Source: Variibacter sp.
GTDB taxonomy: Bacteria; Pseudomonadota; Alphaproteobacteria; Rhizobiales; Xanthobacteraceae
Direction: 5' to 3'
DNA length: 64,000 nt
Assembly: GCA_019689555.1 (NCBI GenBank)
Contig: JADGHE010000005.1
Span: forward strand, 1 to 64,000
Under the pieces are notes generated by a model that was not told where the DNA came from, did no database searches, and saw only the letters and a list, made by a program, of their open reading frames with translations. Of the stretch, positions 1 to 64,000 are shown one piece after another. A program made the translations under genes and the position numbers. Position 1 is the first letter of the stretch; every line of letters starts with the position of its first letter.

Positions 1-30
1 GACCGGCCAAGAAACGGGGGTCGCTTCGCT

Positions 31-789
31 TCAGCCCCGCCCGACGAAGGGCATCTTGGTCGCCATCACGGTCATGAACAGGACGTTCGCGTCGAGCGGC
101 AGGCTCGCCATGTAGGCGACCGCCCGGCCGACATGCTCGGCGTCCATGCGCGGCTCGATCATGTAGGTCCCGTTCGCTTGCGGCACGCCCTCGCCCTCTG
201 CCATGCGTTCGGTGAGGGGCGTCGCGGCGTTTCCGATGTCGATCTGCCCGCAGGCGATGTCGTACTGGCGGCAGTCGAGCGAAGTCGATTTGGTGAGCCC
301 CGTGATCGCATGCTTGGTGGCGGTGTAGGCCACCGAATAGGGGCGCGGCGCATGCGCCGAAATCGAGCCGTTGTTGATGATGCGGCCGCCGCGCGGCGTC
401 TGGTTCTTCATGATCTTGATAGCCTCCTGCGTGCACAGGAACGGCGCGGTGAGGTTGGTCTCCACCACGGCCTGCCACTTCTCGAATTCGAGATCCTCGA
501 GCGGCACCGCGGGCGCGCCGATGCCGGCGTTGTTGAACAGGACGTCGAGGCGGCCGAAGGTCTCCTTCACCTTGGCGAACAGCGCCTTGATCTCCTCGGG
601 CTTGCGCACGTCGGTCGGCACAACGAGCGTCTTTGCGGGCGCGGCCTCCCGCGCCGTCTCCTCGAGTTTTTCCCTGCGACGGCCCGCGAGCGCGACCGCA
701 TAGCCCTCCTTCGCCAGCGCGAGCGCAACCGCCTTGCCCACGCCGGTCCCCGCGCCCGTTACCAAAGCCACCTTCTGCAGCGCAGCCAT
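31..789 (-). CDS. SDR family NAD(P)-dependent oxidoreductase
   Basis: A 252-residue short-chain dehydrogenase/reductase, a normal length for a classical SDR. The N-terminal dinucleotide-binding glycine motif TGAGTGVG lies at about residues 11-18. The NNAG motif comes in mid-protein, followed by the catalytic Ser (NGSISA) and the YTATK active-site Tyr/Lys pair. It should be a soluble cytoplasmic enzyme that oxidises or reduces an alcohol/carbonyl with NAD(P)(H). The substrate cannot be read from sequence. The start is the ATG at 787-789. The gene lies at the window edge, so its downstream partner is unknown. Upstream is the divergence-free gap to the GGDEF-EAL gene on the same strand. The family call is secure; the reaction is not. 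Confidence 0.93.
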
Positions 790-925
790 GCGTCACTCCT
801 CTTCGCCGCCTGTTCTCGCGATCGGGCGGCATTCGCGTTGATGACGGACGCGATGATGGCGCTTTCGCCGCAGCGCGCAAGCGCGGCGCGAGGCGGGGAG
901 AGTCCGGAACGGCGGCGCGCGAAGG

Positions 926-3154
926 TCAGCCGGCGACGAGGCGGCGCTGCCGCTCGGGTTCCGTTGCGGGGGCCTGCGTGGCGAGCCGCCGGGCAATTTC
1001 GGTGGCTTCGACCGGATGCCCGAACAGATAGCCCTGCATCGCGTGCACGCCGGCCGCGCGCAGAAAGAGCTGCTGATTGGCGTTCTCCACGCCCTCGGCG
1101 GTCACCTTCATGCCGAGGCCGCGGCCGAGGCTGATGATCGCATGCACGATGGCCGCCGCGTCGGCGGCGCTCTCGATGTTGTTGACGAAGCTGCGGTCGA
1201 TTTTGAGCTTGTCGAAGGGAAAGGTGCGCAGGTAGAGCAGGCTCGAATAGCCGGTGCCGAAGTCGTCGAGCGCGAACTTCACGCCGAGAGTCTTGAGTCG
1301 ACGCATCGCGCTTTCCGCTCCTTCGACATTGCCGAGGAGCGTGCTTTCGGTGAGCTCGAGCTCCAGTCGCCGCGGGTCGAAGCCCGTCTGCTCCAGGATC
1401 CGCTGTACGACCTCGACGAAATCGGGCCGCCGGAACTGCAGGGGCGAGACGTTGACGGCGACCGTCACGTCCGGCCAGATGCGGCCGTCCATGCAGGCGC
1501 GCCGCAGCACCCATTCGCCGAGCGGAATGATGAGCTCGCTCTGCTCCGCCACCGCGATGAACGTCGAGGGCGGGACGAGGCCGCGGACGGGATCGGGCCA
1601 GCGGCACAGCGCCTCCACGCCGATGATCCGTTCGCCGTCGGGGCTGAGCTGCGGCTGATAGGCGATGGCGAGGCCGTTGCGTTCGATCGCGCTGCGCAAA
1701 TCGCGTTCGAGCTGTTTGCGCTGCGTGAGGTCGGCGTTCATCGCCGCGTCATAGATGCAGGCCCGGTTGCGGCCTTCGTTCTTCGCGCGGTACAGCGCCA
1801 TGTCGGCGAAGCGCATGATGTCGGCGCTGTCGCGCGAGTCGCGGTCGACGACGACGATGCCGATGCTCGCGCCGATGACGAGCGTGTGGCCCGCGACGGC
1901 ATAAGGGGCGCTCACGACCGCGATGATGCGCTCGGCGATCTCCTGCAGGTGCCGCTGGTCGGTTGGGCCCCGCGTCAGCACGGCGAATTCGTCCCCGCCG
2001 AGGCGGGCGACGAGGTCCTCGCCGCGCACCGCGCCGCGCAGCCGCTGGGCGACGGCGCCGATCAGCGCGTCCCCGACGTGGTGGCCCAGCGTGTCGTTGA
2101 CGTCCTTGAAATGATCGAGGTCGATGGAGAGCAGGGCCGCCGTGGCGTGGCCCTGCCTGACGTCCCCGATCAGGGCGTCGAGGCGCTCGCCGAACAGCAT
2201 GCGGTTGGGCAGGCCGGACAAGGGATCGTGCATCGCCATGTAGCGCAGCCGATCCTCGCCGGCGGCGATGGTGGCCGTCGTGCGGCGGGCGTAGCGCAGC
2301 ACGAAGCCGGCGAGCGCGACGAAGAAGCCGAGCGCGATGCCGACGAAGGGCAGGGTGTCCCAGATGATCGCCGCGCCCGGCCGGTTGGGAGTCCACGCAA
2401 AACGCGCGATCGTCTCGCCGGCTTGGTTCTTGGGAGCGAAGAAGTTGCTGGCCGGATCGGTCGCTGTCTCGTCGACGAGTCGCAGATCGGGAAGTTCGAG
2501 CTGCTCGCCCACTTCGCGCAGGAAGCCGCTGGAGATGAGCTTGACGATGACCAGGATCGGAGACGAGCGAACGTCGCCGCGGCCGTCGGCGTTCAGCGCC
2601 GCGGCGGCGACGAAGGCGGGCTCGCCTGCGAAGCGTTGCATCCTGGCGGCGCTCCGCGCGGGCGGCGGTTCGTGCAAGGTGCCGCGCATCGTGAGGGGAG
2701 GGCTGCTCGACGCCTCGGGCGTGATCGGGGCGAGAAGCGACGCGATCTCCCGCAGCGCGGCCGCGATTTGGTCAGCGGGCAGGGCGGCGTCGCCGGCCAG
2801 GCGCCGCACGCGTCCGCTCGCGGGGTCGACCACCAGCACCAAGGCGCCGCTGAGGGGCCCCTGAAGGCGCATGCCGATCTGCTGATGGATCCAGTCCGCA
2901 TCCGGCTCGAGCCACAGCCGTTGCAGCGCCTCATCCGCGGCGGCGATGTATTCGGCCTCCCGCAGCAGACGGTTCTGCCGGTCGGCGAGCGCATGCGAGA
3001 TCAAGGTCTGCTCGCGCTCGAGGGCCACCAGATCCGCGCGATGGGCCGACGACACGACGGCCAGCGCGATGCAGACGATGGCGAGCCCGACGACGAGCCA
3101 GATCGGCGCGACGGTGCCACGGCGGGGGCGGCACGGAAAGGGAAGGCCATCCAT
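926..3154 (-). CDS. membrane-bound GGDEF-EAL protein (diguanylate cyclase/phosphodiesterase) with periplasmic sensor region
   Basis: This protein makes and/or degrades cyclic di-GMP at the inner membrane. A first membrane segment near residue 20 and a second about 230 residues later enclose a periplasmic region, probably CHASE4-like by position and size. The GGDEF domain follows with an intact RLGGDEFAVL active site and an RGED inhibitory I-site five residues upstream. The EAL domain has EALCRW, AVNVSPLQF, ELTESTL, DDFGTGYSSL and QGYLFG. Both catalytic sites look complete, so net activity cannot be predicted. I chose the start at 3154 because GAGAGGAG sits nine bases upstream. An in-frame start at 3208 would add 18 residues, but its AAGGGG lies too close. 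A CtrA-like box is upstream at 3324-3338. Confidence 0.93.
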   Translation of the reverse strand: MDGLPFPCRPRRGTVAPIWLVVGLAIVCIALAVVSSAHRADLVALEREQTLISHALADRQNRLLREAEYIAAADEALQRLWLEPDADWIHQQIGMRLQGPLSGALVLVVDPASGRVRRLAGDAALPADQIAAALREIASLLAPITPEASSSPPLTMRGTLHEPPPARSAARMQRFAGEPAFVAAAALNADGRGDVRSSPILVIVKLISSGFLREVGEQLELPDLRLVDETATDPASNFFAPKNQAGETIARFAWTPNRPGAAIIWDTLPFVGIALGFFVALAGFVLRYARRTTATIAAGEDRLRYMAMHDPLSGLPNRMLFGERLDALIGDVRQGHATAALLSIDLDHFKDVNDTLGHHVGDALIGAVAQRLRGAVRGEDLVARLGGDEFAVLTRGPTDQRHLQEIAERIIAVVSAPYAVAGHTLVIGASIGIVVVDRDSRDSADIMRFADMALYRAKNEGRNRACIYDAAMNADLTQRKQLERDLRSAIERNGLAIAYQPQLSPDGERIIGVEALCRWPDPVRGLVPPSTFIAVAEQSELIIPLGEWVLRRACMDGRIWPDVTVAVNVSPLQFRRPDFVEVVQRILEQTGFDPRRLELELTESTLLGNVEGAESAMRRLKTLGVKFALDDFGTGYSSLLYLRTFPFDKLKIDRSFVNNIESAADAAAIVHAIISLGRGLGMKVTAEGVENANQQLFLRAAGVHAMQGYLFGHPVEATEIARRLATQAPATEPERQRRLVAG

Positions 3155-3323
3155 TGCGGGGCGCTCCTCTCCCGAACCTCCCCTCAGCAAGTGCCGCCGC
3201 GCCGACATATCCCCTTTCCGGCATTGCCCGCCGAAACCGTAGAACCAAAAGTTTGTAAAATGCTTGCTGGGGGCATGGACCTGACCGATGCTCGAGTGCG
3301 GGCGGCGATTTTCGATGGTTGCG

Positions 3324-3338
3324 TTAATCGTGCGTAAA
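3324..3338. promoter_or_regulatory. CtrA-like box TTAA-N7-TAAA
   Basis: TTAA, seven bases, TAAA: seven of eight matches to the alphaproteobacterial CtrA consensus TTAA-N7-TTAA. It lies in an AT-richer patch about 170 bp upstream of the GGDEF-EAL start (minus strand). Binding is inferred from motif and position only. The rest of the 3155-3591 gap holds only the weak small ORF listed separately. Confidence 0.35.
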
Positions 3339-3376
3339 GCGGCCTCGCGCGCGCCGACTCGTCGTCAGGAGGCGGG

Positions 3377-3547
3377 ATGGACGCGGTCCGCAATGTGATC
3401 GAAGACGGCGCGCCCGCCCGGCCGCGGCGCCGACGCCGGGCGTGGCCGGCCGGCGCAATTCTCCGGCTCGGCCGTTTCTCGACAGGCCGTGCAGGCCTCG
3501 CGGACAGCGCCGGCAGGGTCGCCTGCCGCGCGCGCCGAGACGCTTGA
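3377..3547 (+). CDS. possible small Arg-rich ORF (56 aa), doubtful
   Basis: An ATG at 3377 follows AGGAGG (3367-3372) by four bases and opens a 56-codon frame rich in Arg, Ala and Gly that ends at TGA 3547, 50 bp before the molybdopterin-binding gene. There is no recognisable domain, signal or membrane segment. The Arg-rich composition is what any frame in GC-rich DNA gives. The good Shine-Dalgarno sequence is the only support, so it may equally be a noncoding leader of the next gene. Confidence 0.2.
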   Translation: MDAVRNVIEDGAPARPRRRRRAWPAGAILRLGRFSTGRAGLADSAGRVACRARRDA

Positions 3548-3597
3548 GCGGCGGCAGCGGGCGCGTTAGACGAGCCCGACGACACTGGGGGATGTCC

Positions 3598-4362
3598 ATG
3601 CAGGCCCAAATCGACGCCACGCCCGAAATCGTCACCGCCGGCCTTCTGGTGATCGGCGACGAGATTCTTTCGGGACGCACGAAGGACAAGAACATCGGCT
3701 ACATCGCGGAGTATTTGACGAATATCGGCATCGACCTGCGGGAAGCGCGAATCGTGCCGGACGTCGAGGAGGAGATCGTCGACGCTCTCGACGCCATGCG
3801 GGTCCGCTACACCTATGTGTTCACGACCGGCGGCATCGGGCCGACGCATGACGACATCACCGCCGATGCCGTCGCCAAGGCGTTCGGCGTGCCGCTGCGG
3901 GTCGATCCGCGCGCGGTCGCGCTCCTGCAGCAGCGGTTCGGCACCGCCCCGCTCAACGAAGCGCGCCTGCGGATGGCGCGCATTCCCGAGGGCGGGGAGC
4001 TGATCCACAACAAGGTGTCGGGCGCGCCGGGCTTTCGCATCGGTAATGTCTTCGTCATGGCTGGCATTCCGAACGTCATGCAGGCGATGCTCGACGAGGT
4101 GGCGCCGACCTTGAAGACGGGGGTCAAGGTGCTGTCCCATTCGATCCGCGCGGACGCGCGCGAGGGAGACATCGGCACCCCGCTCGGAGAGATCGCCAAG
4201 CAGTATCCCGGCGTCTCGATCGGCAGCTACCCGTTCTTCGACGAGGCCCGCGGGCCGAACACCAACATCGTGATCCGTTCGCGCGACCCCTCCCTGCTCG
4301 CGGCGGCCGCCCAGGCGGTCGAGGCGATGCTGGCGCAGGTGCGCGCTCAGCGGCCGGCGTGA
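3598..4362 (+). CDS. CinA-type competence/damage-inducible, molybdopterin-binding domain protein
   Basis: A 254-residue protein of the MoCF_biosynth (COG1058) family, the N-terminal half of CinA without the C-terminal NMN deamidase domain. Visible marks are [17 protein letters not shown] near the N-terminus, [11 protein letters not shown] about 70-80 residues in, and a late [13 protein letters not shown] segment, all standard for the family. The fold binds molybdopterin-like or nucleotide ligands, but the cellular role of stand-alone members is not settled. Of two nearby ATGs (3592 and 3598), the second has GGGGG at the proper six-base distance. It is followed after about 80 bp by the phosphoribosyltransferase gene on the same strand, so the two are probably co-transcribed. 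Confidence 0.88.
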
Positions 4363-4441
4363 TCCCGTGGTCACGGGCCCAGGCGACGGCTGCACGGCGA
4401 AAGCGACGGATCCCGTGATGCGCTTCGAAAGGCAGACCGCC

Positions 4442-4978
4442 ATGCAGCCGCACCAGCCGCGCCAGACACAGCAGCCGCACCCGCAACCCGAGAAGGCTTT
4501 CCCGGTCTCGTGGGACCAGTTCCACCGCGACGCGCGCGCTTTGGCGTGGCGTCTCAGCGATGCCGGTCCCTTCCGCGCCATCGTGTGCATCACGCGCGGG
4601 GGGCTCGTTCCGGCGGCGATTGTCGCGCGCGAACTCGACATCCGCGTGATCGAAACGGTGTGCGTCGCGAGCTACCAGCACACCGAACCGACGGACCTCA
4701 CCGTGCTCAAAGGCATTGCGCACGACGTGGTGGCGGTCGGCGGCGGGGAGGGGGAGGGCGTGCTCATCGTGGACGATCTCGTCGACACCGGCCGCACCGC
4801 GCGCATCGTCCGTCAGATGCTGCCGCGCGCGCACTTCGCCACCGTCTATGCCAAGCCTATGGGGCGTCCGATGGTCGACACCTTCATCACCGAGGTGTCG
4901 CAGGACACGTGGATCTATTTCCCCTGGGACACGGGCCTCGCCTTTCTGCCGCCGATCCGAACCGGCGGGGGGCCGTGA
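4442..4978 (+). CDS. gpt: xanthine(-guanine) phosphoribosyltransferase
   Basis: Purine salvage enzyme that transfers the 5-phosphoribosyl group of PRPP to xanthine/guanine. The type I PRTase PRPP-binding motif is clear ([14 protein letters not shown], around residue 108). It is preceded by the RGGLVPA loop and followed by a C-terminal WIYFPWD segment typical of bacterial Gpt. The start at 4442 has AAGG nine bases upstream and gives 178 residues. An earlier in-frame start at 4367 would add 25 Gln/Thr-rich residues without homology signals. The N-terminus still carries a Gln/Pro/His-rich tail not found in E. coli Gpt (152 aa). It lies just before tRNA-Leu. Confidence 0.88.
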
Positions 4979-5091
4979 CGCACGCCGCCAGGCGCAGCGA
5001 TTCGCGGCAATTCCGCGCGCTGTTCCGTCCGCGCGCAGGCTGCGCCGCTTTGTCGCCTCGCCAGGCGGCGTGGTACAGATGCGCCGGGCCT

Positions 5092-5177
5092 GCGGACGTG
5101 GCGGAACGGTAGACGCAACGGACTTAAAATCCGTTGGGGGTTTCCCCGTGCGGGTTCGAGTCCCGCCGTCCGCACCA
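5092..5177 (+). tRNA. tRNA-Leu (anticodon UAA)
   Basis: A class II tRNA of 86 nt with encoded CCA. The acceptor arm GCGGACG pairs with CGTCCGC before A-CCA. The anticodon stem ACGGA/TCCGT encloses the loop CTTAAAA, giving anticodon TAA. The variable arm is long (GGGG..CCCC), as in tRNA-Leu. The T arm is GCGGG-TTCGAGT-CCCGC. It lies immediately upstream of the lasso-peptide block, a common position for integrated DNA, but I found no second copy of its 3' end in the window. Confidence 0.95.
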
Positions 5178-5319
5178 GTGCCGGACAGGCGTCGTAAACG
5201 CCGCAATCCCCTGACAACGCAGTTTTTCCGGTTCACGGCAGCGGCCGACGATTGAGCGGGCCGCGGCCGAGTGCGTGCCCACAGTCTCACCGCCCCGTGC
5301 GCTCGCAACCCGAGCGCGC

Positions 5320-5445
5320 ATTGCACCCCCATTTTGCTCGCAATGCGTTTGGTGTTTGCAATTGCTCCTTATGGTTGCGCATGTCCGCGTTGTATGTTCT
5401 ACTTATGCGGTAAACGCCGTTTAACACCATGCGGAGGTTGTAATA
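5320..5445 (+). promoter_or_regulatory. AT-rich promoter region of the putative lasso precursor gene
   Basis: Within otherwise GC-rich DNA, this stretch between tRNA-Leu and 5446 is clearly richer in A/T, with TTTGCAATTGC, TTGTATG and TTTAACACC runs. It ends in GCGGAGG, whose GGAGG (5433-5437) stands eight bases before the ATG at 5446. It most likely holds the promoter and ribosome-binding site of the precursor gene. I cannot assign exact -35/-10 boxes with confidence. Confidence 0.4.
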
Positions 5446-5616
5446 ATGGCGCGCAATGGCCCTTCCTTGTCCGGTGAGCCGCACGCAGCCGAAACCGAAG
5501 GTTGTGGTCGGGTTCGACGCCCCTGGAGGTCTCCGGTTCTCGCCGAACTGAAGACGGTGTCCGCAGCCGAAACCGGCCTTCTCGTCGGCACGGAGCTGGT
5601 GGTCCTCCTGTCGTAG
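5446..5616 (+). CDS. putative lasso peptide precursor (A protein), 56 aa
   Basis: A short ORF with a strong Shine-Dalgarno sequence (GGAGG, eight-base spacing) beside lasso B2, C, kinase and B1 genes. Residues 27-32 read WRSPVL, which fits the YxxPxL leader motif bound by B1 proteins with Trp in place of Tyr. Fourteen residues after that Pro comes Gly44, where lasso cores usually begin. The proposed core is GLLVGTELVVLLS: Gly1 would close on Glu7, a seven-residue ring as in xanthomonins, leaving a six-residue tail ending in Ser. The leader ends Glu-Thr, so Thr is at -1 rather than the usual -2, and the canonical Gly after PxL is Lys. The C-terminal Ser matches the acceptor of paeninodin-type lasso kinases. 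The assignment is inferred; the cleavage site and ring need mass data. Confidence 0.6.
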   Translation: MARNGPSLSGEPHAAETEGCGRVRRPWRSPVLAELKTVSAAETGLLVGTELVVLLS

Positions 5617-5668
5617 GAGCGTCCCGGCGGGCCCCGCCCGCCTGCGTCGGGCGTGTGGGGCGCAAGCA

Positions 5669-5707
5669 GGCCCCGTGCGGGGACCGCCCCTCTCTCCGCA
5701 CGGGGCC
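5669..5707. terminator. 12-bp inverted repeat between precursor and B2 gene
   Basis: GGCCCCGTGCGG (5669-5680) and its exact complement CCGCACGGGGCC (5696-5707) flank a 15-base loop. The hairpin lies 52 bp after the precursor stop and 117 bp before the end of the convergent B2 gene, where a two-way terminator would sit. There is no T-tract on either side, so Rho-independent termination is not assured. Confidence 0.4.
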
Positions 5708-5823
5708 GGCGCCCGGTCAGCCGCCGCTCTCGCCGGGTGGACGAGCTCCTTTTCTCCCAGGTTTTGCAAGAAGCGGCCGGACAGGCACGGCAGATGCGTT
5801 TGATGTCGCTCGGACGCGCCTTT

Positions 5824-6324
5824 TCAACCGCTTGCGCTGCGGCCGATGCCCCGCTCGGTCCGCGGCAGGCCGCCGGCAGGGCCGTAGCGCGCGATGACCG
5901 TGAATTGATCGGCGATCTCGCCGCCGACGAGCGCGCGGCCGGCGACGCTCAGCCATGCATGGAGTTCGGCGCCGCCTTCAGTCGCGGCGGTGCGGCGGAT
6001 GCCGACACAAAGAGTGCTCGCGACGTTGCGCCGCGCCAGCATCCATTTCGCGGCCATGGCCCGCGGCAGGCATACGGCGTCCCAGGGCAGGAGGCGCGCC
6101 GCCTGCGCAACCGCCCAGGCGACGAGTTGCGGCTCCTCCCGATCTTCGCGCGCGGTGTCGGGCTCGGCCTCTCCCCGGATCGGCCCGAGCAGCGGCGCCC
6201 AGCGCCGATAGGGAACGATTTTGACCATCGCCTGCGCCGCAACGAGCAGAAGGACGGCTTCACAAAGCGCGAGCTTGCGCGCGAAAGGCAGAGCGAGAAA
6301 CCGGACAACCCGAGCAAAAAGCAT
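5824..6324 (-). CDS. lasso peptide biosynthesis B2 protein (leader peptidase)
   Basis: A 166-residue protein with the transglutaminase-like cysteine-protease fold of lasso B2 enzymes, which remove the leader before cyclisation. The Cys-containing motif DAVCLPRAMAAKWML and, about 40 residues later, the His motif ELHAWLSV have the family spacing, with a further acidic residue near the C-terminus. The N-terminus has a hydrophobic stretch (LCEAVLLLVAAQAMV), also common in B2 proteins. It is encoded convergently to the precursor and divergently from the cyclase across a 266-bp gap. The start at 6322-6324 is the only good ATG. It needs the separate PqqD-like B1 protein encoded at 11096 to find the leader. 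Confidence 0.87.
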   Translation of the reverse strand: MLFARVVRFLALPFARKLALCEAVLLLVAAQAMVKIVPYRRWAPLLGPIRGEAEPDTAREDREEPQLVAWAVAQAARLLPWDAVCLPRAMAAKWMLARRNVASTLCVGIRRTAATEGGAELHAWLSVAGRALVGGEIADQFTVIARYGPAGGLPRTERGIGRSASG

Positions 6325-6590
6325 GGCAAAACCTTTGTCGCGCCTTTCGCAAAATCAGCTCGCGAAGCTTTTAGCGGCCGGGGCCCCGCGCGCACGAGCA
6401 TCACCATAACGCGTCGAAAAGCCCGGTGCCAACCGCGGCGCGCGGTTTTGCACGTGTCGCGCGCGGGCTCGCCGCGGCTTTCCTTGCAGCGTCGCGGCGG
6501 GCTCGTGCTCGGTTTTGCGAATCGTTCGGCAGAAGTTTTCCGTTCCTATGTCCGCCTTTTGCCATTGGCCAATATGGGGGTTGTCGGCAC

Positions 6591-8573
6591 ATGAGCGGCA
6601 TCGGCGCCGTATTTCACCGCGACGGGCGGCCGGCGGGCCGCGACGAGATCACGCGCATGGCGCGCGCGCTCGCGATCTATGGTCCCGAACGCCAAGCCAT
6701 CAGCACCGCCGGCTCCATCGCCTTCGCCTACACGCATTTCAGCAACACGCCGGAGTCGCGCTTCGAGCAGCAGCCGCTCGGCGGAGGCGGCGGCCGTTTC
6801 ATGATGGTGTTCGACGGGCGTTTGGACAATCGGGAGGAACTCGCCGAACAGCTCGGCATCGGGGCGCCCGATCTTGCGCTGCTCAGCGACTCGGCGATCG
6901 CCATGCGCTGCTGGGAAAAGTGGAGGCTCTCCGCCCCCGAGCGATGGATCGGAGAATTTGCGGTTATCATATGGGACAAGGCGGAGCGGCAGCTTGTGGC
7001 CGCGCGCGACCCGTTCGGGCTCCGCACCCTCAGCTTCCATGCGTCGCCGACGCGGCTTGTCCTCGCCTCGGCGCCGAAAGGCGTGTTCGCCGCGGGCGGA
7101 GTGCCGCGCGCGCTCGACGAGCAGAAGATTGCCGACGCCCTGGTGCATCTCTACAGCGACGTTTCGCGAAGTTTTTTCAAGGATGTCCAGCGGCTTGCGC
7201 CGGCTCATCTGCTGATCGCCGACGGCAGGAAACTGGAAATCCGGCGCTACTGGTCTGCGGAGAATCTGCCGGAGGTGCGGCTGCCGCGGGACGATGATTA
7301 CGTGGAGGCTGCGCGCGAGCTGTTGGCGCGCGCCACCAAGGCGCAGCTCCGCAGCGCCGGCCGCGTCGGTGCGCTGATGAGCGGCGGCCTCGACTCGCCG
7401 GCGGTGGCGATCACGGCGCTGTCCCATCTTCAAAGCGCGGGCGAAACTCTGCCGGTCTTCACCTGGGTGCCCGAGCCCGGATGGGACGGCCTGGCTCCGG
7501 AGTTCAGCTACGGCGACGAGACGCCCTACGTGCAGGCGATCGCCGCGATGCATCCCGGCCTCGAGGTTCACTTCGTGCGCGCCGAGGGCCTCGGTCACTA
7601 CCACCTGCTGGACGAATTCATCCGTGCCGCCGAGGTGACGCCGCGCAACGCCCTCAATATGTGCTGGGTGCACGACATTCACGCCCGAGCGCGGAGTCAG
7701 GGAATTTGCGTGCTGCTGTGCGGCGCGGTCGGAAACGTCACGCTGAGCTGGAGCGGCATGGGCGCATGTATCGAGCTCTGGCGACAGCGGCGTTTTCGCG
7801 CGCTCGCGCGGGAGCTGACGGCAGGGGCGCGGACACCGGTCGACGTCGCGCTCAACATCTGGCGGGACCTGCTGCATCCGCTGGGGCCGGACTGGCTGTT
7901 CGCCTTGCGCTCGAGGCTGCTCGATCCTCACGTTCGGGGGCCGCGTTGGCGCCGCTTTTCGGCGATCAACCCGGCTTACGCCGAGCGCATGCACATTGCG
8001 GAACGCGCAGCGCACTTCGGGTTCAACTTCTTCGGCAAGCTGCCGAGCGACCTGCGGGCGCTGCGGCGCGGCGTGCTGACCGACGGCGCGATTCTCGAAC
8101 TGGGCGACGCGGCGCAAGGGCTGCGCGCGCTGCACGGCATCGAGATGCGCGATCCGATGTGCGACCGGCGCCTGGTCGAATGGTCGCTCGGCGTGCCGGA
8201 GGAGCAGTTCCGGCGCAACGGCGTGAGGCGCTGGCTCATCAAGCGCATGATGAAGGGGCGCCTGCCCGAGTCGGTGCTGCGCAATCCCCGCAAGGGACGG
8301 CAGACGGTCGACTGGCATTGCCGGATGACGCGCGATCTGCCGCGCATCAAGAAGGATCTCGATCGGCTAGAGGCGGATCCCAACACCGCGCGCATGATCG
8401 ACATCCCCCGGCTGCGCCGCCTGCTCGACGATTGGCCCGAGCGCACGGTGATTTCGCGCTTCGACGACCGCAGCTTCTTCCTGCCGGTCATTGTGCCGAT
8501 GACGCTCGCCGCAGGCCATTTCGTGCGCTGGGTCAATGGCGCCAACGATCCGGCGCTCGAGCAGGGGATTTGA
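6591..8573 (+). CDS. asparagine synthetase-like lasso cyclase (C protein)
   Basis: A 660-residue AsnB homologue. The N-terminal half is a glutaminase-type Ntn domain beginning MSGIGAVF: the catalytic Cys2 of true asparagine synthetases (MCGI) is Ser, so ammonia release from Gln is not expected. The C-terminal half has the ATP pyrophosphatase loop ALMSGGLDSPAVA. In lasso pathways such proteins adenylate the Asp/Glu side chain and close the macrolactam onto the core N-terminus. The start at 6591 follows GGGGG by ten bases and aligns with the conserved SGI N-terminus. Between it and the B2 gene is a shared divergent promoter region. An ordinary Asn synthetase is unlikely given the Cys loss and the neighbours. 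Confidence 0.88.
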   Translation: MSGIGAVFHRDGRPAGRDEITRMARALAIYGPERQAISTAGSIAFAYTHFSNTPESRFEQQPLGGGGGRFMMVFDGRLDNREELAEQLGIGAPDLALLSDSAIAMRCWEKWRLSAPERWIGEFAVIIWDKAERQLVAARDPFGLRTLSFHASPTRLVLASAPKGVFAAGGVPRALDEQKIADALVHLYSDVSRSFFKDVQRLAPAHLLIADGRKLEIRRYWSAENLPEVRLPRDDDYVEAARELLARATKAQLRSAGRVGALMSGGLDSPAVAITALSHLQSAGETLPVFTWVPEPGWDGLAPEFSYGDETPYVQAIAAMHPGLEVHFVRAEGLGHYHLLDEFIRAAEVTPRNALNMCWVHDIHARARSQGICVLLCGAVGNVTLSWSGMGACIELWRQRRFRALARELTAGARTPVDVALNIWRDLLHPLGPDWLFALRSRLLDPHVRGPRWRRFSAINPAYAERMHIAERAAHFGFNFFGKLPSDLRALRRGVLTDGAILELGDAAQGLRALHGIEMRDPMCDRRLVEWSLGVPEEQFRRNGVRRWLIKRMMKGRLPESVLRNPRKGRQTVDWHCRMTRDLPRIKKDLDRLEADPNTARMIDIPRLRRLLDDWPERTVISRFDDRSFFLPVIVPMTLAAGHFVRWVNGANDPALEQGI

Positions 8574-8619
8574 ACAGGTGGAGAAGGCTCGCCGCAGCGC
8601 GGGGCGAGGGGCGGACGCG

Positions 8620-9876
8620 TCAGCCCGTGCGGAAGCCGCGATGCAGGATGTCGCGACGCAGCCGGCGCCCGGCGCGCCGGAGGAGATGCAGCGCCGCGAG
8701 CGCGTAATAGAGCCAGCGCGGCAGGTCGGGAATGCTCCACGCGGCGATGTCGGTCGTCTGGACCAGTCTGATACCGAGGGCGGAGGCGATCGCGCGCGGG
8801 CGTCGCGAAGCGGTCATCATCACGAGGTCGGACTCGAGCCCGAGCCGGAGGCCCGGCCGCTCGTAGGCGTCGTGCGGGGCGAGGAGACGGCGCCGGCAGA
8901 TGCGCGTAACGGAGGCGTTCTGCGCCGCCTCGAGAAAATGCGTGGCTGCGGGCGGAATTGCGGCGCCGAGCAGATCGCGCGCAAGCACGAGCCCCACGCC
9001 GACAGCTCGTTCGACGCCGAGCTGCCTCGCAAGAGCGGAAATTCGCGTCCACTCGTCGGGCACGAGGCTGCGCAGAAGCGGGGGCAGGTCGACGAGCCAT
9101 TTGGCGCGCTCCCAGCCGTGCATGTAGCCGTGCAGGGCCAGGAACAGGAAGCAGGACTCGCGCGCGAGGACACGATAGCGCGCAGCCCGCGCGCCGCCAT
9201 GCAAGATGCGGCTCTCGGTGCACAACGATTGCGCCGGCAGCAGCCCGGGAACCTGAAACGGGCGGACGTGAAGCTCGATCTGCACGTTGAGCCGCGCATT
9301 GTAGAACTCGAACTGCTTGTTAACGGCGAGAAAGGCGGCGAGGCCCGTGTCGGATCGCGGGATCGCCGGCTCGGCAATGGCGTAGCCGAGCGCGCGCAGA
9401 ACTTCGGAGGCGGTCTTCAGCTCGCCCGGCGCGACGAGAATATCGATGTCCTTGGCGACGCGCTCCCCGATGGGGCGGCCGAGGGCCTCCTCGAGGCACC
9501 ATCCCTTGAAGAGAACGGGCTCGATGCCGTGCCGGTTGAGGGCCGACACCACGCGCGCGCTCTCGGCCTTGAGGACGAGAGCGTGCATGCCCGCGCGGCG
9601 CGCCTCGGCCTTGAACTCGGCCGCGACGTCGGCCGGCACGCGTTCAGGAATCGTCGTCGCCAGGGTGCGCCCGACGAGCGGACCGACGCGATGGCGCGTG
9701 ATCGCCAACGCGGCGAGGCGCTGCCACTCCTCGCGATCGAAGTCGCGCGTGTGGCTGCGAAGGGCCTCGCGCGCGGGCGGATCACGCAGAACCAGGATCA
9801 GGGCGCCGACGGCGCCGCCGAGCGCAAGCGCATCCGTGGCGGAGAAGTCAGGCCGGGCATCGGTCCGCGCGTCCAC
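8620..9876 (-). CDS. nucleotidyltransferase family protein of the lasso cluster
   Basis: A 418-residue member of the uncharacterised nucleotidyltransferase family PF14907. The polymerase-beta-like metal motif is KDIDILV, near residue 142, preceded by LFKGWCLEEALG. This family recurs in RiPP and kinase-containing lasso clusters, but its reaction there is not well established; transfer of a nucleotide or phosphate-linked group to the peptide is a reasonable guess. Translation starts at GTG 9874-9876 directly after an in-frame TGA, with GGGAGGG at the right distance. The gene is convergent with the cyclase (46-bp gap) and divergent from the kinase. Confidence 0.82.
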   Translation of the reverse strand: MDARTDARPDFSATDALALGGAVGALILVLRDPPAREALRSHTRDFDREEWQRLAALAITRHRVGPLVGRTLATTIPERVPADVAAEFKAEARRAGMHALVLKAESARVVSALNRHGIEPVLFKGWCLEEALGRPIGERVAKDIDILVAPGELKTASEVLRALGYAIAEPAIPRSDTGLAAFLAVNKQFEFYNARLNVQIELHVRPFQVPGLLPAQSLCTESRILHGGARAARYRVLARESCFLFLALHGYMHGWERAKWLVDLPPLLRSLVPDEWTRISALARQLGVERAVGVGLVLARDLLGAAIPPAATHFLEAAQNASVTRICRRRLLAPHDAYERPGLRLGLESDLVMMTASRRPRAIASALGIRLVQTTDIAAWSIPDLPRWLYYALAALHLLRRAGRRLRRDILHRGFRTG

Positions 9877-10181
9877 TCATCCCTCCCTTGCGCTCTCGGC
9901 CGTGTTTTCCGTCGCATCCGCGGCATTGAACCGATGCGCACATCGCTGCGCGCGAGGTTGGGTTCCGAACGCGGGGTGCGAAGCCTTCGCGTTCAGGACC
10001 GCGACAACCGTGCTTTTCGAGGAAAGGATCAGGCGGCCCGCGAAAGCGAGAACGTGCGTCGGAGCGGCGAGGGTGTGCGGCGGCATCGACGAAAGCTAAG
10101 CGCCGCGCGGCTATCGTTGCAAGGGTTTGTGCGGTGTTTTCCGAAGAGTAACGCGCTGGTTAACGAAAGGCGGAGCGCAGT
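9877..10181. promoter_or_regulatory. divergent intergenic region of nucleotidyltransferase and kinase genes
   Basis: 305 bp without a convincing gene. A 69-codon minus-strand frame (9877-10086) is open but ends exactly where the nucleotidyltransferase SD sequence sits, and it shows no leader or core features. AT-richer stretches (10110-10170, including GGTTAACGAAAGG) precede the kinase GTG. I infer two back-to-back promoters. Confidence 0.35.
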
Positions 10182-11099
10182 GTGATCGGCTATCGCATCG
10201 GCGGGCTCCATGTATGGTCGGAGTTCGAATTCCCCAATCTCGCTCCGATCGAGAAGACTGTTCGCGAACCGGCGGACGTCGTCGTGCGGTTTTGCGACGA
10301 GGTCGGCGCGCCGCGCGATCCGCGTTTTCAAAATGCGCTGATTGCCGCGGGCGAGGAGGATTTCCTGTTTCGGCCGGGGCCCTGTTTGTCGTTTCGCATC
10401 CAGGCCGGACGGGACATCGCCATCGCGCGCGGGCCGGGAGCCACGGACGACGAAGTCCGGGTTTACCTGACGGGATCGGTTTGGGGCGCGCTCTGCCATC
10501 AGCGTCGTCTCGTGCCGCTTCACTGCAGCGCCGTCGCCTGCAAGGGCAGGACGTTCGGCTTTGCGGGGCCGTCCGGGGCGGGGAAATCCACGCTCGCGGC
10601 CGCGCTCGCCCGACGAGGCCACGCCCATGTCTGCGACGATGTCTGCGTCTTCGATGCGGCGGACGGTGCGCCGCGCGTCAACCCGATGCCGAAGGACTTG
10701 AAGCTGTGGCGCGACGCGGCGGAAGCGCTCGGCTACGCGCGCGGCCCGCGCGTCCTTGGCGATCTGGAGAAGTATTACGTGCCCCTGCCGACGCCCGCGG
10801 CCGACGGCCCCTTCGAAATGGCCGCGCTCTACCTCTTGAGCGATGCGGGCGCAGCGCCCGCCATCGCCAGGGTCCAGGGCGGTGCGCGGTTGCGCGACCT
10901 TCTGGCCAGCATTTATCGGAGCGAATGGCTGAACCTGATCCGGCCCCCCGCGGAGGTGTTCGTGCAGGTCGCCGCGCTCGCAAGGCGGCTCAAAATTTTC
11001 CGGTTCTCTCGTCCCCGGACCATGGCGCGCTTCGAGGAGGGCTTGGCGCTGCTCGAGGCGCACATGGCCGAGGTCGCCGAAGGGGGTGAAGGCTCATGA
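10182..11099 (+). CDS. HPr kinase/phosphorylase-like kinase of the lasso cluster
   Basis: A 305-residue protein with the HprK C-terminal kinase fold. The Walker A loop is GPSGAGKST near residue 130, followed by the acidic CDDVCVFD motif. The N-terminal receptor domain of true HPr kinases is replaced by an unrelated region. Such stand-alone kinases occur in lasso clusters; PadeK/ThcoK of the paeninodin type phosphorylate the C-terminal Ser of the precursor. The proposed precursor here ends in Ser, so it fits as substrate. The start is GTG 10182 with a GGAG upstream. Its end overlaps the B1 start by four bases (ATGA), so the two are translationally coupled. A role in sugar catabolite control is unlikely without PTS neighbours. 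Confidence 0.85.
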   Translation: MIGYRIGGLHVWSEFEFPNLAPIEKTVREPADVVVRFCDEVGAPRDPRFQNALIAAGEEDFLFRPGPCLSFRIQAGRDIAIARGPGATDDEVRVYLTGSVWGALCHQRRLVPLHCSAVACKGRTFGFAGPSGAGKSTLAAALARRGHAHVCDDVCVFDAADGAPRVNPMPKDLKLWRDAAEALGYARGPRVLGDLEKYYVPLPTPAADGPFEMAALYLLSDAGAAPAIARVQGGARLRDLLASIYRSEWLNLIRPPAEVFVQVAALARRLKIFRFSRPRTMARFEEGLALLEAHMAEVAEGGEGS

Positions 11100-11398
11100 C
11101 GACGGTCGGAATGGACAGCATCATCGTCCGCAAGGAGAACCATCTCGAAACGCCGCTCGACGACGAGGTGATCCTGATGCACGCCGAGTCCGGCGAGATC
11201 TACGGCCTGGCCGACACGGCCAGAGACATCTGGGTCGCGCTCCGCGAGCCGATCTCCTTCGGGGCGCTTCTCGACCGCCTGGTCGAGGCGTTCGACGTGA
11301 CGCGCGAAGTCTGCGGCGCGGAGGTCGGCGACTTCCTGGCCCGACTCGAGCGCGCGGGCATGATCGAAATCCGGCCGCGGGCGCCGTCCGCCCCCTGA
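11096..11398 (+). CDS. PqqD family peptide-chaperone (lasso B1, leader-binding protein)
   Basis: A 100-residue protein of the PqqD/RRE fold. The segment DDEVILMHAESGEIYGLADTAR..W is the typical beta-hairpin and helix pattern (E..YGLN.TG..IW in PqqD). B1 proteins bind the YxxPxL leader motif and hand the precursor to B2. It overlaps the kinase gene by ATGA, so it is made with the kinase rather than with B2, which lies 5 kb away on the other strand. PqqD itself is excluded by the absence of pqq genes. Confidence 0.83.
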   Translation: MTTVGMDSIIVRKENHLETPLDDEVILMHAESGEIYGLADTARDIWVALREPISFGALLDRLVEAFDVTREVCGAEVGDFLARLERAGMIEIRPRAPSAP

Positions 11399-11655
11399 CC
11401 GCCGGACCGGCCTCCCACGGCCCGGGCAAGCCGCCTGCGGCGCTCGAAACCCGCTTCCCGCGCCCTGGGCCTCGGCCCGTCCGATTCGGCGGAGACGAGC
11501 GGCGGAGCGAAGGGGGCAGGGACGGCTGGCACCGTGCCGTTTCGGCCACGCTCCGGCGCCGCGGCAGCCCGGAGGCGTCGATTTCTGTTGCCGGGCCGGC
11601 GGCTTCTTGCTTACTTCGCCGCGACAAGTCGGGGTGCTGGACGGTGAAGACCCGG

Positions 11656-12285
11656 ATGGTTCAAGGAAAATCGGCGGCACTGGCGGCTGTGGCCGCAAGC
11701 ATGATGTGGGCCGGCGCGGCCGGCGGTGCGGATCTGCAGGGGCGGGCGCCGGGCCTTGCGCCGCTTGCGCCCGTGGCCACGGATCCGGCCGACAGTTTCG
11801 AGGCGCGGCTCGGCGTCTTCGCCCATGGCGTCGGCAGCGTCGAGCAGGGCACGGTCGACATCAACGGCGAGGTGGTCTCCCCGCGGCTTTCGTTCGGTGC
11901 GACCGGACCCTGGACCTTTCTCATTCCCCGCGTCCATGTCGGCGGCTCGGTGAACCTGGGGAGCCGGACGAGCTTCGCCTATGCCGGCCTTCTGTGGACC
12001 ATCCCGGTCTGGGACCGGGTGTTTATCGAGGGCTATGTCGGGCCGGCCGTCCACAACGGTTCGCTCACGCCCACGCCCACGCAAGCGGGGCTCGGCTGTC
12101 CGACGCTGTTTCACGCGGGCGCCTCGATCGGCTATCGCCTGACGCAGCAGTGGAGCGTCATCGCCACCTTCGAGCATCTCTCGAACGGCAGGACCGCGTT
12201 CGGCATTCATTGCGGCGCAAATCAAGGCCCGGGCGGAAATCAGGGCCTCAACAATTACGGCCTGCGCATCGGCTATTCGTTCTGA
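11656..12285 (+). CDS. acyloxyacyl hydrolase / lipid A 3-O-deacylase (PagL type)
   Basis: A 209-residue outer-membrane beta-barrel. The N-terminus (KSAALAAVAASMMWAGAAGGA) is a signal peptide. The PagL catalytic His-Ser motif appears as FEHLSNGRTAF about 40 residues before the end, and the protein closes with the barrel signal GLRIGYSF ending in Phe. PagL removes the 3-linked acyl chain of lipid A and so remodels the outer leaflet. Start: ATG 11656; GTG 11644 in the same frame would add four residues and is possible. It lies 257 bp after the lasso B1 gene and is probably independent of that pathway. Confidence 0.8.
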   Translation: MVQGKSAALAAVAASMMWAGAAGGADLQGRAPGLAPLAPVATDPADSFEARLGVFAHGVGSVEQGTVDINGEVVSPRLSFGATGPWTFLIPRVHVGGSVNLGSRTSFAYAGLLWTIPVWDRVFIEGYVGPAVHNGSLTPTPTQAGLGCPTLFHAGASIGYRLTQQWSVIATFEHLSNGRTAFGIHCGANQGPGGNQGLNNYGLRIGYSF

Positions 12286-12587
12286 GCCCGCGAGCGCCCC
12301 GCCGCGGCACGGGCGGGCGGCATCGGCTCCGTCGCGGTCTTTGACGCGCGCCGTCCCGCTTCCCCGAAACTGCACGCGGCGAACGCTCGATGTCGGCGGC
12401 GCCCGCTGCAGAGATCGGCGGATCGCAGGCCGCGCGAGTCGCTGCGGGGGCGCATTCTTGCGCGGTCTCAATCGCCTTCTTCGCAGTTCGCGCTCACCAG
12501 GCGCCGTGTTTCACAAAGCCTGTCACAAAGCGCGACCGCGCGCCGTCTCACGAAATGGCGAAGCGGCCGCGGTGCCGAGGCGCAGGC

Positions 12588-12613
12588 GGAACCGGCAAGC
12601 CGGCCAATGCGTT
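12588..12613 (+). promoter_or_regulatory. EcfG-type general stress promoter
   Basis: GGAAC (12588-12592), 17 bases, CGTT (12610-12613): an exact match to the consensus GGAAC-N16-17-CGTT of the alphaproteobacterial extracytoplasmic sigma factor EcfG. The -10 end lies 36 bp before the CsbD start codon. The rest of 12286-12587 holds no gene that I can support. Confidence 0.7.
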
Positions 12614-12649
12614 TTTCCCACAACCAAATCCTCTCGAGGAGCGCTGGCC

Positions 12650-12856
12650 ATGGACTGGAACCGGGTGCAAGGCAACTGGAAGCAACTCAAAGGCAGGATC
12701 AAGGAGCAATGGGGCGAGCTGACGGACGACGATCTCGACATGATCGCCGGCCGCCGCGAGCAGCTCGAAGGCAAGATTCAGGAGCGTTACGGCTTCGGCA
12801 AGGATCAGGTGCGGAAGGAAATCGACGACTGGTACGCCCGTCAGCGGTGGTCGTGA
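12650..12856 (+). CDS. CsbD family general stress protein
   Basis: A 68-residue hydrophilic protein beginning MDWNRVQGNWKQLKG and containing the CsbD pattern WGELTDDDLDMIAGRREQLEGKIQ (split here by the domain repeat) and the closing KDQVRKEIDDW. CsbD proteins are small, highly charged and induced by general stress; their molecular role is unknown. A GAGGAG precedes the ATG by nine bases. An EcfG promoter lies directly upstream, so it likely belongs to the PhyR-EcfG regulon. Confidence 0.9.
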   Translation: MDWNRVQGNWKQLKGRIKEQWGELTDDDLDMIAGRREQLEGKIQERYGFGKDQVRKEIDDWYARQRWS

Positions 12857-12886
12857 AATCGACGCTTCAGCAAAGCTTTCGTGCGC

Positions 12887-12913
12887 CGAAGCCCCGCCTC
12901 GCACCGGGCTTCG
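12887..12913 (+). terminator. possible terminator hairpin after csbD
   Basis: CGAAGCCC (12887-12894) and GGGCTTCG (12906-12913) form an eight-base-pair stem with an 11-base loop, 31 bp after the CsbD stop. No clear T-run follows, so termination strength is uncertain. Confidence 0.4.
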
Positions 12914-13011
12914 GCGTGTCGGGCTCTTAAGTCTTTGAACGCGGGCAGGCCGCGCGCCCCTTCTCCACCAGAAACAGGAGAGGGAGTGGGCCTTGCGTCG
13001 CGGCGCGTTTT

Positions 13012-13609
13012 GGCGGCCACGCAATAGAGGTCGGCGTGCACGCCGTTGGTGATGAATATCTTGCGGCCGTTGAGCACGTAGGCGCCGCCCTCGCGGCGCG
13101 CGAAGGTGCGCAGCGCCTTCACGTCGGAGCCGGCGTCCGGCTCCGTGATCGCGACCGCGGTGATGGCGCGGCCGGCGACGATCTCGGGCATGTAGCGGTC
13201 GCGCTGCGCCCGCGTGCCGCCGTTGGCGATGTGCACCGAGGCCATGTCCGTGTGCACCAGCACGGTGATCGCGAAGCCGCCGAAAGTCGAGCGGCCGAGC
13301 TCCTCGGCGAGCACCACCGAGCCCAGCGCATCCATCTCCGAGCCGCCGTATTCCGCGGGATAGTGGGTGCCGAGAAGCCGAGCTCGCCCATGCGCCGCAG
13401 CACGGCGCGCGGCACCGAGCCCTGCTCCTCCCAGGCGAGCGCGTGCGGCTTCACCTCCGTTTCGACGAAACGCCGCACCTGTGCGCGCAAAAGCGCATGT
13501 CCGTTTCGACGAAACGCCGCACCTGTGCGCGCAAAAGCGCATGCTCCTCGCGAAAACAGGGCGAAGAAAGCGACGCGCCCGAACGGGCTCTGCCGGCTTG
13601 CACGTTCAT
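13012..13609 (-). pseudogene. acyl-CoA dehydrogenase remnant, frameshifted and truncated
   Basis: The minus strand encodes the first ~190 residues of an acyl-CoA dehydrogenase in pieces. The N-terminus starts at 13609 and reads FREEHALLRAQVRRFVET. After an exact 44-bp duplication the frame shifts, and it resumes as VKPHALAWEEQGSVPRAVLRRMGELGF. A second frameshift near 13375 leads to YPAEYGGSEMDALGSVVLAEELG and the conserved AVAITEPDAGSDVKAL substrate/FAD segment. Homology ends around AAKT (about 13014). The C-terminal half with the catalytic Glu is absent. No functional product is expected. Confidence 0.85.
13456..13543. repeat. perfect 44-bp tandem duplication inside the acyl-CoA dehydrogenase remnant
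   Basis: Bases 13456-13499 and 13500-13543 are identical 44-bp copies, each beginning TCCGTTTCGACG and ending AAAAGCGCATG. Because 44 is not a multiple of three, the duplication shifts the reading frame. Perfect identity suggests a recent event. Confidence 0.95.
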
Positions 13610-13650
13610 GATGTTCGCACGCTCACGACGGTTGGTCCGTCCGGGCAAAG

Positions 13651-14670
13651 TCAGCGCAGCATTTGCCGCGCCAGCGCCGCGCCCTGACCGAGCGCCCGCA
13701 GCTTGGCCTGCGCGACGTCGCGGCGCATCGGCGCCATGCCGCAATTGGTGCAGGGGAAGATGCGCTCCTTGGGAACGTATTTCGTCGCGGCCGCGATCGT
13801 CTCCACAATGTCCTCGGGCGTTTCCACCGCCTCCGTCGCGACGTCGATGACGCCGAGCAGCACGTCCTTGCCGGAGAGCAGGCCGAGCAGGCCGAGGGGC
13901 ACGCGCGCGTTGCGGCACTCGACCGAGACCTGATGGATGCGGCTCGCCGCCAGCGCGGGAAAAATCTGCTCGTACTGCCGCCACTCGCCGCCGAGCGTCG
14001 CCTTCCAGGCGATATTCGCCTGAATGCCGTAGCCGTAGCAGATGTGCACGGCGGTGGTGCAGGCGAGGCCCTCCGCGGCGCGATGCAGCGCTTCGATGCC
14101 CCAGTCCCTCACGGCGTCCATGTAGACGTTGAACGCGGGCTCGTCGAATTGGATCACGTCGACGCCGTCGGCCTCGAGGGCGCGCGCCTCCTCGTTCAGA
14201 AGCGCGGCGAAGGTCATCGCGAGCTTCACGCGGTCGCCGTAGTAGCGATCCGCGAGGGTGTCGACGATGGTCATCGGGCCGGGCAGGGTGAACTTGAGTC
14301 TGCGCCGGGTGTGCGCGCGGGCGAGCTGCGCCTCCGCCGCGTGAACGCGACCCTTCAGGCGCAGGGGGCCGGTGACGGTGGGCACCATCGCCCTATAGCG
14401 GTCGTTGCGGATGCCCATCTCAACCTTGCGGGCGAAGTCCACGCCTTCGACCCGCTCGAGGAAGCCGTGCACGAAGTGCTGGCGCGACATCTCGCCGTCC
14501 GTCACCACGTCGATGCCGGCGTCCTCCTGTTCCTTGAGGGCGAGCAGCGTGGCGTCGGCCTTGGCGGCGGCGAGCTCCTCGCCCGTGCAGCGCCATTGCG
14601 GCCACAGCCTGTTGGGCTCGGCGAGCCATGCCGGCTTCGGCAGGCTTCCGGCGATCGTGCACTCGAACAT
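13651..14670 (-). CDS. cobalamin-independent methionine synthase (MetE-like) family protein
   Basis: A 339-residue protein matching the C-terminal catalytic half of MetE (COG0620). Zn-site features are visible: HIC (His and Cys), a Glu in VSVECRN, and CTNCGM near the C-terminus. DGEMSR and VIQFDEPAF are family motifs. Full-length MetE is about 750 residues; these short single-domain forms transfer methyl groups from folate or corrinoid donors, and the true substrate is not evident. The start is ATG 14668-14670, giving MFECTIAGSLPKP, the usual N-terminus. It lies between the dehydrogenase remnant and the FAD monooxygenase on the same strand. Confidence 0.85.
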   Translation of the reverse strand: MFECTIAGSLPKPAWLAEPNRLWPQWRCTGEELAAAKADATLLALKEQEDAGIDVVTDGEMSRQHFVHGFLERVEGVDFARKVEMGIRNDRYRAMVPTVTGPLRLKGRVHAAEAQLARAHTRRRLKFTLPGPMTIVDTLADRYYGDRVKLAMTFAALLNEEARALEADGVDVIQFDEPAFNVYMDAVRDWGIEALHRAAEGLACTTAVHICYGYGIQANIAWKATLGGEWRQYEQIFPALAASRIHQVSVECRNARVPLGLLGLLSGKDVLLGVIDVATEAVETPEDIVETIAAATKYVPKERIFPCTNCGMAPMRRDVAQAKLRALGQGAALARQMLR

Positions 14671-14801
14671 CGGCGTTCCCCCGTGGCGCGAGGCGCCGCG
14701 TCGCCCGTCGCCTCTTCGATTTTTGAAAGCCTTGCCCATCCCCGCGGCGAGGACAAGCCCGAAGGGACCCGTCGCGCCGCGCAGCGGCGCGGGCGGCCCC
14801 G

Positions 14802-15989
14802 TCATCCAGGCCAGCGATAGAGCCAATCCTGCCGCGCGGCGAGCCGCTCGCCGCCCGCCCGCCGCATGACGAAGTCCCGTGCTGCGGCAAGAGCTCCGCC
14901 GAGATGATAGATCGCGCCCATGCGCGCGGACTCCTGTGCCGCCCGCATCGTGCGGACCTGGCGCAGTTGCTCGTAGGTGCGGAAGGCTGCGGCGAGATCG
15001 TCCGGCCGGTGCGCAGCGCAGTCGGCGAGCACGGCGGCATCCTCGATCGCCATGGCGCCGCCCTGGGCCAGGAAAGGCAGCATCGCGTGCGCGGCATCGC
15101 CGAGCAGGGTCACCGGGCCGCGGCCGGGGCGCGGCCGGGGAGGCAGGTCGTGCAGCGACCAGATCTGCCAGCGCGCGGGCGCTTCGAGGATCGCGCGCGC
15201 CTTTGCCGACCATCGTCGAAAGCGGGCGAGGAGGGCGTCGCGATCGCCCGGCGCGGCCCAGCCGCGCGCGGCCCGATCGTCCTTCACGATGGCGACGATG
15301 TTGACCGCGTCTCCCGCCCGCACCGGATAATGCACGAGGTGCGCGTCGGGACCGAGCCAGAGCTGGGTCAGGGGCCTGCGCCAGGCGGGATCGGCGTCGC
15401 CGGCGGGGATCAGCGCCCGCCAGGCGGCGCGCCCCCGGAAGCGCGGGGCCGAATCCCGGCCGAGGCGGGCGCGGACTGTGGACCACAGCCCGTCCGCGCC
15501 GACGAGCGCATGGCCCTGCTCCTCGACCAGGACGCCGCTCTGGGTCTTGCCGACCACCGTGACGCCGTGCTCCCCCACGGCATGATCGACGATGGTGAAC
15601 CCCAGCCGCAGCACGATCTCCGGCCGCGCCGCGGCCGCTTCGAGCAGGGCGCGCTGCAGGTCGGCCCGATGCACCACCCAGTAAGGGGCGCCGTAGCGCG
15701 CCTCCACGGCCCGTCCGAGCGGAATGCGCACAATCTCGCGGCCCGAGCGCGCGTTGAGAACGCGGATCGCGGCGGGCGCTACGGCGCAGGCGCGCAGCGC
15801 CTCCACGACCCCGAGCGCGGAAAGGACGCGCGTTGCGTTGGGGGAGAGCTGGATGCCGGCGCCCGCTTCGCTCAGTGCGGGCGCGGCCTCGAACACGACG
15901 ACCCGAAAGCCGGCCCGCGCGAGCGCCAGCGCCGCGGCAAGTCCTCCGATTCCTGCGCCGGCGACGAGGATGGTGCTCGGCGATGTCAC
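14802..15989 (-). CDS. FAD-dependent aromatic monooxygenase
   Basis: A 395-residue flavoprotein hydroxylase of the salicylate/3-hydroxybenzoate hydroxylase type. The N-terminal ADP-binding motif GAGIGGLAAALALARAG is followed at about residue 150 by a DG motif (GADGLWS) and at about residue 285 by the FAD ribityl motif GDAAHAMLPFLAQG. It should use NAD(P)H and O2 to hydroxylate an aromatic acid. The substrate is not predictable. It lies 131 bp upstream of the MetE-like gene, transcribed the same way, which may be an operon by proximity only. Confidence 0.88.
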   Translation of the reverse strand: MTSPSTILVAGAGIGGLAAALALARAGFRVVVFEAAPALSEAGAGIQLSPNATRVLSALGVVEALRACAVAPAAIRVLNARSGREIVRIPLGRAVEARYGAPYWVVHRADLQRALLEAAAARPEIVLRLGFTIVDHAVGEHGVTVVGKTQSGVLVEEQGHALVGADGLWSTVRARLGRDSAPRFRGRAAWRALIPAGDADPAWRRPLTQLWLGPDAHLVHYPVRAGDAVNIVAIVKDDRAARGWAAPGDRDALLARFRRWSAKARAILEAPARWQIWSLHDLPPRPRPGRGPVTLLGDAAHAMLPFLAQGGAMAIEDAAVLADCAAHRPDDLAAAFRTYEQLRQVRTMRAAQESARMGAIYHLGGALAAARDFVMRRAGGERLAARQDWLYRWPG

Positions 15990-16052
15990 GGGCCCATGCC
16001 TCCGCCGGTCGCCTCCTGTCCCGCCGCTCCCGTCCGCTCGAGACGACAGCGC

Positions 16053-16319
16053 TCAGGCGCCCGTCGGGCTCATGACGCCGGCGGGCTCGCGCAGCGCGCA
16101 TTCGGGCGGCCGCGCCTCGTGCGGCCGCAGCGAGGGATCGTAGCGATACAGCGTCGAGCAATAGGGGCAGATGATCTCGTTCTCGTCGCCCATGTCGCAG
16201 AAGATGTGCGGATGATCGAACGGCGGCGTCGCCCCGACGCACATGAATTCCTTGGCGCCGATCTCGATCACCGGCACGCCGGGATCGTTGTGGAAATGGG
16301 GAACGGCATGGTCGGCCAT
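16053..16319 (-). CDS. zinc-finger domain protein (NDUFS6/zf-CHCC type)
   Basis: An 88-residue protein with the motif FDHPHIFCDMGDENEIICPYC, in which Cys, His and the CPYC pair form the zinc site of the family related to the complex I accessory subunit NDUFS6. Alphaproteobacteria often carry one stand-alone copy. I chose ATG 16317-16319 (MADHAVPHFHND), which matches the usual N-terminus; an upstream in-frame start would add 17 residues. It is 63 bp upstream of the monooxygenase, same strand. Confidence 0.85.
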   Translation of the reverse strand: MADHAVPHFHNDPGVPVIEIGAKEFMCVGATPPFDHPHIFCDMGDENEIICPYCSTLYRYDPSLRPHEARPPECALREPAGVMSPTGA

Positions 16320-16593
16320 CGAAGAATCCCACCGGTTGAAATGCGACCGGAAAACGTTGCGCCGCACCATAGCGAGGAGGGGCGAGAATGCCTAGATGGC
16401 TGCGCGTCATTGGGGTGAGCCGATGGGTGGGGACGCAGCTTCGCGCGCCATCCGGCGCGCCCTGGGCTTGCGCTCCGGCCGAATGGCGTTTACGCCGCAC
16501 GGGCGCGGCCGGATTGCGGTGCGTATCTCGGGTTCCGCGGCTACCGGCCGGCCCGCGCCGACAGTCAGAAACCCGCCATCCCGCTTTTCTCGC

Positions 16594-17346
16594 ATGCCCT
16601 CGTTTCGTAACGGACCGGTCGAGATCGCCTATCTGGACGAAGGCGAAGGCGAGCCGATCCTGCTCATCCACGGTTTCGCCTCGACCAAGGAAGTGAACTG
16701 GGTCCAGCCCGGCTGGGTGGCGACGCTGACGCGCGCCGGCCGCCGCGTCATCGCCGTCGACAACCGCGGCCACGGAGCCTCCACGAAGCTCTACGATCCC
16801 GCGGAGTATCACACGATAAAGATGGCGGAGGACGCGCGCGCGCTGCTCGACCATCTCGGCATCGCCCGGGCCGATGTCATGGGCTATTCGATGGGGGCGC
16901 GCATCACCGCGTTCCTCGCCCTCGCCGAGCCTGCGCGCGTGCGCGCGGCGGTGATCGGCGGCCTCGGCATCCGTCTCGTCGACGGCGTGGGATTGCCGGA
17001 GGAGATCGCGTTCGCGCTCGAGGCGCCTTCGATGGCGGCCGTGCAGGACCCGCTTGGGCGCGTGTTTCGCACCTTCGCCGAGCAGAACAAGGGGGACCTG
17101 CGGGCGCTCGCGGCCTGCATTCGCGGCTCGCGCCAGGTACTCACCCCGGAGCAGGCGGCGGCCATCCGCGTGCCGGCGCTGATCGCGGTCGGCACGCGCG
17201 ACGACGTCGCGGGTTCGGCGCACGAGCTCGCCGCGCTCCTCCCGAATGCGCGGGCGCTCGACATCCCCCATCGCGACCACATGCGCGCCGTGGGCGACCG
17301 GGTCTTCAAGGAGGGGGTTCTCGCCTTCCTCCGGGAGCGTCCATGA
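16594..17346 (+). CDS. alpha/beta fold hydrolase
   Basis: A 250-residue alpha/beta hydrolase. LLIHGFAST gives the oxyanion loop near residue 23, the nucleophile elbow is GYSMGA (Ser about residue 98), the acidic residue is in VGTRDDVAG, and the final catalytic His is in PHRDHMRAVGD. Length and order are normal for a cytoplasmic esterase/lactonase-like enzyme of unknown substrate. The start at 16594 (MPSFRNGPVEIAY) was preferred because the 66 codons upstream in frame are Arg/Pro-rich without homology. It precedes cysE by 97 bp. Confidence 0.87.
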   Translation: MPSFRNGPVEIAYLDEGEGEPILLIHGFASTKEVNWVQPGWVATLTRAGRRVIAVDNRGHGASTKLYDPAEYHTIKMAEDARALLDHLGIARADVMGYSMGARITAFLALAEPARVRAAVIGGLGIRLVDGVGLPEEIAFALEAPSMAAVQDPLGRVFRTFAEQNKGDLRALAACIRGSRQVLTPEQAAAIRVPALIAVGTRDDVAGSAHELAALLPNARALDIPHRDHMRAVGDRVFKEGVLAFLRERP

Positions 17347-17443
17347 GGGGCCGTCGCGGCGGGGCGGGCGGCCATGACCGGGCGGCGCCGCGTGTGCTAG
17401 ACTGCGCCGCAACTGCGGTGGCGAACGACCGGAGAGTCTGACC

Positions 17444-18268
17444 ATGGCTCAGCATCAGACAGTGCTCAAACACGCGCTCGACACGGTCGATCCCGTTTGG
17501 GGGCGGATCCGAAAGGAGGCCGAGGAAGTTGTCCGCCGCGAGCCGGAACTTGCGAGCTTCATCTATGCGTGCATTTTGCACCACGACACGCTCGAAGCGG
17601 CGGTGGTGCATCGCATCGCCCAGCGGCTCGATCATGCGGACTTTCCGGGAGAACTGATCCGGCAGGCCTTTTCGGACGCGATCGAAGACGACCCGGCGAT
17701 CGGCGACGCCTTCCGCGCCGACATCGTCGCGACGGTGGACCGCGACCCGGCGGCGGATCGCCTGCTCGAACCGCTGCTCTATTTCAAGGGCTTCCACGCC
17801 ATCCAGACGCACCGGCTCGCGCACTGGCTGTGGGAGCAGGGGCGCAAGGACTTCGCCTATTACCTGCAGAGCCGGTCGTCGGCCGTGTTTCAGACCGACA
17901 TCCATCCCGCGGTGCGGATGGGCCGCGGTATCTTCCTCGACCATGCGACGGGGCTCGTCGTCGGCGAGACGGCGGTGATCGAGGACGACGTCTCCATGCT
18001 GCAGGACGTAACGCTCGGCGGCACCGGCAAGACCGACGGCGATCGCCACCCGAAGATCCGTCGCGGCGTCATGATCGGGGCCGGCGCCAAGATCCTCGGC
18101 AATATCGAGGTCGGGTGCTGCGCGCGCATCGCGGCGGGCTCCGTCGTGCTCAAGCCGGTTCCGCCCCAGACCACCGTGGCCGGAGTGCCCGCGAAGGTGG
18201 TGGGGACGGCCGGATGCCCCGAGCCCGCGCGCAGCATGAATCAGATGCTGCAGGACATCGGCGAGTGA
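17444..18268 (+). CDS. cysE: serine O-acetyltransferase
   Basis: Catalyses acetyl-CoA + L-serine to O-acetylserine, the first step of cysteine synthesis. 274 residues: an N-terminal helical SATase domain (to about residue 140) and a left-handed beta-helix of hexapeptide repeats with DHATGLVVGETAVIEDDV and GGTGK. The C-terminal tail, the site of cysteine feedback and cysteine-synthase docking, ends RSMNQMLQDIGE; the terminal Ile used for docking is near but not at the end. The next gene is a DUF3126 gene, the usual neighbour in Rhizobiales. Confidence 0.94.
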   Translation: MAQHQTVLKHALDTVDPVWGRIRKEAEEVVRREPELASFIYACILHHDTLEAAVVHRIAQRLDHADFPGELIRQAFSDAIEDDPAIGDAFRADIVATVDRDPAADRLLEPLLYFKGFHAIQTHRLAHWLWEQGRKDFAYYLQSRSSAVFQTDIHPAVRMGRGIFLDHATGLVVGETAVIEDDVSMLQDVTLGGTGKTDGDRHPKIRRGVMIGAGAKILGNIEVGCCARIAAGSVVLKPVPPQTTVAGVPAKVVGTAGCPEPARSMNQMLQDIGE

Positions 18269-18394
18269 CGCGGCTGCGGCCATGATGTAGGCAATGCCTC
18301 GCGGACCTGCGCCGCCGTCCGCGCGGGCGGGGGCGGGAGGAACGTGGCCCGAGCGGTCCTGGATTTGCGCCGCGTGACATGAGGGAGAACCGTT

Positions 18395-18604
18395 GTGGAC
18401 CTCGCCGAGATCAAAAAGCTCGACGCCTACCTGAAGCGACTGTTCGGCAATCCACGCATCCGCGTCGTACCGCGGCCAAAGAAGGACGATTCCGCCGAAG
18501 TTTACATCGGCGAGGAGTTCATCGGCGTGCTGTTCGTCGATGACGAGGACGGCGAGCGCTCGTACAATTTCGAAATGGCGATCCTCGGAAGCGACCTCGA
18601 ATAG
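18395..18604 (+). CDS. DUF3126 family protein
   Basis: A 69-residue acidic protein of unknown function with the signature NPRIRVVPRPKKDDSAEVYI and EEFIGVLFVDDEDGERSY. DUF3126 proteins are confined to Alphaproteobacteria and usually follow cysE, as here. Translation begins at GTG 18395 with AGGGAG upstream. Confidence 0.88.
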   Translation: MDLAEIKKLDAYLKRLFGNPRIRVVPRPKKDDSAEVYIGEEFIGVLFVDDEDGERSYNFEMAILGSDLE

Positions 18605-18643
18605 CGCGCCCCCGGAAGCCACCTCGAATGGAAGGCGCTGTCG

Positions 18644-19354
18644 TCAGTTCGCGACGGGCGCCTTGAGCCGGGCCAGCAGCCGGTCGGTGTTCTCTACGAG
18701 GGCCCGCCAATCCGGCAGCCACTCCCGCAGGAACCGCACGGTCACCTCGGCCTCCCCGACGTGACGTTCGAGCAGGCACGTCCCGGCCATCGGGCCGCTC
18801 GGGCGCGTGCAGCGCGCCGCGAATCGCTCCGCATTCTCCGGGTCGAAGAAGAGGTCCTCGCCCTGGTAGGGCGTGCCGTCGCGGAAGGACACGCCCGCAA
18901 GCCCCGCCGGCCCCGTGAAGGCCGCATCGCTCGTGTAGCGCGGATAGATCGTGCGGATGCGCTCCGAAAGCGGCAGGGTGCCCTGTGGGCCGGTGATGGT
19001 GATGAACAGCTGGTTCGGCTTGAGATCGTCCGAAAGCGGCGGTTTGGCGCCCGGCTGGGGAGGGCTCAAGTCCGGCCACTGGAACACGAGATCGAGCCGC
19101 GGCTGGGCGCCCGCGCTGCGCTGGGCGGCGGTGCGGATGGCCGCGGGCGGCACGTTGAAGATCACGCCGCCGACCTTGATCGGCAGCGAGGGGGCGTCCA
19201 TGGCGCGCGTCGGCGCGGGCCAGCGCGGCCACAGCACGAAGCCCACATAGCCGAGAGCGGCCAATCCCAGCGCCGCCAAGACCACCAACGTCACGGTGAG
19301 ACCGGCGGCGCTCTCGTTGCGGCGTGCGCGCACGGCGCTGTTGCTTCGTCTCAT
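18644..19354 (-). CDS. conserved membrane-anchored hypothetical protein
   Basis: A 236-residue protein with an N-terminal Arg-rich cytoplasmic end, one transmembrane helix (LTVTLVVLAALGLAALGYVGFVLW, split over the motif) at about residues 19-43 and a periplasmic C-terminal domain with two Cys (RCTRP and TCLLE) that could form a disulfide. I do not recognise a named family; such proteins occur as conserved hypotheticals in Rhizobiales. The gene is convergent with the DUF3126 gene, with a 39-bp gap. Confidence 0.7.
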   Translation of the reverse strand: MRRSNSAVRARRNESAAGLTVTLVVLAALGLAALGYVGFVLWPRWPAPTRAMDAPSLPIKVGGVIFNVPPAAIRTAAQRSAGAQPRLDLVFQWPDLSPPQPGAKPPLSDDLKPNQLFITITGPQGTLPLSERIRTIYPRYTSDAAFTGPAGLAGVSFRDGTPYQGEDLFFDPENAERFAARCTRPSGPMAGTCLLERHVGEAEVTVRFLREWLPDWRALVENTDRLLARLKAPVAN

Positions 19355-19444
19355 CGCAGGGTTGGGAGCAGTCGCGAATCGGGGGGGAGTATGTCAGGGA
19401 GACTGGGCCACGGCGCAAGCGGTGCCTGCCCGCCCCGCGGCGCG

Positions 19445-19459
19445 TTTACCGTGCATTAA
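19445..19459. promoter_or_regulatory. CtrA-like box TTTA-N7-TTAA
   Basis: TTTA, seven bases, TTAA: seven of eight consensus matches, 64 bp upstream of the start at 19524. Position supports control of that membrane-protein gene. Confidence 0.4.
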
Positions 19460-19523
19460 GGATCCGCTGGCGCTCGCCCCGGCCTTTCCGCCACGATCAG
19501 GGGCCTCCTCACGGGGACGCGGC

Positions 19524-19850
19524 ATGGCGCCGGAATCGTTGCAATGCTTCCTGTCGCTGGCGATCGGCTTTGCGGTCGCGGGCCTTCTCGCGAGCGGCTA
19601 TCAGGCGCTGACGCAGCGCCCCCTCAGCTTCTGGCTGATCACGCAGCGCGCGACCGCTGCGGCGCTCGCGGCCGTGCCGCTACTGGTGTTCGCCGCGCCG
19701 TTCCTCATCATGCGCAGCTCGCTCGCGAGAGGAAGGAAGCGGGGGGCGCCGCTGATTGCGATTGCGACTGCGCTTGCCGGGTTCTGGAGTTTGATGTCGG
19801 GGACGGTGGTGGCGGCCGGGTGGCTGGAGCTCGTGCGGCTGCTTGCTTGA
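19524..19850 (+). CDS. small conserved membrane protein
   Basis: A 108-residue hydrophobic protein with three probable membrane segments (FLSLAIGFAVAGLLASGY; AALAAVPLLVFAAPFLIM; LIAIATALAGFWSLMSGTVV, each shortened here). It resembles conserved small membrane proteins of Rhizobiales without known function. The start ATG 19524 follows GGGGAC. A CtrA-like box lies directly upstream, which hints at cell-cycle control. Confidence 0.65.
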   Translation: MAPESLQCFLSLAIGFAVAGLLASGYQALTQRPLSFWLITQRATAAALAAVPLLVFAAPFLIMRSSLARGRKRGAPLIAIATALAGFWSLMSGTVVAAGWLELVRLLA

Positions 19851-20004
19851 GCCGCACGGGCTCCGGCCGGATCTCGATTGGCGCGAGCCGCTGCAGGGGT
19901 GCGCCGATTCAGGCGGCGCCGGAGCCGTCGGCCGCGCCGCCCGGCCTCGCCAAGCGCGCCCGCTCGTGGCATAGGTCGCCGCTCCCCAACAGCGAGGAGA
20001 GGTC

Positions 20005-20535
20005 ATGGCGATCTACGAACTCGACGGCCAGGCGCCCGAACTGCCAGGCGACGGACGCTACTTCATCGCCGAGAACGCGGCGGTGATCGGGCGGGTGCGG
20101 CTGAAGGCGGAGGCCAGCGTCTGGTTCGGCAGCGTGCTGCGCGGCGACAACGAGTGGATCGAAATCGGGGAAGGCTCGAACATTCAGGACGGGTGCGTCC
20201 TGCACACGGACATGGGGTTTCCGCTCACCGTGGGCGCGCGCTGCACCATCGGCCACAACGTCATCCTGCACGGATGCACGATCGCCGACGACAGCCTGAT
20301 CGGCATGGGCGCGATCGTGCTCAACGGCGCGCGCATCGGCAAGAACTCGATCGTCGGCGCCGGCGCGCTCGTGACCGAAGGCAAGGAATTTCCGGACGGA
20401 AGCCTGATCGTCGGCGCGCCCGCGCGCGTCGTGCGCCCGCTCGATCAGCGCGCCTTCGCCATGATCGCCCAGGGCTTCCAGATCTACGTCGCCAACGCGA
20501 AACGCTACGCCGCCGGCCTCAAGCGCATCGGCTAA
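20005..20535 (+). CDS. gamma-carbonic anhydrase family protein
   Basis: A 176-residue left-handed beta-helix protein. Three His residues of the metal site are visible in CVLHTDMGF and [11 protein letters not shown], with the usual Arg/Asp/Asn pattern ([11 protein letters not shown]). The family (YrdA/PaaY-like) contains metal-binding trimers, some with carbonic anhydrase activity; many members have no proven activity. ATG 20005 follows GAGGAG. The gene stands alone, with a terminator hairpin from the opposite gene downstream. Confidence 0.9.
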
Positions 20536-20631
20536 GCGCGCCTGCGCGCCGACCTTGAACGTGTGTTCGGTGGCGAAACGCCGGGCGCTCGCAGGCGCAA
20601 CGGCGCGGCGCCGACACAGGAAGGTCTTGCC

Positions 20632-20670
20632 AAAAAAGCGTGCGGCCGGCCTTGGGGGGAGGCCGGCCGC
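20632..20670 (-). terminator. Rho-independent terminator of the BTLCP gene
   Basis: GCGGCCGGCCT (20642-20652) pairs with AGGCCGGCCGC (20660-20670) around a seven-base loop. Read on the minus strand, the 11-bp stem is followed after four bases by six T (A run at 20632-20637). It lies just beyond the minus-strand gene ending at 20734. Confidence 0.8.
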
Positions 20671-20733
20671 TCACGAACCCGGTCGGGGGACGGGAAGGGG
20701 CAGGGACTGACCGGGTGCGCGTAACTCCTGGCG

Positions 20734-21351
20734 CTAACGGGAGGTTGCGGTCGCAACCGCCGGCCGCGCGTCGCCGAGCGAGACCCACACGTTGGGATCG
20801 TTCTGCGACTGCCGCTTGACGAAACGATAGGGCGTCTCCGACCAGAGCCTGATCTCGGACTCCTGATTGTCGAGGATGAAATCGCCCTTGTCGGTCCGCA
20901 CGGTCAGCACCGCATGGCCGTCGCCCTTCTGGTCCCGCACGACCGTGATGAGCAGCGCGCTCCGCGGCCAGCCGGCCTCGGTCAGCAGCTGCCGCTTGAG
21001 AAGCACATAGTCTTCACAGTCGCCGTAGCCGTCGTCAGGAAACGACCACTTCTCGACGACTCCGTAGTGTTCGAGATCGGTCATGGGCCTCACGCTGTCG
21101 TTGACGAGCTTGTTGATGCGCACAAGCTCGCGCCAGCTGCGACCGTCCTCCGCGACGTCGCTTCCCGGCGCCGGGTCCGGCGCGCATTCGCCGGGGTTCT
21201 CGGCGCAAAACTCGACCCAGCCCACCGGCGGACGAGTCACCTGACGTTCCGCAGCGAACAGGACGCGCTCCGCGCAAAGGGCCGGCGCGGTGCCGGCGGC
21301 CGCGAACGCAACGAGCCCAAACGCAAGTATTTTATCGACAAACCGATACAT
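20734..21351 (-). CDS. bacterial transglutaminase-like cysteine peptidase (BTLCP), secreted
   Basis: About 205 residues: signal peptide (ILAFGLVAFAAAGTAPALCA) and a BTLCP domain (PF06035) with catalytic Cys in YGDCEDYVLLKR, His in GDGHAVLTV and Asp in FILDNQ. The two Cys of FCAENPGEC are also typical. Related LapG proteases cleave surface adhesins under c-di-GMP control; many alphaproteobacterial members lack known targets, and no LapD or adhesin gene is next to it. The start at 21351 has GGGGG five bases away; ATG 21363 is an alternative. A strong terminator follows. Confidence 0.87.
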   Translation of the reverse strand: MYRFVDKILAFGLVAFAAAGTAPALCAERVLFAAERQVTRPPVGWVEFCAENPGECAPDPAPGSDVAEDGRSWRELVRINKLVNDSVRPMTDLEHYGVVEKWSFPDDGYGDCEDYVLLKRQLLTEAGWPRSALLITVVRDQKGDGHAVLTVRTDKGDFILDNQESEIRLWSETPYRFVKRQSQNDPNVWVSLGDARPAVATATSR

Positions 21352-21639
21352 ACGTGCCCCCATTCCCGTCGTGGGGGACGTATCTCATAGACATTTTTCT
21401 TCCACGCTAAGTTGTGAAGCAGCATTGTCCGACAAGTATAGTCGATGTTTACGCGAATTCTCGGAGAATTTGCCTAAAATTCGAACGATCGGCGCGCGCG
21501 TCCTGGCTGCGCGCGCCGCGGCAGGTGGCAAGGCGGGTGCGTGGCGACGGAGGCGCCGCGGCTCGTTTCGGGCCCTCTCTGCCGGGTCTGTCGAGGTGGA
21601 GCGCGGGTCTTGTCCCGCGCGGCGCGGCTGCCGGCGCGT

Positions 21640-22257
21640 TCAGCGGCCGGTCACGTTCTCTTCGAGAAAATCCGGGTGCAGGAGGCGGGTGAACTCGACC
21701 GCAAAGCCGTCCTCCCGGTGGCGAATGACGCGCGCCTGCGTGCGGCCGAGCGTGATCAGCGCGCCGACCGGGGGTTTGGTGTCGCAGGCGACGGCCGCGC
21801 CCGAGAGCGACATGTCGAGAATCAGACACGGGATGGTCGCGCCGTTCGCGAGGGTCATCGTGGACCTCGCGTTGCGGGGCACCACGCGCTCGTGGCGGCG
21901 GTCCTCCGGCAATCCCAAAATGTCCCGGTTGGCGAGCCAGGTGAGCTGCGCCGCGAGCTTGTCGCGCTTGCGCGGCGTCGCGGCGATCGTCATCGCGAAA
22001 CCGTTCGGAAACGCGCGCGCGACGACACCTTCGAGGCGCCCGATGTGATCGATATAGGCGATGACCCGCTCACCGGGGCGGCCGCTCACCGGAGCGATCA
22101 AGGCCATGCCGCCGGGCGACATGTCCGTCACCTGGCAGGGGAACTCGCGGCGATCCGACAGCATGAAGCGGCCGAGCAGGTTCACTCGGACGCGCTGAAA
22201 GCGCCGGCGCTCTTCGCTGAGCGTCGGTGCAATCGCTGTTCTTTGCGGGACCGACAT
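21640..22257 (-). CDS. tandem PilZ domain protein
   Basis: A 205-residue protein with two PilZ-type modules. The first has RRRFQRVRVN and DMSPGGMAL; the second has RRHERVVPRN and DMSLSGAAV. Both keep the RxxxR and D/NxSxxG signatures that bind c-di-GMP, so two ligand sites are possible. No output domain is attached, suggesting an adaptor that passes the c-di-GMP signal to a partner. A CtrA-like box lies 60 bp upstream of its start. Confidence 0.87.
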   Translation of the reverse strand: MSVPQRTAIAPTLSEERRRFQRVRVNLLGRFMLSDRREFPCQVTDMSPGGMALIAPVSGRPGERVIAYIDHIGRLEGVVARAFPNGFAMTIAATPRKRDKLAAQLTWLANRDILGLPEDRRHERVVPRNARSTMTLANGATIPCLILDMSLSGAAVACDTKPPVGALITLGRTQARVIRHREDGFAVEFTRLLHPDFLEENVTGR

Positions 22258-22316
22258 TTCTCCGGTTGGCCTTCCGCGACCGCATGCGGGGGTCCCGTAA
22301 GACTAGGCGGGCACGG

Positions 22317-22331
22317 TTAAGGGGTTGTTAT
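22317..22331. promoter_or_regulatory. CtrA-like box TTAA-N7-TTAT
   Basis: TTAA, seven bases, TTAT: seven of eight matches, between the PilZ gene start (22257) and the end of the PAS gene (22348). It would serve the PilZ gene. Confidence 0.35.
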
Positions 22332-22347
22332 GCCAACCGTCGCAAAT

Positions 22348-22929
22348 TCACCGCTGCCCTCCGTCATAAACGACGAGGCCGCGCCGGACCCGGGCTTCGC
22401 CGAGCGGAAGGGCGAGCGTGGGCGGCGCTGCCACGATCCGCATGCCCACATAGCGGTAGTCGCCGATGGCGAGCGGCCCGATCGGCTGGGTCCCGAACCA
22501 ATACGGCACGCTCAGCGGCGCGAGCGAGCCGATCAGGCGCGTGTGCGTGCGGCCCCAATGCTGCAGCGGCAGCAGCAGGAGCTCGAGGTCGATCGAGGAA
22601 CCGTCGGCCGTCTTCCCCGAAGCGCCGGCGACGATGCCGATCGATTCGTCGGCGATGAGGTCGATGAGACGCAGCAGCTCCGCCCGCTGGGCCTCCTGCC
22701 ACAGCGCCATGAACGGCCGATCCTTGAGCTCGGCGCCCACGAGCGCGCAGACGCGCGTTCCGGCCAGGCGAAACGGATGGCCGCGCGACCGATTGAACGC
22801 GAGAATGAAGATGTCGCCGAGACCTGTCCGAATGGCGCCGGGATCGATGGCGCTGCGCTCGGGCAACGCCTTCCTGCCCCGCTTCTCCTCCCAGTGGGCG
22901 AACAAGATCTGGCTCGAACGGTGCTTCAT
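22348..22929 (-). CDS. PAS domain-containing protein (PF07310 type)
   Basis: A 193-residue protein of the alphaproteobacterial single-PAS family PF07310. It includes the phrase HPFRLAGTRVCALVGAELKDRPF and an acidic helix, LRLIDLIADES. No kinase or output domain is present. Members are often regulatory and sit in cell-cycle or stress loci. It is upstream of the PilZ gene on the same strand; a perfect CtrA box lies 136 bp upstream of its start. Confidence 0.82.
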   Translation of the reverse strand: MKHRSSQILFAHWEEKRGRKALPERSAIDPGAIRTGLGDIFILAFNRSRGHPFRLAGTRVCALVGAELKDRPFMALWQEAQRAELLRLIDLIADESIGIVAGASGKTADGSSIDLELLLLPLQHWGRTHTRLIGSLAPLSVPYWFGTQPIGPLAIGDYRYVGMRIVAAPPTLALPLGEARVRRGLVVYDGGQR

Positions 22930-23064
22930 CGGATCCCCGTTGCAGCGCGCTCCGGACCGTCGTCCCGCTTCGGGACGGAGCCGAAAGCGCCGCCGCCAGA
23001 GGAGCTGACGCCATGCCGAATGGCACCGATGCGAGGGCCGTTCACCGTCAACCTTTTGCCAAGG

Positions 23065-23079
23065 TTAACGAATCGTTAA
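23065..23079. promoter_or_regulatory. perfect CtrA box TTAA-N7-TTAA
   Basis: TTAA-CGAATCG-TTAA, an exact consensus site in the divergent region between the PAS gene (minus) and the rhomboid gene (plus). It could regulate either or both. Confidence 0.6.
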
Positions 23080-23236
23080 AATTCACAGCGAACCTGCGTA
23101 ATGAACTGAGGCCGCGGCTCCCCGCCGTCGGTCCGGGGAATGGGCACACGATCGGCTTGCCGCGCGGCGCGCCTGCGCCTATGTGAACCCTCCACACGCC
23201 TGTCCGGGTGCCCATTTGGCCTCTTCCCGCGAGCCG

Positions 23237-23983
23237 ATGTTCAATGTTCCGCCCGTCGTCGCCGCGACGATTGGGGCGCTTGGACTCGTGCATCTCGTGC
23301 GCGCCCTGCTGCTCGGCCCCCGCGCCGACATTCAGTTCCTCCTGCTCTTCGCCTTCATTCCCGCGCGTTACGATCCGAGCCAGCTCACGCAGGGTCTGGT
23401 GCCCGGCGGCTGGGGCGCCGACATCTGGACTTTCTTCACCTATGCGCTGATCCACGGCGACCTGACCCATCTCAGCCTCAATGCCGTGTGGCTGCTCGCC
23501 TTCGGCAGCGCGGTGGCGCGACGGTTCGGCGCGTGGCGCTTTCTCGCCTTCTTCGCCATCACGGCGGCGGCCGGAGCCGGGGCCCACCTGCTCACCCACA
23601 TGGGGGAATTCTGGCCGATGGTCGGTGCCTCCGCCGCGATCTCGGGCTTCATGGCGGCGGCGATCCGCTTCATCTTCCAGGCGGGAGGGCCGCTCGGTGC
23701 TCTGCGCGGCGACCGGGAGGGCTCCTATTCGCAGCCGGCCGCGCCGCTGAGCGTCACGTTGCGCGACGGGCGGGTGCTGGCGTTCCTCGCCGTGTGGTTC
23801 GGACTGAACATGCTCTTCGGCCTCGGCTCGATCTCGCTCTCCGACGGCGAGCTGAGCATCGCCTGGGAAGCCCATATCGGCGGGTTTCTCGCGGGCCTTT
23901 TGCTGTTTCCGTGGTTCGATCCGGTCGCCGGACACACCGGCGCGCGCCAGGATGATGCCGGGGCGGAGGCGGCGCCCCGCTGA
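23237..23983 (+). CDS. rhomboid family intramembrane serine protease
   Basis: About 248 residues with six or more hydrophobic segments. The rhomboid features are HGDLTHLSLNAVWLLAFG, the catalytic Ser in GASAAISGF and the catalytic His in the last helix, EAHIGGFLAGLL. It cleaves membrane proteins within the bilayer; substrates are unknown. ATG 23237 (MFNVPPVVAATIG) fits the first helix; GTG 23183 would add 18 residues without a clear signal. The Ala in place of Gly in GxSG (GAS-A) is a mild deviation. Confidence 0.87.
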   Translation: MFNVPPVVAATIGALGLVHLVRALLLGPRADIQFLLLFAFIPARYDPSQLTQGLVPGGWGADIWTFFTYALIHGDLTHLSLNAVWLLAFGSAVARRFGAWRFLAFFAITAAAGAGAHLLTHMGEFWPMVGASAAISGFMAAAIRFIFQAGGPLGALRGDREGSYSQPAAPLSVTLRDGRVLAFLAVWFGLNMLFGLGSISLSDGELSIAWEAHIGGFLAGLLLFPWFDPVAGHTGARQDDAGAEAAPR

Positions 23984-24170
23984 ACGGGTGCGGCGGACGC
24001 AGACCTTGCGATCGCCACACGGGCGTCCAATGATTCAATGGCGGCTGTTTGCAGGGGCGGCCACGGAGGCCGGTGCGTCGGGGGGGCGGGCGCGCGGCTG
24101 ACGACAGCCGATTCGCGCGGATACCGGCGCGCCGCGAACGAGCGCCGCAGCCGCGAACGGAGGGAAGCCT

Positions 24171-24602
24171 ATGACCGTCAAAGCGATCCTGAAGACGAAG
24201 GGTCATTCGGTCCACACCATTCCGCCGACGGCGACATTGGCCGAGGCCGCGAAAGTGCTCACCGAGCGCCGCATCGGCGCCGTCGTGGTGACCGACGCCG
24301 ACGGGGCCGTCGTCGGCATGCTCTCCGAGCGCGACATCGTGCGCACGCTGGCCGCACGCGGAGCGGACGCGCTGCACATCCCCGTCGAAGAGGCGATGAC
24401 GCGCCGCGTCGTGACTTGTCGAGAAACCGACACCGTCGGCGATCTGATGGAACGCATGACCAACGGCAAGTTCCGTCACGTGCCGGTGGTCGAGAACGAT
24501 CGGCTGATCGGCATCGTGTCGATCGGCGACGTCGTGAAATATCGGCTCAACGAGATCGAAGCCGAATCGAACGCGCTGCGCGAATACATCCTTTCCGCCT
24601 GA
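24171..24602 (+). CDS. CBS domain-containing protein
   Basis: A 143-residue protein made of a CBS pair. The first repeat runs from HTIPPTATLAEAAKVL to GMLSERDIVRTL; the second from VVTCRETDTVGDLMERM to GIVSIGDVVKYRL. CBS pairs bind adenosyl ligands and act as energy sensors. It ends in a charged helix. ATG 24171 has GGAGGGAAG upstream. The gene is convergent with the patatin gene (35-bp gap). Confidence 0.93.
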   Translation: MTVKAILKTKGHSVHTIPPTATLAEAAKVLTERRIGAVVVTDADGAVVGMLSERDIVRTLAARGADALHIPVEEAMTRRVVTCRETDTVGDLMERMTNGKFRHVPVVENDRLIGIVSIGDVVKYRLNEIEAESNALREYILSA

Positions 24603-24637
24603 GCGCCCCTTCGGCGTTCGGCGAAAGAAGCGACCGC

Positions 24638-25636
24638 TCAGGACAGCGCCGCGAGAGCCTCCTCGATCGGCTGAAGGTGCCGATCAGCCGCTTCCGCGCC
24701 GATATCGATCGCCTCGGCCGCGCGATGGAAGTCGAACAGGCCGATGCGCCCGAGCGGCGGGTTGATCATGATGTCGGGCGGATCGCCCGCGAGCCGCGAG
24801 CGGGTGATGCGGTCCTGCATGATGTTGAAGGCTTCCATCATGACGGTGGAGATGCCCGGCCGATCGGCGGTGCCGATGAGCTGGCGCTTCACGAGGCTCG
24901 CCGCGCCGGACACGCTGTTCACCCCGTGACGGCTGCGCAGCGTGGCGAGCCAGGCCTCGTCGTCGTCCTCCGGGCCGTGGCTCGCGATGGTCGTGCCGCG
25001 GCCGAACAGGTCGGCATTGAGGTTGACGGCGATGACCAGCCGCGCCCCGAGTGCGCGCGCCGCCGAGACCGGCACGGGATTGACCAGCGCGCCGTCGACG
25101 AGCCAGCGGTGCCCGATCAAGACCGGCGTAAAGATCCCGGGCAGCGCATAGGCCGCGCGCAGGGCATCGACCAGGCGGCCGCGCGTGAGCCATATCTCGT
25201 GGCCCGTGCCGATCTCGGTCGCGATCGCGGCGTAGCGGACGGGAAGCTCGTCGATCCTGACCTCTCCGAGCTGCGCGCCGAGCCGCTCGGCCAACCGGTC
25301 GCCACGAATGAGCCCCGAGCCCGACAGGCTGAAATCGAGATAGCCGAAGACGTTGCGGCGCGTGAGCCCGCGCGCCCATTGCTCGAAGGCGTCGAGATGC
25401 CCGGTCGCATAGAGAGCGCCGGCGACGGCGCCGATGGACGTTCCCGCGATGACGTCGGGCACGAAACCCTTGGCGATGAGCCGGCGCAGAATGCCGATAT
25501 GGGCAAATCCGCGCGCCGCTCCGCCGCCCAGCGCGAGGCCGATGGCGGGGCGCCGCGCCGACGGGGCTTCGGCAGGCCCGTCGGCCGCGGCGGCGCGATC
25601 GTCATTTCTGCCGCGGCCCAACAGGAAGTCGAACAC
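24638..25636 (-). CDS. patatin-like phospholipase
   Basis: A 332-residue patatin/RssA-like protein. The oxyanion loop LGGGAARGFAHIGILRRL begins near residue 36, the nucleophile is GTSIGA (Ser about residue 66), and the catalytic Asp is in DGALVNPVP. There is no signal peptide, so it should be an inner-face lipid acyl hydrolase. The C-terminal 90 residues are the extension seen in alphaproteobacterial members. It is transcribed toward the CBS gene. Confidence 0.9.
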   Translation of the reverse strand: MFDFLLGRGRNDDRAAAADGPAEAPSARRPAIGLALGGGAARGFAHIGILRRLIAKGFVPDVIAGTSIGAVAGALYATGHLDAFEQWARGLTRRNVFGYLDFSLSGSGLIRGDRLAERLGAQLGEVRIDELPVRYAAIATEIGTGHEIWLTRGRLVDALRAAYALPGIFTPVLIGHRWLVDGALVNPVPVSAARALGARLVIAVNLNADLFGRGTTIASHGPEDDDEAWLATLRSRHGVNSVSGAASLVKRQLIGTADRPGISTVMMEAFNIMQDRITRSRLAGDPPDIMINPPLGRIGLFDFHRAAEAIDIGAEAADRHLQPIEEALAALS

Positions 25637-25736
25637 CTCGGGTCCTCCGCTGATTGCCGTACCGGATGGCCGACCTCACCGTGAAAGGTGGAAAGGCTCG
25701 ATCTTCGGGCGCGACTATGGCGCGCCGAGCGCGGCA

Positions 25737-26336
25737 CTATTTTGGCCGCACAATGGCGAAGAGCGAATCCACCACCGCGTAATCATTGTATCCGCACCGC
25801 GCGATGGGACGCATGGCGGCCGTATCGACCCGGCCGTTCTTGATGAAGCGGTCGTCGATGTGAACCGCGACCACGGCGCCGAGCACGAGGTATCTGTCGA
25901 TGTCGTTGCCCTCGAGATCCGTCAGCGCGACCGTCTTGAGCCAGCGGCATTCGAGCGCGCAGGGCGAGGCCGCAACCCGCGGCGGCTTCACCAGGCGGGA
26001 AGGGGCGGGGGCGAGTCCCGCGAGCTCCATCTCGTTGACGCCGCGCGCGACGGCGGCCGAGGTCGCGTTCATGGCCTCGCGCAGATCGTAGGTCGCGAGG
26101 CTGCAGACGAATTCTTGCGTCTCCTCGACGAAAGCGACCGAGTCTTTGCGGCCCTCGCTCGAGAAGCCGACGATCGGCGGGCGCGTCGAAAAGGCGTTGA
26201 AGAACGAGTAGGGCGCCAGATTGATCTCGCCCTTCGCGCTCATCGAGGTGATCCAGCCGATGGGGCGCGGCGCCACGATCGCCTTGATGGGATCGTATGG
26301 AAGACCGTGGTCGTTCTTGGCGACTTCATAGAACAT
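25737..26336 (-). CDS. flavin reductase family protein (flavoredoxin-like)
   Basis: A 199-residue FMN-binding split-barrel protein. APRPIGWITSMSAKGEINLAP is the FMN phosphate-binding stretch near residue 24 (quoted to motif length), followed by FSSEGRKDS and ALECRWLKTV. Such proteins bind FMN and reduce it or pass electrons to partners. It lies 159 bp downstream of a nitroreductase, same strand; both use flavin. Confidence 0.86.
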   Translation of the reverse strand: MFYEVAKNDHGLPYDPIKAIVAPRPIGWITSMSAKGEINLAPYSFFNAFSTRPPIVGFSSEGRKDSVAFVEETQEFVCSLATYDLREAMNATSAAVARGVNEMELAGLAPAPSRLVKPPRVAASPCALECRWLKTVALTDLEGNDIDRYLVLGAVVAVHIDDRFIKNGRVDTAAMRPIARCGYNDYAVVDSLFAIVRPK

Positions 26337-26495
26337 GGGCGTGGAGACCTCCCTGCGACGGCAAGTCCGACGGCGCCCGGCCGGAGCGAAAGGCCTTCAG
26401 CCGGAAACGACGGCGGTTCGAGCGATCCGGTTCAAGCGATCATCTGGCGATTTATCTATCGAAGGGCGTGGCGGCTGCGGCGCTCAAGGTGCGTG

Positions 26496-27071
26496 TCAGC
26501 CCCCGAAGCGCGTCACGATGGTCTCGAGCGGGGGCCGGGGGCGTTCCTCCGGCGGCTTTGCGGGCGTGCCGATGTGGATGAAGCCCGCGATGCGCTCGTG
26601 CGGCGCGAGCCCCAGACGATCGAGCACCCGCCGGTCGTAGGCGTACCATTCCGTGGTCCAGTTGGCGGCGTAGCCGAGGGCGTGGGCCGCGAGCTCCAGA
26701 CACATGGCTGCGGCGCCGGCCGAAAGCGTCTGCTCCCATTCGGGAATCTTCACATGCGGGCCTGCGCGGCTCACCACCGCGATGACGAGCGGCGCCCGGG
26801 CGAGGCGATGGCGCTCGATTTCGACCCGCGCGGGATCGTCGGCCGGATGGTCCGAACGATAGACCGAAGCAATGATGTCGCCCGCCTCAAGTCGCGCCGT
26901 CCCCTCGAAGACGATGAACCGCCACGGCGCGAGCTTGCCGTGGTCCGGCACCCGCGACGCGATGCGCAACAACGTGTCGAGCTCGGCCGGCGACGGGCCG
27001 GGCGCGATGAGGTCGGCGACTTTGACGGAGCGGCGCGTCTTCAGCAGTTCGAGGGCGTCGGGCATGGGCAT
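26496..27071 (-). CDS. nitroreductase family protein
   Basis: A 191-residue FMN enzyme: RRSVKVADLIAPGPS with the N-terminal RxS FMN-phosphate contact, VPDHGKLAPWRFIVFEG, and AAAMCLELAAHALGYAANW, matching the YdjA-like subfamily. It reduces nitro- or quinone-type compounds with NAD(P)H. Start ATG 27069-27071. It is transcribed ahead of the flavin reductase. Confidence 0.89.
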   Translation of the reverse strand: MPMPDALELLKTRRSVKVADLIAPGPSPAELDTLLRIASRVPDHGKLAPWRFIVFEGTARLEAGDIIASVYRSDHPADDPARVEIERHRLARAPLVIAVVSRAGPHVKIPEWEQTLSAGAAAMCLELAAHALGYAANWTTEWYAYDRRVLDRLGLAPHERIAGFIHIGTPAKPPEERPRPPLETIVTRFGG

Positions 27072-27187
27072 TCCAGGATGGGCATTCCAGGAAGCGGCCG
27101 GGAGCGCCTACCACAGCCTTGCGAGGGTGACAAACGCAGGCGGTCCGGGCTTGAATTCGCCGCGATTCCGGCCCAGAAGGCAGCCCA

Positions 27188-28225
27188 ATGCCTTCCGTGC
27201 CAGCCGACATTGGAAGCGGCCAGAAATGGGGCCGATGGGTCACCGCCGTTGCGCTTGCCGGCGGCCTTCTCGCGCCGGCGGCCGCCGCCTCGGCGCAGCC
27301 CTTGTTCGCCCAGCCCGGATCGCTGCCTCCGAGCGGCGAGCTTTCGACACCCGGCGCGAGCCTCGCCTCGCCGGACGGTGTGCCACGCTCCATCGCGCCG
27401 CCTGCGCCCAATCCGGGGGCGCGCGCGCCGGCGGCGCGGACAGGCGGGGCCGGCATCGTCCCTCCCGCGCTCGGCGGCATCGCCGTTTCCGCCCGCTTCG
27501 GGCGCGACGGCGCCCCCATCCCCGCGAGGCTGCACTGGCGCGTCTACGCCGACAAGCCGGATCAGGCGGGCGCGTTCCGCTTGATCAAGGAAGAGACCGC
27601 GCCGGCGCCGACTTTCGTCTTGCCGCCCGGCGGCTACATCGTGCACGTCGCTCTCGGGTTCGCGAGCGCCGCCAAACACGTGCAGGTGCAGACGGACACG
27701 GTGCGGGAAGTGTTCGATCTGCCGGCGGGCGGCGTCCGCTTCGAGGGGCGCGTCGGCGACACGCCCATCCCCGCGGGGCAGATTTCGTTCGAGATCTATG
27801 CCGGGAGCCAGTTCGACGGCGGGGACCAGAAGCCGATCGCGTCCGACATTCCGACCGGCAGCATCGTGCTGCTGCCGGAAGGCACCTACCACGTCGTGTC
27901 GAGCTACGGCGACGGGAACGCCGTGATGCGCTACGACTTCCGGGTCCAGAGCGGCAAGCTCACCGACGCCAGGATCAATCATCGGGCCGCCGTGATCACG
28001 CTGAAGCTCGTCAGCGAGCCGGGCGGAGAAGCGCTCGCCAACACGGCATGGTCCGTGCTCACGCCCGGCGGCGACGTCATCAAGGAATCGATCGGCGCTT
28101 TCCCGACCGTCGTGCTGGCCGAGGGCGAATACGTGGCCATCGCGCGGAACGAGGGGAAGGTCTACAACCGCGAATTCAAAGTCGAACCGGGGTTTGACCG
28201 CGAAATCGAACTGCTCGCGCGTTGA
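27188..28225 (+). CDS. conserved secreted hypothetical protein
   Basis: A 345-residue exported protein. The signal peptide (VTAVALAGGLLAPAAAASAQP) is followed by a Pro/Ala/Gly-rich linker to about residue 95 and then repeated beta-rich units (LPPGGYIVHVALG, LPEGTYHVVSSYG, LAEGEYVAIARNEG), suggesting three similar Ig-like or carboxypeptidase-regulatory-like modules. The repeat pattern is visible by eye; the function is unknown. Its stop overlaps the trehalose-phosphatase start, so the two are probably co-transcribed. Confidence 0.75.
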   Translation: MPSVPADIGSGQKWGRWVTAVALAGGLLAPAAAASAQPLFAQPGSLPPSGELSTPGASLASPDGVPRSIAPPAPNPGARAPAARTGGAGIVPPALGGIAVSARFGRDGAPIPARLHWRVYADKPDQAGAFRLIKEETAPAPTFVLPPGGYIVHVALGFASAAKHVQVQTDTVREVFDLPAGGVRFEGRVGDTPIPAGQISFEIYAGSQFDGGDQKPIASDIPTGSIVLLPEGTYHVVSSYGDGNAVMRYDFRVQSGKLTDARINHRAAVITLKLVSEPGGEALANTAWSVLTPGGDVIKESIGAFPTVVLAEGEYVAIARNEGKVYNREFKVEPGFDREIELLAR

Positions 28226-29076
28226 CCGTGAGGATAACCGCGCAGCAGACCGGACGAATGACTCTCGAGCGACGAACCTATGAACCCGGCCCGAGACCGG
28301 TCGGCCCTCTCGATCCCAGCAGCATCGCCGTTCTGCTCGACGTCGACGGAACGTTGATCGAAATTGCGCCGACGCCTCAGGAGGTCCGCGTGCCGCCGGC
28401 CCTCAAGCACACGCTGTCGCGGCTGCGCGACCGCCTGTCCGGTGCGCTCGGTCTGGTGAGCGGCCGGCCGCTCTCCGATCTCGATCGGCTGTTCGATCCA
28501 TTGCGGCTCGCGTGCATCGGCGGCCACGGCGCAGAAAGCCGGCTGACGCCGAACGGCCTCGTCGTGCGCAGCCGCACCCCGCCGCTCGACCCCGAGCTCA
28601 AGCGGCGGCTCATCGCCATCGCCGGCGACACGCCGGGCGTCATCGCCGAGGAGAAGGATTACTCGGTGGCGCTGCACTACCGGCTCGCGCCCGAAGCCGA
28701 GCGCACGGTGCGCGAGCGCATCGCGCGCGTCTGCGCCGACTGGCCGGAGAAGACGGCCGAGGTCCTGCCCGGAAAAGCCGTGTTCGAGATCAAGCCGCGC
28801 GGCTTCAACAAGGGCGTCGCCATTCGGGAGCTGATGCGGCATCCGCCCTTCAAGGGGCGCCGCCCGATCTTCGTCGGCGACGACGTCACCGACGAGAGCG
28901 CGTTCGCGGTGCTGCCGGAATTCGGCGGCATGGGGTTCTCGGTCGGCCGGGAGCTCGCGGGCGCGCAGGGCTTCTTCGCGACCCCGCGCGAGGTGCGCCG
29001 CTGGCTCTACGATCTGATGCAGGGCCGGGATGCCCTGCCGCAGGCGGGCTATCTGCGGGGAAGGGGGATCATGTGA
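28222..29076 (+). CDS. otsB: trehalose-6-phosphate phosphatase
   Basis: A HAD-family phosphatase that dephosphorylates trehalose 6-phosphate. DVDGTLIEIAPTP carries the nucleophile and acid Asp pair, SGRPLSDLD gives motif II, and GDDVTDESAF is motif IV. The 284-residue length from the TTG at 28222 overlaps the previous stop; GTG 28228 or ATG 28258 are also possible starts. No otsA is adjacent. Confidence 0.9.
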   Translation: MTVRITAQQTGRMTLERRTYEPGPRPVGPLDPSSIAVLLDVDGTLIEIAPTPQEVRVPPALKHTLSRLRDRLSGALGLVSGRPLSDLDRLFDPLRLACIGGHGAESRLTPNGLVVRSRTPPLDPELKRRLIAIAGDTPGVIAEEKDYSVALHYRLAPEAERTVRERIARVCADWPEKTAEVLPGKAVFEIKPRGFNKGVAIRELMRHPPFKGRRPIFVGDDVTDESAFAVLPEFGGMGFSVGRELAGAQGFFATPREVRRWLYDLMQGRDALPQAGYLRGRGIM

Positions 29077-29207
29077 GCCGATTGCCGCTCGAAGGGGCGC
29101 CGCCGTCGCAGCGGTAAGGGGCCGGCGACCGCAGCGGTTCATGCAGGCCGCGGGGCGCTTCCTGCGCGACGTCACCCAGGCCAAGCCCCGCGGCGCGCCG
29201 GCCTCGC

Positions 29208-31154
29208 TCACGCCGCCGCGCGCATCTCGCGCTTGACGTCCGGGGGGATGGCCTCGTCGGCGAGCATCGCGAGCGCGGCCTCGAGCGGCATCACGGTCTG
29301 CCCCTCGCGGCCGAGGCGGCGGATGGAGACGGTGCGTTCGGCCGCCTCCTTCTTGCCGACGACGAGCAGCACCGGCACCTTGGCGAGCGAGTGCTCGCGC
29401 ACCTTGTAATTGATCTTCTCGTTGCGCAGGTCTCCCTCGACCCTGAGCCCGCGCGCCCGCGCCTGCGCGATCGCCTCCCGCGCATAGCCGTCGGCATCCG
29501 ACACGATCGTGCAGACCACCGCCTGAACGGGGGCGAGCCAGAGGGGGAAGTGCCCGGCGTAATGCTCGATGAGGATGCCGGTGAAGCGCTCGAGCGAGCC
29601 GAACATTGCCCGGTGCAGCATCACCGGCGTCACCTTCTCGGAATGCTCGTCGATGTAGAAAGCGCCGAGCCGGCCCGGCAGGTTGAGATCGACCTGCACG
29701 GTGCCGCACTGCCAGTCGCGCCCGATGGCGTCGCGCAGCACGTATTCGAGCTTGGGCCCGTAGAACGCGCCTTCGCCCTTGTTGAGCGTCCAGGGACGGC
29801 CCGAGGCCTCGAGCGCCCGCATCAACGCCGCTTCGGACTTGTCCCACACCGCGTCGTCGCCGATGCGCTTCTCGGGCCGGTCCGAAAACTTGATGCGCAC
29901 GTCGGAAAAGCCGAAGTCCTCGTAGATCGAGAGGATGAGGTCGTTCATCGCCAGGCATTCGGCGGCGATCTGATCCTCGGTGACGAACACGTGCGCGTCG
30001 TCCTGCGTGAAGGCGCGCACGCGCATCAGCCCATGCAGGGCCCCGGACGGCTCGAAGCGATGCACCTTGCCGAATTCGGCAATCTTGAGGGGCAGATCGC
30101 GGTAAGACTTCAAGCCGTTCTTGAAGATCTGCACGTGGCCGGGGCAGTTCATCGGCTTGACCACGTAGCGGCGCGCGTCATCCTCCCGCTGCTCCGTGAG
30201 GAACATGTTCTCGCGGTAGGTCTGCATGTGCCCGGTGGCGACCCACAGCGACGAGTCCATGAGCTGCGGCGAGTTCACCTCGATGTAGCCGGCCGCGGTC
30301 TGCCGGCGGCGGATGTAGTTCTCGAGGGTCTGGAACAGCGTCCATCCCTTGGCGTGCCAGAAGACCGATCCGGGCGCCTCTTCCTGGAAATGGAAGAGGT
30401 CCATTTCGCGGCCGAGCCGGCGGTGGTCGCGCTTCTCGGCCTCCTCGATCTGCTTGAGGTAGGCGTCCAGCTCCTCCTGCTTCGCGAAGGCGGTGCCGTA
30501 GATGCGCGAGAGCATTTCACGGTTCGAATCTCCGCGCCAATAGGCGCCGGCCACCTTCATCAGCTTGAAGGCGTTGCCGATCTTGCCCGTCGACGTCATG
30601 TGCGGGCCGCGGCAGAGGTCGAACCACTCGCCCTGCCGGTAGATCCTGATCTCCTGGTCCTCCGGGATCGCGTCGACCAGCTCGACCTTGAAGCGCTCGC
30701 CCATCTCGGCGAACTTGCGCTTGGCTTCCTCGCGCGACCACACTTCCTTGGTGAAGGGCCGGTCGCGGGCGATGATCTCGCGCATCTTCTTCTCGATGAG
30801 CGGCAGATCCTCGGGCGTGAAGGGCTCGTTCCGGAAGAAGTCGTAGTAGAAGCCGTTCTCGATCACCGGTCCGATCGTGACCTGGGTGCCGGGCCAGAGG
30901 GACTGGACGGCCTCGGCGAGCACGTGGGCGCAGTCGTGGCGGATCAGCTCGAGCGCACGCGGGTCCTCGCGCGTGAGGAACTCGATCCGGGCGTCCTTGC
31001 GGATGGGGTCGGCGAGGTCCCGCAGCTCGCCGTCGAGCACCATCGCGACCGAGCGCTTGGCGAGCGAGGGCGAGATGCTCTTTGCGACTTCGAGACCGGT
31101 GATGTTGTCGGGGAACTCCCGGCGCGCGCCGTCGGGAAAGGTCAGCGTGACCAT
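29208..31154 (-). CDS. thrS: threonyl-tRNA synthetase
   Basis: A class II synthetase of 648 residues. The order is an N-terminal TGS domain ([15 protein letters not shown]), the editing domain with [11 protein letters not shown], the catalytic core with motif 2 ([24 protein letters not shown], shown as its core GLMRVRAF), the Zn-ligand Cys in MNCPGH, and the C-terminal anticodon-binding domain. ATG 31154 gives the standard start MVTLTFPDG and has GGGAG about ten bases upstream; GTG 31178 is less likely. yidD is upstream... downstream order on this strand is yidD then thrS in the alternate direction: yidD lies at 31220 and is transcribed toward thrS. Confidence 0.96.
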
Positions 31155-31219
31155 AAAAAATCCACTCCCGTTGCTCACTCCTGCGAACGAGCGCAGGTAA
31201 GCCTCGATGACATTCCGCT

Positions 31220-31579
31220 TCAGCCCGCCGTGCTGGTTCCGGGCCCTGCGGCATCAGTGCCGCCGGCGTTCGTTCCGCGCCAGCGGCCGTAGCGCCACGG
31301 CATATACCAGCGCGAGTCCGCGGGCAACGCGTCGGGCACGAAGTCGAGCCCCGATGTGCCCCACGGATGGCAGCGCATAAGGCGCGCAAGGGTCATCCAT
31401 CCGCCCGCCCACAGGCCGAAGCGGGCGAGGGCCTGGTCTGCATAATCGGAGCAGGTCGGCAGGTGCCGGCAGTGAAAGCCGACGAGGGGCGACAGCGTAT
31501 ACCGGTACAGCCTCACCATCGCCTGCCCGGCGAAGCGAGGGGCGCGCGCAAGGCAACGCGGCCACAACCTGAGCGTCAT
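31220..31579 (-). CDS. yidD: membrane protein insertion efficiency factor
   Basis: YidD family protein that assists YidC/Sec insertion of inner-membrane proteins. Diagnostic residues are [20 protein letters not shown] (conserved Cys), [12 protein letters not shown] and RLMRCHPWG. With start ATG 31579 it has 119 residues; ATG 31645 would give 141. The C-terminal Gly/Thr-rich tail beyond WRYG is longer than in E. coli YidD (85 aa). It is transcribed toward thrS with a 65-bp gap. Confidence 0.89.
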
Positions 31580-31869
31580 CGGGGCCGCGGCCTCCGCCCG
31601 GCTCTCGGAAATCCGCGGGCAATCCCGCGGGCAGTAGAGGCGCATGGGGCCGCCGTTCGTGCGGCCGCGGGGCGGCGGAGGGCCGCGATCGGGCTGGGTG
31701 TCATGTCGCAACCGCTCGGGCGGCGCTGGGCGCCCGGTCCGCGCCGGACGAAAAAAGTTAACCCGGACGGATCGGAAACGGTTCCGTTTCCGGGGGGAAT
31801 AAATTATGTTGCCTGCGGCAGCCGCGCAACGATGGCGGCCCGCGTTCCGTTCTGGGGCTGGAGAGACGA

Positions 31870-33075
31870 ATGAAGCGCCTGATGCGGGCGGCGCTGCTAA
31901 TTTGCCTGCCTTGGGTCCTCTTTGCAATGCCGGCGCTCGCCGACGAGCCGCCGTCCATGCGCTTCGAGTGGGTGCGGGAAGGCCCGGCCGATGTCTGCGG
32001 CGACGCCTGCCGCGAATGGGTCGTCGCCAGGGGGCCCATCACCAAGGAGACCGTGCGGGATTTCGAGTTCTTCACCGAGGTGAAGAGCCCGCGCGGCGCG
32101 ACGCTCGTCCTGGACTCGGGCGGGGGCTCGGTGCTCGCGAGCCTGGAACTCGGCCGCAAGGTCCGCGCGCTCGGGATGACCACGACCGTCGGGCGCATCA
32201 TCAAACTCGACACGCCGGCGAGCGAGGAGCAGCGGGGGCGCTTCTCGCCCCGCGGCGAGTGCGCCTCGATGTGCGTCTTCGTCTTGCTCGGCGGCGTCAA
32301 GCGCATCGTGCCGCCCGAGGCGCGGGTGCTGGTCCATCAGATCTGGCCGGGCGACAAGCGCTACGATGCCAGCGCGGAATCCTATACCGCGGAAGAGCTG
32401 GTTCGCGTCCAGCGCGATGCGGGCCGCATCGCCCGCTACACCGTCGAGATGGGGGGCGGGATCGAGCTCTTCGAGCTCGCCATGCGGATCCCGCCGTGGG
32501 AGCGGCTGCGGGCTTTGAGCCAGAGCGAATTGCGCCGCGTGGGCCTGCAGACGGTCGAAGCGGGCGAGCTGCCCACGTCCGGCGTGACCCGCCCGGTCAT
32601 CGGCGGGAGGAGCCTGACGGCCGCCGCCCCGGAGCGGGGCTGGACCGTGCTCGGAACGGGCGAGCAGCGCGAGGTCGTGCGGCGGCATCCCCTGACCGTC
32701 GAAGGGGAGGAGATCGGCCAGTTCGAACTGAGCGTGAGCTGCGCCCCGGGCGGAGCCTACCGGCTCGCCTATCTGGAATCGCGGGCGCAGGGCACCGAAA
32801 AGGAAAACTGGGTGCAGGACGTGGTCGTGCAGCTCGGAGACGAGCGGGCCGTGCTGGACATCGCCTCCTCCTCGCCGAACGCGGAGACGAACGCGCTCGA
32901 CACGCGCGCGGCCGGTCGCGTTAGCAGCACCTTCGTGGAGGCGCTGCGAAAGGAATCGGGAAGCGCGCTCGTGGTCGCTACCCGCGCGAGCGACGGCCTG
33001 CGTACCAGCACCCAGGTCGGCGGTACGGGCTTCGCCGAGGCGTTTCAGCACTTGGCGGCCGCCTGCGCCAAATAG
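31870..33075 (+). CDS. periplasmic ClpP/crotonase-like protein, function unknown
   Basis: A 401-residue exported protein. The signal peptide (ALLICLPWVLFAMPALA) is followed by a ClpP-like fold related to COG3904: LVLDSGGGSVLASLELGRKV forms the oxyanion/helix region and ECASMCVFVLLGG the nucleophile-like Ser, with two Cys that could pair. A VHQIWPG segment supplies a His. The C-terminal 200 residues are unassigned. ATG 31870 follows GGAGAG. It may be a periplasmic protease or an inactive relative. Confidence 0.75.
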   Translation: MKRLMRAALLICLPWVLFAMPALADEPPSMRFEWVREGPADVCGDACREWVVARGPITKETVRDFEFFTEVKSPRGATLVLDSGGGSVLASLELGRKVRALGMTTTVGRIIKLDTPASEEQRGRFSPRGECASMCVFVLLGGVKRIVPPEARVLVHQIWPGDKRYDASAESYTAEELVRVQRDAGRIARYTVEMGGGIELFELAMRIPPWERLRALSQSELRRVGLQTVEAGELPTSGVTRPVIGGRSLTAAAPERGWTVLGTGEQREVVRRHPLTVEGEEIGQFELSVSCAPGGAYRLAYLESRAQGTEKENWVQDVVVQLGDERAVLDIASSSPNAETNALDTRAAGRVSSTFVEALRKESGSALVVATRASDGLRTSTQVGGTGFAEAFQHLAAACAK

Positions 33076-33181
33076 ACGTCGCGGCGCCTGCCGTGCCGGC
33101 AGGGCTTTTATCCGGAACCCGACGCCGGGCTTGCGGCGCGGGCTTGCTGCACGGCCTTCCTGCGGCGCCGTCTTCGCGGAT

Positions 33182-33634
33182 CTATTGCGCGGCGACTTTG
33201 GCTCTGCGCTTGGCCTCGATCTGGTCGATGGCCGAAACCACGGCGTCGAAGGTGAGAAGGGTGGAGGCATGGCGCGCCTTGTAGTCGCGCACCGGCTCCA
33301 GCACCTTGATGTCCTCCCACTTGCCCCCGGGCGGGGGGCCGTTCTCCTTGAGCATGCGGCGCACGGTTTCGCGCAGCTCCCGCAGCTCGTCGGCCCGCGA
33401 GCCGATGATGTGCCGCGCCATGATCGAGGACGAGGCCTGGCCCAGGGCGCAGGCCTTCACCTCGTGGGCGAAGTCCGTGACCGTGTCGCCCTCCATCTTG
33501 AGGTCGACCGTCACCGTCGATCCGCAGAGCTTGGAATGCGCCGTCGCCGTGGCGTCCGGCGAGGACAAGCGTCCGAGGCGCGGTATGTTCCCCGCGAGCT
33601 CCAGGATACGGGTGTTGTAGACGTCGTTGAGCAT
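33182..33634 (-). CDS. iron-sulfur cluster assembly scaffold protein (IscU/SufU/NifU-N-like)
   Basis: A 150-residue NifU N-terminal type protein. The first ligand is in KLCGSTVTV, the second in VKACALGQASSS; the third canonical Cys position is His in ARHASTLLTFD, as in related alphaproteobacterial proteins. It likely carries transient Fe-S clusters, though a stand-alone form without nearby suf/isc genes may have a side role. It is divergent from folE over a 234-bp AT-containing gap. Confidence 0.85.
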   Translation of the reverse strand: MLNDVYNTRILELAGNIPRLGRLSSPDATATAHSKLCGSTVTVDLKMEGDTVTDFAHEVKACALGQASSSIMARHIIGSRADELRELRETVRRMLKENGPPPGGKWEDIKVLEPVRDYKARHASTLLTFDAVVSAIDQIEAKRRAKVAAQ

Positions 33635-33868
33635 TGCAAATCTAGCGGTCAAGCCCGGCGCGCAGGGCGGGTTGATTGCGGCCAACTCCGGCGAACAATA
33701 TATAGGCTCCGTGTGGGTCGGGCGAAGCCTAATTGCCTGTTCCGAGCGAGCAGATAAGGGAATGCGGCGTCCGTAGTCTCCGGCCAGCGCATTTCGGAGG
33801 CGAAGACGCGGCCCCCCGGTGACACTCCCGGCGCGCAAACGGAGCGCCGGTCGAACGGAGAGACCGTT

Positions 33869-34528
33869 ATGGACGCCATCATCAAGCCATTCGTCAGAGC
33901 TCACGCGTCCGATCTGTCGGACAGCGTGCGAGCCGCCCCGGCGCCGGCCGTTCCCCGGCCGTCGCGCGAGGAGGCCGAGGCGGCCGTCCGCACCCTGATC
34001 GCCTATGCCGGCGACGATCCGAACCGCGAGGGCCTCGTCGAGACGCCGAAGCGGGTCGTCAGGGCCTTCGAGGAGATTTTCGGCGGCTACCGCGAGTGCC
34101 CGCTCGAGGTGCTCGGCCGCACCTTCACCGAGATCGGCGGCTACCAGGAGCCGGTGCTGGTCCGCAACATCGCGTTCCACTCCCATTGCGAACACCACAT
34201 GATGCCGTTCTTCGGCAAGGCGCACCTCGCCTACATGCCGGTGACCGAAGTGGTGGGCCTGTCGAAGCTCGCGCGCCTCGTCGAGGTCTATGCGCGCCGC
34301 CTGCAGACGCAGGAGCATTTGACCTCTCAGATCGCGCGCGCGATCGACGAGATCCTGAAGCCGCGCGGCGTCGCCGTCATGCTGGAGGCCGAGCACATGT
34401 GCATGTCCGTGCGCGGCATTCAGAAGCCGGGCACGTCGACCATCACCACGCACTTCACCGGCGTCTTCCGCGACGACCCTGCCGCGCAGGCGCGCTTTCT
34501 CGCCCTCGTCCGTGAGCCTCAGCGGTAA
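33869..34528 (+). CDS. folE: GTP cyclohydrolase I
   Basis: Converts GTP to dihydroneopterin triphosphate for folate synthesis. 219 residues. The Zn and active-site motif [14 protein letters not shown] lies near residue 110, the second Cys ligand is in [14 protein letters not shown], and QEHLTSQIA is the usual late motif. The N-terminal 35 residues are variable. hisI follows 41 bp downstream on the same strand. Confidence 0.96.
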
Positions 34529-34569
34529 AGCCGGCGGCGGCCGGCTGGCCGCGCAGGAGCGATAGGGCC

Positions 34570-35028
34570 GTGTCCGACAACACCACGACCTTCATGCCTC
34601 CCGGTTCAGCCTCCGAGCTGGAGCAGGGCCGCGCACTGACCCCGAAGTTTGACGCCGACGGCCTGGTGACCTGCGTCGCGACCGACGTCGCGACAGGCGA
34701 GGTTTTGATGGTCGCGCACATGAACGCCGAGGCGCTGGCGAAAACGATCGCCAGCGGCGAAGCCTGGTATTACAGCCGCTCCCGCCGCGCGCTGTGGCGC
34801 AAGGGAGAGACCTCCGGCCACATCCAGCGCGTGGTCGAGATGCGGGTCGACTGCGACCAGGATGCCGTGTGGATCAAGGTGACGCAGGTCGGCGCCGGCG
34901 CCTGCCACACCGGCCGACGCTCGTGCTTCTACCGCCGGGTGCCTCTTGGCGCCGAGGCGGCGGGGAAAGAGCTTGTTTTCGATCCGGGCGAGCGCGCCTT
35001 CGACCCCGATGTCGTATATGGCGGCTGA
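34570..35028 (+). CDS. hisI: phosphoribosyl-AMP cyclohydrolase
   Basis: Third step of histidine biosynthesis, opening the PR-AMP ring. 152 residues, with the Mg-site [14 protein letters not shown] and the Zn Cys pair in [15 protein letters not shown] 34570 is the start, shortly after AGGAG. It is separate from hisE, as usual in Alphaproteobacteria. It is probably read through from folE. The AT-rich repeat region lies beyond its stop. Confidence 0.95.
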
Positions 35029-35050
35029 CAAATTTATGGCGCCTGACAAA

Positions 35051-35090
35051 CTGTTCTTCTGACAAACAAACTGTTCTTCTGACAAACAAA
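35051..35090. repeat. 20-bp tandem repeat, two perfect copies
   Basis: CTGTTCTTCTGACAAACAAA occurs at 35051-35070 and 35071-35090. A partial CTGACAAA precedes them, and weaker copies (CGACAAACCTCGC, GAGAAACCTCGC) follow to about 35130. This is the lowest-GC stretch in the area, just after hisI. The remainder of 35029-35302 holds no gene I can support. Confidence 0.9.
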
Positions 35091-35302
35091 CCCGGCCTTT
35101 CGACAAACCTCGCCTCTGAGAAACCTCGCTTCTGTCCCCGTCTCAAAACATCGTAGCGTTCGCCGCGGCCGACAAAATTGTCACAGCCGCTTGATTTGGG
35201 CACGCGGCTGCAGCTTCCGGTAGAAGGCGGTCGCGCTTTCCGCTACCCTTCCGTTGCAACCGACGGGAGCCGAGGCCCTGTCAAACTGGGGAGGGTTGCG
35301 GG

Positions 35303-37102
35303 GTGCCTCAACAGAACCGGCGGAGACGCTTTTGTCTCGTTCTCGTCAAGCCGACGCATTACTGCGACGAAGGCTATCCCATTCAGTGGCTGCGCTCGGC
35401 CATCCCTTCAAACTCGCTCGCCTGCGTTTACGGCATCGCGCGGCAGTGCGCCGAAGAGAAGGTGTTGGGCGAGGATGTCGATATCGACATTCACCCCTTC
35501 GACGAGACCAACACCCGCATTCGCCCTGAGCGGCTCGCGCGCCTGATCGAGGCCGCCGATGGCGGCATGGTGATGCTCATCGGCGTGCAGTCGAACCAGG
35601 TTCCGCGCGCGCTCGACATTGCGCGCCCGCTGCGCCGCCGCGGCATTCAGGTCGGCATCGGCGGCTTCCACATGTCCGGCGTGATCGCGATGATCGACGG
35701 CGAGGATGCCGCCCTCAAGGAGGCGCAGGCGATGGGCGTCTCGGTCTTCGCCGGAGAAGCGGAGGGACGTCTCCACGAGGTGCTGCGGGACGCCTGGGCC
35801 GGCACGCTCAAGCCGCTCTACAATTTCATGAACGACCTGCCGGCGATCGAGGGCGCGCCGGTGCCCATCCTTTCGGCGGTGCGCGTCAAGCGCACCGCGG
35901 GCGCGGTGACGAGCTTCGACGCCGGGCGCGGCTGCCCCTACCAGTGCTCGTTCTGCACCATCATCAACGTGCAGGGCCGCAAGTCGCGCCGCCGCTCGCC
36001 GGACGACATCGAGAAGATCGTGCGGGAGAATCTCGCCCAGGGGCTGCGCCGCTTCTTCATCACGGACGACAATTTCGCGCGCAACAAGGATTGGGAGATC
36101 ATCCTCGACCGTTTGATCCGCTTGCGCGAGGTGGAGGGGCTTCAGTTCAGCATCATCATCCAGGTGGACACGCTCTGCCACCGGCTGCCGAACTTCATCG
36201 ACAAGTGCCGGCGGGCCGGCGTGCGGCGCGTCTTCATCGGCCTCGAGAACATCAATCCCGCCAACCTGGCGGCGGCCAAGAAGAAGCAGAACAAGATCAC
36301 CGAGTACCGCAAGATGCTGCTCGCGTGGAAGCAGGCCGGAATCGTCGTCTATGCGGGCTACATTCTCGGCTTTCCCGGCGACACCGTGGAGTCGATCCTC
36401 CACGACGTCGAGATCATCAAGCGCGAGCTGCCGATCGACCTGCTCGAGTTCTTTTATCTCACGCCGCTGCCGGGGTCGGAGGACCATCAGAAGCTGTTTC
36501 GCGCCCGCGTGCCGATGGACGCCGACCTCAACCGGTACGATCTCTACCACATCACGGCGGATCATCCGCGCATGTCGCGCGAGGAGTGGGCGTACGCCTA
36601 CAAAATGGCGTGGAAGACCTATTACACCATGGAGCACATGGAGACGGTGCTGCGCCGCGCGGTGGCGACGCGCGCGAGCGGCGGCAATACCGCCTTCCTG
36701 CTCACCTGGTTCAAGGGCTGCATCGACATCGAAAACGTTCATCCCCTCGAAGGCGGTTTCGTCCGGCTCAAGTTCCGCCGCGACCGGCGGCCGACGCTGC
36801 CGATCGAGCCCGTCTGGACGTTCTATCCGCGGTACTGGCTCGAAACCCTGGTCAAGAATTACCGGTGGGGGAAGCTCTATCTGCAACTGCGCCGCATCTA
36901 TCTCGGCATCAAGAAGGATCCGAGGCGCTACGAATACACCGACCTTGCGCTCACGCCCGTCGACGACGAGACGGAGACGCTGGAGCTGTTCAAGGGCGAC
37001 GCCGCGCACGCCTATGTCGATCAGGAGCGGCGTCTCGAGCGCGCGCGCAAGGGCGAGGGCTCCGGCAACGACGCCAAGGCGCCCATGATCGCGGCGGAGT
37101 GA
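35303..37102 (+). CDS. B12-binding domain radical SAM protein
   Basis: A 599-residue enzyme. An N-terminal cobalamin-binding-like domain (GVQSNQVPRALDIARPLRRR, VGIGGFHMSG) precedes a radical SAM core with CPYQCSFC (Cys 211, 215, 218) for the 4Fe-4S cluster. The C-terminal 200 residues are family-specific. B12-type radical SAM enzymes typically methylate or rearrange unactivated carbons; the substrate is unknown. The start is GTG 35303, with GGGGAGGG seven bases upstream. A close paralogue is encoded at 57056-58801. Downstream on the other strand is a CoA lyase. Confidence 0.9.
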   Translation: MPQQNRRRRFCLVLVKPTHYCDEGYPIQWLRSAIPSNSLACVYGIARQCAEEKVLGEDVDIDIHPFDETNTRIRPERLARLIEAADGGMVMLIGVQSNQVPRALDIARPLRRRGIQVGIGGFHMSGVIAMIDGEDAALKEAQAMGVSVFAGEAEGRLHEVLRDAWAGTLKPLYNFMNDLPAIEGAPVPILSAVRVKRTAGAVTSFDAGRGCPYQCSFCTIINVQGRKSRRRSPDDIEKIVRENLAQGLRRFFITDDNFARNKDWEIILDRLIRLREVEGLQFSIIIQVDTLCHRLPNFIDKCRRAGVRRVFIGLENINPANLAAAKKKQNKITEYRKMLLAWKQAGIVVYAGYILGFPGDTVESILHDVEIIKRELPIDLLEFFYLTPLPGSEDHQKLFRARVPMDADLNRYDLYHITADHPRMSREEWAYAYKMAWKTYYTMEHMETVLRRAVATRASGGNTAFLLTWFKGCIDIENVHPLEGGFVRLKFRRDRRPTLPIEPVWTFYPRYWLETLVKNYRWGKLYLQLRRIYLGIKKDPRRYEYTDLALTPVDDETETLELFKGDAAHAYVDQERRLERARKGEGSGNDAKAPMIAAE

Positions 37103-37120
37103 GAGCGCGCCGCGGCTCCG

Positions 37121-37990
37121 TCACGAGCGGAGGCGCGCGAGCAGCCGTTCGGCGCGCGCGAGGTGGGGGCGGTCGTACATCACCCCGTCGATCGCTGTGA
37201 CGCCGGCGCCGGGCTGCGCCGCGAACGCCTCGACAATGGCCCGCGCCTGCGCGATCGCCTCGGGGCTCGGCGTGAAGACCTCGTTGATCAGCGGAACCTG
37301 CGCCGGGTGGATCGCAAGCTTGCCGGCAAATCCGTCCCGCCGCGCCTCCTCCGCCTCGCGGCGCAGGCCCGACTCGTCGCGGAAATCCACATAGACGGTG
37401 TCGATCGCCGGCACGCCGGCGGCTGCGGCGGCGACGAGGCAGAGCGTGCGCGCGAACACGTAGGGTGCGGTGAAGCGCCCGTCCGCCTCGCGGTTCGCCT
37501 CGGCCCCGAGCGCGGCGGACAAGTCTTCCGCGCCCCAGGTCAGCGCCTCGAGCCGGGCGCTCGCGCCGCGATAGGTCGCGCCCTGGAACAGGGCGGCGGC
37601 GGTTTCGGTCGCAAGGGCGATGATGCGGATGTGGCCGTCGGGGAGTCCGTGGAGTGCCTCCCGCGCCGCGAGCTTGGCGTCGAGATGGGCGACGGACGCG
37701 CCGCCTTCCGCCTTGGGCAGCAGAATCGCATCGGGCCTGCCCGGAACGATCGCGTCGAGGTCGGCGTCGATAAGCGCGGTGTCGAGGGCGTTCACGCGCA
37801 CGAGCAGGCGAGGCCTCTGGGCGGCGCCCGCCATCTGCTTGAGGAAATCGCGGGTCGTCGCGCGCGCCTGGGGCTTACGGTCCAGGCTCACCGAGTCCTC
37901 GAGGTCGACGATCAAGGCGTCCGCCCCGCTGCCGAGGCCGCGGTCGAGCTTGCGCGGGCTGTCGCCCGGAACGAAGAGAAGCGAGCGCAT
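37121..37990 (-). CDS. CoA ester lyase (HpcH/HpaI/CitE family)
   Basis: A 289-residue TIM-barrel enzyme like citramalyl/malyl-CoA lyases. SLLFVPGDSPRKLDRGL opens the barrel, followed by LIVDLEDSV with the metal Glu/Asp, WGAEDLSAALGA and KLAIHPAQVPLINE. It should cleave or form a 3-hydroxyacyl-CoA bond. ATG 37988-37990 matches the usual N-terminus. It lies 23 bp downstream of the MaoC gene on the same strand, and the two probably act in one CoA-acid pathway. Confidence 0.88.
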   Translation of the reverse strand: MRSLLFVPGDSPRKLDRGLGSGADALIVDLEDSVSLDRKPQARATTRDFLKQMAGAAQRPRLLVRVNALDTALIDADLDAIVPGRPDAILLPKAEGGASVAHLDAKLAAREALHGLPDGHIRIIALATETAAALFQGATYRGASARLEALTWGAEDLSAALGAEANREADGRFTAPYVFARTLCLVAAAAAGVPAIDTVYVDFRDESGLRREAEEARRDGFAGKLAIHPAQVPLINEVFTPSPEAIAQARAIVEAFAAQPGAGVTAIDGVMYDRPHLARAERLLARLRS

Positions 37991-38013
37991 GGGTGCCGGG
38001 CTGCCGTATCGCC

Positions 38014-38499
38014 TCAGGCCGGTCGCATCCGCATGAACGCCTGGCGGCGGCATTCGGCGACCAGCTTGCCGTGCTGATTGTAGGCGCGGTGATGCAGTTC
38101 CACGATTCCCGCGCCGGGCCGCGACTGGGACTCCCGCTTCGACAGGACCTCGGTGGTGCAATGCACCGTATCCCCGTCGAACAGCGGGTGGGGGAAGCGC
38201 ACGTCGGTCATGCCGAGATTGGCGATGGTCGTGCCGACGGTGGTGTCGTTCACGGAAATGCCGATCATCAGCCCGAGCGTGAACAGCGAATTGATCAGCG
38301 GCTTGCCCCATTCGGTCTCGGTTTCGCAGAAGTGACGGTCGATATGCAGGGGCTGCGGATTGAGCGTCATGTTGGAGAACAACATGTTGTCCATCTGCGT
38401 CACCGTGCGGGTGAGGCGGTGCTCGATGACAGCGCCGATCTCGAAGTCCTCGAAATAGAGCCCTCCGCGCGGGTGCCGCATCACCTGTGCGTCCTTCAT
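38014..38499 (-). CDS. MaoC family dehydratase
   Basis: A 161-residue hot-dog fold (R)-specific enoyl-CoA hydratase-like protein. VTQMDNMLFSNMTLNPQPLH carries the catalytic Asp/His region (shortened here), and NSLFTLGLMIGISVND is the conserved core. It is typical of mesaconyl-CoA hydratase-type partners of CoA lyases. It is transcribed ahead of the CoA lyase. A CtrA-like box lies 40 bp from its start, but probably faces the lytic transglycosylase. Confidence 0.87.
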   Translation of the reverse strand: MKDAQVMRHPRGGLYFEDFEIGAVIEHRLTRTVTQMDNMLFSNMTLNPQPLHIDRHFCETETEWGKPLINSLFTLGLMIGISVNDTTVGTTIANLGMTDVRFPHPLFDGDTVHCTTEVLSKRESQSRPGAGIVELHHRAYNQHGKLVAECRRQAFMRMRPA

Positions 38500-38538
38500 G
38501 GGTTTTCACTCCCGTTTGCCGGCCGAGGCCGGGCACTC

Positions 38539-38553
38539 TTAAGCTCTCGTTTA
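38539..38553. promoter_or_regulatory. CtrA-like box TTAA-N7-TTTA
   Basis: TTAA-GCTCTCG-TTTA, seven of eight matches, in the divergent gap between the MaoC gene and the lytic transglycosylase (start 38627). Either side could be controlled. Confidence 0.45.
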
Positions 38554-38626
38554 CCATAAAGGCCGATGTTGTCCGAGCGGTCGGGAGCGGCGCGTCGGGC
38601 GCGGCTGCGCCGCATGCTCGCTTGCC

Positions 38627-39610
38627 ATGTTCCTCGAAGCCACCAGCGAGATCGCCTCTCGGATCACCAGCGCCATCCGCAATGCGGCACGGGCGACCGG
38701 GGCGAGCTTCGAATATCTCCTGAAGACGGCGCTGCGCGAGTCCAATCTCGATCCCGCCGCCCGGGCGAGCACGTCGTCGGCCGCCGGGCTGTTCCAGTTC
38801 ATCGACCAGACGTGGCTCGAGACGATCAAGAACGCCGATCCGGCGCTGGGCTACGGCCGCTATGCCGACGCGATCGTGCAGACCGCGTCGGGCCGCTACG
38901 TCGTGCCCGACCCCGTGCTGCGGCAGGAGATCCTGAATCTGCGCAACGATCCGGCGGCGGCCTCGGCCATGGCGGCGGCGTTCACGCAGCGCAATGCGGA
39001 GGTTCTCACGGCGCGGCTCGGCCGCAGGCCGACGGACGGGGAACTGTACATCGCGCATTTTCTGGGGGCCGCCGGCGCCGGGCAGCTCATCACCACCGCC
39101 TTCGCGGCTCCTCACACGAAAGCGGCGGACCTCTTTCCGGAAGCCGCGCGCGCGAACCGCAGCATCTTCTACGACCGCGCGGGTGGGGCGCGCTCGGCCG
39201 CGGAGGTCTATGCTCTTCTCGTCGGCAGGCACGACAGGACGCGGCCCGCACCCCCCGAAGGGGCGGAGGTTGCGACGGCCGGCGCTCCTGCCCCGATGGG
39301 ACCGATCCTGCCGCTGCCGGCCGCTTTCGCCGTCTCTTCGGCCGGGAACGGGCGGGCGCCGGCCACCGCTTTGGCGTTCGCGCCCGACGACGGGCCGGTG
39401 TTCCACAATCTCTTCCAGACGGGGCGGCGCGGGCCGGTTTCGCTCGTCGTGAGCGAGCTCTGGGGCGCCAGGAATGCGCCGTCCCCCGCTCCGGCGAAAC
39501 CCGCGCCCGCCGCCGGCGACGCCCACGCCGGCGCGGCCCCCGCAAGGCCGCTCAATCTGTTCCAGTTCCTGCGGCCGGAGATTCGCGGGGACGCGAACCG
39601 CTCCGTCTAG
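38627..39610 (+). CDS. lytic transglycosylase domain protein
   Basis: A 327-residue protein with the SLT fold at residues 15-160: TALRESNLDPAARASTSSAAG contains the catalytic Glu and the following Ser-Ser-Ala-Gly (quoted to motif length), then LFQFIDQTWL. No signal peptide is evident, so export may be Sec-independent or the protein may be of the flagellar type. The C-terminal half is Pro/Ala-rich linker. It cleaves peptidoglycan with anhydromuramyl formation. It is preceded by a CtrA-like box. Confidence 0.82.
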   Translation: MFLEATSEIASRITSAIRNAARATGASFEYLLKTALRESNLDPAARASTSSAAGLFQFIDQTWLETIKNADPALGYGRYADAIVQTASGRYVVPDPVLRQEILNLRNDPAAASAMAAAFTQRNAEVLTARLGRRPTDGELYIAHFLGAAGAGQLITTAFAAPHTKAADLFPEAARANRSIFYDRAGGARSAAEVYALLVGRHDRTRPAPPEGAEVATAGAPAPMGPILPLPAAFAVSSAGNGRAPATALAFAPDDGPVFHNLFQTGRRGPVSLVVSELWGARNAPSPAPAKPAPAAGDAHAGAAPARPLNLFQFLRPEIRGDANRSV

Positions 39611-39665
39611 CGAAACGTCTTCGGCGCGGCGGCGTCCCGACGCCGTCGCCGGACCGACTTTATGG

Positions 39666-39680
39666 TGAACGCTTTGTTAA
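39666..39680. promoter_or_regulatory. CtrA-like box TGAA-N7-TTAA
   Basis: TGAA-CGCTTTG-TTAA, seven of eight matches, 77 bp upstream of the DUF2336 gene. Confidence 0.35.
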
Positions 39681-39756
39681 GCGCGCCGCGCGAGGATCCC
39701 TGCATCGCGAAGCAGGCGATCCGTCCGGCCAACCAGGTTCATCTTCCGGTGTCTCG

Positions 39757-40890
39757 ATGATCGTGCGGCACTTCCTGCAATGGGTGCGGACCGCTCCGCC
39801 CGGAGCGCGCGCCGACGCCACGGCCGCGCTCGCCCGCGCCTACCTCCATTCCGACCTCTCGCCGGACGACCGGGCAGCGGCCGAGGGCGCCATGATCCTG
39901 CTGCTCGACGATCCCTCGCCGCTGGTGCGCCGCGCGCTCGCCGAGGCGCTGGCGAGCAGCGAGCACGCGCCGCCCGCGGTGGTGTTCGCCCTGGCGACGG
40001 ATCAGCCGGAGATCGCGACGATCGTGCTGTCGCGCTCGCCGCTTCTGCTCGACGCCGATCTCGTCGACTGGGTGGGCGGGGGCGCGCCCGCGATTCAGGC
40101 GGCGATCGCGAAACGGCCGAATCTGCCGTGCTCGGTCGCGGCGGCGATCGCGGAGGTCGGTTCGGCCGAATCCTGTCTGATCGTGCTGGAAAATCCTACG
40201 GCCCGCCTCGCGCCGTTCTCGCTCGACCGCATCGTCGAACGCCACGGCCACCTGGCGGCGATCCGGGAGGCGCTGTTGGCGCGCGACGACCTTTCCGTCG
40301 CGACCCGCCAGGCGCTTGTGAGCCGACTCTCCGAAACGCTCGCCGCTTTCGTGTCGGCGCGGGCCTGGCTGGATGCGGAGAGGGCCCGCCGCGTGGCGCG
40401 CGAGGCGTGCGATAAGGCGACCGTCGCGCTTGCAGCCGCCGCTCCGCAGCCCGAAATCCGGCCGCTCGTCGCCCATCTGCGGCAGACCGGCCAGCTTACC
40501 GCAGGGCTCATCCTGCGGGCGCTTTTGTCGGGCAATATCAGGCTGTTCGAGGAATCTCTTTGCGAATTGGCCGAGCTTCCGCCGGCGCGTGTCGCACAGC
40601 TCGTTTATGACCGCACGGGCAAGGGGCTGCGCGCCGTGTTCGAGCGGGCAGGCCTGCCGGCGTCGGTTTTTCCTGCGGTCTCGGCGGCCATCGCGGTGCT
40701 GAACGAGCACGGCTACGCTGGGGAGATCGGCGGAGCGAGCCGGCTCAAGCGCCGGATGGTCGAGCGGGTGCTGACCCAGTGTCAGGACGGGGCAGGGGCC
40801 GAGCCGCTGCTGATCCTGCTGCGGCGCTTCGCCCTCGAAGCCGCGCGCGACGAGGCGCGCCTGTACTGCGACGAACTCGCCGCCGCCTGA
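39757..40890 (+). CDS. DUF2336 domain protein
   Basis: A 377-residue, all-helical, HEAT-like protein. Its repeated hydrophobic helices are LLDDPSPLVRRALAEALA, IATIVLSRSPLLLDADLVDWV and ASSEHAPPAVVFALATDQPE. The family is alphaproteobacterial and of unproven function, often next to cell-cycle and signalling genes. It lacks a signal peptide. ATG 39757 is the only start that fits the helix repeat. A CtrA-like box precedes it; the Hpt and CheY-like genes lie next to it on the other strand. Confidence 0.83.
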   Translation: MIVRHFLQWVRTAPPGARADATAALARAYLHSDLSPDDRAAAEGAMILLLDDPSPLVRRALAEALASSEHAPPAVVFALATDQPEIATIVLSRSPLLLDADLVDWVGGGAPAIQAAIAKRPNLPCSVAAAIAEVGSAESCLIVLENPTARLAPFSLDRIVERHGHLAAIREALLARDDLSVATRQALVSRLSETLAAFVSARAWLDAERARRVAREACDKATVALAAAAPQPEIRPLVAHLRQTGQLTAGLILRALLSGNIRLFEESLCELAELPPARVAQLVYDRTGKGLRAVFERAGLPASVFPAVSAAIAVLNEHGYAGEIGGASRLKRRMVERVLTQCQDGAGAEPLLILLRRFALEAARDEARLYCDELAAA

Positions 40891-40964
40891 CCTCTCGCCG
40901 CTCCCGTGGCGGGCAGCGGTGGCCAACGCGCTGCGTGGCCGGCAGCGAACGAGGGCGCCGGCAG

Positions 40965-41459
40965 CTATGGTTTCGGCGCGAGCGGCGGACCGGCCACGGG
41001 ATCGGTCTGCTCGGGCGGGGGCGGCGCCTCGTGCGCGAGGAAATCGTCCGTCAGCCTGCGCAGCGACTGGACGAGGGCTCTCGCGATCGCATTGTCCTCC
41101 TCCCGCGCGTTCTCGCGGACGATGGCGCGCACGCCATAGACGTGCTGATCGATCAGCACGAGCGGAATGCGGGCGGGGTCGGCGGCATTCAGAAGCAGCC
41201 GGCAGAGGCTGTCCGCCGCCTCCGCAGCGAGCGGGTAGCCGAACGTGGCGGCCTGCCCCTTGATGTCGTGCGCGGCGCGAAAAAGCTCGTCCCGCGCCTC
41301 CGAAGCGAGACCTTTTTGGTGCACGCGAAGGCGCGCCGCATCAAGGCGGTCGCAATCCTCCTTCATCCAGTCTGTGAACTCTTCCGACAATGCGGCCAGC
41401 GCCGCTTCCGCCCGCGCAATGGCCTCGAGGTCGAGCTCAATACCGTTCTCCGTTGCCAT
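40965..41459 (-). CDS. Hpt domain-containing protein
   Basis: A 164-residue histidine phosphotransfer protein. The phosphorylatable His is in AAHDIKGQAATFG (about residue 65), at the centre of a four-helix bundle. It relays phosphate between a hybrid kinase and a receiver. It sits 102 bp from a CheY-like receiver gene, same strand, so they are likely partners. The C-terminus is Pro-rich and disordered. Confidence 0.87.
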   Translation of the reverse strand: MATENGIELDLEAIARAEAALAALSEEFTDWMKEDCDRLDAARLRVHQKGLASEARDELFRAAHDIKGQAATFGYPLAAEAADSLCRLLLNAADPARIPLVLIDQHVYGVRAIVRENAREEDNAIARALVQSLRRLTDDFLAHEAPPPPEQTDPVAGPPLAPKP

Positions 41460-41561
41460 TGCGCCCTCGCCTGCGCCGCATCGCGGTCCGATCCGGCCGT
41501 CTGCGCGAGGAGAAATGGAGGGCGAGCGCCGGTGCGACGTCATCAGGACACCTCAGGCGGT

Positions 41562-42107
41562 TCAGGACGGGATACCCGCCTTCGCGAGCAGCGGCTGGAC
41601 GTGGATCACCTCGGCCTTGCCGCCCTTGCGGCGCTCCGGTCCAACATAGTTGCTCGGCACGTTGCGACGGCGGTCGGGCCCGAAATAGGTCGCGGTCTTG
41701 ATGAAGGGCCGCGGATTGGCGACGATGTTGAGGATGCGATGATAAAGGGCCTTGGCGGAGATCGGCTTGGCGAGGAACTCGGTGACGCCGGTATCGCGCG
41801 CCGCAATTACCCGCTTCTTCTCCGAGTGTCCGGTCAGCATGATGATGGGCACGTAAGGATTCGCATTGGCGCCGGGCTGACGGATCATCTGCGTCAGTTC
41901 GAGGCCATCGAAGATCGGCATCGCCCAATCGGTGATGACGATGTCGGGCGAATAGTGGGTGAAGGCTTCAAGGCCGGCGGCGCCGTCCTCCGCCTCGTAG
42001 ACCTCGCGCGTGCCGAACCCGTGCAGCAGCGTCCGCAGGATGCGGCGCATATGGGCGTTGTCGTCGATAACGAGGAACCGCAGTCTGTTGAAATCGATAC
42101 GAACCAT
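41562..42107 (-). CDS. CheY-like response regulator
   Basis: A 181-residue single receiver domain. The phosphoacceptor is the Asp in IVITDWAMP (about residue 57), with the acidic pair in LVIDDNAHM, the Thr in MLTGHS and the Lys in LAKPIS. A 50-residue Arg-rich tail follows (DRRRNVPSNYVGPERRKGG). No DNA-binding domain is present, so output is by protein interaction. A CtrA-like box is 74 bp upstream of the start. Confidence 0.9.
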   Translation of the reverse strand: MVRIDFNRLRFLVIDDNAHMRRILRTLLHGFGTREVYEAEDGAAGLEAFTHYSPDIVITDWAMPIFDGLELTQMIRQPGANANPYVPIIMLTGHSEKKRVIAARDTGVTEFLAKPISAKALYHRILNIVANPRPFIKTATYFGPDRRRNVPSNYVGPERRKGGKAEVIHVQPLLAKAGIPS

Positions 42108-42180
42108 GAGCGTGCGAAAGGTCGCGGGAAGCGGCCGTCGCAGCCTGCATTGGACCGCACCGCACGCTAGCGGGTGCGCC

Positions 42181-42195
42181 TTAAGGAAAAGTTTA
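42181..42195. promoter_or_regulatory. CtrA-like box TTAA-N7-TTTA
   Basis: TTAA-GGAAAAG-TTTA, seven of eight matches, between the NAD kinase end (42240) and the response regulator start (42107). Confidence 0.45.
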
Positions 42196-42239
42196 GTGGT
42201 CGAAGGGGCTGAGTCTGGCGTGATCGGCGCAAGGGCTGG

Positions 42240-43022
42240 TCAGTAGCCGAACTGCTCGCTGAGGATTCGCTCATCGAGGCTGTGCCCAGGGTCGAACAAC
42301 AGGTGCATCGACACCGCGTGATCCATCTCCACGTCGACGCGGCGCACATTGCGGACCTCGTCATGGTCGGCCACGGCCGCCACGGGGCGCTTCTCGGCCT
42401 CCAGCACTTCGATCGTGATGTGCGCCGTGTCTGGCAGCAGGGCGCCGCGCCAGCGGCGAGGGCGGAACGGGCTGATCGGCGTCAGCGCTAGAAGCGGGGC
42501 GTTGATGGGAATGATCGGGCCCTGGACCGAGAGGTTGTAGGCCGTCGAGCCCGCCGGGGTGGCCACGAGGATGCCGTCGGCGGCGAGCTCGTTCAGGCGC
42601 ACCTTGCCGTCGATGAAGATGCGCAGGCGCGCGATCTGATGCGTCTGACGAAACAACGACACCTCGTTGAACGCGCGATGCACGCGCGTCTGGAGGGTGC
42701 CGTCGAGCGTGCGCATGAGGAGGGGGTGAATCACCGTGGTGCAGGCCGCCTCGAGCCGCTCCGGCAGGTTTTCCTCGTGGTATTCGTTCATGAGAAAACC
42801 GACGGTGCCGCGGTGCATGCCGTAGATCGGTTTCCCCGCGCCTATGAACTGGTGCAGGGTCTGGAGCATCAGCCCGTCGCCGCCGAGGGCGACGATGACG
42901 TCCGCTTCCTCGGGCGCGAGGTCCCCGTAGCGGGCGACCAGCCGCCGGCGCGCCTCCTGGGCATCCGGGGTCGCGCTGGCGACGAAGGCGAAGCGACCGT
43001 AGCGACGGGGCTGGCGGCTCAT
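42240..43022 (-). CDS. nadK: NAD kinase
   Basis: Phosphorylates NAD to NADP. 260 residues: [17 protein letters not shown] holds the GGDG ATP site, VGFLMNE and NEVSLFR the next motifs, and [19 protein letters not shown] the nucleotide-binding Gly-rich loop. It is short, lacking N-terminal extension, as in Rhizobiales. The start is ATG 43020-43022. It is divergent from cutA across 62 bp. Confidence 0.94.
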
Positions 43023-43084
43023 GCGGTTCGGACCAAAGGGGCCGCCTCGGACGGCAAATGCAGGGCGCGGCAGCAAGTTTGAGG

Positions 43085-43426
43085 ATGACGGCAGTGGAAC
43101 GCGCAGTTTTCGTCTATACGACCTATCCATCGGTTGTCGAGGCCGAGCAGGCGGGCCGGCGCCTGGTGGAGCGGCGTCTGGCCGCGTGCGTCAACATCCT
43201 GCCGGGAATGATCTCCCATTACCGGTGGGAGGGACAGGTCGAACGCGGCGAGGAGGTCGTCATGATCGTCAAGACGCGCGCCGCGCTGGCCGAAGACGTG
43301 CGCGCCGCCGTCAAGGCGAGCCACCCGTATACGACGCCCGCCATCGTCTTCCTGCCGGTTGAAGGCGGCGACCCGGCCTATCTCGGCTGGATCGTCGCCG
43401 AATCGCAGGGGGAGGGCCAGGGCTGA
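43085..43426 (+). CDS. cutA: divalent cation tolerance protein CutA
   Basis: A 113-residue trimeric ferredoxin-like protein. [20 protein letters not shown] includes the conserved Cys and Trp (quoted to motif length), followed by [19 protein letters not shown] with the HPY motif. The family is widely conserved; the metal role is weakly supported. ATG 43085 gives the standard N-terminus [16 protein letters not shown]. Confidence 0.92.
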
Positions 43427-43657
43427 CCGCGGAGGGCGAAGGCTGAGCGCGGCGGACCGCCCGGCCCGCGCGGGCCCTTTGGTCTTGTGCGCCCTCCGTC
43501 TTTATTGCGGCCTGCGCCTTGCGCGTAAACGCGCGCGACCGCGCGCTGCGCGGCCCGCGAACGCTTTCCCGGCCTCGTCGTGACTGCGCCAACGATAGGT
43601 GAGAACGCTTCACCCGGCCTCACGAAGGCCGCCGGAAATTCGTCGGCGCCATGTGAC

Positions 43658-44191
43658 TCAGTAGACGATGTTGCCGTTCAGCGCCTCCAGCAGCGATGCA
43701 TATTCCTTGCATGTCGTGCCGCAGATCGCGTGGATCGTCGCCAGATGCTCCTCGGCCTTGAGGCGGTTGCCCTGCTCGAGGTGCCACAGGCCGTAGTATT
43801 GCCACGTGCGCACGTGCTTCGGATCGGCGCGGAGCGCGCGCTCGTACCATTCCTTGGCGTCGTCATAGCGGCCGAGCTTGCGGCTGGCATAGCCGATATA
43901 GTTCGCGACGTCCGGATGATCGTCCTCGTGCAGGGCGCGGAGGGTGGTGATCGCGTCCTCGTAGCGCCCCTCCTGCACGAGGTTGTAAGCCTGCCGGTAG
44001 CCGTCGAGAAAATCCTGCTGGCTCTGCCTGCTCTTCTTGCCCTTGGTCTTGCCGTCCGGCAGCGTGGGCTTTTCCGGCGCGGGAGGCGGCGGGTTCGGCG
44101 TCGCGTCGGACCAGGCCGGCCCGAGCGTCAGCCCCATTCCGATCAAGAGCGTCACCAGCAGCAAACCGGACCGGTGGGAACGCGTCCGCAT
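43658..44191 (-). CDS. exported tetratricopeptide repeat protein
   Basis: A 177-residue protein with signal peptide (SGLLLVTLLIGMGLTLGPAWS), a Pro/Lys-rich linker, and TPR units (YNLVQEGRYEDAITTLRAL; ANYIGYASRKLGRYDDAKEWY). A single Cys pair (CGTTC) sits near the end. It likely scaffolds periplasmic complexes. GAGGAGG precedes ATG 44191 by seven bases. Confidence 0.83.
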   Translation of the reverse strand: MRTRSHRSGLLLVTLLIGMGLTLGPAWSDATPNPPPPAPEKPTLPDGKTKGKKSRQSQQDFLDGYRQAYNLVQEGRYEDAITTLRALHEDDHPDVANYIGYASRKLGRYDDAKEWYERALRADPKHVRTWQYYGLWHLEQGNRLKAEEHLATIHAICGTTCKEYASLLEALNGNIVY

Positions 44192-44452
44192 GGCCAATCC
44201 TCCTCGATCGAGCGTTCCTCCCTCCCGCAGCATGCTACTCCCATCGCTCCGCGCGGTCACGCCACGGGCGCGTTCCGCAACGAGAGGCGCGGCAGGCGCG
44301 TACGGGTGTGGGCATCAACACCGCCGACGAGCGGGCATTCCGAAAAAGTCCGCTCAGCCGCCGAACGCGGGCCGGAGCCCTGTTCGGGCTGCGGCTGGCC
44401 CGCGCCGGTGGCTTCTCTGCACGCGTCGCGTCGCTGCAGCGACGCCGGGCGC

Positions 44453-46519
44453 TCAGTCGAGCGCGCCGAAGCGCATGCGCAGCCCCGCATAGGCTGCAAA
44501 GCCTGGCGCACGGTACGAAAGGGCCTCTTCGTAGCGCGCGTCGAACAGGTTCTCGGCGCGGACATAGGCCGTTGCCCACGGCGTTACGTCGTAGGAGAGC
44601 ATAGCGCGAACCACCGTGACGCCCGGCAGGTCGACCAGCACCGTGCCCGTCGGCCCGAAGAAGAAGTCCTTTCGGATCCCGTTGTAGACGACGCCGACAG
44701 TGGCTCTCGCGCGGTTGTCCAGGAACCGGGCGGTGGCCTCGAACGAGGCCGCGTTCGGCGGGCGCCGCACTTCTTCCACGCCGGTGCTGTCTCTCGCGTC
44801 CGTGTAGGTGTAGGTCGCCTTCACGGTGAGCCAGTCGAAGACGGCCCAAGTTGTACTTGCCTCGACGCCGCGGCGCTTCGCGAGCCCCGCAGCGTTAACA
44901 TAGACGAAGCCGCCGCGCGCGGGATCGAAGGTCGGCTCGATCTTGTCGCGGAAGTCGGAGGCGAAATAGGTGACGTCGGTCACCAGCCGTCCGTCCCAGA
45001 AGCTCTGCTCGACGCCGGCGTCCCAGCCGACCGAGTGCTCGGGGCGCAGGCCCGGATTGGGCAGATTGAACGTCGAGCCGAACAGCTCGAAAGGGGTAGG
45101 ATCCGTGAGCCCCTTGCCGATGCTCGCGTGCAGGCGCGTGCCGGTCGCCGGAATGCGCTGGGAGAGCGCATAGCGCCATGTGAACACATCGGTGAAGGCC
45201 GAGTTCCAGTCGTAACGCAAGGCGCTCGAAAAGCTGGTGTGGGTCGGCAGGTCGAGCTGATACTCGCCGGCGAGACCCGTCCGCTCTTTTACGTAGCGCG
45301 CCGGCTCGTTGACGGCCACATAATGCTCCCGCCGATTGTCGAGCAGCAGCGTCAGCGTGTGGCCCTCGCCGCCGAAGAGGTCCGTGCCGTAACGCAGGAT
45401 CGATTTGTAATCGAGACCAGTACGCTCGCCGTTTGCGCCGAAGATGGTCGCGCCGTTTGAAAAGCCGCGAATGGTTTCGTCGAAGCCCTTCACGTTGGCG
45501 ATCTGCGTCCAGTGGCCGTCGAACAGCGTCAGCGTCGCGCCGACCCGGCCGCTCGTGCTCCCGTAGGTGGTGCGGTCGTTGCCGTCGATCACCAGGCCGT
45601 AGGTCGCCGGATTGGCGGGCGGACACGCGAAGGTGACCGGATCGAAATTGCAGTTGAAATCCTGCGGGTCGGTCTCGGCGGCGCGCTTGGTGTGGCGGAC
45701 GACGGCTTCGACGTTGAAGTCGGGCGTGAAGTCCACGCCGGCTTTGCCCGTCACAGTCAAGGCGTAGCTGCCGTCACGTTCGCTGCCGAAGCGGGAGATG
45801 TTGTAGCCGGCCGTCGTCGTATCGCTGAACGTCACCGAGCCATAGAACAATCCCGCGGCGCCACGCGCATTCGCCCCCGCGGTGCGGGTGCCGCGCGATC
45901 CGCCTTCGATCTTGACGTCGGCGAGCGGCCGCGAGAGTCCGCGCCCGGACCGGGTGACGATCGAGACCACCCCGGCGTGGGCGTTGGCGCCATAGAGGCC
46001 GGACTGCGGGCCGCGCACCACCTCGATGCGCTCGATGTCCTCGACCGACAGATCGGCGAAGTCGAAGCCGCCGTCGCCGAGCGAGTTCACTTCGATTCCG
46101 TCGATGACGACCATCAGGTGATTGGCTTCCGCGCCGCGGATGCGCACCTGCGTCACGGTGCCGGGTCCGCCCGAGGCCGCGACCTGGACGCCGGGGACGA
46201 AGCGCAAAGCCTCGGCCACCGTGGGGACGCCCTTGGCGCGCAGCTCTGCGCCGGTGACGACCGTCACCGCGGCGCCGACCCGGCTCGCCTCCGTGGGCGC
46301 CTGATCGGCGGACACGACGATCTCAGGGATGGGAACGGCCTGCGCCAGCGCCCGCGTGCCCGCAAGCGCCGCGAAGCCGCACACCGCGGGCAGCAGCAAC
46401 AGGCGGCGAGTCAGGTTTTCACGGCGACCGCTCGGACCCGCGAGGGGCGAATCCAAAAGTCGCGCAACGCGCCGCCGCAACAGGATGGGATGGATGGAAA
46501 CAGCCGCACGGGCTGACAT
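44453..46519 (-). CDS. btuB: TonB-dependent vitamin B12 receptor (BtuB-like)
   Basis: A 688-residue outer-membrane receptor. The signal region (LLLLPAVCGFAALAGTRALA) and a TonB-box-like EIVVSAD are followed by a plug domain (TVAEALRFVPGVQV, VRGPQSGLYGANAHAGVVSI) and a 22-strand-type barrel ending in MRFGALD. A cobalamin riboswitch lies in its leader, which supports corrinoid uptake. ATG 46519 has GGAGG six bases upstream. No btuFCD genes are in the window. Confidence 0.88.
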   Translation of the reverse strand: MSARAAVSIHPILLRRRVARLLDSPLAGPSGRRENLTRRLLLLPAVCGFAALAGTRALAQAVPIPEIVVSADQAPTEASRVGAAVTVVTGAELRAKGVPTVAEALRFVPGVQVAASGGPGTVTQVRIRGAEANHLMVVIDGIEVNSLGDGGFDFADLSVEDIERIEVVRGPQSGLYGANAHAGVVSIVTRSGRGLSRPLADVKIEGGSRGTRTAGANARGAAGLFYGSVTFSDTTTAGYNISRFGSERDGSYALTVTGKAGVDFTPDFNVEAVVRHTKRAAETDPQDFNCNFDPVTFACPPANPATYGLVIDGNDRTTYGSTSGRVGATLTLFDGHWTQIANVKGFDETIRGFSNGATIFGANGERTGLDYKSILRYGTDLFGGEGHTLTLLLDNRREHYVAVNEPARYVKERTGLAGEYQLDLPTHTSFSSALRYDWNSAFTDVFTWRYALSQRIPATGTRLHASIGKGLTDPTPFELFGSTFNLPNPGLRPEHSVGWDAGVEQSFWDGRLVTDVTYFASDFRDKIEPTFDPARGGFVYVNAAGLAKRRGVEASTTWAVFDWLTVKATYTYTDARDSTGVEEVRRPPNAASFEATARFLDNRARATVGVVYNGIRKDFFFGPTGTVLVDLPGVTVVRAMLSYDVTPWATAYVRAENLFDARYEEALSYRAPGFAAYAGLRMRFGALD

Positions 46520-46689
46520 GACATGCCTCCGTCACGTTCGATGGGAACGAGTCGCGGAGGCACATGCCGGTGGCTGCGCCGACAAACTGGACAGGAATCG
46601 GAACAACCACAGGCTGGTCCTCCGCAACGGTTTCGCATGTCACCGCTGCGGAAAACCGCTCCGTTCGCGCGCCCCGCACGACGGAAGGT

Positions 46690-46885
46690 GACTTCGTGCA
46701 GGCAGGTCTCCTGGCTCGCGGGTCCTCGCCCTTTCTCCGCCTTCCCAGGGAAGGTCCCCAGTGGCTCTCGTGGAGAAGGGCTCGCCGCTCACAGTTGCGG
46801 GGGCAGCTCCGGATCGGGTTCCAACGCAACGCGAACCCCACCGGATTCCCTCTTGGCCGACTCGCGTCGGCGCACCTGCACCGCC
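46690..46885 (-). ncRNA. cobalamin riboswitch
   Basis: Read on the minus strand, the leader contains the standard elements in order: GGAATCCGGTG (46841-46850 region), CGGAGCTGCCCCCGCAACTGTGA (B12 box, 46787-46811, shown as its core GCCCCCGCAACTGTGA), CCACTGGG, GGGAAGGC and the closing AGCCAGGAGACCTGCCTGC (46698-46716). This is a class I B12 element, about 170 nt before the TonB receptor. Adenosylcobalamin should shut the receptor off. Ends are approximate. Confidence 0.92.
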
Positions 46886-46988
46886 TCGAGTGAAAATTGC
46901 CGGGCGGGCTTTGTCAACGCGGCGCTGGAGTTGGACGCGGCGAGGCGGAACCTGCTAGCATGTGCGGGCAACGATTCAGGAGCGGGCG

Positions 46989-47546
46989 ATGACTCGTGGG
47001 GCGGCCACTCTCGCGCTGGCGCTGTTCGGTGCGGCGCCGGCCTGGGCCGACGACATAGCGGATGCCATAGACCAGGCGCGCAAAGCCTATCAGAGCGGGG
47101 ATCTCGGAGCCGCCAAGCAGTCGCTCGATCTCGCGTCCCAGCTGATCGGGCAGAAGAACGCGGAGAGCTTTGCCACGCTGCTGCCGAAGCCGCTTCCGGG
47201 TTGGGAAGCCGAAGAGCCGCCCAGCGCGGTGGGCTCCAACGTGTTCGGCGTTTCGACCGCGAGTCGCACCTATACCAGCGCCAAGGGCGACAACGTCCAG
47301 GTGGAGATTTCGGGCGACTCCGCGATGATCGCGCAGCTTGCTCCGATCCTGACGAATCCCGCGCTCGCCGGCACAATGGGCAAGATCGTCCGGGTAGGCA
47401 GCCAGCGCGCGATCCAGAACAAGGACGGCGACATCCACATGCTGGTCGCCAACAAGTTTCTGGTCGTCGTTAACGGCGCGGCGCCGGCGGACGCCAAGCT
47501 CGCCTATGCGCAGGCTGTGGACGTCGCCGCTCTGTCGAAGTTGTAG
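46989..47546 (+). CDS. secreted hypothetical protein
   Basis: A 185-residue protein with an N-terminal signal peptide (ATLALALFGAAPAWA) and a mixed alpha/beta body starting with a TPR-like helix pair (IDQARKAYQSGDLGAAKQSL). It resembles conserved hypothetical periplasmic proteins of Proteobacteria; no function is known. The start at 46989 was chosen over 46962 because it gives the signal peptide directly. It is divergent from the riboswitch-controlled receptor. Confidence 0.72.
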   Translation: MTRGAATLALALFGAAPAWADDIADAIDQARKAYQSGDLGAAKQSLDLASQLIGQKNAESFATLLPKPLPGWEAEEPPSAVGSNVFGVSTASRTYTSAKGDNVQVEISGDSAMIAQLAPILTNPALAGTMGKIVRVGSQRAIQNKDGDIHMLVANKFLVVVNGAAPADAKLAYAQAVDVAALSKL

Positions 47547-47567
47547 CGCGGCCTCTCTGCGTCCGGT

Positions 47568-48545
47568 CTAAAGGGCGGGTTGCCACTGCACCGGCACGAA
47601 CTCGTAGCCGGAGGCGCTCTTGGCGATGTGGCCGATCGCCGGGAACGGGAAGTGATAGCCCTGCACCAGCATGCGGTCGGCGGCGACGCGGTCGAGCATG
47701 CGGCGGCGGAACGCGGCCGCCAGGGGCCCATCCATGTCGAAGATCGGCTGCCAGTCGGGGTGGCGCACGAACAGCCACGGGTGGTTCGTCGTGTCGCAGA
47801 GCACCATCATGGAACTGTCGCCCGACGCGACCGCATAGGCGACGTGGCCCGGCGTGTGGCCGTAGGCCGCAATCGACGTGATCCCCGGCGCGACCTCGCT
47901 GCCGGGGGCGAATTGGGTCACCTCCTTGCGGAGGTCGGCAAAGATGCGACCCGCGTTCAGGAGCACGCCGCGCGCGGCCTCCGGCACGGTGGTCGGCGTG
48001 ACCTCGTCCATCCAGTATGTCCATTCCGGCGCCGGGACCTTGATCTCGGCGTCGGGGAAGACCATCCGACCGTCCTTCGTCTTGATGCCGTTGATGTGGT
48101 CGGGATGAAAGTGCGAGACGAGGATCGTGTCGATCGCCTTCGGGTCGATGCCGGCCGCCACGAGATTGGACATCATCGAGCCCGCGGTCGCCGCGAGCTG
48201 GCCGGCCGAGCCGGTGTCGATGAGGATCAGGCGCACGCCCGTGTTCACCACCAGCGCGGTGATAGGCAGCGACAGCCTGTCGACGGAAAGGAAGTTCTCG
48301 GCGAGCGCCTTCTGCACCTCGGCGAAGGGCGCGTTGCGCACGAAGCGGCCGTCGATCGGCCGGTGCCAGATGCCGTCATAGAGCGCCGTCAGCTCGTAGT
48401 CGCCGAGACGGAAGCGGTAGAAGGCGGGACCGGCTTTTCCCGCCTGCGGGGCGCCGGCCTCGGCTTTCTCGCCGCCCGCTCGCCACGGCAGGCCCGAGGC
48501 TAGCAGCGCACCGGCCACAAAGGCGCGGCGATCCATCGAAGTCAT
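47568..48545 (-). CDS. exported MBL-fold metallo-hydrolase
   Basis: A 325-residue metallo-beta-lactamase-fold protein. The N-terminus has MDRRAFVAGALLASGL, a Tat-type twin-Arg signal, so it is probably folded before export. The metal site is SHFHPDHINGI with later His/Asp ligands (YGHTPGHVAY; CDTTNH). It belongs to the N-acyl homoserine lactonase/AttM-like group by layout, but the substrate is unknown. It is convergent with the hypothetical gene. Confidence 0.87.
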   Translation of the reverse strand: MTSMDRRAFVAGALLASGLPWRAGGEKAEAGAPQAGKAGPAFYRFRLGDYELTALYDGIWHRPIDGRFVRNAPFAEVQKALAENFLSVDRLSLPITALVVNTGVRLILIDTGSAGQLAATAGSMMSNLVAAGIDPKAIDTILVSHFHPDHINGIKTKDGRMVFPDAEIKVPAPEWTYWMDEVTPTTVPEAARGVLLNAGRIFADLRKEVTQFAPGSEVAPGITSIAAYGHTPGHVAYAVASGDSSMMVLCDTTNHPWLFVRHPDWQPIFDMDGPLAAAFRRRMLDRVAADRMLVQGYHFPFPAIGHIAKSASGYEFVPVQWQPAL

Positions 48546-48702
48546 GACGCACCCGCTCGCCCGACGTCACGCCCGCAGAGGCGGGCGATTCGCCTTCCGA
48601 ACACCGGACCCGGAGGAATCGTCCGCCCTACGCTTCCCCTTGGCAAGCGAAGCTTTCCGCCCTTCGGGGATGGCGGTCGCGACGGCTGCGGGGGCTGGCG
48701 TC

Positions 48703-48741
48703 AAAAAGTTAAAGCCCGCATGCCTCTTGCGGCTGCGGGCT
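48703..48741 (-). terminator. Rho-independent terminator of rpmG
   Basis: AGCCCGCA (48713-48720) pairs with TGCGGGCT (48734-48741). On the minus strand the hairpin is followed by TTTAACTTTTTG. It lies 72 bp after the rpmG stop. Confidence 0.75.
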
Positions 48742-48812
48742 CGTCTCCTTTCGCAGCGAAACGATCGGCGGAGCGCCGAACCCGCCGCGCGCGCCGGCGC
48801 GGCGGGGCGCGA

Positions 48813-48980
48813 TCACTTGATCTTGGCTTCGCGGAATTCGACGTGCTTCTTGGCGATGGGGTCGTACTTCTTCTTGGTGAGCTTGTCCGTCATCGTGCGC
48901 GAATTCTTCTTGGTCACGTAGTAGTAGCCGGTGTCCGCGCTCGAGACGAGCTTCACCTTGATGGTCGTCGCTTTGGCCAT
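48813..48980 (-). CDS. rpmG: 50S ribosomal protein L33
   Basis: A 55-residue basic ribosomal protein, [20 protein letters not shown] at the start and [12 protein letters not shown] at the end. It lacks the four Cys of zinc-binding L33 forms, so it is the C-minus type. It is too short for routine length cut-offs. It is the last gene of the dprA-topA-rnr-DUF983-Nudix run, though 90 bp separate it from the Nudix gene. Confidence 0.96.
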
Positions 48981-49070
48981 GGCGATGGGTCCTGGTCGCT
49001 GAAGGATCGCTGATTGAGCCGGGAAGGTAGCGTCCGAGGCCCGAAAGTCAACGCCGGGCCGCGCGGGCCG

Positions 49071-49805
49071 CTACAGCAGCTCGCGCACGAAGCGGCCGTG
49101 GAGCATGCGGAAGAACGGGGCGGGAAGCGCCGGGTCGAACCCTTCCGCGATCCGGCGTTCGAGCTCCTCCAGCACGACATGGGTGATGGTCGGCAGATCG
49201 AGCCGCTTCGCGTCCGTTATGGAGATCCACACGATCTCGTCCAGCTCCGAATGGGGGCCGACGACGCCGTCGATGCGGTGCCCGATCGCTTCGGCGTCGG
49301 CCGCGAAGAAGCGGGCGTCGAAGCGCCGGTTGCGGCGCGGCGGCGTGATCGCGCGCGCGATGAAGTGGAGCTGGGAAAGATCGGGGACCACCTGCGCGTC
49401 GGCAAAAGGCCGCCAGGCGGGGGAGGGCGCCTTCGGCGCCTCGTCCGTGCGCCGGCCCAGCAGGAGGCCCACCTCCTCGCAGGTCTCGCGAATGGCTGCG
49501 AGCGCAATGGCGCGCGCCCGCGCCGGGCTCGCCCGGCTCACGCGCTTGAGCAGGCGCGCCTCGTGCTCCGGCGCGAGCGCGCCGAGCGCGGGCATGCGCC
49601 CGTCGTAAGGCTCCACCCGGCCTCCCGGAAAGACGTACTTGCCGGGCATGAAAGCGTGCGCCGCATGGCGGCGGCCCATCAGCACGCGCGGGGCCGGCCC
49701 CGAGCGGTCGATGACGATCAGGGTCGCGGCGTCGCGCGGGCGGAGATTGGCGTGGTGGCTCCGCTCGCGCTCGGCCTCGGTCAACCGCTCGGCGATGTCG
49801 CTCAT
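49071..49805 (-). CDS. NUDIX hydrolase
   Basis: A 244-residue Nudix enzyme. The box reads GGRVEPYD..., with a long insert before AIRETCEEVGLLL, the REUXEEXGU core. Such long members cleave nucleoside diphosphate-linked compounds, often CoA or NADH derivatives. ATG 49803-49805 overlaps the DUF983 gene end by four bases (ATGA), so translation is coupled. Confidence 0.88.
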   Translation of the reverse strand: MSDIAERLTEAERERSHHANLRPRDAATLIVIDRSGPAPRVLMGRRHAAHAFMPGKYVFPGGRVEPYDGRMPALGALAPEHEARLLKRVSRASPARARAIALAAIRETCEEVGLLLGRRTDEAPKAPSPAWRPFADAQVVPDLSQLHFIARAITPPRRNRRFDARFFAADAEAIGHRIDGVVGPHSELDEIVWISITDAKRLDLPTITHVVLEELERRIAEGFDPALPAPFFRMLHGRFVRELL

Positions 49806-50248
49806 CGCTTCTGCCCGGACGGCCTCGCGGGCGCGCTCAGCGGGATTTCGGAAGTGTCGTGGGGATTGAAGCCGTGCATGTAGTTCGCCCACTGCCAGGC
49901 GACGATCGCCCCTTTGATCGCCGGCAGCATGCCGAGCGCGAGCACGGTAGCCAAGGGCCCCCACAGCAGGGCGTGGACCCAGTAGGGCGGGGCGAGCGCC
50001 ACCTCGACCGAAAGCGCAAGCGGCACCACGAGGTGCCCGACGATCAGAATGACGAAATAGGCCGGCGCATCGTCGGCCCGCTGGTGATGCAGCGCCTCTC
50101 CGCAATGCGGGCAGTGGTCCGCGACCTTCAGGAAGGCGCGGAACAGATGGCCGCGGCCGCACCGCGGGCAGCGGCTGCACAAGCCTCGCAGAATGGCCTG
50201 ACGCTTGTCGCGGGGCGGCGCTTGGGTGGTCGTGTCCGTCCAGGTCAT
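49802..50248 (-). CDS. DUF983 family membrane protein
   Basis: A 148-residue protein with a zinc-ribbon-like start (CSRCPRCGRGHLF, CPHCGEALHH) and two membrane segments (YFVILIVGHLVVPLALSV; LWGPLATVLALGMLPAIKGA). Function unknown; the gene commonly sits between rnr and a Nudix gene in Alphaproteobacteria. It starts 5 bp before the rnr stop region and overlaps the Nudix start. Confidence 0.9.
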   Translation of the reverse strand: MTWTDTTTQAPPRDKRQAILRGLCSRCPRCGRGHLFRAFLKVADHCPHCGEALHHQRADDAPAYFVILIVGHLVVPLALSVEVALAPPYWVHALLWGPLATVLALGMLPAIKGAIVAWQWANYMHGFNPHDTSEIPLSAPARPSGQKR

Positions 50249-50252
50249 GATC

Positions 50253-52535
50253 TTACATCCGGCCTTTAGCACGTCTTCTGGTTGCACGGGATGGCGCAAC
50301 TGCGCGCCGGTGTTTTGCGCTGGGCGCAGAGCTGCGCGGCCGCGCCGCGCGCCGCCCCTCCGACAAAAGTTCAAAGCGCAGCGCGCCGGCGACCGGTGCC
50401 GCCTCGACGAGACGCACCTTCGCCCTGTCTCCGAGCCGATAGGTCTCCCCGCTCATCTGGCCGACGAGGGCGTGGTGGGCCTCTTCATAGCGGAAATAGT
50501 CGTTGCCGAGCGTTCCGGCGGGAACGAAGCCGTCGGCCCCCGTTTCGTCGAGCTTTATGAACAGGCCAGCCCGCGTTACGCCGGAAATGTGGCCGTCAAA
50601 GGTTGCGCCGACGCGATCCGCGAGGAAATGCGCGATCAGCCGATCGGTGGTCTCGCGCTCGGCCTTCATCGCGCGGCGTTCGGCGGCCGAGATGCGCGCC
50701 GCGATCTCGCCCAGAGAGCGGGCATCCTCCCCGTCCGGCAGGGCGCCGTCGCCGAGCTTGAGCGCCCGGATCAGGGCCCGATGCACGACGAGATCGGCAT
50801 AGCGGCGGATCGGCGACGTGAAATGGGCGTAGCGGCGCAGCGCCAGCCCGAAATGCCCGTAGTTCTCGGCCGCGTATTCCGCCTGCGCCTGGGTGCGCAG
50901 AACGACCTCGTTCACCAGATTCTCCACATCGCTGCCGCGCACGCGCTCGAGAATGCGGTTGAAAAGCGCGGGCCTGAGCGCCGTCCCCTTCGGCAGGCGG
51001 ATCTCCAGCGTGGCGAGGAACTGGCGCAAGGCCTCGACCTTCTCGAGCGACGGCTCGTCGTGCACGCGGTAGATGAAGGGCACGCGGGCGCTTTCGAGCG
51101 TTTCCGCCGCGGCGACATTGGCGAGGATCATGAACTCTTCGATCAGGCGGTGCGCGTCGAGGCGCTGCGGCACGACGACGCGATCGACCGTGCCGTCGGG
51201 CTTGAGCACGATCTTGCGTTCGGGAAGGTCGAGGTCGAGCGGACCGCGCGCATCGCGCGCGGCCTTGAGCGCGCCATAGGCCGCATAAAGCGGCTCGAGG
51301 ATCGGTTTGTGCAGAGGGCCCGTCACCTCGTCCGGTCGCCCGTCGATCGCGGCCTGCACCTGCTCGTAGCTGAGCCGCGCGCGCGAGCGCATGAGCACGC
51401 GATGGAACGTGTGCGAGCGCTTGCGTCCGTCCGCCCCGATGATCATGCGCACGGCGAGGGCGGCGCGGTCCTCCCCCGGGCGCAGGGAGCAAAGATCGTT
51501 GGAAATGCGTTCGGGCAGCATCGGCACCACCCGGTCCGGGAAGTAGACCGAGTTCCCGCGCGCCAGCGCCTCGCGATCGAGCGCGCTCGCAGGCCGGACG
51601 TAATGCGCCACATCGGCGATGGCGACGCTGATGACGAAGCCGCCGGGATTGCGCGGATCGCTGTCCCGTTCGGCGTAGACGGCGTCGTCGTGGTCCTTCG
51701 CGTCCGCGGGATCGATCGTGACGAAAGGCACCGCCCGCCAGTCCTCGCGTCCCGAAAGGTCGGCGGGGACCGCAGCATCCGCCTCCGCGAGCGTCGCGCG
51801 CGAAAATTCGTGGGGAATGCCGTGGGCGTGGATGGCGATCAGGCTGATGGCGCGTTCGCTCTTGAGCGAACCGAGCCTCTCCCTGACACGCGCCATGGGA
51901 ATTCCGAGCCGGCCATGCGACACGTCCACCGCAACCACGTCGCCGTCCTGCGCGTCGAGCGTCGCGCCCGCCGGGATCGCAAGCTCACGCCCGATCTGCT
52001 TCTTGTCGGCGGGGGCGAGGCGTCCTGCGCCGCCCGGCAGGGCGCGAAACACGCCGATCACGCGCGGGCGCGTGCGGCCGATGATCTTGACGAGTCGGCC
52101 CACATAGGGCGCAGGGTCCCGCGGTTCGCCGCTTTCCTCCACGCGCAGGAGAGCACGGTCGCCGATGCCGGGGGGCGCCCCCCGCCGCGCCTGCCGCGGG
52201 ATCGTCACGCGGATCCGAGGGGCCGGGCCGTGCAGGTCCGAGTCCCATTCCGTCGGGATCGCCAGCAGCTCGCCGTCGGAATCGCGTTCGGCGATGTCCG
52301 CGGCGACCACCGAAGGCAGCTTTCCGGCGTGATGAAGCTTCTTGCGCCGGCGCTCGATCCGTCCTTCGTCGGCGAGCTCGCGGAGCATGTGGCGCAGCAG
52401 GGCCCTCTCGGCCTTCTTCAGGCCGAAGGCGCGGGCGATCTCGCGGGTGCCGACCTTTCCGGGATGTTCACCGATGAAGGCGAGGATTTGATCCTTGGAA
52501 GGAAGCGTCGGATAGATCGTCGAGTGCTTGGTCAA
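50253..52535 (-). CDS. rnr: ribonuclease R
   Basis: A 3'-to-5' exoribonuclease of 760 residues that degrades structured RNA. An N-terminal winged-helix/cold-shock region leads into the RNB domain with TIDPADAKDHDDAVYAE (catalytic Asp cluster) and RMIIGADGRKRSH. The C-terminal S1 domain is GHISGVTRAGLFIKLDETGADG (shortened), followed by a basic Arg-rich tail. It is 49 bp downstream of topA. Confidence 0.96.
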   Translation of the reverse strand: MTKHSTIYPTLPSKDQILAFIGEHPGKVGTREIARAFGLKKAERALLRHMLRELADEGRIERRRKKLHHAGKLPSVVAADIAERDSDGELLAIPTEWDSDLHGPAPRIRVTIPRQARRGAPPGIGDRALLRVEESGEPRDPAPYVGRLVKIIGRTRPRVIGVFRALPGGAGRLAPADKKQIGRELAIPAGATLDAQDGDVVAVDVSHGRLGIPMARVRERLGSLKSERAISLIAIHAHGIPHEFSRATLAEADAAVPADLSGREDWRAVPFVTIDPADAKDHDDAVYAERDSDPRNPGGFVISVAIADVAHYVRPASALDREALARGNSVYFPDRVVPMLPERISNDLCSLRPGEDRAALAVRMIIGADGRKRSHTFHRVLMRSRARLSYEQVQAAIDGRPDEVTGPLHKPILEPLYAAYGALKAARDARGPLDLDLPERKIVLKPDGTVDRVVVPQRLDAHRLIEEFMILANVAAAETLESARVPFIYRVHDEPSLEKVEALRQFLATLEIRLPKGTALRPALFNRILERVRGSDVENLVNEVVLRTQAQAEYAAENYGHFGLALRRYAHFTSPIRRYADLVVHRALIRALKLGDGALPDGEDARSLGEIAARISAAERRAMKAERETTDRLIAHFLADRVGATFDGHISGVTRAGLFIKLDETGADGFVPAGTLGNDYFRYEEAHHALVGQMSGETYRLGDRAKVRLVEAAPVAGALRFELLSEGRRAARPRSSAPSAKHRRAVAPSRATRRRAKGRM

Positions 52536-52584
52536 ATCGGTGTCTGCTCTGAAGCCTGCGCTTGGCGCACAATCCCGCCTTATG

Positions 52585-55308
52585 CTATCGCTTCGCGGCT
52601 TTTTTCGTCTTGCCGGCGGATGCCTTGCTTCCGGTCGTTCGGGCCGAGGCGGCCGTTTTCCTCGTCCCCGCGGCCGGCTTGTCCGCTTGCGGGGCCGAAG
52701 CCTTGGTCCGCGCGGCGGTCTTTTTCGGCTCGGCGGGCGCCTCGGCCGGAGCGACGGCCGCCTTGCGACCGGTCGCGGCCCGCTTCGCGGTCCCGCCGGA
52801 CTTTTCCGCCCGCTCGTCCACGAGCGCCACGGCTTCTTCCAGCGATATCGTGTCCGGGGACTTGTCGGCCGGCAGCGTCACGTTGACGCCGGCGTGAGTA
52901 ATATAGGGGCCGTAGCGCCCGCTTTTAACCACCACCGGACCGCCCTTGCGCGGATGCTCGCCCAATGTCCGTCCCGCGGTCTGCCGCTGAGCGCGGCCGC
53001 CGCGCTTGTTCGCCTTGTCGGCGAGCAGCGCCACCGCCCGGTTGAGCCCAATGGTGAGGACATCGTCCTCGCTCTCGAGGTTGGCGTAGGTGTTGCCGTG
53101 CTGCACATAGGGGCCGTAACGGCCGATGCCGGCGACGATCGGCTCGCCGGTTTCGGGGTGGCGACCGACCTCGCGCGGCAAGGAGAGCAGCGCGAGCGCC
53201 TGCTGCAGGTCGATCGCATCCGGGCTCATGCCCTTGGGGAGGCTCGCGCGCTTCGGCTTTTCGCCGTTGCTGGCTTCGCCGAGCTGGATGTAGGGGCCGA
53301 ACCGACCCGACCGGACGGTGACTTCGAGCCCGGTCTCCGGGTCTTCCCCCAGCCGCCGCACGCCGCCGTCGAGTCCATCGGAGGAGGACGCTGAGAATGT
53401 CCGCGTGTAGCGGCATTCGGGATAGTTCGAGCAACCGACGAAGGCGCCGAACCGGCCGATCTTGATCGACAGCCGGCCTGTTCCGCAGTTCGGGCACTGG
53501 CGTGGGTCGCTGCCGTCCGCCTTGGGCGGAAAGATGTGCGGCCCCAGGATCTCGTCGAGCGCATTGAGCACGTCGCCGATGCGCAGGTCCTTGATCTCGT
53601 CGACCGCACCGGTGAAGTCGCGCCAGAAGTCGCGGAGCAGCTGCCGCCAATCCACTTCGTTGTTGGAGACGCGGTCAAGCTGCTCCTCGAGCGAGGCGGT
53701 GAAGTCGTACTCGACGTAGCGCGTGAAGAAGCTTTCGAGAAAGGCGGTGACGAGCCGTCCCTTGTCCTCGGGATAGAGGCGGCGCTTGTCGAGCCGCACA
53801 TAGCCGCGGTCCTTCAGCACCTGCAGGATCGACGCATAGGTGGAGGGGCGGCCGATGCCGAGCTCCTCCATGCGCTTGACGAGTGACGCCTCGGTATAGC
53901 GCGGCGGCGGTTCGGTGAAATGCTGACTGGCCGTAATCGCGCGCTTCTCCAGCGGCTCGCCCACGCTCATGGCCGGGAGGCGGCGGGATTCTTCGTCCTC
54001 GTCCTCGTCGTCCCGGCTCTCCTGATAGAGTGTGAGGAAGCCGTCGAACTGGATCACCGAGCCGGTCGCGCGCAAATCGAGCTTGCGGCCGTTCACCTTG
54101 GCCACGATGTCGACGGTCGTGCGCTCGATCTCGGCGGATTCCATTTGGCTTGCCACCGCGCGCAGCCAGATGAGCTCGTAGAGCTTGGCGAGGTCGGGTT
54201 CGAGCATCCGGGCGATCTCGCGCGGGCGGCGGGCGAACTCGGTCGGGCGAATGGCCTCGTGCGCCTCCTGGGCGTTCTTCACCTTGGTCTGGTAGCGCCG
54301 CGGACTGGCCGGGACGTAGCGGCTGCCGTAATCCGCGCCGATCAGCTTGCGCGCGGCGGCGATGGCCTCGTCGGCCATCTGCACCCCGTCGGTTCGCATA
54401 TAGGTGATGAGGCCCACCGTCTCGCCGCCGATGTCGACCCCCTCGTAGAGGCGCTGCGCGATGCGCATGGTCTGGGCCGGCGCGAATCCGAGCTTGCGGC
54501 TGGCCTCCTGCTGCAGCGTGGACGTGGTGAAGGGGGGCGGCGGGTTGCGCTTGGCCGGCTTGGCCTCGACCGCGACGACCGAGTACGCCGCCTCCTCCAG
54601 GGCGCGCTTGAACGCTTCCGCCTCGTCTCCCGAGCCGATGTCGAGCCGCTGGATGCGCTTGCCGTCGGCGCCGACGAGACGCGCCTCGAACAGCTCCCCG
54701 CGCGGGGTCGCGAGCGTCGCGATCAGCGACCAGTATTCCCGGGGAACGAAACGCTCGATCTCCAGCTCGCGGTCGCAGACGAGCCGCAGCGCCACCGACT
54801 GCACCCGACCGGCCGAGCGGGCGCCGGGAAGCTTGCGCCAGAGCACCGGCGAAAGGGTGAAGCCGACCAGGTAATCGAGCGCGCGGCGGGCGAGATAGGC
54901 GTCGACAAGGGCCGTATCGATGCCGCGCGGATGCTTCATCGCCTCGGTGACCGCCTGCCGGGTGATGGCGTTGAACACGACCCGTTCCACCCGCTGCGAC
55001 TTCAGCGCGCGCTTCGCCCGCAAAACCTCGAGCACGTGCCAGGAGATGGCCTCGCCTTCGCGGTCGGGGTCGGTCGCGAGGATGAGCTTGTCGGCGTCTT
55101 TGACCGCCCGGGCGATCTCGGCGATTCGCTTCTGCGCGCGGCTGTCGATCTCCCAGACCATGCGGAAGTCGGCCTCGGGATCGACCGAGCCGTCCTTGGC
55201 CGGCAGATCGCGCACGTGCCCGAAAGAGGCCAGCACTTCGTAATCCGGACCAAGATACTTGTTGATCGTCTTGGCTTTGGCCGGAGATTCGACGACGACG
55301 ACGTTCAT
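52585..55308 (-). CDS. topA: DNA topoisomerase I
   Basis: A type IA topoisomerase of 907 residues that relaxes negative supercoils. The TOPRIM domain starts VVVESPAKAKTINKYLG and has LATDPDREGEAISWH; the active-site Tyr is in GLITYMRTDG. One four-Cys zinc ribbon (CPNCGTG..CSNYPEC) is followed by repeated GRYGPY/GRFGPY modules and a Lys/Ala-rich tail of about 60 residues. Only one Zn ribbon is seen, against three in E. coli TopA. It is upstream of rnr. Confidence 0.97.
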   Translation of the reverse strand: MNVVVVESPAKAKTINKYLGPDYEVLASFGHVRDLPAKDGSVDPEADFRMVWEIDSRAQKRIAEIARAVKDADKLILATDPDREGEAISWHVLEVLRAKRALKSQRVERVVFNAITRQAVTEAMKHPRGIDTALVDAYLARRALDYLVGFTLSPVLWRKLPGARSAGRVQSVALRLVCDRELEIERFVPREYWSLIATLATPRGELFEARLVGADGKRIQRLDIGSGDEAEAFKRALEEAAYSVVAVEAKPAKRNPPPPFTTSTLQQEASRKLGFAPAQTMRIAQRLYEGVDIGGETVGLITYMRTDGVQMADEAIAAARKLIGADYGSRYVPASPRRYQTKVKNAQEAHEAIRPTEFARRPREIARMLEPDLAKLYELIWLRAVASQMESAEIERTTVDIVAKVNGRKLDLRATGSVIQFDGFLTLYQESRDDEDEDEESRRLPAMSVGEPLEKRAITASQHFTEPPPRYTEASLVKRMEELGIGRPSTYASILQVLKDRGYVRLDKRRLYPEDKGRLVTAFLESFFTRYVEYDFTASLEEQLDRVSNNEVDWRQLLRDFWRDFTGAVDEIKDLRIGDVLNALDEILGPHIFPPKADGSDPRQCPNCGTGRLSIKIGRFGAFVGCSNYPECRYTRTFSASSSDGLDGGVRRLGEDPETGLEVTVRSGRFGPYIQLGEASNGEKPKRASLPKGMSPDAIDLQQALALLSLPREVGRHPETGEPIVAGIGRYGPYVQHGNTYANLESEDDVLTIGLNRAVALLADKANKRGGRAQRQTAGRTLGEHPRKGGPVVVKSGRYGPYITHAGVNVTLPADKSPDTISLEEAVALVDERAEKSGGTAKRAATGRKAAVAPAEAPAEPKKTAARTKASAPQADKPAAGTRKTAASARTTGSKASAGKTKKAAKR

Positions 55309-55479
55309 TTAAGGATGGGTGATGTGTGGGTCCTGCCCCCTCGCCACGCGCGAGGGAGGCTCTGAAGGCTCGCGCGGAACATGGGTAATCCCGCCCCCCC
55401 TGTCAAATCCAGGGCATGGCCGAGCGGCAGGCCGGTCTTCAGAGCCGGGCGCCGGATCGGGTCGATGTGTCTACAACCA

Positions 55480-55550
55480 AAAGGCGATAAATTGAGAATA
55501 TGATCGCTTTAGTATATATAGCTTGTCTCATGATGCTGGCGGTGCGGAGC
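55480..55550 (+). promoter_or_regulatory. AT-rich promoter region before the 67-aa protein gene
   Basis: A clear AT-rich island (AAAAGGCGATAAATTGAG, TTTAGTATATATAGC) between divergently read topA and the small plus-strand gene. A TATATA-type -10 element near 55512-55520 is likely. The exact transcription start is not known. Confidence 0.45.
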
Positions 55551-55560
55551 TGGGGAGGCC

Positions 55561-55764
55561 ATGGGCGACGGCACGCAAGACCGGGTCGGCGGGACCAGCC
55601 TGGAAGTGGCGGCCTATGTGGCGGACATGACGGCCGATCTCGCGCGGATCGCGCGCGGCCACGGGCTCGATGTGCTCGGCTATCTGCTCGATATGGTGCG
55701 CCTCGAAGCGCGCAGCATTCTTCGCGGATCCCAGTCCGGAGGGGACCAGTCCCCCGTCAGCTGA
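55561..55764 (+). CDS. small conserved hypothetical protein (67 aa)
   Basis: A 67-residue protein, mostly one amphipathic helical region ([40 protein letters not shown]), without signal or membrane segment. ATG 55561 follows GGGGAGG closely. Its last eight bases overlap the dprA end on the other strand. The strong AT-rich promoter supports real expression. No function recognised. Confidence 0.65.
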
Positions 55765-56857
55765 TCAACGACACCAGCCCATTGCCGTGGCGTTCCAGCC
55801 GCCCGGCAAGCTCGAGCTCCAGCAGCACGACGCGGACGATGGCCGCCCGGACCCCCGACAACCGCACGAGGTCGTCGAGGGCGACCGGTGTCGGGCCGAG
55901 CAGCGCGATCACCCGCGCGCGCTCGTCGGCGGCGGGTTCTCCACCGCTGCCTTCGTCGGCGGGCGGTTCGGCGGCGGGGCTTTCCGGCGGACGATCGAGC
56001 ATCGGGCGCACCACTGCGAGGACGTCCTCGACACCGGTCACCAAGGTCGCGCCCTGCTTGAGGAGGCCGTTGGTTCCCTCGCAGCGCGGATCGAGGGGGG
56101 AGCCCGGCACCGCGAACACTTCGCGTCCCTGTTCGAGCGCCATCCGGGCCGTGATCAGCGATCCGGAGCGCCGCGCCGCCTCGACCAGCACGACGCCCAG
56201 AGAAAGCCCGGAAATAAGGCGGTTGCGGCGCGGGAAGTCGCGCCCGCGCGGTTCCCAGCCGAGCGGCATTTCCGAGACGGCGGCGCCGGCTTCGAGCATC
56301 TGTTCCAGCAGGGCGGAATGTTCGGGCGGATAAATACGGTCGTGCCCCCCGGCGAGAACGGCGATCGTGCCCACCGCTACGCTCGCGCGGTGGGCGGCGA
56401 TGTCGATGCCGCGGGCGAGCCCGGAGACGACGATCAGTCCCGCTTCGGCGAGGCCACGGGCCAAAAGCTCGGCGAAGCGGATGCCGGCCGCGGATGCGTT
56501 GCGCGAGCCGACGATCGCGACGGCCGGCGCCTGCAGAACCGCAAGCCGGCCGCGCACGGCGAGCAGGGGCGGCGCATCGGCCACATCCCGCAGCCGCGCC
56601 GGATAGTCCGGCTCGCCGAGGGCGACGAGGGAGATGCCGAGCCGCGCGCAAGCCTGGAGCTCGCGTTCTGCGTCCTCGCGCGAGCAGATCGCGACGGTCC
56701 TTTTTGCCCCTCCGCGCCGCGCGAGCTCCGGCAGCGCCTCGAGCGCCGCGCGCGCCCCGCCGCAGTGATTGAGGAGGGCACGAAATGTACGCGGCCCGAT
56801 GTTCTCGCTCCGGATCAGACGGAGCCAGTCGATCCTTTGCTCGTCGGTCAGGCGCAT
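55757..56857 (-). CDS. dprA: DNA-processing protein DprA
   Basis: A Rossmann-like protein of 366 residues that loads RecA on incoming single-stranded DNA. It has [20 protein letters not shown] (family signature), [15 protein letters not shown], and [21 protein letters not shown] with the ss-DNA-binding Arg cluster (quoted to motif length). The C-terminal winged-helix part is present. Chromosomal neighbour of topA as usual in Alphaproteobacteria. Confidence 0.94.
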
Positions 56858-57055
56858 CCCGATACCGCTGAAGGTCCCGTGTCCGCGGTGCTAGCAAAGC
56901 GGCCGTCGCGGCTGCGGTAAAGCAGCAACAGCGCGCCACAACGCGCCGTCCGCCGCGAACAGGCGCTGGCGCAGGTTTGAGCGATCGGTTAGTGCTTGAA
57001 GCTGGGGCCGAAGCGCAAGCTGTCCGGGCCGCCGGGCAGCGGGAGGGATGCGCCC

Positions 57056-58801
57056 ATGCACGCGCGTGCGTTCCGGATCGTCCTGATCAAGCCCTCGCAT
57101 TACGACAAGGACGGCTACGTCATCCAGTGGCGGCGCTCGACGATCCCCTCCAACAGTCTCGCGAGCGTTTTCGGACTGCTGAAGGAATGCGCGGAGCGGC
57201 GCGTCCTCGGGTCGGACGTCGACATCGCCATCGAAGCCTTTGACGAATGCAACACGATCATCGACGTCGAGGGGGCGGCAAGGCGCATTCGTGCGGCCGG
57301 TCAGGGGTTTGTCGGGCTGGTCGGCGTTCAGTCGAACCAGTTTCCGCGCGCGCTTGATCTGGCGCGCCAGTTTCGGGCCCGCGGCGTCCCGGTCGTCATC
57401 GGCGGATTCCATGTCAGCGGCTGCATCGCGATGCTGCCGGAGCTGCCGTTCGATCTCAAGGAGGCGCTTGAACTCGGCGTCAGCCTGTTCGCGGGCGAGG
57501 GCGAGGGGCGCTTGGCCGAACTCCTGCGCGATGTCGCCGCCGGCGCGCTGAAGCCGATCTACAACCATCTCAAGGACCTGCCAGGCATGGAGGCTGCGGC
57601 CTTTCCCATCCTGCCGCGGGAAATCGTGACGCGCGTCGCCGGCCACTATGCAAGTTTCGACGCCGGGCGCGGCTGCCCGTTCCAGTGCTCGTTCTGCACC
57701 ATCATCAACGTGCAGGGCCGCAAGTCGCGCTACCGGACGCCCGACGATGTCGAGGCGATCGTGCGCGCCAATGCGGCGCAGGGAATCACGCGTTTCTTCG
57801 TCACCGACGACAATTTCGCCCGCAACAAGAACTGGGAGCCGATCCTCGACCGCCTCATCCGTCTGCGCGAGCAGGAAGGGTTCAAAATCCGGCTGCTGTT
57901 GCAAGTCGACACGCTGTGCCACCGCATTCCGGGCTTCATCGAGAAGGCGGCGCGCGCCGGCTGCAACATGGTCTTCATCGGACTCGAGAACATCAACCCC
58001 GAGTCGCTGATGGGAACCAAGAAGCGCCAGAACAAGATCTGGGAATACCGCGAGATGCTGCAGGCGTGGCGGCGCGCCAAGGTCATGACCTGGGCGGGCT
58101 ACATCCTCGGCTTCCCGACCGACACGCCGGAGTCGATCGCGCGCGACATCGAGATCATCAAGCGGGAACTGCCGGTCGACATCCTCGAATTCTTCTGCCT
58201 CACGCCGCTGCCGGGTTCCGAAGACCACAAGAACCTCTTCCTGCGCCAGGTCGCGATGGACCCGGACATGAACAAGTACGATCTCGAGCACGTCTGCACG
58301 GCCCATCCCCTCATGTCCAAGGAGGAGTGGGAGCGGGTCTACATGAACGCCTGGAAGATCTACTACACCGACGAGCACGTGGAGACCGTGCTCCGCCGCG
58401 GGGTGGCGAGCGGGCTCAATCCCCGCAAGATCGTCGATGCGCTCACGGTCTTTTCCGGCGCGGCGCACATCGAGGGCGTGCATCCGCTGCAGTTCGGCTT
58501 CGTGCGCCGCAAGGTGCGGACGCAGCGTCGCCAGGGGCTGCCGATCGAAAATCCGCTCGTCTTCTATCCCCGGCGAGCACTCGAGTTCTCGCTTACGGCT
58601 TGGCGCTGGATGCGTCTGATGCGGCGTTACCGCGCGATCATGCGGCGGGTGCTGGAGACGCCGGATGCGGCAGGTTACATGGACGAAGCCCTGCGGCCCT
58701 CAACACCCGAAGATGGCGCGCTCCCGCATTTCGTGCAGGTGTTCGCAGACAAGATCCCGAACACTTACGGCGCGCCGACGCGCGAAGCCGCTTCCATGTG
58801 A
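57056..58801 (+). CDS. B12-binding domain radical SAM protein, paralogue of the 35303 gene
   Basis: A 581-residue enzyme collinear with the protein of 35303-37102. It shares LIKPSHYDKDGY versus LVKPTHYCDEGY at the start, GVQSNQFPRALDLA, and a virtually identical cluster segment CPFQCSFCTIINVQGRKSR (Cys 207, 211, 214). The C-terminal 130 residues differ most. It has its own SD (GGGAGGG, nine bases). It interrupts the plsY-dprA neighbourhood on the opposite strand, which suggests insertion or duplication. Substrate unknown; B12-dependent methylation or rearrangement is likely. Confidence 0.9.
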   Translation: MHARAFRIVLIKPSHYDKDGYVIQWRRSTIPSNSLASVFGLLKECAERRVLGSDVDIAIEAFDECNTIIDVEGAARRIRAAGQGFVGLVGVQSNQFPRALDLARQFRARGVPVVIGGFHVSGCIAMLPELPFDLKEALELGVSLFAGEGEGRLAELLRDVAAGALKPIYNHLKDLPGMEAAAFPILPREIVTRVAGHYASFDAGRGCPFQCSFCTIINVQGRKSRYRTPDDVEAIVRANAAQGITRFFVTDDNFARNKNWEPILDRLIRLREQEGFKIRLLLQVDTLCHRIPGFIEKAARAGCNMVFIGLENINPESLMGTKKRQNKIWEYREMLQAWRRAKVMTWAGYILGFPTDTPESIARDIEIIKRELPVDILEFFCLTPLPGSEDHKNLFLRQVAMDPDMNKYDLEHVCTAHPLMSKEEWERVYMNAWKIYYTDEHVETVLRRGVASGLNPRKIVDALTVFSGAAHIEGVHPLQFGFVRRKVRTQRRQGLPIENPLVFYPRRALEFSLTAWRWMRLMRRYRAIMRRVLETPDAAGYMDEALRPSTPEDGALPHFVQVFADKIPNTYGAPTREAASM

Positions 58802-58858
58802 GCGGCGGTCGCAAGCGAAGCCGTCTGCCGGCGGGGCGGTTCGTCCGAAGGTAAACTT

Positions 58859-59485
58859 CTACGTCGGCTTCCTGCTCTCTCCGATCCGGCTCTCCGTGCC
58901 GGTCATGAGGCGGCGGATGTTCGCGCGGTGCATGATCCAGACGAGCACGGTCAGCACCACGAAGAACTGCGCCTCCAGCCGATCGCCGTTGAACCACAGC
59001 ACGGCGGGCGTTGCCGCGGTCGCGAGCAGCGCGGAAAGCGACGAGTACCGGGTCAGCGCGGCGACGGCGATCCAGATCGCAGCGAAAGCGAGCGCGACCG
59101 GCCAAGAGAGCGCAAGCAGGACGCCGAGATAGGTGGCCACACCCTTGCCGCCTCTGAACTTCAGCCACACCGGAAACAGATGGCCGAGGAAGGCCCCGAG
59201 GCCTGCGATCACCGCGTGGTCGTGGCCCCAGATGCGGTTCATGATCAGGACGGCGGCGACGCCCTTGAGCAGGTCGCCCAGCAGGGTCGCGGCGGCGAGT
59301 CCCTTGCGCCCCGTGCGCAGGACGTTGGTCGCCCCGATGTTCCCCGAGCCGATCGAGCGGAGGTCGGGCGCGCCGGCAAGGCGCGTGAGCAGGAGGCCGA
59401 AGGGGATCGACCCGAGCGCATAGCCGAAGGCGAGCGCGGCCGCATAGTAGGGCAGCGCGAGCGACCAATTGATCGGGTGGAGCAT
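58859..59485 (-). CDS. plsY: glycerol-3-phosphate acyltransferase
   Basis: Transfers acyl from acyl phosphate to glycerol-3-phosphate at the inner membrane, the first step of phospholipid synthesis. 208 residues with five membrane helices and the PlsY motifs [24 protein letters not shown] and [10 protein letters not shown]. It follows pyrC on the minus strand by 41 bp. Confidence 0.95.
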
Positions 59486-59526
59486 CGCGGATCAGCCTCT
59501 TTGCCGCCGTCACCTCGGATCGGTGG

Positions 59527-60828
59527 TCAGACGTATTCGTACACGGTACGCCCGGCCACGATCGTGCGCACGACACGGCCCTGCAGGCGCGCTTCGTCGA
59601 ACGGCGTATTCTTGCATTTCGACTTCAGCTCGGCGGGATCGAGCACCCACGGCATGTCGAGATCGACGACGATGACGTCGGCGCGCGCGCCGGGCTTCAA
59701 GGTTCCGCCCGGGATGTCGAGCAGCTCGGCGGGGCGTGTGGACATCGCCTTGAACAGGGTCGTCAGGGTCACGTGCTGCCCATGGACGAGCCGAAGGGCG
59801 GCGACGAGCATGGTTTCGAGGCCCACGGCGCCCGGCTCCGCTTCCGCGAAGGGGCGGCGCTTGGTCTCGACGTCCTGCGGGTTGTGGTCGGACATGATGA
59901 CGTCGAGCAGGCCGGACGCCAGGGCCTCCACGAGCCGTTGACGGTCCTCCTCGGCGCGCAGGGGCGGCGTGACCTTGCAGAACGTCCGGTAGGCGCCGAC
60001 GTCCATCTCGTTCAGCGTCAGATGGTTGATCGAGGCCGCGGCGGTCACGGCGAGGCCCGCGTCCTTGGCGCGCGCCAGCACGTCGAGCGATTCGCCGCAG
60101 GTGATGGAGGCCGCGTGGTAGCGGCCGCCGGCCATCGAGACGAGGCGCATGTCGCGCTCGAGCATGATGGTCTCGGCCGCCTTCGGAATGCCCGCAAGGC
60201 CGAGGCGCGCGGAGAACTCGCCTTCGTTCATCACGCCGTCCCCGACGAGGTTCGGATCTTCGGTGTGATGGACGACGAGCGCGTCGAAATCGCGCGCATA
60301 GGTGAGGGCGCGGCGCATCACTTGGGCGTTGGCGACGCTTTTCGCGCCGTCCGTGAAGGCGACGGCGCCGGCCGCCTTTAACAGGCCGATTTCGGCCAGT
60401 TCCTGGCCCTTGAGGCCCTTGGTCAGCGCGGCCATGGGATGGACATGGACGATCGCCGTGTCGCGCGCGCGGCGCAGCACGAAGTCGACGATCGCCGGAT
60501 CGTCGATCACCGGAGAAGTTTCCGGCTGGCACACGATCGTGGTGACGCCGCCGGCCGCGGCGGCCTGGCTCGCGGAGGCGAGCGTCTCGCGGTGCTCCGC
60601 GCCCGGCTCGCCGACGAAGGCGCGCATGTCGATGAGGCCCGGCGCGACCACGCGCCCGGCGCAGTCGATGATCTCGGTTTCCTCGGGCACGCCGGAGGCG
60701 CGGATGCCGGGCTCGGCGTCGCGCACGATCCCGTCCGAGATCAGCAGGTCGCCGTGCATGTCGAGATCGCGCGACGGATCGATGATCCGTGCGTTGGCGA
60801 GCAGGATCGGACGCGGATCACCGTGCAT
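59527..60828 (-). CDS. pyrC: dihydroorotase-like protein (probably non-catalytic, PyrC')
   Basis: A 433-residue amidohydrolase-fold protein in the pyrB operon. In active type I enzymes the metal motif reads DxHxH; here the corresponding stretch is APGLIDMRAFVGEPGAEHR, so both His are lost. A later metal His (YHAASIT) and the DHAPH motif (here SDHNPQ) are also changed. VHHTEDP and FTDGAK remain. This is the pattern of PyrC' subunits that support aspartate transcarbamoylase but lack activity. A true dihydroorotase should exist elsewhere. It follows the 72-aa membrane protein by three bases. Confidence 0.86.
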   Translation of the reverse strand: MHGDPRPILLANARIIDPSRDLDMHGDLLISDGIVRDAEPGIRASGVPEETEIIDCAGRVVAPGLIDMRAFVGEPGAEHRETLASASQAAAAGGVTTIVCQPETSPVIDDPAIVDFVLRRARDTAIVHVHPMAALTKGLKGQELAEIGLLKAAGAVAFTDGAKSVANAQVMRRALTYARDFDALVVHHTEDPNLVGDGVMNEGEFSARLGLAGIPKAAETIMLERDMRLVSMAGGRYHAASITCGESLDVLARAKDAGLAVTAAASINHLTLNEMDVGAYRTFCKVTPPLRAEEDRQRLVEALASGLLDVIMSDHNPQDVETKRRPFAEAEPGAVGLETMLVAALRLVHGQHVTLTTLFKAMSTRPAELLDIPGGTLKPGARADVIVVDLDMPWVLDPAELKSKCKNTPFDEARLQGRVVRTIVAGRTVYEYV

Positions 60829-60831
60829 CGT

Positions 60832-61050
60832 TCACGTCCCGTTGCGTTTGACGCGCCGCTGAGAGAACCAGAGCCGGGCCGCCGCCCCGAGGCAGGCGAA
60901 AGCCGCCATCGCCGCCAGCGCGACGATCGTGGCTTCCCAGGACGGGGCATAGGTGACGATCAGCCACGGCGCGCCGAAGAGCAGCAGCACGGTCAGGAGG
61001 CGCACCCGGCGCAGGGCGAACCCCAGCACGTTGTCCACGAAGCTTGCCAT
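60832..61050 (-). CDS. small membrane protein in the pyr operon (72 aa)
   Basis: A 72-residue protein with two predicted membrane helices (LLTVLLLFGAPWLIVTYAPS and ATIVALAAMAAFACLGAAARL, shortened) and basic ends. The start ATG 61048-61050 overlaps the pyrB stop as ATGA; the stop lies three bases before pyrC. This tight packing supports translation. Homologues at this spot occur as conserved hypotheticals, but I do not recognise a function. Confidence 0.7.
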   Translation of the reverse strand: MASFVDNVLGFALRRVRLLTVLLLFGAPWLIVTYAPSWEATIVALAAMAAFACLGAAARLWFSQRRVKRNGT

Positions 61051-62003
61051 CACGCATTCGGCAGGCTGCGCGACAGCGCTTCCAGCACCGCCATGCGCAC
61101 GGCGACGCCCATCTCGACCTGCTCGCGGATCAGCGACTGCGCGCCGTCGGCGACGGCCGAGTCGATTTCGACGCCGCGGTTCATGGGGCCGGGATGCATC
61201 ACCAGCGCGTCGGGCTTGGCGTAGCGGAGCTTGGCCTGATCGAGGCCGTAGTAATGGAAATACTCCTGCACCGACGGCACGAAGGAGCCGTTCATCCGCT
61301 CCCGCTGGAGGCGGAGCATCATCACGATGTCGGCGCCGGCGAGGCCCTCGCGCATGTCGCGCGCGACCTCGACGCCCATGCGCTCGATGCCCGGCGGCAG
61401 CAGCGTCGACGGTGCGACCACCCGCACGCGCGCGCCCATCGTGTTGAGAAGAAGGATGTTCGAGCGCGCCACGCGCGAGTGCAGAATGTCCCCGCAGATG
61501 GCGACGCACAGGCCTTCGATGCGCCCCTTGTTGCGGCGGATGGTCAGCGCGTCGAGCAGCGCCTGGGTCGGGTGCTCGTGGGCGCCGTCGCCGGCATTGA
61601 CCACGGCGCAGTCGACCTTGTTGGCGAGCAGCGCCACCGCGCCGGACGCATAGTGCCGCACCACCAGCAGGTCAGGGTGCATCGCGTTCAGCGTCATCGC
61701 GGTGTCGAGAAGGGTCTCGCCCTTCTTCACGGACGAGGTGCTGACCGCCATGTTCATCACGTCGGCGCCGAGCCTCTTGCCCGCGATCTCGAAGGACGAC
61801 TGCGTGCGGGTCGAAGCCTCGAAAAAGAGGTTGATCAGCGTGCGGCCGCGCAGGGAGGTCCGCTTCTTCTCGATCTGCCGGTTGAGTTCGACGAATTCTT
61901 CCGCGAGATCGAGCAGGCCCGTGATCTCGTCGTATGAAAGGCCCTCGATTCCCAGCAGGTGGCGACGGCCGAGAACGAATGAGGACTTGGTCGCGACGTT
62001 CAT
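61050..62003 (-). CDS. pyrB: aspartate carbamoyltransferase catalytic subunit
   Basis: Joins carbamoyl phosphate and aspartate in pyrimidine synthesis. 317 residues with [20 protein letters not shown] (carbamoyl-phosphate loop) and [12 protein letters not shown] (aspartate domain). No regulatory pyrI follows, instead the PyrC-like protein, as in class A ATCases. ATG 62003 gives [17 protein letters not shown]; the frame extends 20 codons further without homology. It leads the operon pyrB-membrane protein-pyrC-plsY. Confidence 0.96.
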
Positions 62004-62125
62004 CGAAGCCGTGTCTATAGGTGGCCCGGGCGGCAACGGCAAGGCCGCCGCCGCCCGGTCCACAGCGAACCGCTCAACCGGCGGGGTCGCGCCATGCTAG
62101 CATGCGCCCAGGCAAGGGGAAACGC

Positions 62126-63778
62126 ATGACAGTCCGCGCGCCGGCCGATACCCACGAGGTGTTCAACCAGTCGCCGCCCTTCGTCGACGTCGATCTCTAT
62201 GCCTGCGACGCCGCGCTGCAGGATGCGGTGCGTGCGAACGGCGCGGCCGGAGAGGCGGAGGCGCTCTCGGCGTTCGGCCGGCGCTGGGGCTCGGCCGCCA
62301 TGGCGGAGGCGGCGCGGCTCGCCAACGAATATCCGCCGAGACTCAAGACCTACGATGCGCGCGGATTCCGCCGCGACACGGTCGAGTTTCATCCGGCCTA
62401 TCACGGCTTCATGGCCGAGAGCATCGGGGAAGGGCTGCACGCCTCGACCTGGACGGCGGAGGGCGCGCCCGCGCCGGCGCCCGCCGAGGTCGCCCGCGCC
62501 GCGCGCTTCTACATGGTGGCGCAGGTCGAGAACGGGCATATGTGCCCGGTCACCATGACGCGCGCCGCGCTGGGGGCGCTCGCCGCCGAGCCCGCCCTGC
62601 GCGACCGTTTGCTGCCGAAAATCCTCTCCCGCCATTACGACCCGAGCTTCCGCCCCTGGTGGGAGAAGGCCGGGATGACGCTCGGCATGGGCATGACCGA
62701 GAAGCAGGGCGGCACCGACGTCCGCGCCAACACGACCCGCGCCACGCCCGTCGGCGACGGATACCTCATCGACGGACACAAGTGGTTCATGTCCGCGCCC
62801 ATGTGCGACGCCTTTCTGGTGCTGGCGCAGGCGCCCGGCGGTCTCACCTGCTTGCTGATGCCGCGCTTCCGCCCGGACGGGCAGGTGAACGGCCTGCGCT
62901 TCCAGCGCCTCAAGGACAAACTCGGCAACCGCTCCAACGCCTCGTCCGAGGTGGAGTTCGTCAACGCCTTTGCCTGGCGCGTCGGCGAGGAGGGCAGGGG
63001 CGTGCCGACCATCATCCGCATGGTGCAGCTCACGCGGCTGGACTGCGCGATCTCTTCCGCCGGGATCATGCGCATGGCGCTCGCGCAGGCGGTGCACCAT
63101 GCCCGCCATCGCACGGTATTTCAGCGCAAGCTCGTCGACCAGCCGATGATGCGGCTCTTGCTCGCCGACCTTGCGCTCGACGCCGAGGCGGCGGTCGCCG
63201 TCGTGCTGCGGCTCTGCCGCTCGTTCGATGGGGCGGCGCGCGATCCGCAGGAGGCTGCGCGGGCGCGTCTCCTCACGCCAGTGGTGAAGTACTGGGTGTG
63301 CAAGACCGCGCCCGCCTTCGTGTACGAGGCGATGGAGTGCCTGGGCGGCAACGGCTACGTCGAGGAGGGCGCCCTTGCGCGCCTCTTCCGCGAGGCGCCG
63401 GTGAACGCGATCTGGGAAGGCTCGGGCAATGTCATGGGCCTCGACGTCCTGCGGGCGCTGGCGCGCGAGGCGGAGGAGTCGCGCGCGGTGCTCGCCGCGC
63501 TGGGTGCGGAGGCCGCGGGCCTGCCGGGCGTCGGCGAAACACTGGCGGCGATCGAGCGGACCCTTGCCGCGCCGGAGCGCGAGGCGCATGCGCGGTCCGC
63601 GGTGGAGCGCCTCGCGTTGCTCGCCGCCGCGGCCGCGCTCGCGACAGGCGCTCCGAGCGGCATCGCCGAGGCCTTCGCCCGCGCGCGCCTTGGGCCGTCC
63701 GGCGGCCGCACCTGGGGAACCGCTCCGCTCGAAGGCAGCGTCGTCACGCGCCTGATCGAGCGCGTGCTGCCGGCGTGA
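62126..63778 (+). CDS. acyl-CoA dehydrogenase family protein, AidB-like
   Basis: A 550-residue flavoprotein of the AidB branch (E. coli AidB is about 540 aa). Its marks are VENGHMCPVTMTRAALGAL, GMGMTEKQGGTDVRANTT (FAD contact), DGHKWFMSAPMCDAFLV and CLGGNGYVEEG near the C-terminus. AidB binds DNA and is induced by alkylation in E. coli, but the chemistry is uncertain; a function in fatty-acid or leucine metabolism is also possible. ATG 62126 has AAGGGGA upstream. It is divergent from pyrB. Confidence 0.88.
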   Translation: MTVRAPADTHEVFNQSPPFVDVDLYACDAALQDAVRANGAAGEAEALSAFGRRWGSAAMAEAARLANEYPPRLKTYDARGFRRDTVEFHPAYHGFMAESIGEGLHASTWTAEGAPAPAPAEVARAARFYMVAQVENGHMCPVTMTRAALGALAAEPALRDRLLPKILSRHYDPSFRPWWEKAGMTLGMGMTEKQGGTDVRANTTRATPVGDGYLIDGHKWFMSAPMCDAFLVLAQAPGGLTCLLMPRFRPDGQVNGLRFQRLKDKLGNRSNASSEVEFVNAFAWRVGEEGRGVPTIIRMVQLTRLDCAISSAGIMRMALAQAVHHARHRTVFQRKLVDQPMMRLLLADLALDAEAAVAVVLRLCRSFDGAARDPQEAARARLLTPVVKYWVCKTAPAFVYEAMECLGGNGYVEEGALARLFREAPVNAIWEGSGNVMGLDVLRALAREAEESRAVLAALGAEAAGLPGVGETLAAIERTLAAPEREAHARSAVERLALLAAAAALATGAPSGIAEAFARARLGPSGGRTWGTAPLEGSVVTRLIERVLPA

Positions 63779-63918
63779 GGACGAAGGCGGCCGGTTGGGA
63801 ACCGTCTCCGCGGTGTCGCGCGCGGCGGGGGATGGAACGATGGCGCGCGCGAGCCGTTCGCAACAAACGGTTCACCATGATGATCCCGGCGCGGCCGCGC
63901 GGGGAGAAGGAGACCAGC

Positions 63919-64000
63919 ATGAATGCGTTTCTGCGGAGGGGGTTGCTTCTCGCCGGGCTGCTCGCGCTGCCGTTCGTTTCGCCTGCACCGGCGCGCGCAG
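63919..64000 (+). CDS. N-terminal part of an exported protein (cut by window end)
   Basis: The frame opens at ATG 63919 after GGAGAAGGAGA and reads MNAFLRRGLLLAGLLALPFVS (shortened), a signal peptide ending in APARA with the window. No domain is visible yet. The rest of the gene lies beyond 64000. Confidence 0.7.
   Translation, partial: MNAFLRRGLLLAGLLALPFVSPAPARA

Follow-up and report, generated by a model that had tools for sequence, protein, structure and literature searches.

A stretch of 64,000 nucleotides from Variibacter sp. (Xanthobacteraceae, Rhizobiales; assembly GCA_019689555.1, contig JADGHE010000005.1, positions 1-64,000; hereafter the window) carries a lasso gene set of known type whose predicted cleavage site departs from the usual rule. 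The predicted distinctive feature of the locus is Ala in place of Thr at leader position -2, paired with the loss of a B1 tyrosine that is thought to form the S2 pocket. In our judgement there is an even chance that a different peptidase code sets apart a group of kinase-bearing lasso loci, the window among them: leaders would end in Ala-[Glu/Gln/Asn/Lys/Arg] instead of Thr-x, the RRE Tyr that helps to bind Thr(-2) would in some of these loci have been replaced by Cys or Ile, one RRE residue co-evolving with one leader residue would set specificity, and the product would be a 14-residue lasso peptide with a ring-forming Thr1.

A lasso-type gene set with kinase and nucleotidyltransferase genes

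Profile searches and sequence inspection placed A, B2, C, N, K and B1 at 5446-11398, a range that starts at the ATG of the precursor gene A:

5446..5616, + strand: A, predicted lasso precursor, 56 aa (ribosome site, WRSPVL motif, Ser end, register, L108-like core)
5524..5541, + strand: RRE-binding motif W-R-S-P-V-L, residues 27-32 of the leader (sequence; motif of PMC13381572)
5572..5613, + strand: predicted core TGLLVGTELVVLLS (register analysis, L108 relatives)
5824..6324, - strand: B2, leader peptidase (transglutaminase-like Cys protease), Cys85/His122 (PF13471, NF033537, alignment)
6591..8573, + strand: C, asparagine-synthetase-like macrolactam synthetase, Ser2 for Cys2, SGGLDS (Pfam, NCBIfam, alignment)
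8620..9876, - strand: N, PF14907 nucleotidyltransferase, K124-G125, D143-x-D145 (Pfam, alignment, AlphaFold model)
10182..11099, + strand: K, HprK-like peptide kinase, H114, GxxGxGKST at 129-137, D152-D153 (alignment of 96 kinases)
11096..11398, + strand: B1, PqqD-like RRE, Ile35 in place of the usual Tyr (Pfam, PDB matches, column counts)

The strand order (+ - + - + +) shows that the genes do not form one operon; K and B1 overlap by 4 bases. A PagL-like gene at 11659-12282 (Pfam) was set aside as a member of the locus. In profile searches of the genome, B2 was the single match to PF13471, and the exporter family PF00664 was absent from the locus contig (C57) and matched six times elsewhere.

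B2 passes both PF13471 (78.7 bits, cut-off 26; Pfam) and lasso_biosyn_B2 (NF033537; 85.6, cut-off 33; NCBIfam); aligned B2 proteins of lasso loci keep its Cys85 in 68/70 and its His122 in 69/70 cases. C scores above the Pfam cut-offs for GATase_7, GATase_6 and Asn_synthase, has Ser at codon 2 and an intact SGGLDS motif, and finds its best NCBIfam match in the narrow lasso cyclase model NF033535, below cut-off (304.2 vs 525). The first-pass annotation would have given up its lasso assignment if HMM searches had put B2 and C outside the lasso families. The searches did not refute it: B2 passes, and C lies nearest to the lasso cyclase model, though below its cut-off. No confirmed relative of C was found on viral contigs.

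N matches PF14907 (148.7, cut-off 31.2; Pfam) and keeps in alignment the K124-G125 and D143-x-D145 of PF14907/PsmN-like enzymes; its AlphaFold model (pLDDT 87.2) is nearest in structure to the MenT1 and ANT(2'') nucleotidyltransferases. K falls below cut-off for Hpr_kinase_C (20.8 vs 33.3; Pfam) and for its NCBIfam matches, and its identity to family homologues is 45% or less. Its H114, K135, D152 and D153, which make up the His-Lys-Asp-Asp motif of paeninodin-like kinases, are kept in 94/95, 95/96, 95/96 and 96/96 kinases of an alignment of 96 from lasso loci. B1 passes PqqD (56.1, cut-off 23.4; Pfam), lies below the cut-off of the lasso PqqD model (53.7 vs 80; NCBIfam), and matches in the PDB the lasso B1 proteins 9x90 and TbiB1 (5v1u).

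All five proteins named by the first-pass annotation (B2, C, B1, K and N) are thus present, K by its motif residues, and the gene content agrees with its proposal that an alphaproteobacterium here carries a lasso-type locus equipped with a kinase and a nucleotidyltransferase. The annotation's surprise at such a cluster in this host does not hold: kinase-bearing lasso clusters, some with N, have been published from Sphingobium and Bradymonas as well as Firmicutes. A putative proteobacterial A-B1-B2-C-K-D cluster was already given in 2016 (PMC5067487), and a Bradymonas cluster with both K and N has been partly characterised (PMC10368454).

A predicted precursor with an eight-residue ring register

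The 56-residue ORF A, which that annotation did not name, is the predicted precursor. GGAGG lies eight bases upstream of its ATG; it fits the precursor pattern [Y/W]xxPx[LVIAFY], the RRE-binding leader motif (PMC13381572), followed by Asp/Glu at core position 7-9, and it ends in Ser. The predicted core TGLLVGTELVVLLS is 14 residues long and very hydrophobic, with a putative Thr1-Glu8 ring, a short hydrophobic tail and a C-terminal Ser for the kinase. This Ser suits K and agrees with the earlier idea of C-terminal phosphorylation.

For comparison we collected 131 loci, in part twice from the same genome, of which 121 were distinct by C; 67 of these had a qualifying precursor, 58 of them with K. 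Within the stretch fetched around C, K was present in 96/121 distinct loci, B1 in 91/121, B2 in 70/121 and N in 42/121. Where a locus held several clusters (e.g. L186), the highest B1 score decided the assignment. An earlier set of 37 Ser-ending tails had omitted six non-Ser candidates (L027, L056, L057, L058, L060 and L061), which makes its Ser count uninformative, so a fixed filter was used instead: motif, Ser end and an acid 23-25 residues from the Trp/Tyr. It retained 102/4436 short ORFs near the genes, 2/3319 distant ones within the same loci and 0/279 elsewhere in the window. Among motif-bearing ORFs, 118/196 near the genes ended in Ser versus 9/68 distant ones.

An eight-residue ring fitted 70/95 distinct related tails, against a mean of 38.4 after leader-core re-pairing (maximum 56 in 5000), and 25/95 matched neither register rule. 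A ring of nine was not favoured (27/95 vs 30.2). Re-pairing replaced an early shuffle control (13.0 expected for ring 8), which was too lax because the acid at 23-25 was already required of the tails.

Two precursors of locus L108, on a Rhodocyclaceae contig, have cores resembling that of the window: over the first 13 residues LGALPGPEIIVLLS is identical to it at 7 positions and TGILIGPEIITLVS at 6, the next-best other core at 3. When the window core was shuffled, 7/2000 versions attained 7 identities with any core.

We considered whether A is not the substrate at all, or the locus is decaying, with the true precursor elsewhere. A has no Pfam or NCBIfam match and, in 61 genomes searched, a single weak, unrelated match outside its own genome; it is the only precursor candidate, lies on the strand opposite B2 and is separated from K and B1 by 3-5 kb. 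Such an account is very improbable, since A has a ribosome site, the motif, a terminal Ser, a Glu that fits the register and an L108-like core, and since no gene in the locus is broken and all motif residues checked are intact.

Nor does a different kind of product seem likely. K and N could be the main modifiers of a linear or branched-cyclic phosphopeptide like the LPP (linear polyphosphorylated peptides) of Bacillota; RRE, HprK-like kinase and NTP transferase are common to LPP and lasso clusters (PMC13381572), and a six-residue tail leaves little threading room. However, LPP clusters process via a SipW-type signal peptidase, B2 and C are both present here with intact motif residues, and position 8 carries a conserved acid throughout the family.

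In our prediction the leader is cut after Glu(-1), which leaves Thr1 as the start of the core and Ala at -2. Gly is the classic first residue of a lasso core, which would favour a cut one residue later, giving the core GLLVGTELVVLLS, a seven-residue Gly1-Glu7 ring and a leader ending in Glu(-2)-Thr(-1). The leader register is ambiguous by one residue: in Bradymonas precursors YxxPxL occupies -17 to -12, and this Tyr(-17) rule would make the Gly residue 1 and yield G1-E7 (PMC10368454). Yet a ring of seven lies below expectation (10/95 tails vs 21.3 on re-pairing), alignment of the L108 cores puts Thr/Leu at residue 1 and Glu at residue 8, and Thr(-2) precursors in related loci often place the aromatic motif residue at -16. 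We therefore regard the later cut as unlikely and retain Thr1-Glu8.

Ala(-2) and B1 residue 35

In the ring-8 register leader position -2 is Ala (Glu in the ring-7 register), against the usual lasso Thr(-2). Thr(-2) is not strictly defining, as Ile and Val are known at this position (PMC10368454). B1 Ile35 stands where a Tyr, linked in the literature to Thr(-2), is expected: position 35 aligns with Tyr38 of PbaB1 (9x90: YYNLGEI) and would correspond to FusE Tyr33.

We scored both positions in the 60 loci where both could be assigned. The B1 residue was aromatic in 41/41 Thr(-2) loci (40 Tyr, 1 Phe). At Ala(-2) loci it was Tyr in nine, which thus retain an aromatic residue, Cys in nine and Ile in one; all ten loci with a non-aromatic residue had Ala(-2). 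Thirteen of the 60 were collected after the pattern had been noticed (Thr(-2): 8 Tyr, 1 Phe; Ala(-2): 3 Tyr, 1 Cys). The pairing comprises only two independent supported contrasts, with 1.2 on average in the same direction and 0 in the opposite one.

Nine more loci have a non-aromatic B1 residue and no assigned precursor. Among far or off-filter candidates at non-aromatic loci, that of L128 fits Ala(-2), that of L093 fits Ser(-2), and that of L100 would show Thr(-2) only if residue 1 were Pro and the ring had nine members.

If the Ala(-2) reading is true, mining rules that demand Thr(-2) and Gly/Cys/Ser/Ala1 would overlook some kinase-type lasso peptides. The paired RRE/leader change would also open a simple route to studying how the cleavage pocket is shaped by the RRE, a role termed largely enigmatic in the 2023 Bradymonas paper (PMC10368454).

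Proposed pathway

With this gene content, intact motif residues, a precursor and a family-wide ring-8 register, the locus is probably a functional kinase-bearing lasso locus resembling that of paeninodin, with an Ala-Glu cut and a Thr1-Glu8 ring. B1 would bind the WRSPVL motif of A, and K, aided by B1, would phosphorylate the C-terminal Ser. B2 and B1 would remove the leader after Ala-Glu to free Thr1; C would activate Glu8 and form the eight-residue Thr1-Glu8 ring, through which the tail LVVLLS would be threaded. N would then decorate the phosphoserine with a hexose, nucleotide or sugar phosphate. The order of these steps, the threading, the phosphorylation and the nature of the addition by N are inferred. 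The predicted product, a phosphorylated 14-mer that starts with Thr1 and is probably glycosylated, would count as a new natural product.

Several points stand against the pathway: C is below the narrow cyclase cut-off and K below all curated ones, the contig has no PF00664 exporter, the strands switch, and the core is short and hydrophobic.

Comparison with known systems

The closest enzymes are those of L093, whose host belongs to the same taxonomic order but to another family (C 55.6, K 49.7, B2 52.7 and B1 51.8 percent identity); cyclases of seven other such loci are 27-33 percent identical to C. L098, from a Rhodobacteraceae MAG, has a C of 47.7 percent identity. Window C is 44-49 percent identical to those of L097-L100 and 38 percent or less to the own-family matches listed. 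We do not claim horizontal transfer of the locus because sampling is thin. The B1 proteins of L093 and L098 have Ile at the same position as window B1. Unlike the mixed strands of the window, L098 runs N-K-B1-B2-C on one strand, and L093 and L099 encode an ABC transporter whereas the window contig has none. No precursor was found at L097, L098 or L099.

Characterised systems share parts of this design. The SyanK/SyanA cluster has split B1/B2, C and a kinase for the C-terminal Ser (PMC9266682, PMC5067487), which SyanK of Sphingobium yanoikuyae phosphorylates (PMC9266682); the window differs by having N, lacking D, and by its mixed strands, predicted Ala(-2) and B1 Ile35. The pseudomycoidin cluster shares a kinase and a nucleotidyltransferase, PsmK and PsmN; its host, Bacillus pseudomycoides, is a Firmicute, and there a phosphoserine is formed before PsmN attaches one or two hexoses (PMC9266682). 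The bsf cluster of Bradymonas sediminis (BsfK, BsfN) shares A, B1, B2, C, K and N with the window and is likewise not of the Thr(-2) type; it has Ile(-2), a phosphorylated Ser3 and an ABC transporter, against predicted Ala(-2) and a C-terminal Ser here (PMC10368454). Metanodin, from a soil metagenome, resembles the window in its unusual residue 1, Asn1, but retains Thr(-2), whereas the window peptide would have Thr1 (PMC12670498).

The precursor and its ring register

Close to the genes of the locus, a single short ORF bears the RRE motif. It lies at 5446-5616, has a GGAGG 8 bases upstream of its ATG, and reads MARNGPSLSGEPHAAETEGCGRVRRP-WRSPVL-AELKTVSAAE-TGLLVGTELVVLLS. We filtered comparison loci for ORFs of 40-140 amino acids with [Y/W]xxPx[LIVMAFY], a Ser end and Asp/Glu at 23-25, numbered from the aromatic residue of the motif. 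Across 131 loci, 102 of 4436 ORFs lying near the locus genes passed this filter, against a background of 2/3319 ORFs elsewhere in the same loci, and none of the 279 ORFs in the rest of the window. At least one filter-passing ORF was present in 81/131 loci.

Among 95 distinct tails, the position of the acid tracked a leader residue: Thr16 paired with acid 25 (21/22), Thr15 with acid 24 (17/24), and Ala14-[EQRN]15 with acid 23 (20/25), while the pairing of Thr14 with acid 23 was looser (11/24). All these pairings agree with an eight-residue ring and a cut two residues past the Thr or Ala. When the cut is set by Thr or Ala-[EQNKR], 70 of the 95 tails place an acid at core position 8 (49 Thr, 21 Ala); random leader-core pairing of the same tails gave a mean of 38.4 and never exceeded 56 in 5000 draws, with no excess for rings of 7 or 9. 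The result was unchanged without the window (69, mean 38.0). With Glu24 in the ring-8 register, Thr17 would thus be residue 1 of the core, and Ala15 and Glu16 the leader residues -2 and -1.

Leader residue -2 and the B1 tyrosine

According to PMC10368454, Tyr33 of FusE, an RRE tyrosine, is suspected of binding Thr(-2); PMC5067487 describes a PadeB1 Y38A variant that keeps leader binding and gives little or no cleavage. PbaB1 Tyr38, which opens the stretch YYNLGEI, aligns with Ile35 of the window's B1 (the PqqD-like leader-binding protein), and Tyr39 with Tyr36.

The first comparison covered 47 loci that had B1 and to which a precursor could be assigned: all 32 with Thr(-2) had Tyr at this position, and the 15 Ala(-2) loci had 6 Tyr, 8 Cys and 1 Ile (Fisher 3.7e-6, relatedness ignored). 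Of 31 loci fetched later, 13 had both; those with Thr(-2) carried Tyr (8) or Phe (1), and those with Ala(-2) Tyr (3) or Cys (1). Pooled, the B1 residue was aromatic in 41/41 Thr(-2) loci, and the Ala(-2) loci had 9 aromatic and 10 non-aromatic residues. On a B1 tree built without the tested column, the two supported independent pairs gave 1.2 contrasts the same way on average and 0 opposite, a result short of significance. Of the ten rows in the supported set that holds the window, 8 combine Ala with a non-aromatic residue.

Nine loci with a non-aromatic B1 lacked an assigned precursor (L093, L098, L100, L123, L124, L128, L156, L184, L185). The L093 candidate, 2.07 kb from the kinase gene, has Ser(-2); that of L128, further off, has Ala(-2); in L100, Thr(-2) would require Pro1 and a ring of 9. 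Separately, L111, L140, L152 and L173 have Ala(-2) with the acid at core 9, not 8, and Cys at the B1 position in all.

Enzymes and locus layout

The first-pass annotation had named B2 (leader peptidase), C (predicted cyclase), N (PF14907 nucleotidyltransferase) and B1, and Pfam and NCBIfam agreed on all four; the HprK-like kinase, K, is placed weakly by their curated models. Its reading of Ser for the glutaminase Cys2 in C also held, since C starts at 6591 with Met-Ser-Gly-Ile. Alignment with homologues from lasso loci showed that B2 retains Cys85 and His122; K retains H114, G129, G132, G134-K135-S136-T137 and D152-D153; N retains K124-G125 and D143-x-D145; and C retains SGGLDS.

An AlphaFold model of N (18 sequences, pLDDT 87.2, pTM 0.87) matched MenT1 (E 5e-5, TM 0.34 by query and 0.70 by target), ANT(2'') aminoglycoside nucleotidyltransferases (E about 1e-3) and FKRP (E about 0.05), a phosphosugar transferase with a nucleotidyltransferase fold. 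From these matches, N likely has a nucleotidyltransferase catalytic core.

The genome is 3.31 Mb in 108 contigs and 99 percent complete. The strands of the locus genes alternate, so the locus is not one operon; the K and B1 reading frames overlap by 4 bases. A contig-wide search found no PF00664 transporter. The surroundings include:

5092-5177, tRNA-Leu
11659-12282 (+), downstream neighbour of B1, PagL-like lipid A deacylase (PF09411, 32.3 bits, cut-off 23)
44456-46519 (-), TonB receptor plug domain protein, about 33 kb from the locus

Related loci

The closest locus, L093 (same order, other family), shares 55.6 percent identity in C, 49.7 in K, 52.7 in B2 and 51.8 in B1, followed for C by L097, L098, L099, L094 and L100. 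A quick B2 tree groups the window with L093, L098 and L100. N is divergent (top identity 30.7 percent, to L059). Among nine genes in four loci examined, sugar-nucleotide or glycosyltransferase genes adjoin C in L093 and L094, and an ABC transporter lies beside C in L093 and L099. The host is an alphaproteobacterium of the Xanthobacteraceae in GTDB usage; cyclase homologues occur in 35/296 genomes of this family (E 1e-30 or better) and 39/397 of the order (E 1e-60 plus alignment), with a lasso neighbourhood not at every match.

L108, a 4.1 kb Rhodocyclaceae contig, has two precursors after C (3015-3305 and 3334-3573), with cores LGALPGPEIIVLLS and TGILIGPEIITLVS. Over the first 13 positions these match TGLLVGTELVVLLS at 7 and 6 residues, and the Ser is shared too; all other cores share at most 3, and 7 of 2000 shuffled window cores reach 7. 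The C proteins are only 33 percent identical, and similar products may thus have distant machineries.

Precursors at L058:10279-10500(-), L060:5553-5849(-) and L061:5989-6273(+) are long, bear the RRE motif beside C, B2 and B1, and have no kinase within the fetched stretch. They share a C-terminal block, TK[LF]GFSFE[MW]AFP[LM]S[AS]R, immediately preceded by a second Thr-Lys; with the core counted from the first Thr-Lys, positions 7-9 hold no acid. Possibly, lasso-type enzymes make another kind of product here. L080 and L092, of the window's family, have one C with several precursors whose cores differ.

Comparison with known systems

The gene set of the locus is already known. For its nucleotidyltransferase, PMC9266682 links PsmN to the hexosylation of phosphoserine and allows for a host glycosyltransferase instead, and PMC13381572 reports no effect of LppN in a foreign host. 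In the literature searched, as far as its accessible text goes, we met no description of an Ala(-2) class linked with a lost RRE tyrosine, and we claim no priority. Ile/Val(-2) does appear there, and PMC12670498 gives Gly, Cys, Ser and Ala as the residues observed at position 1, to which it adds Asn.
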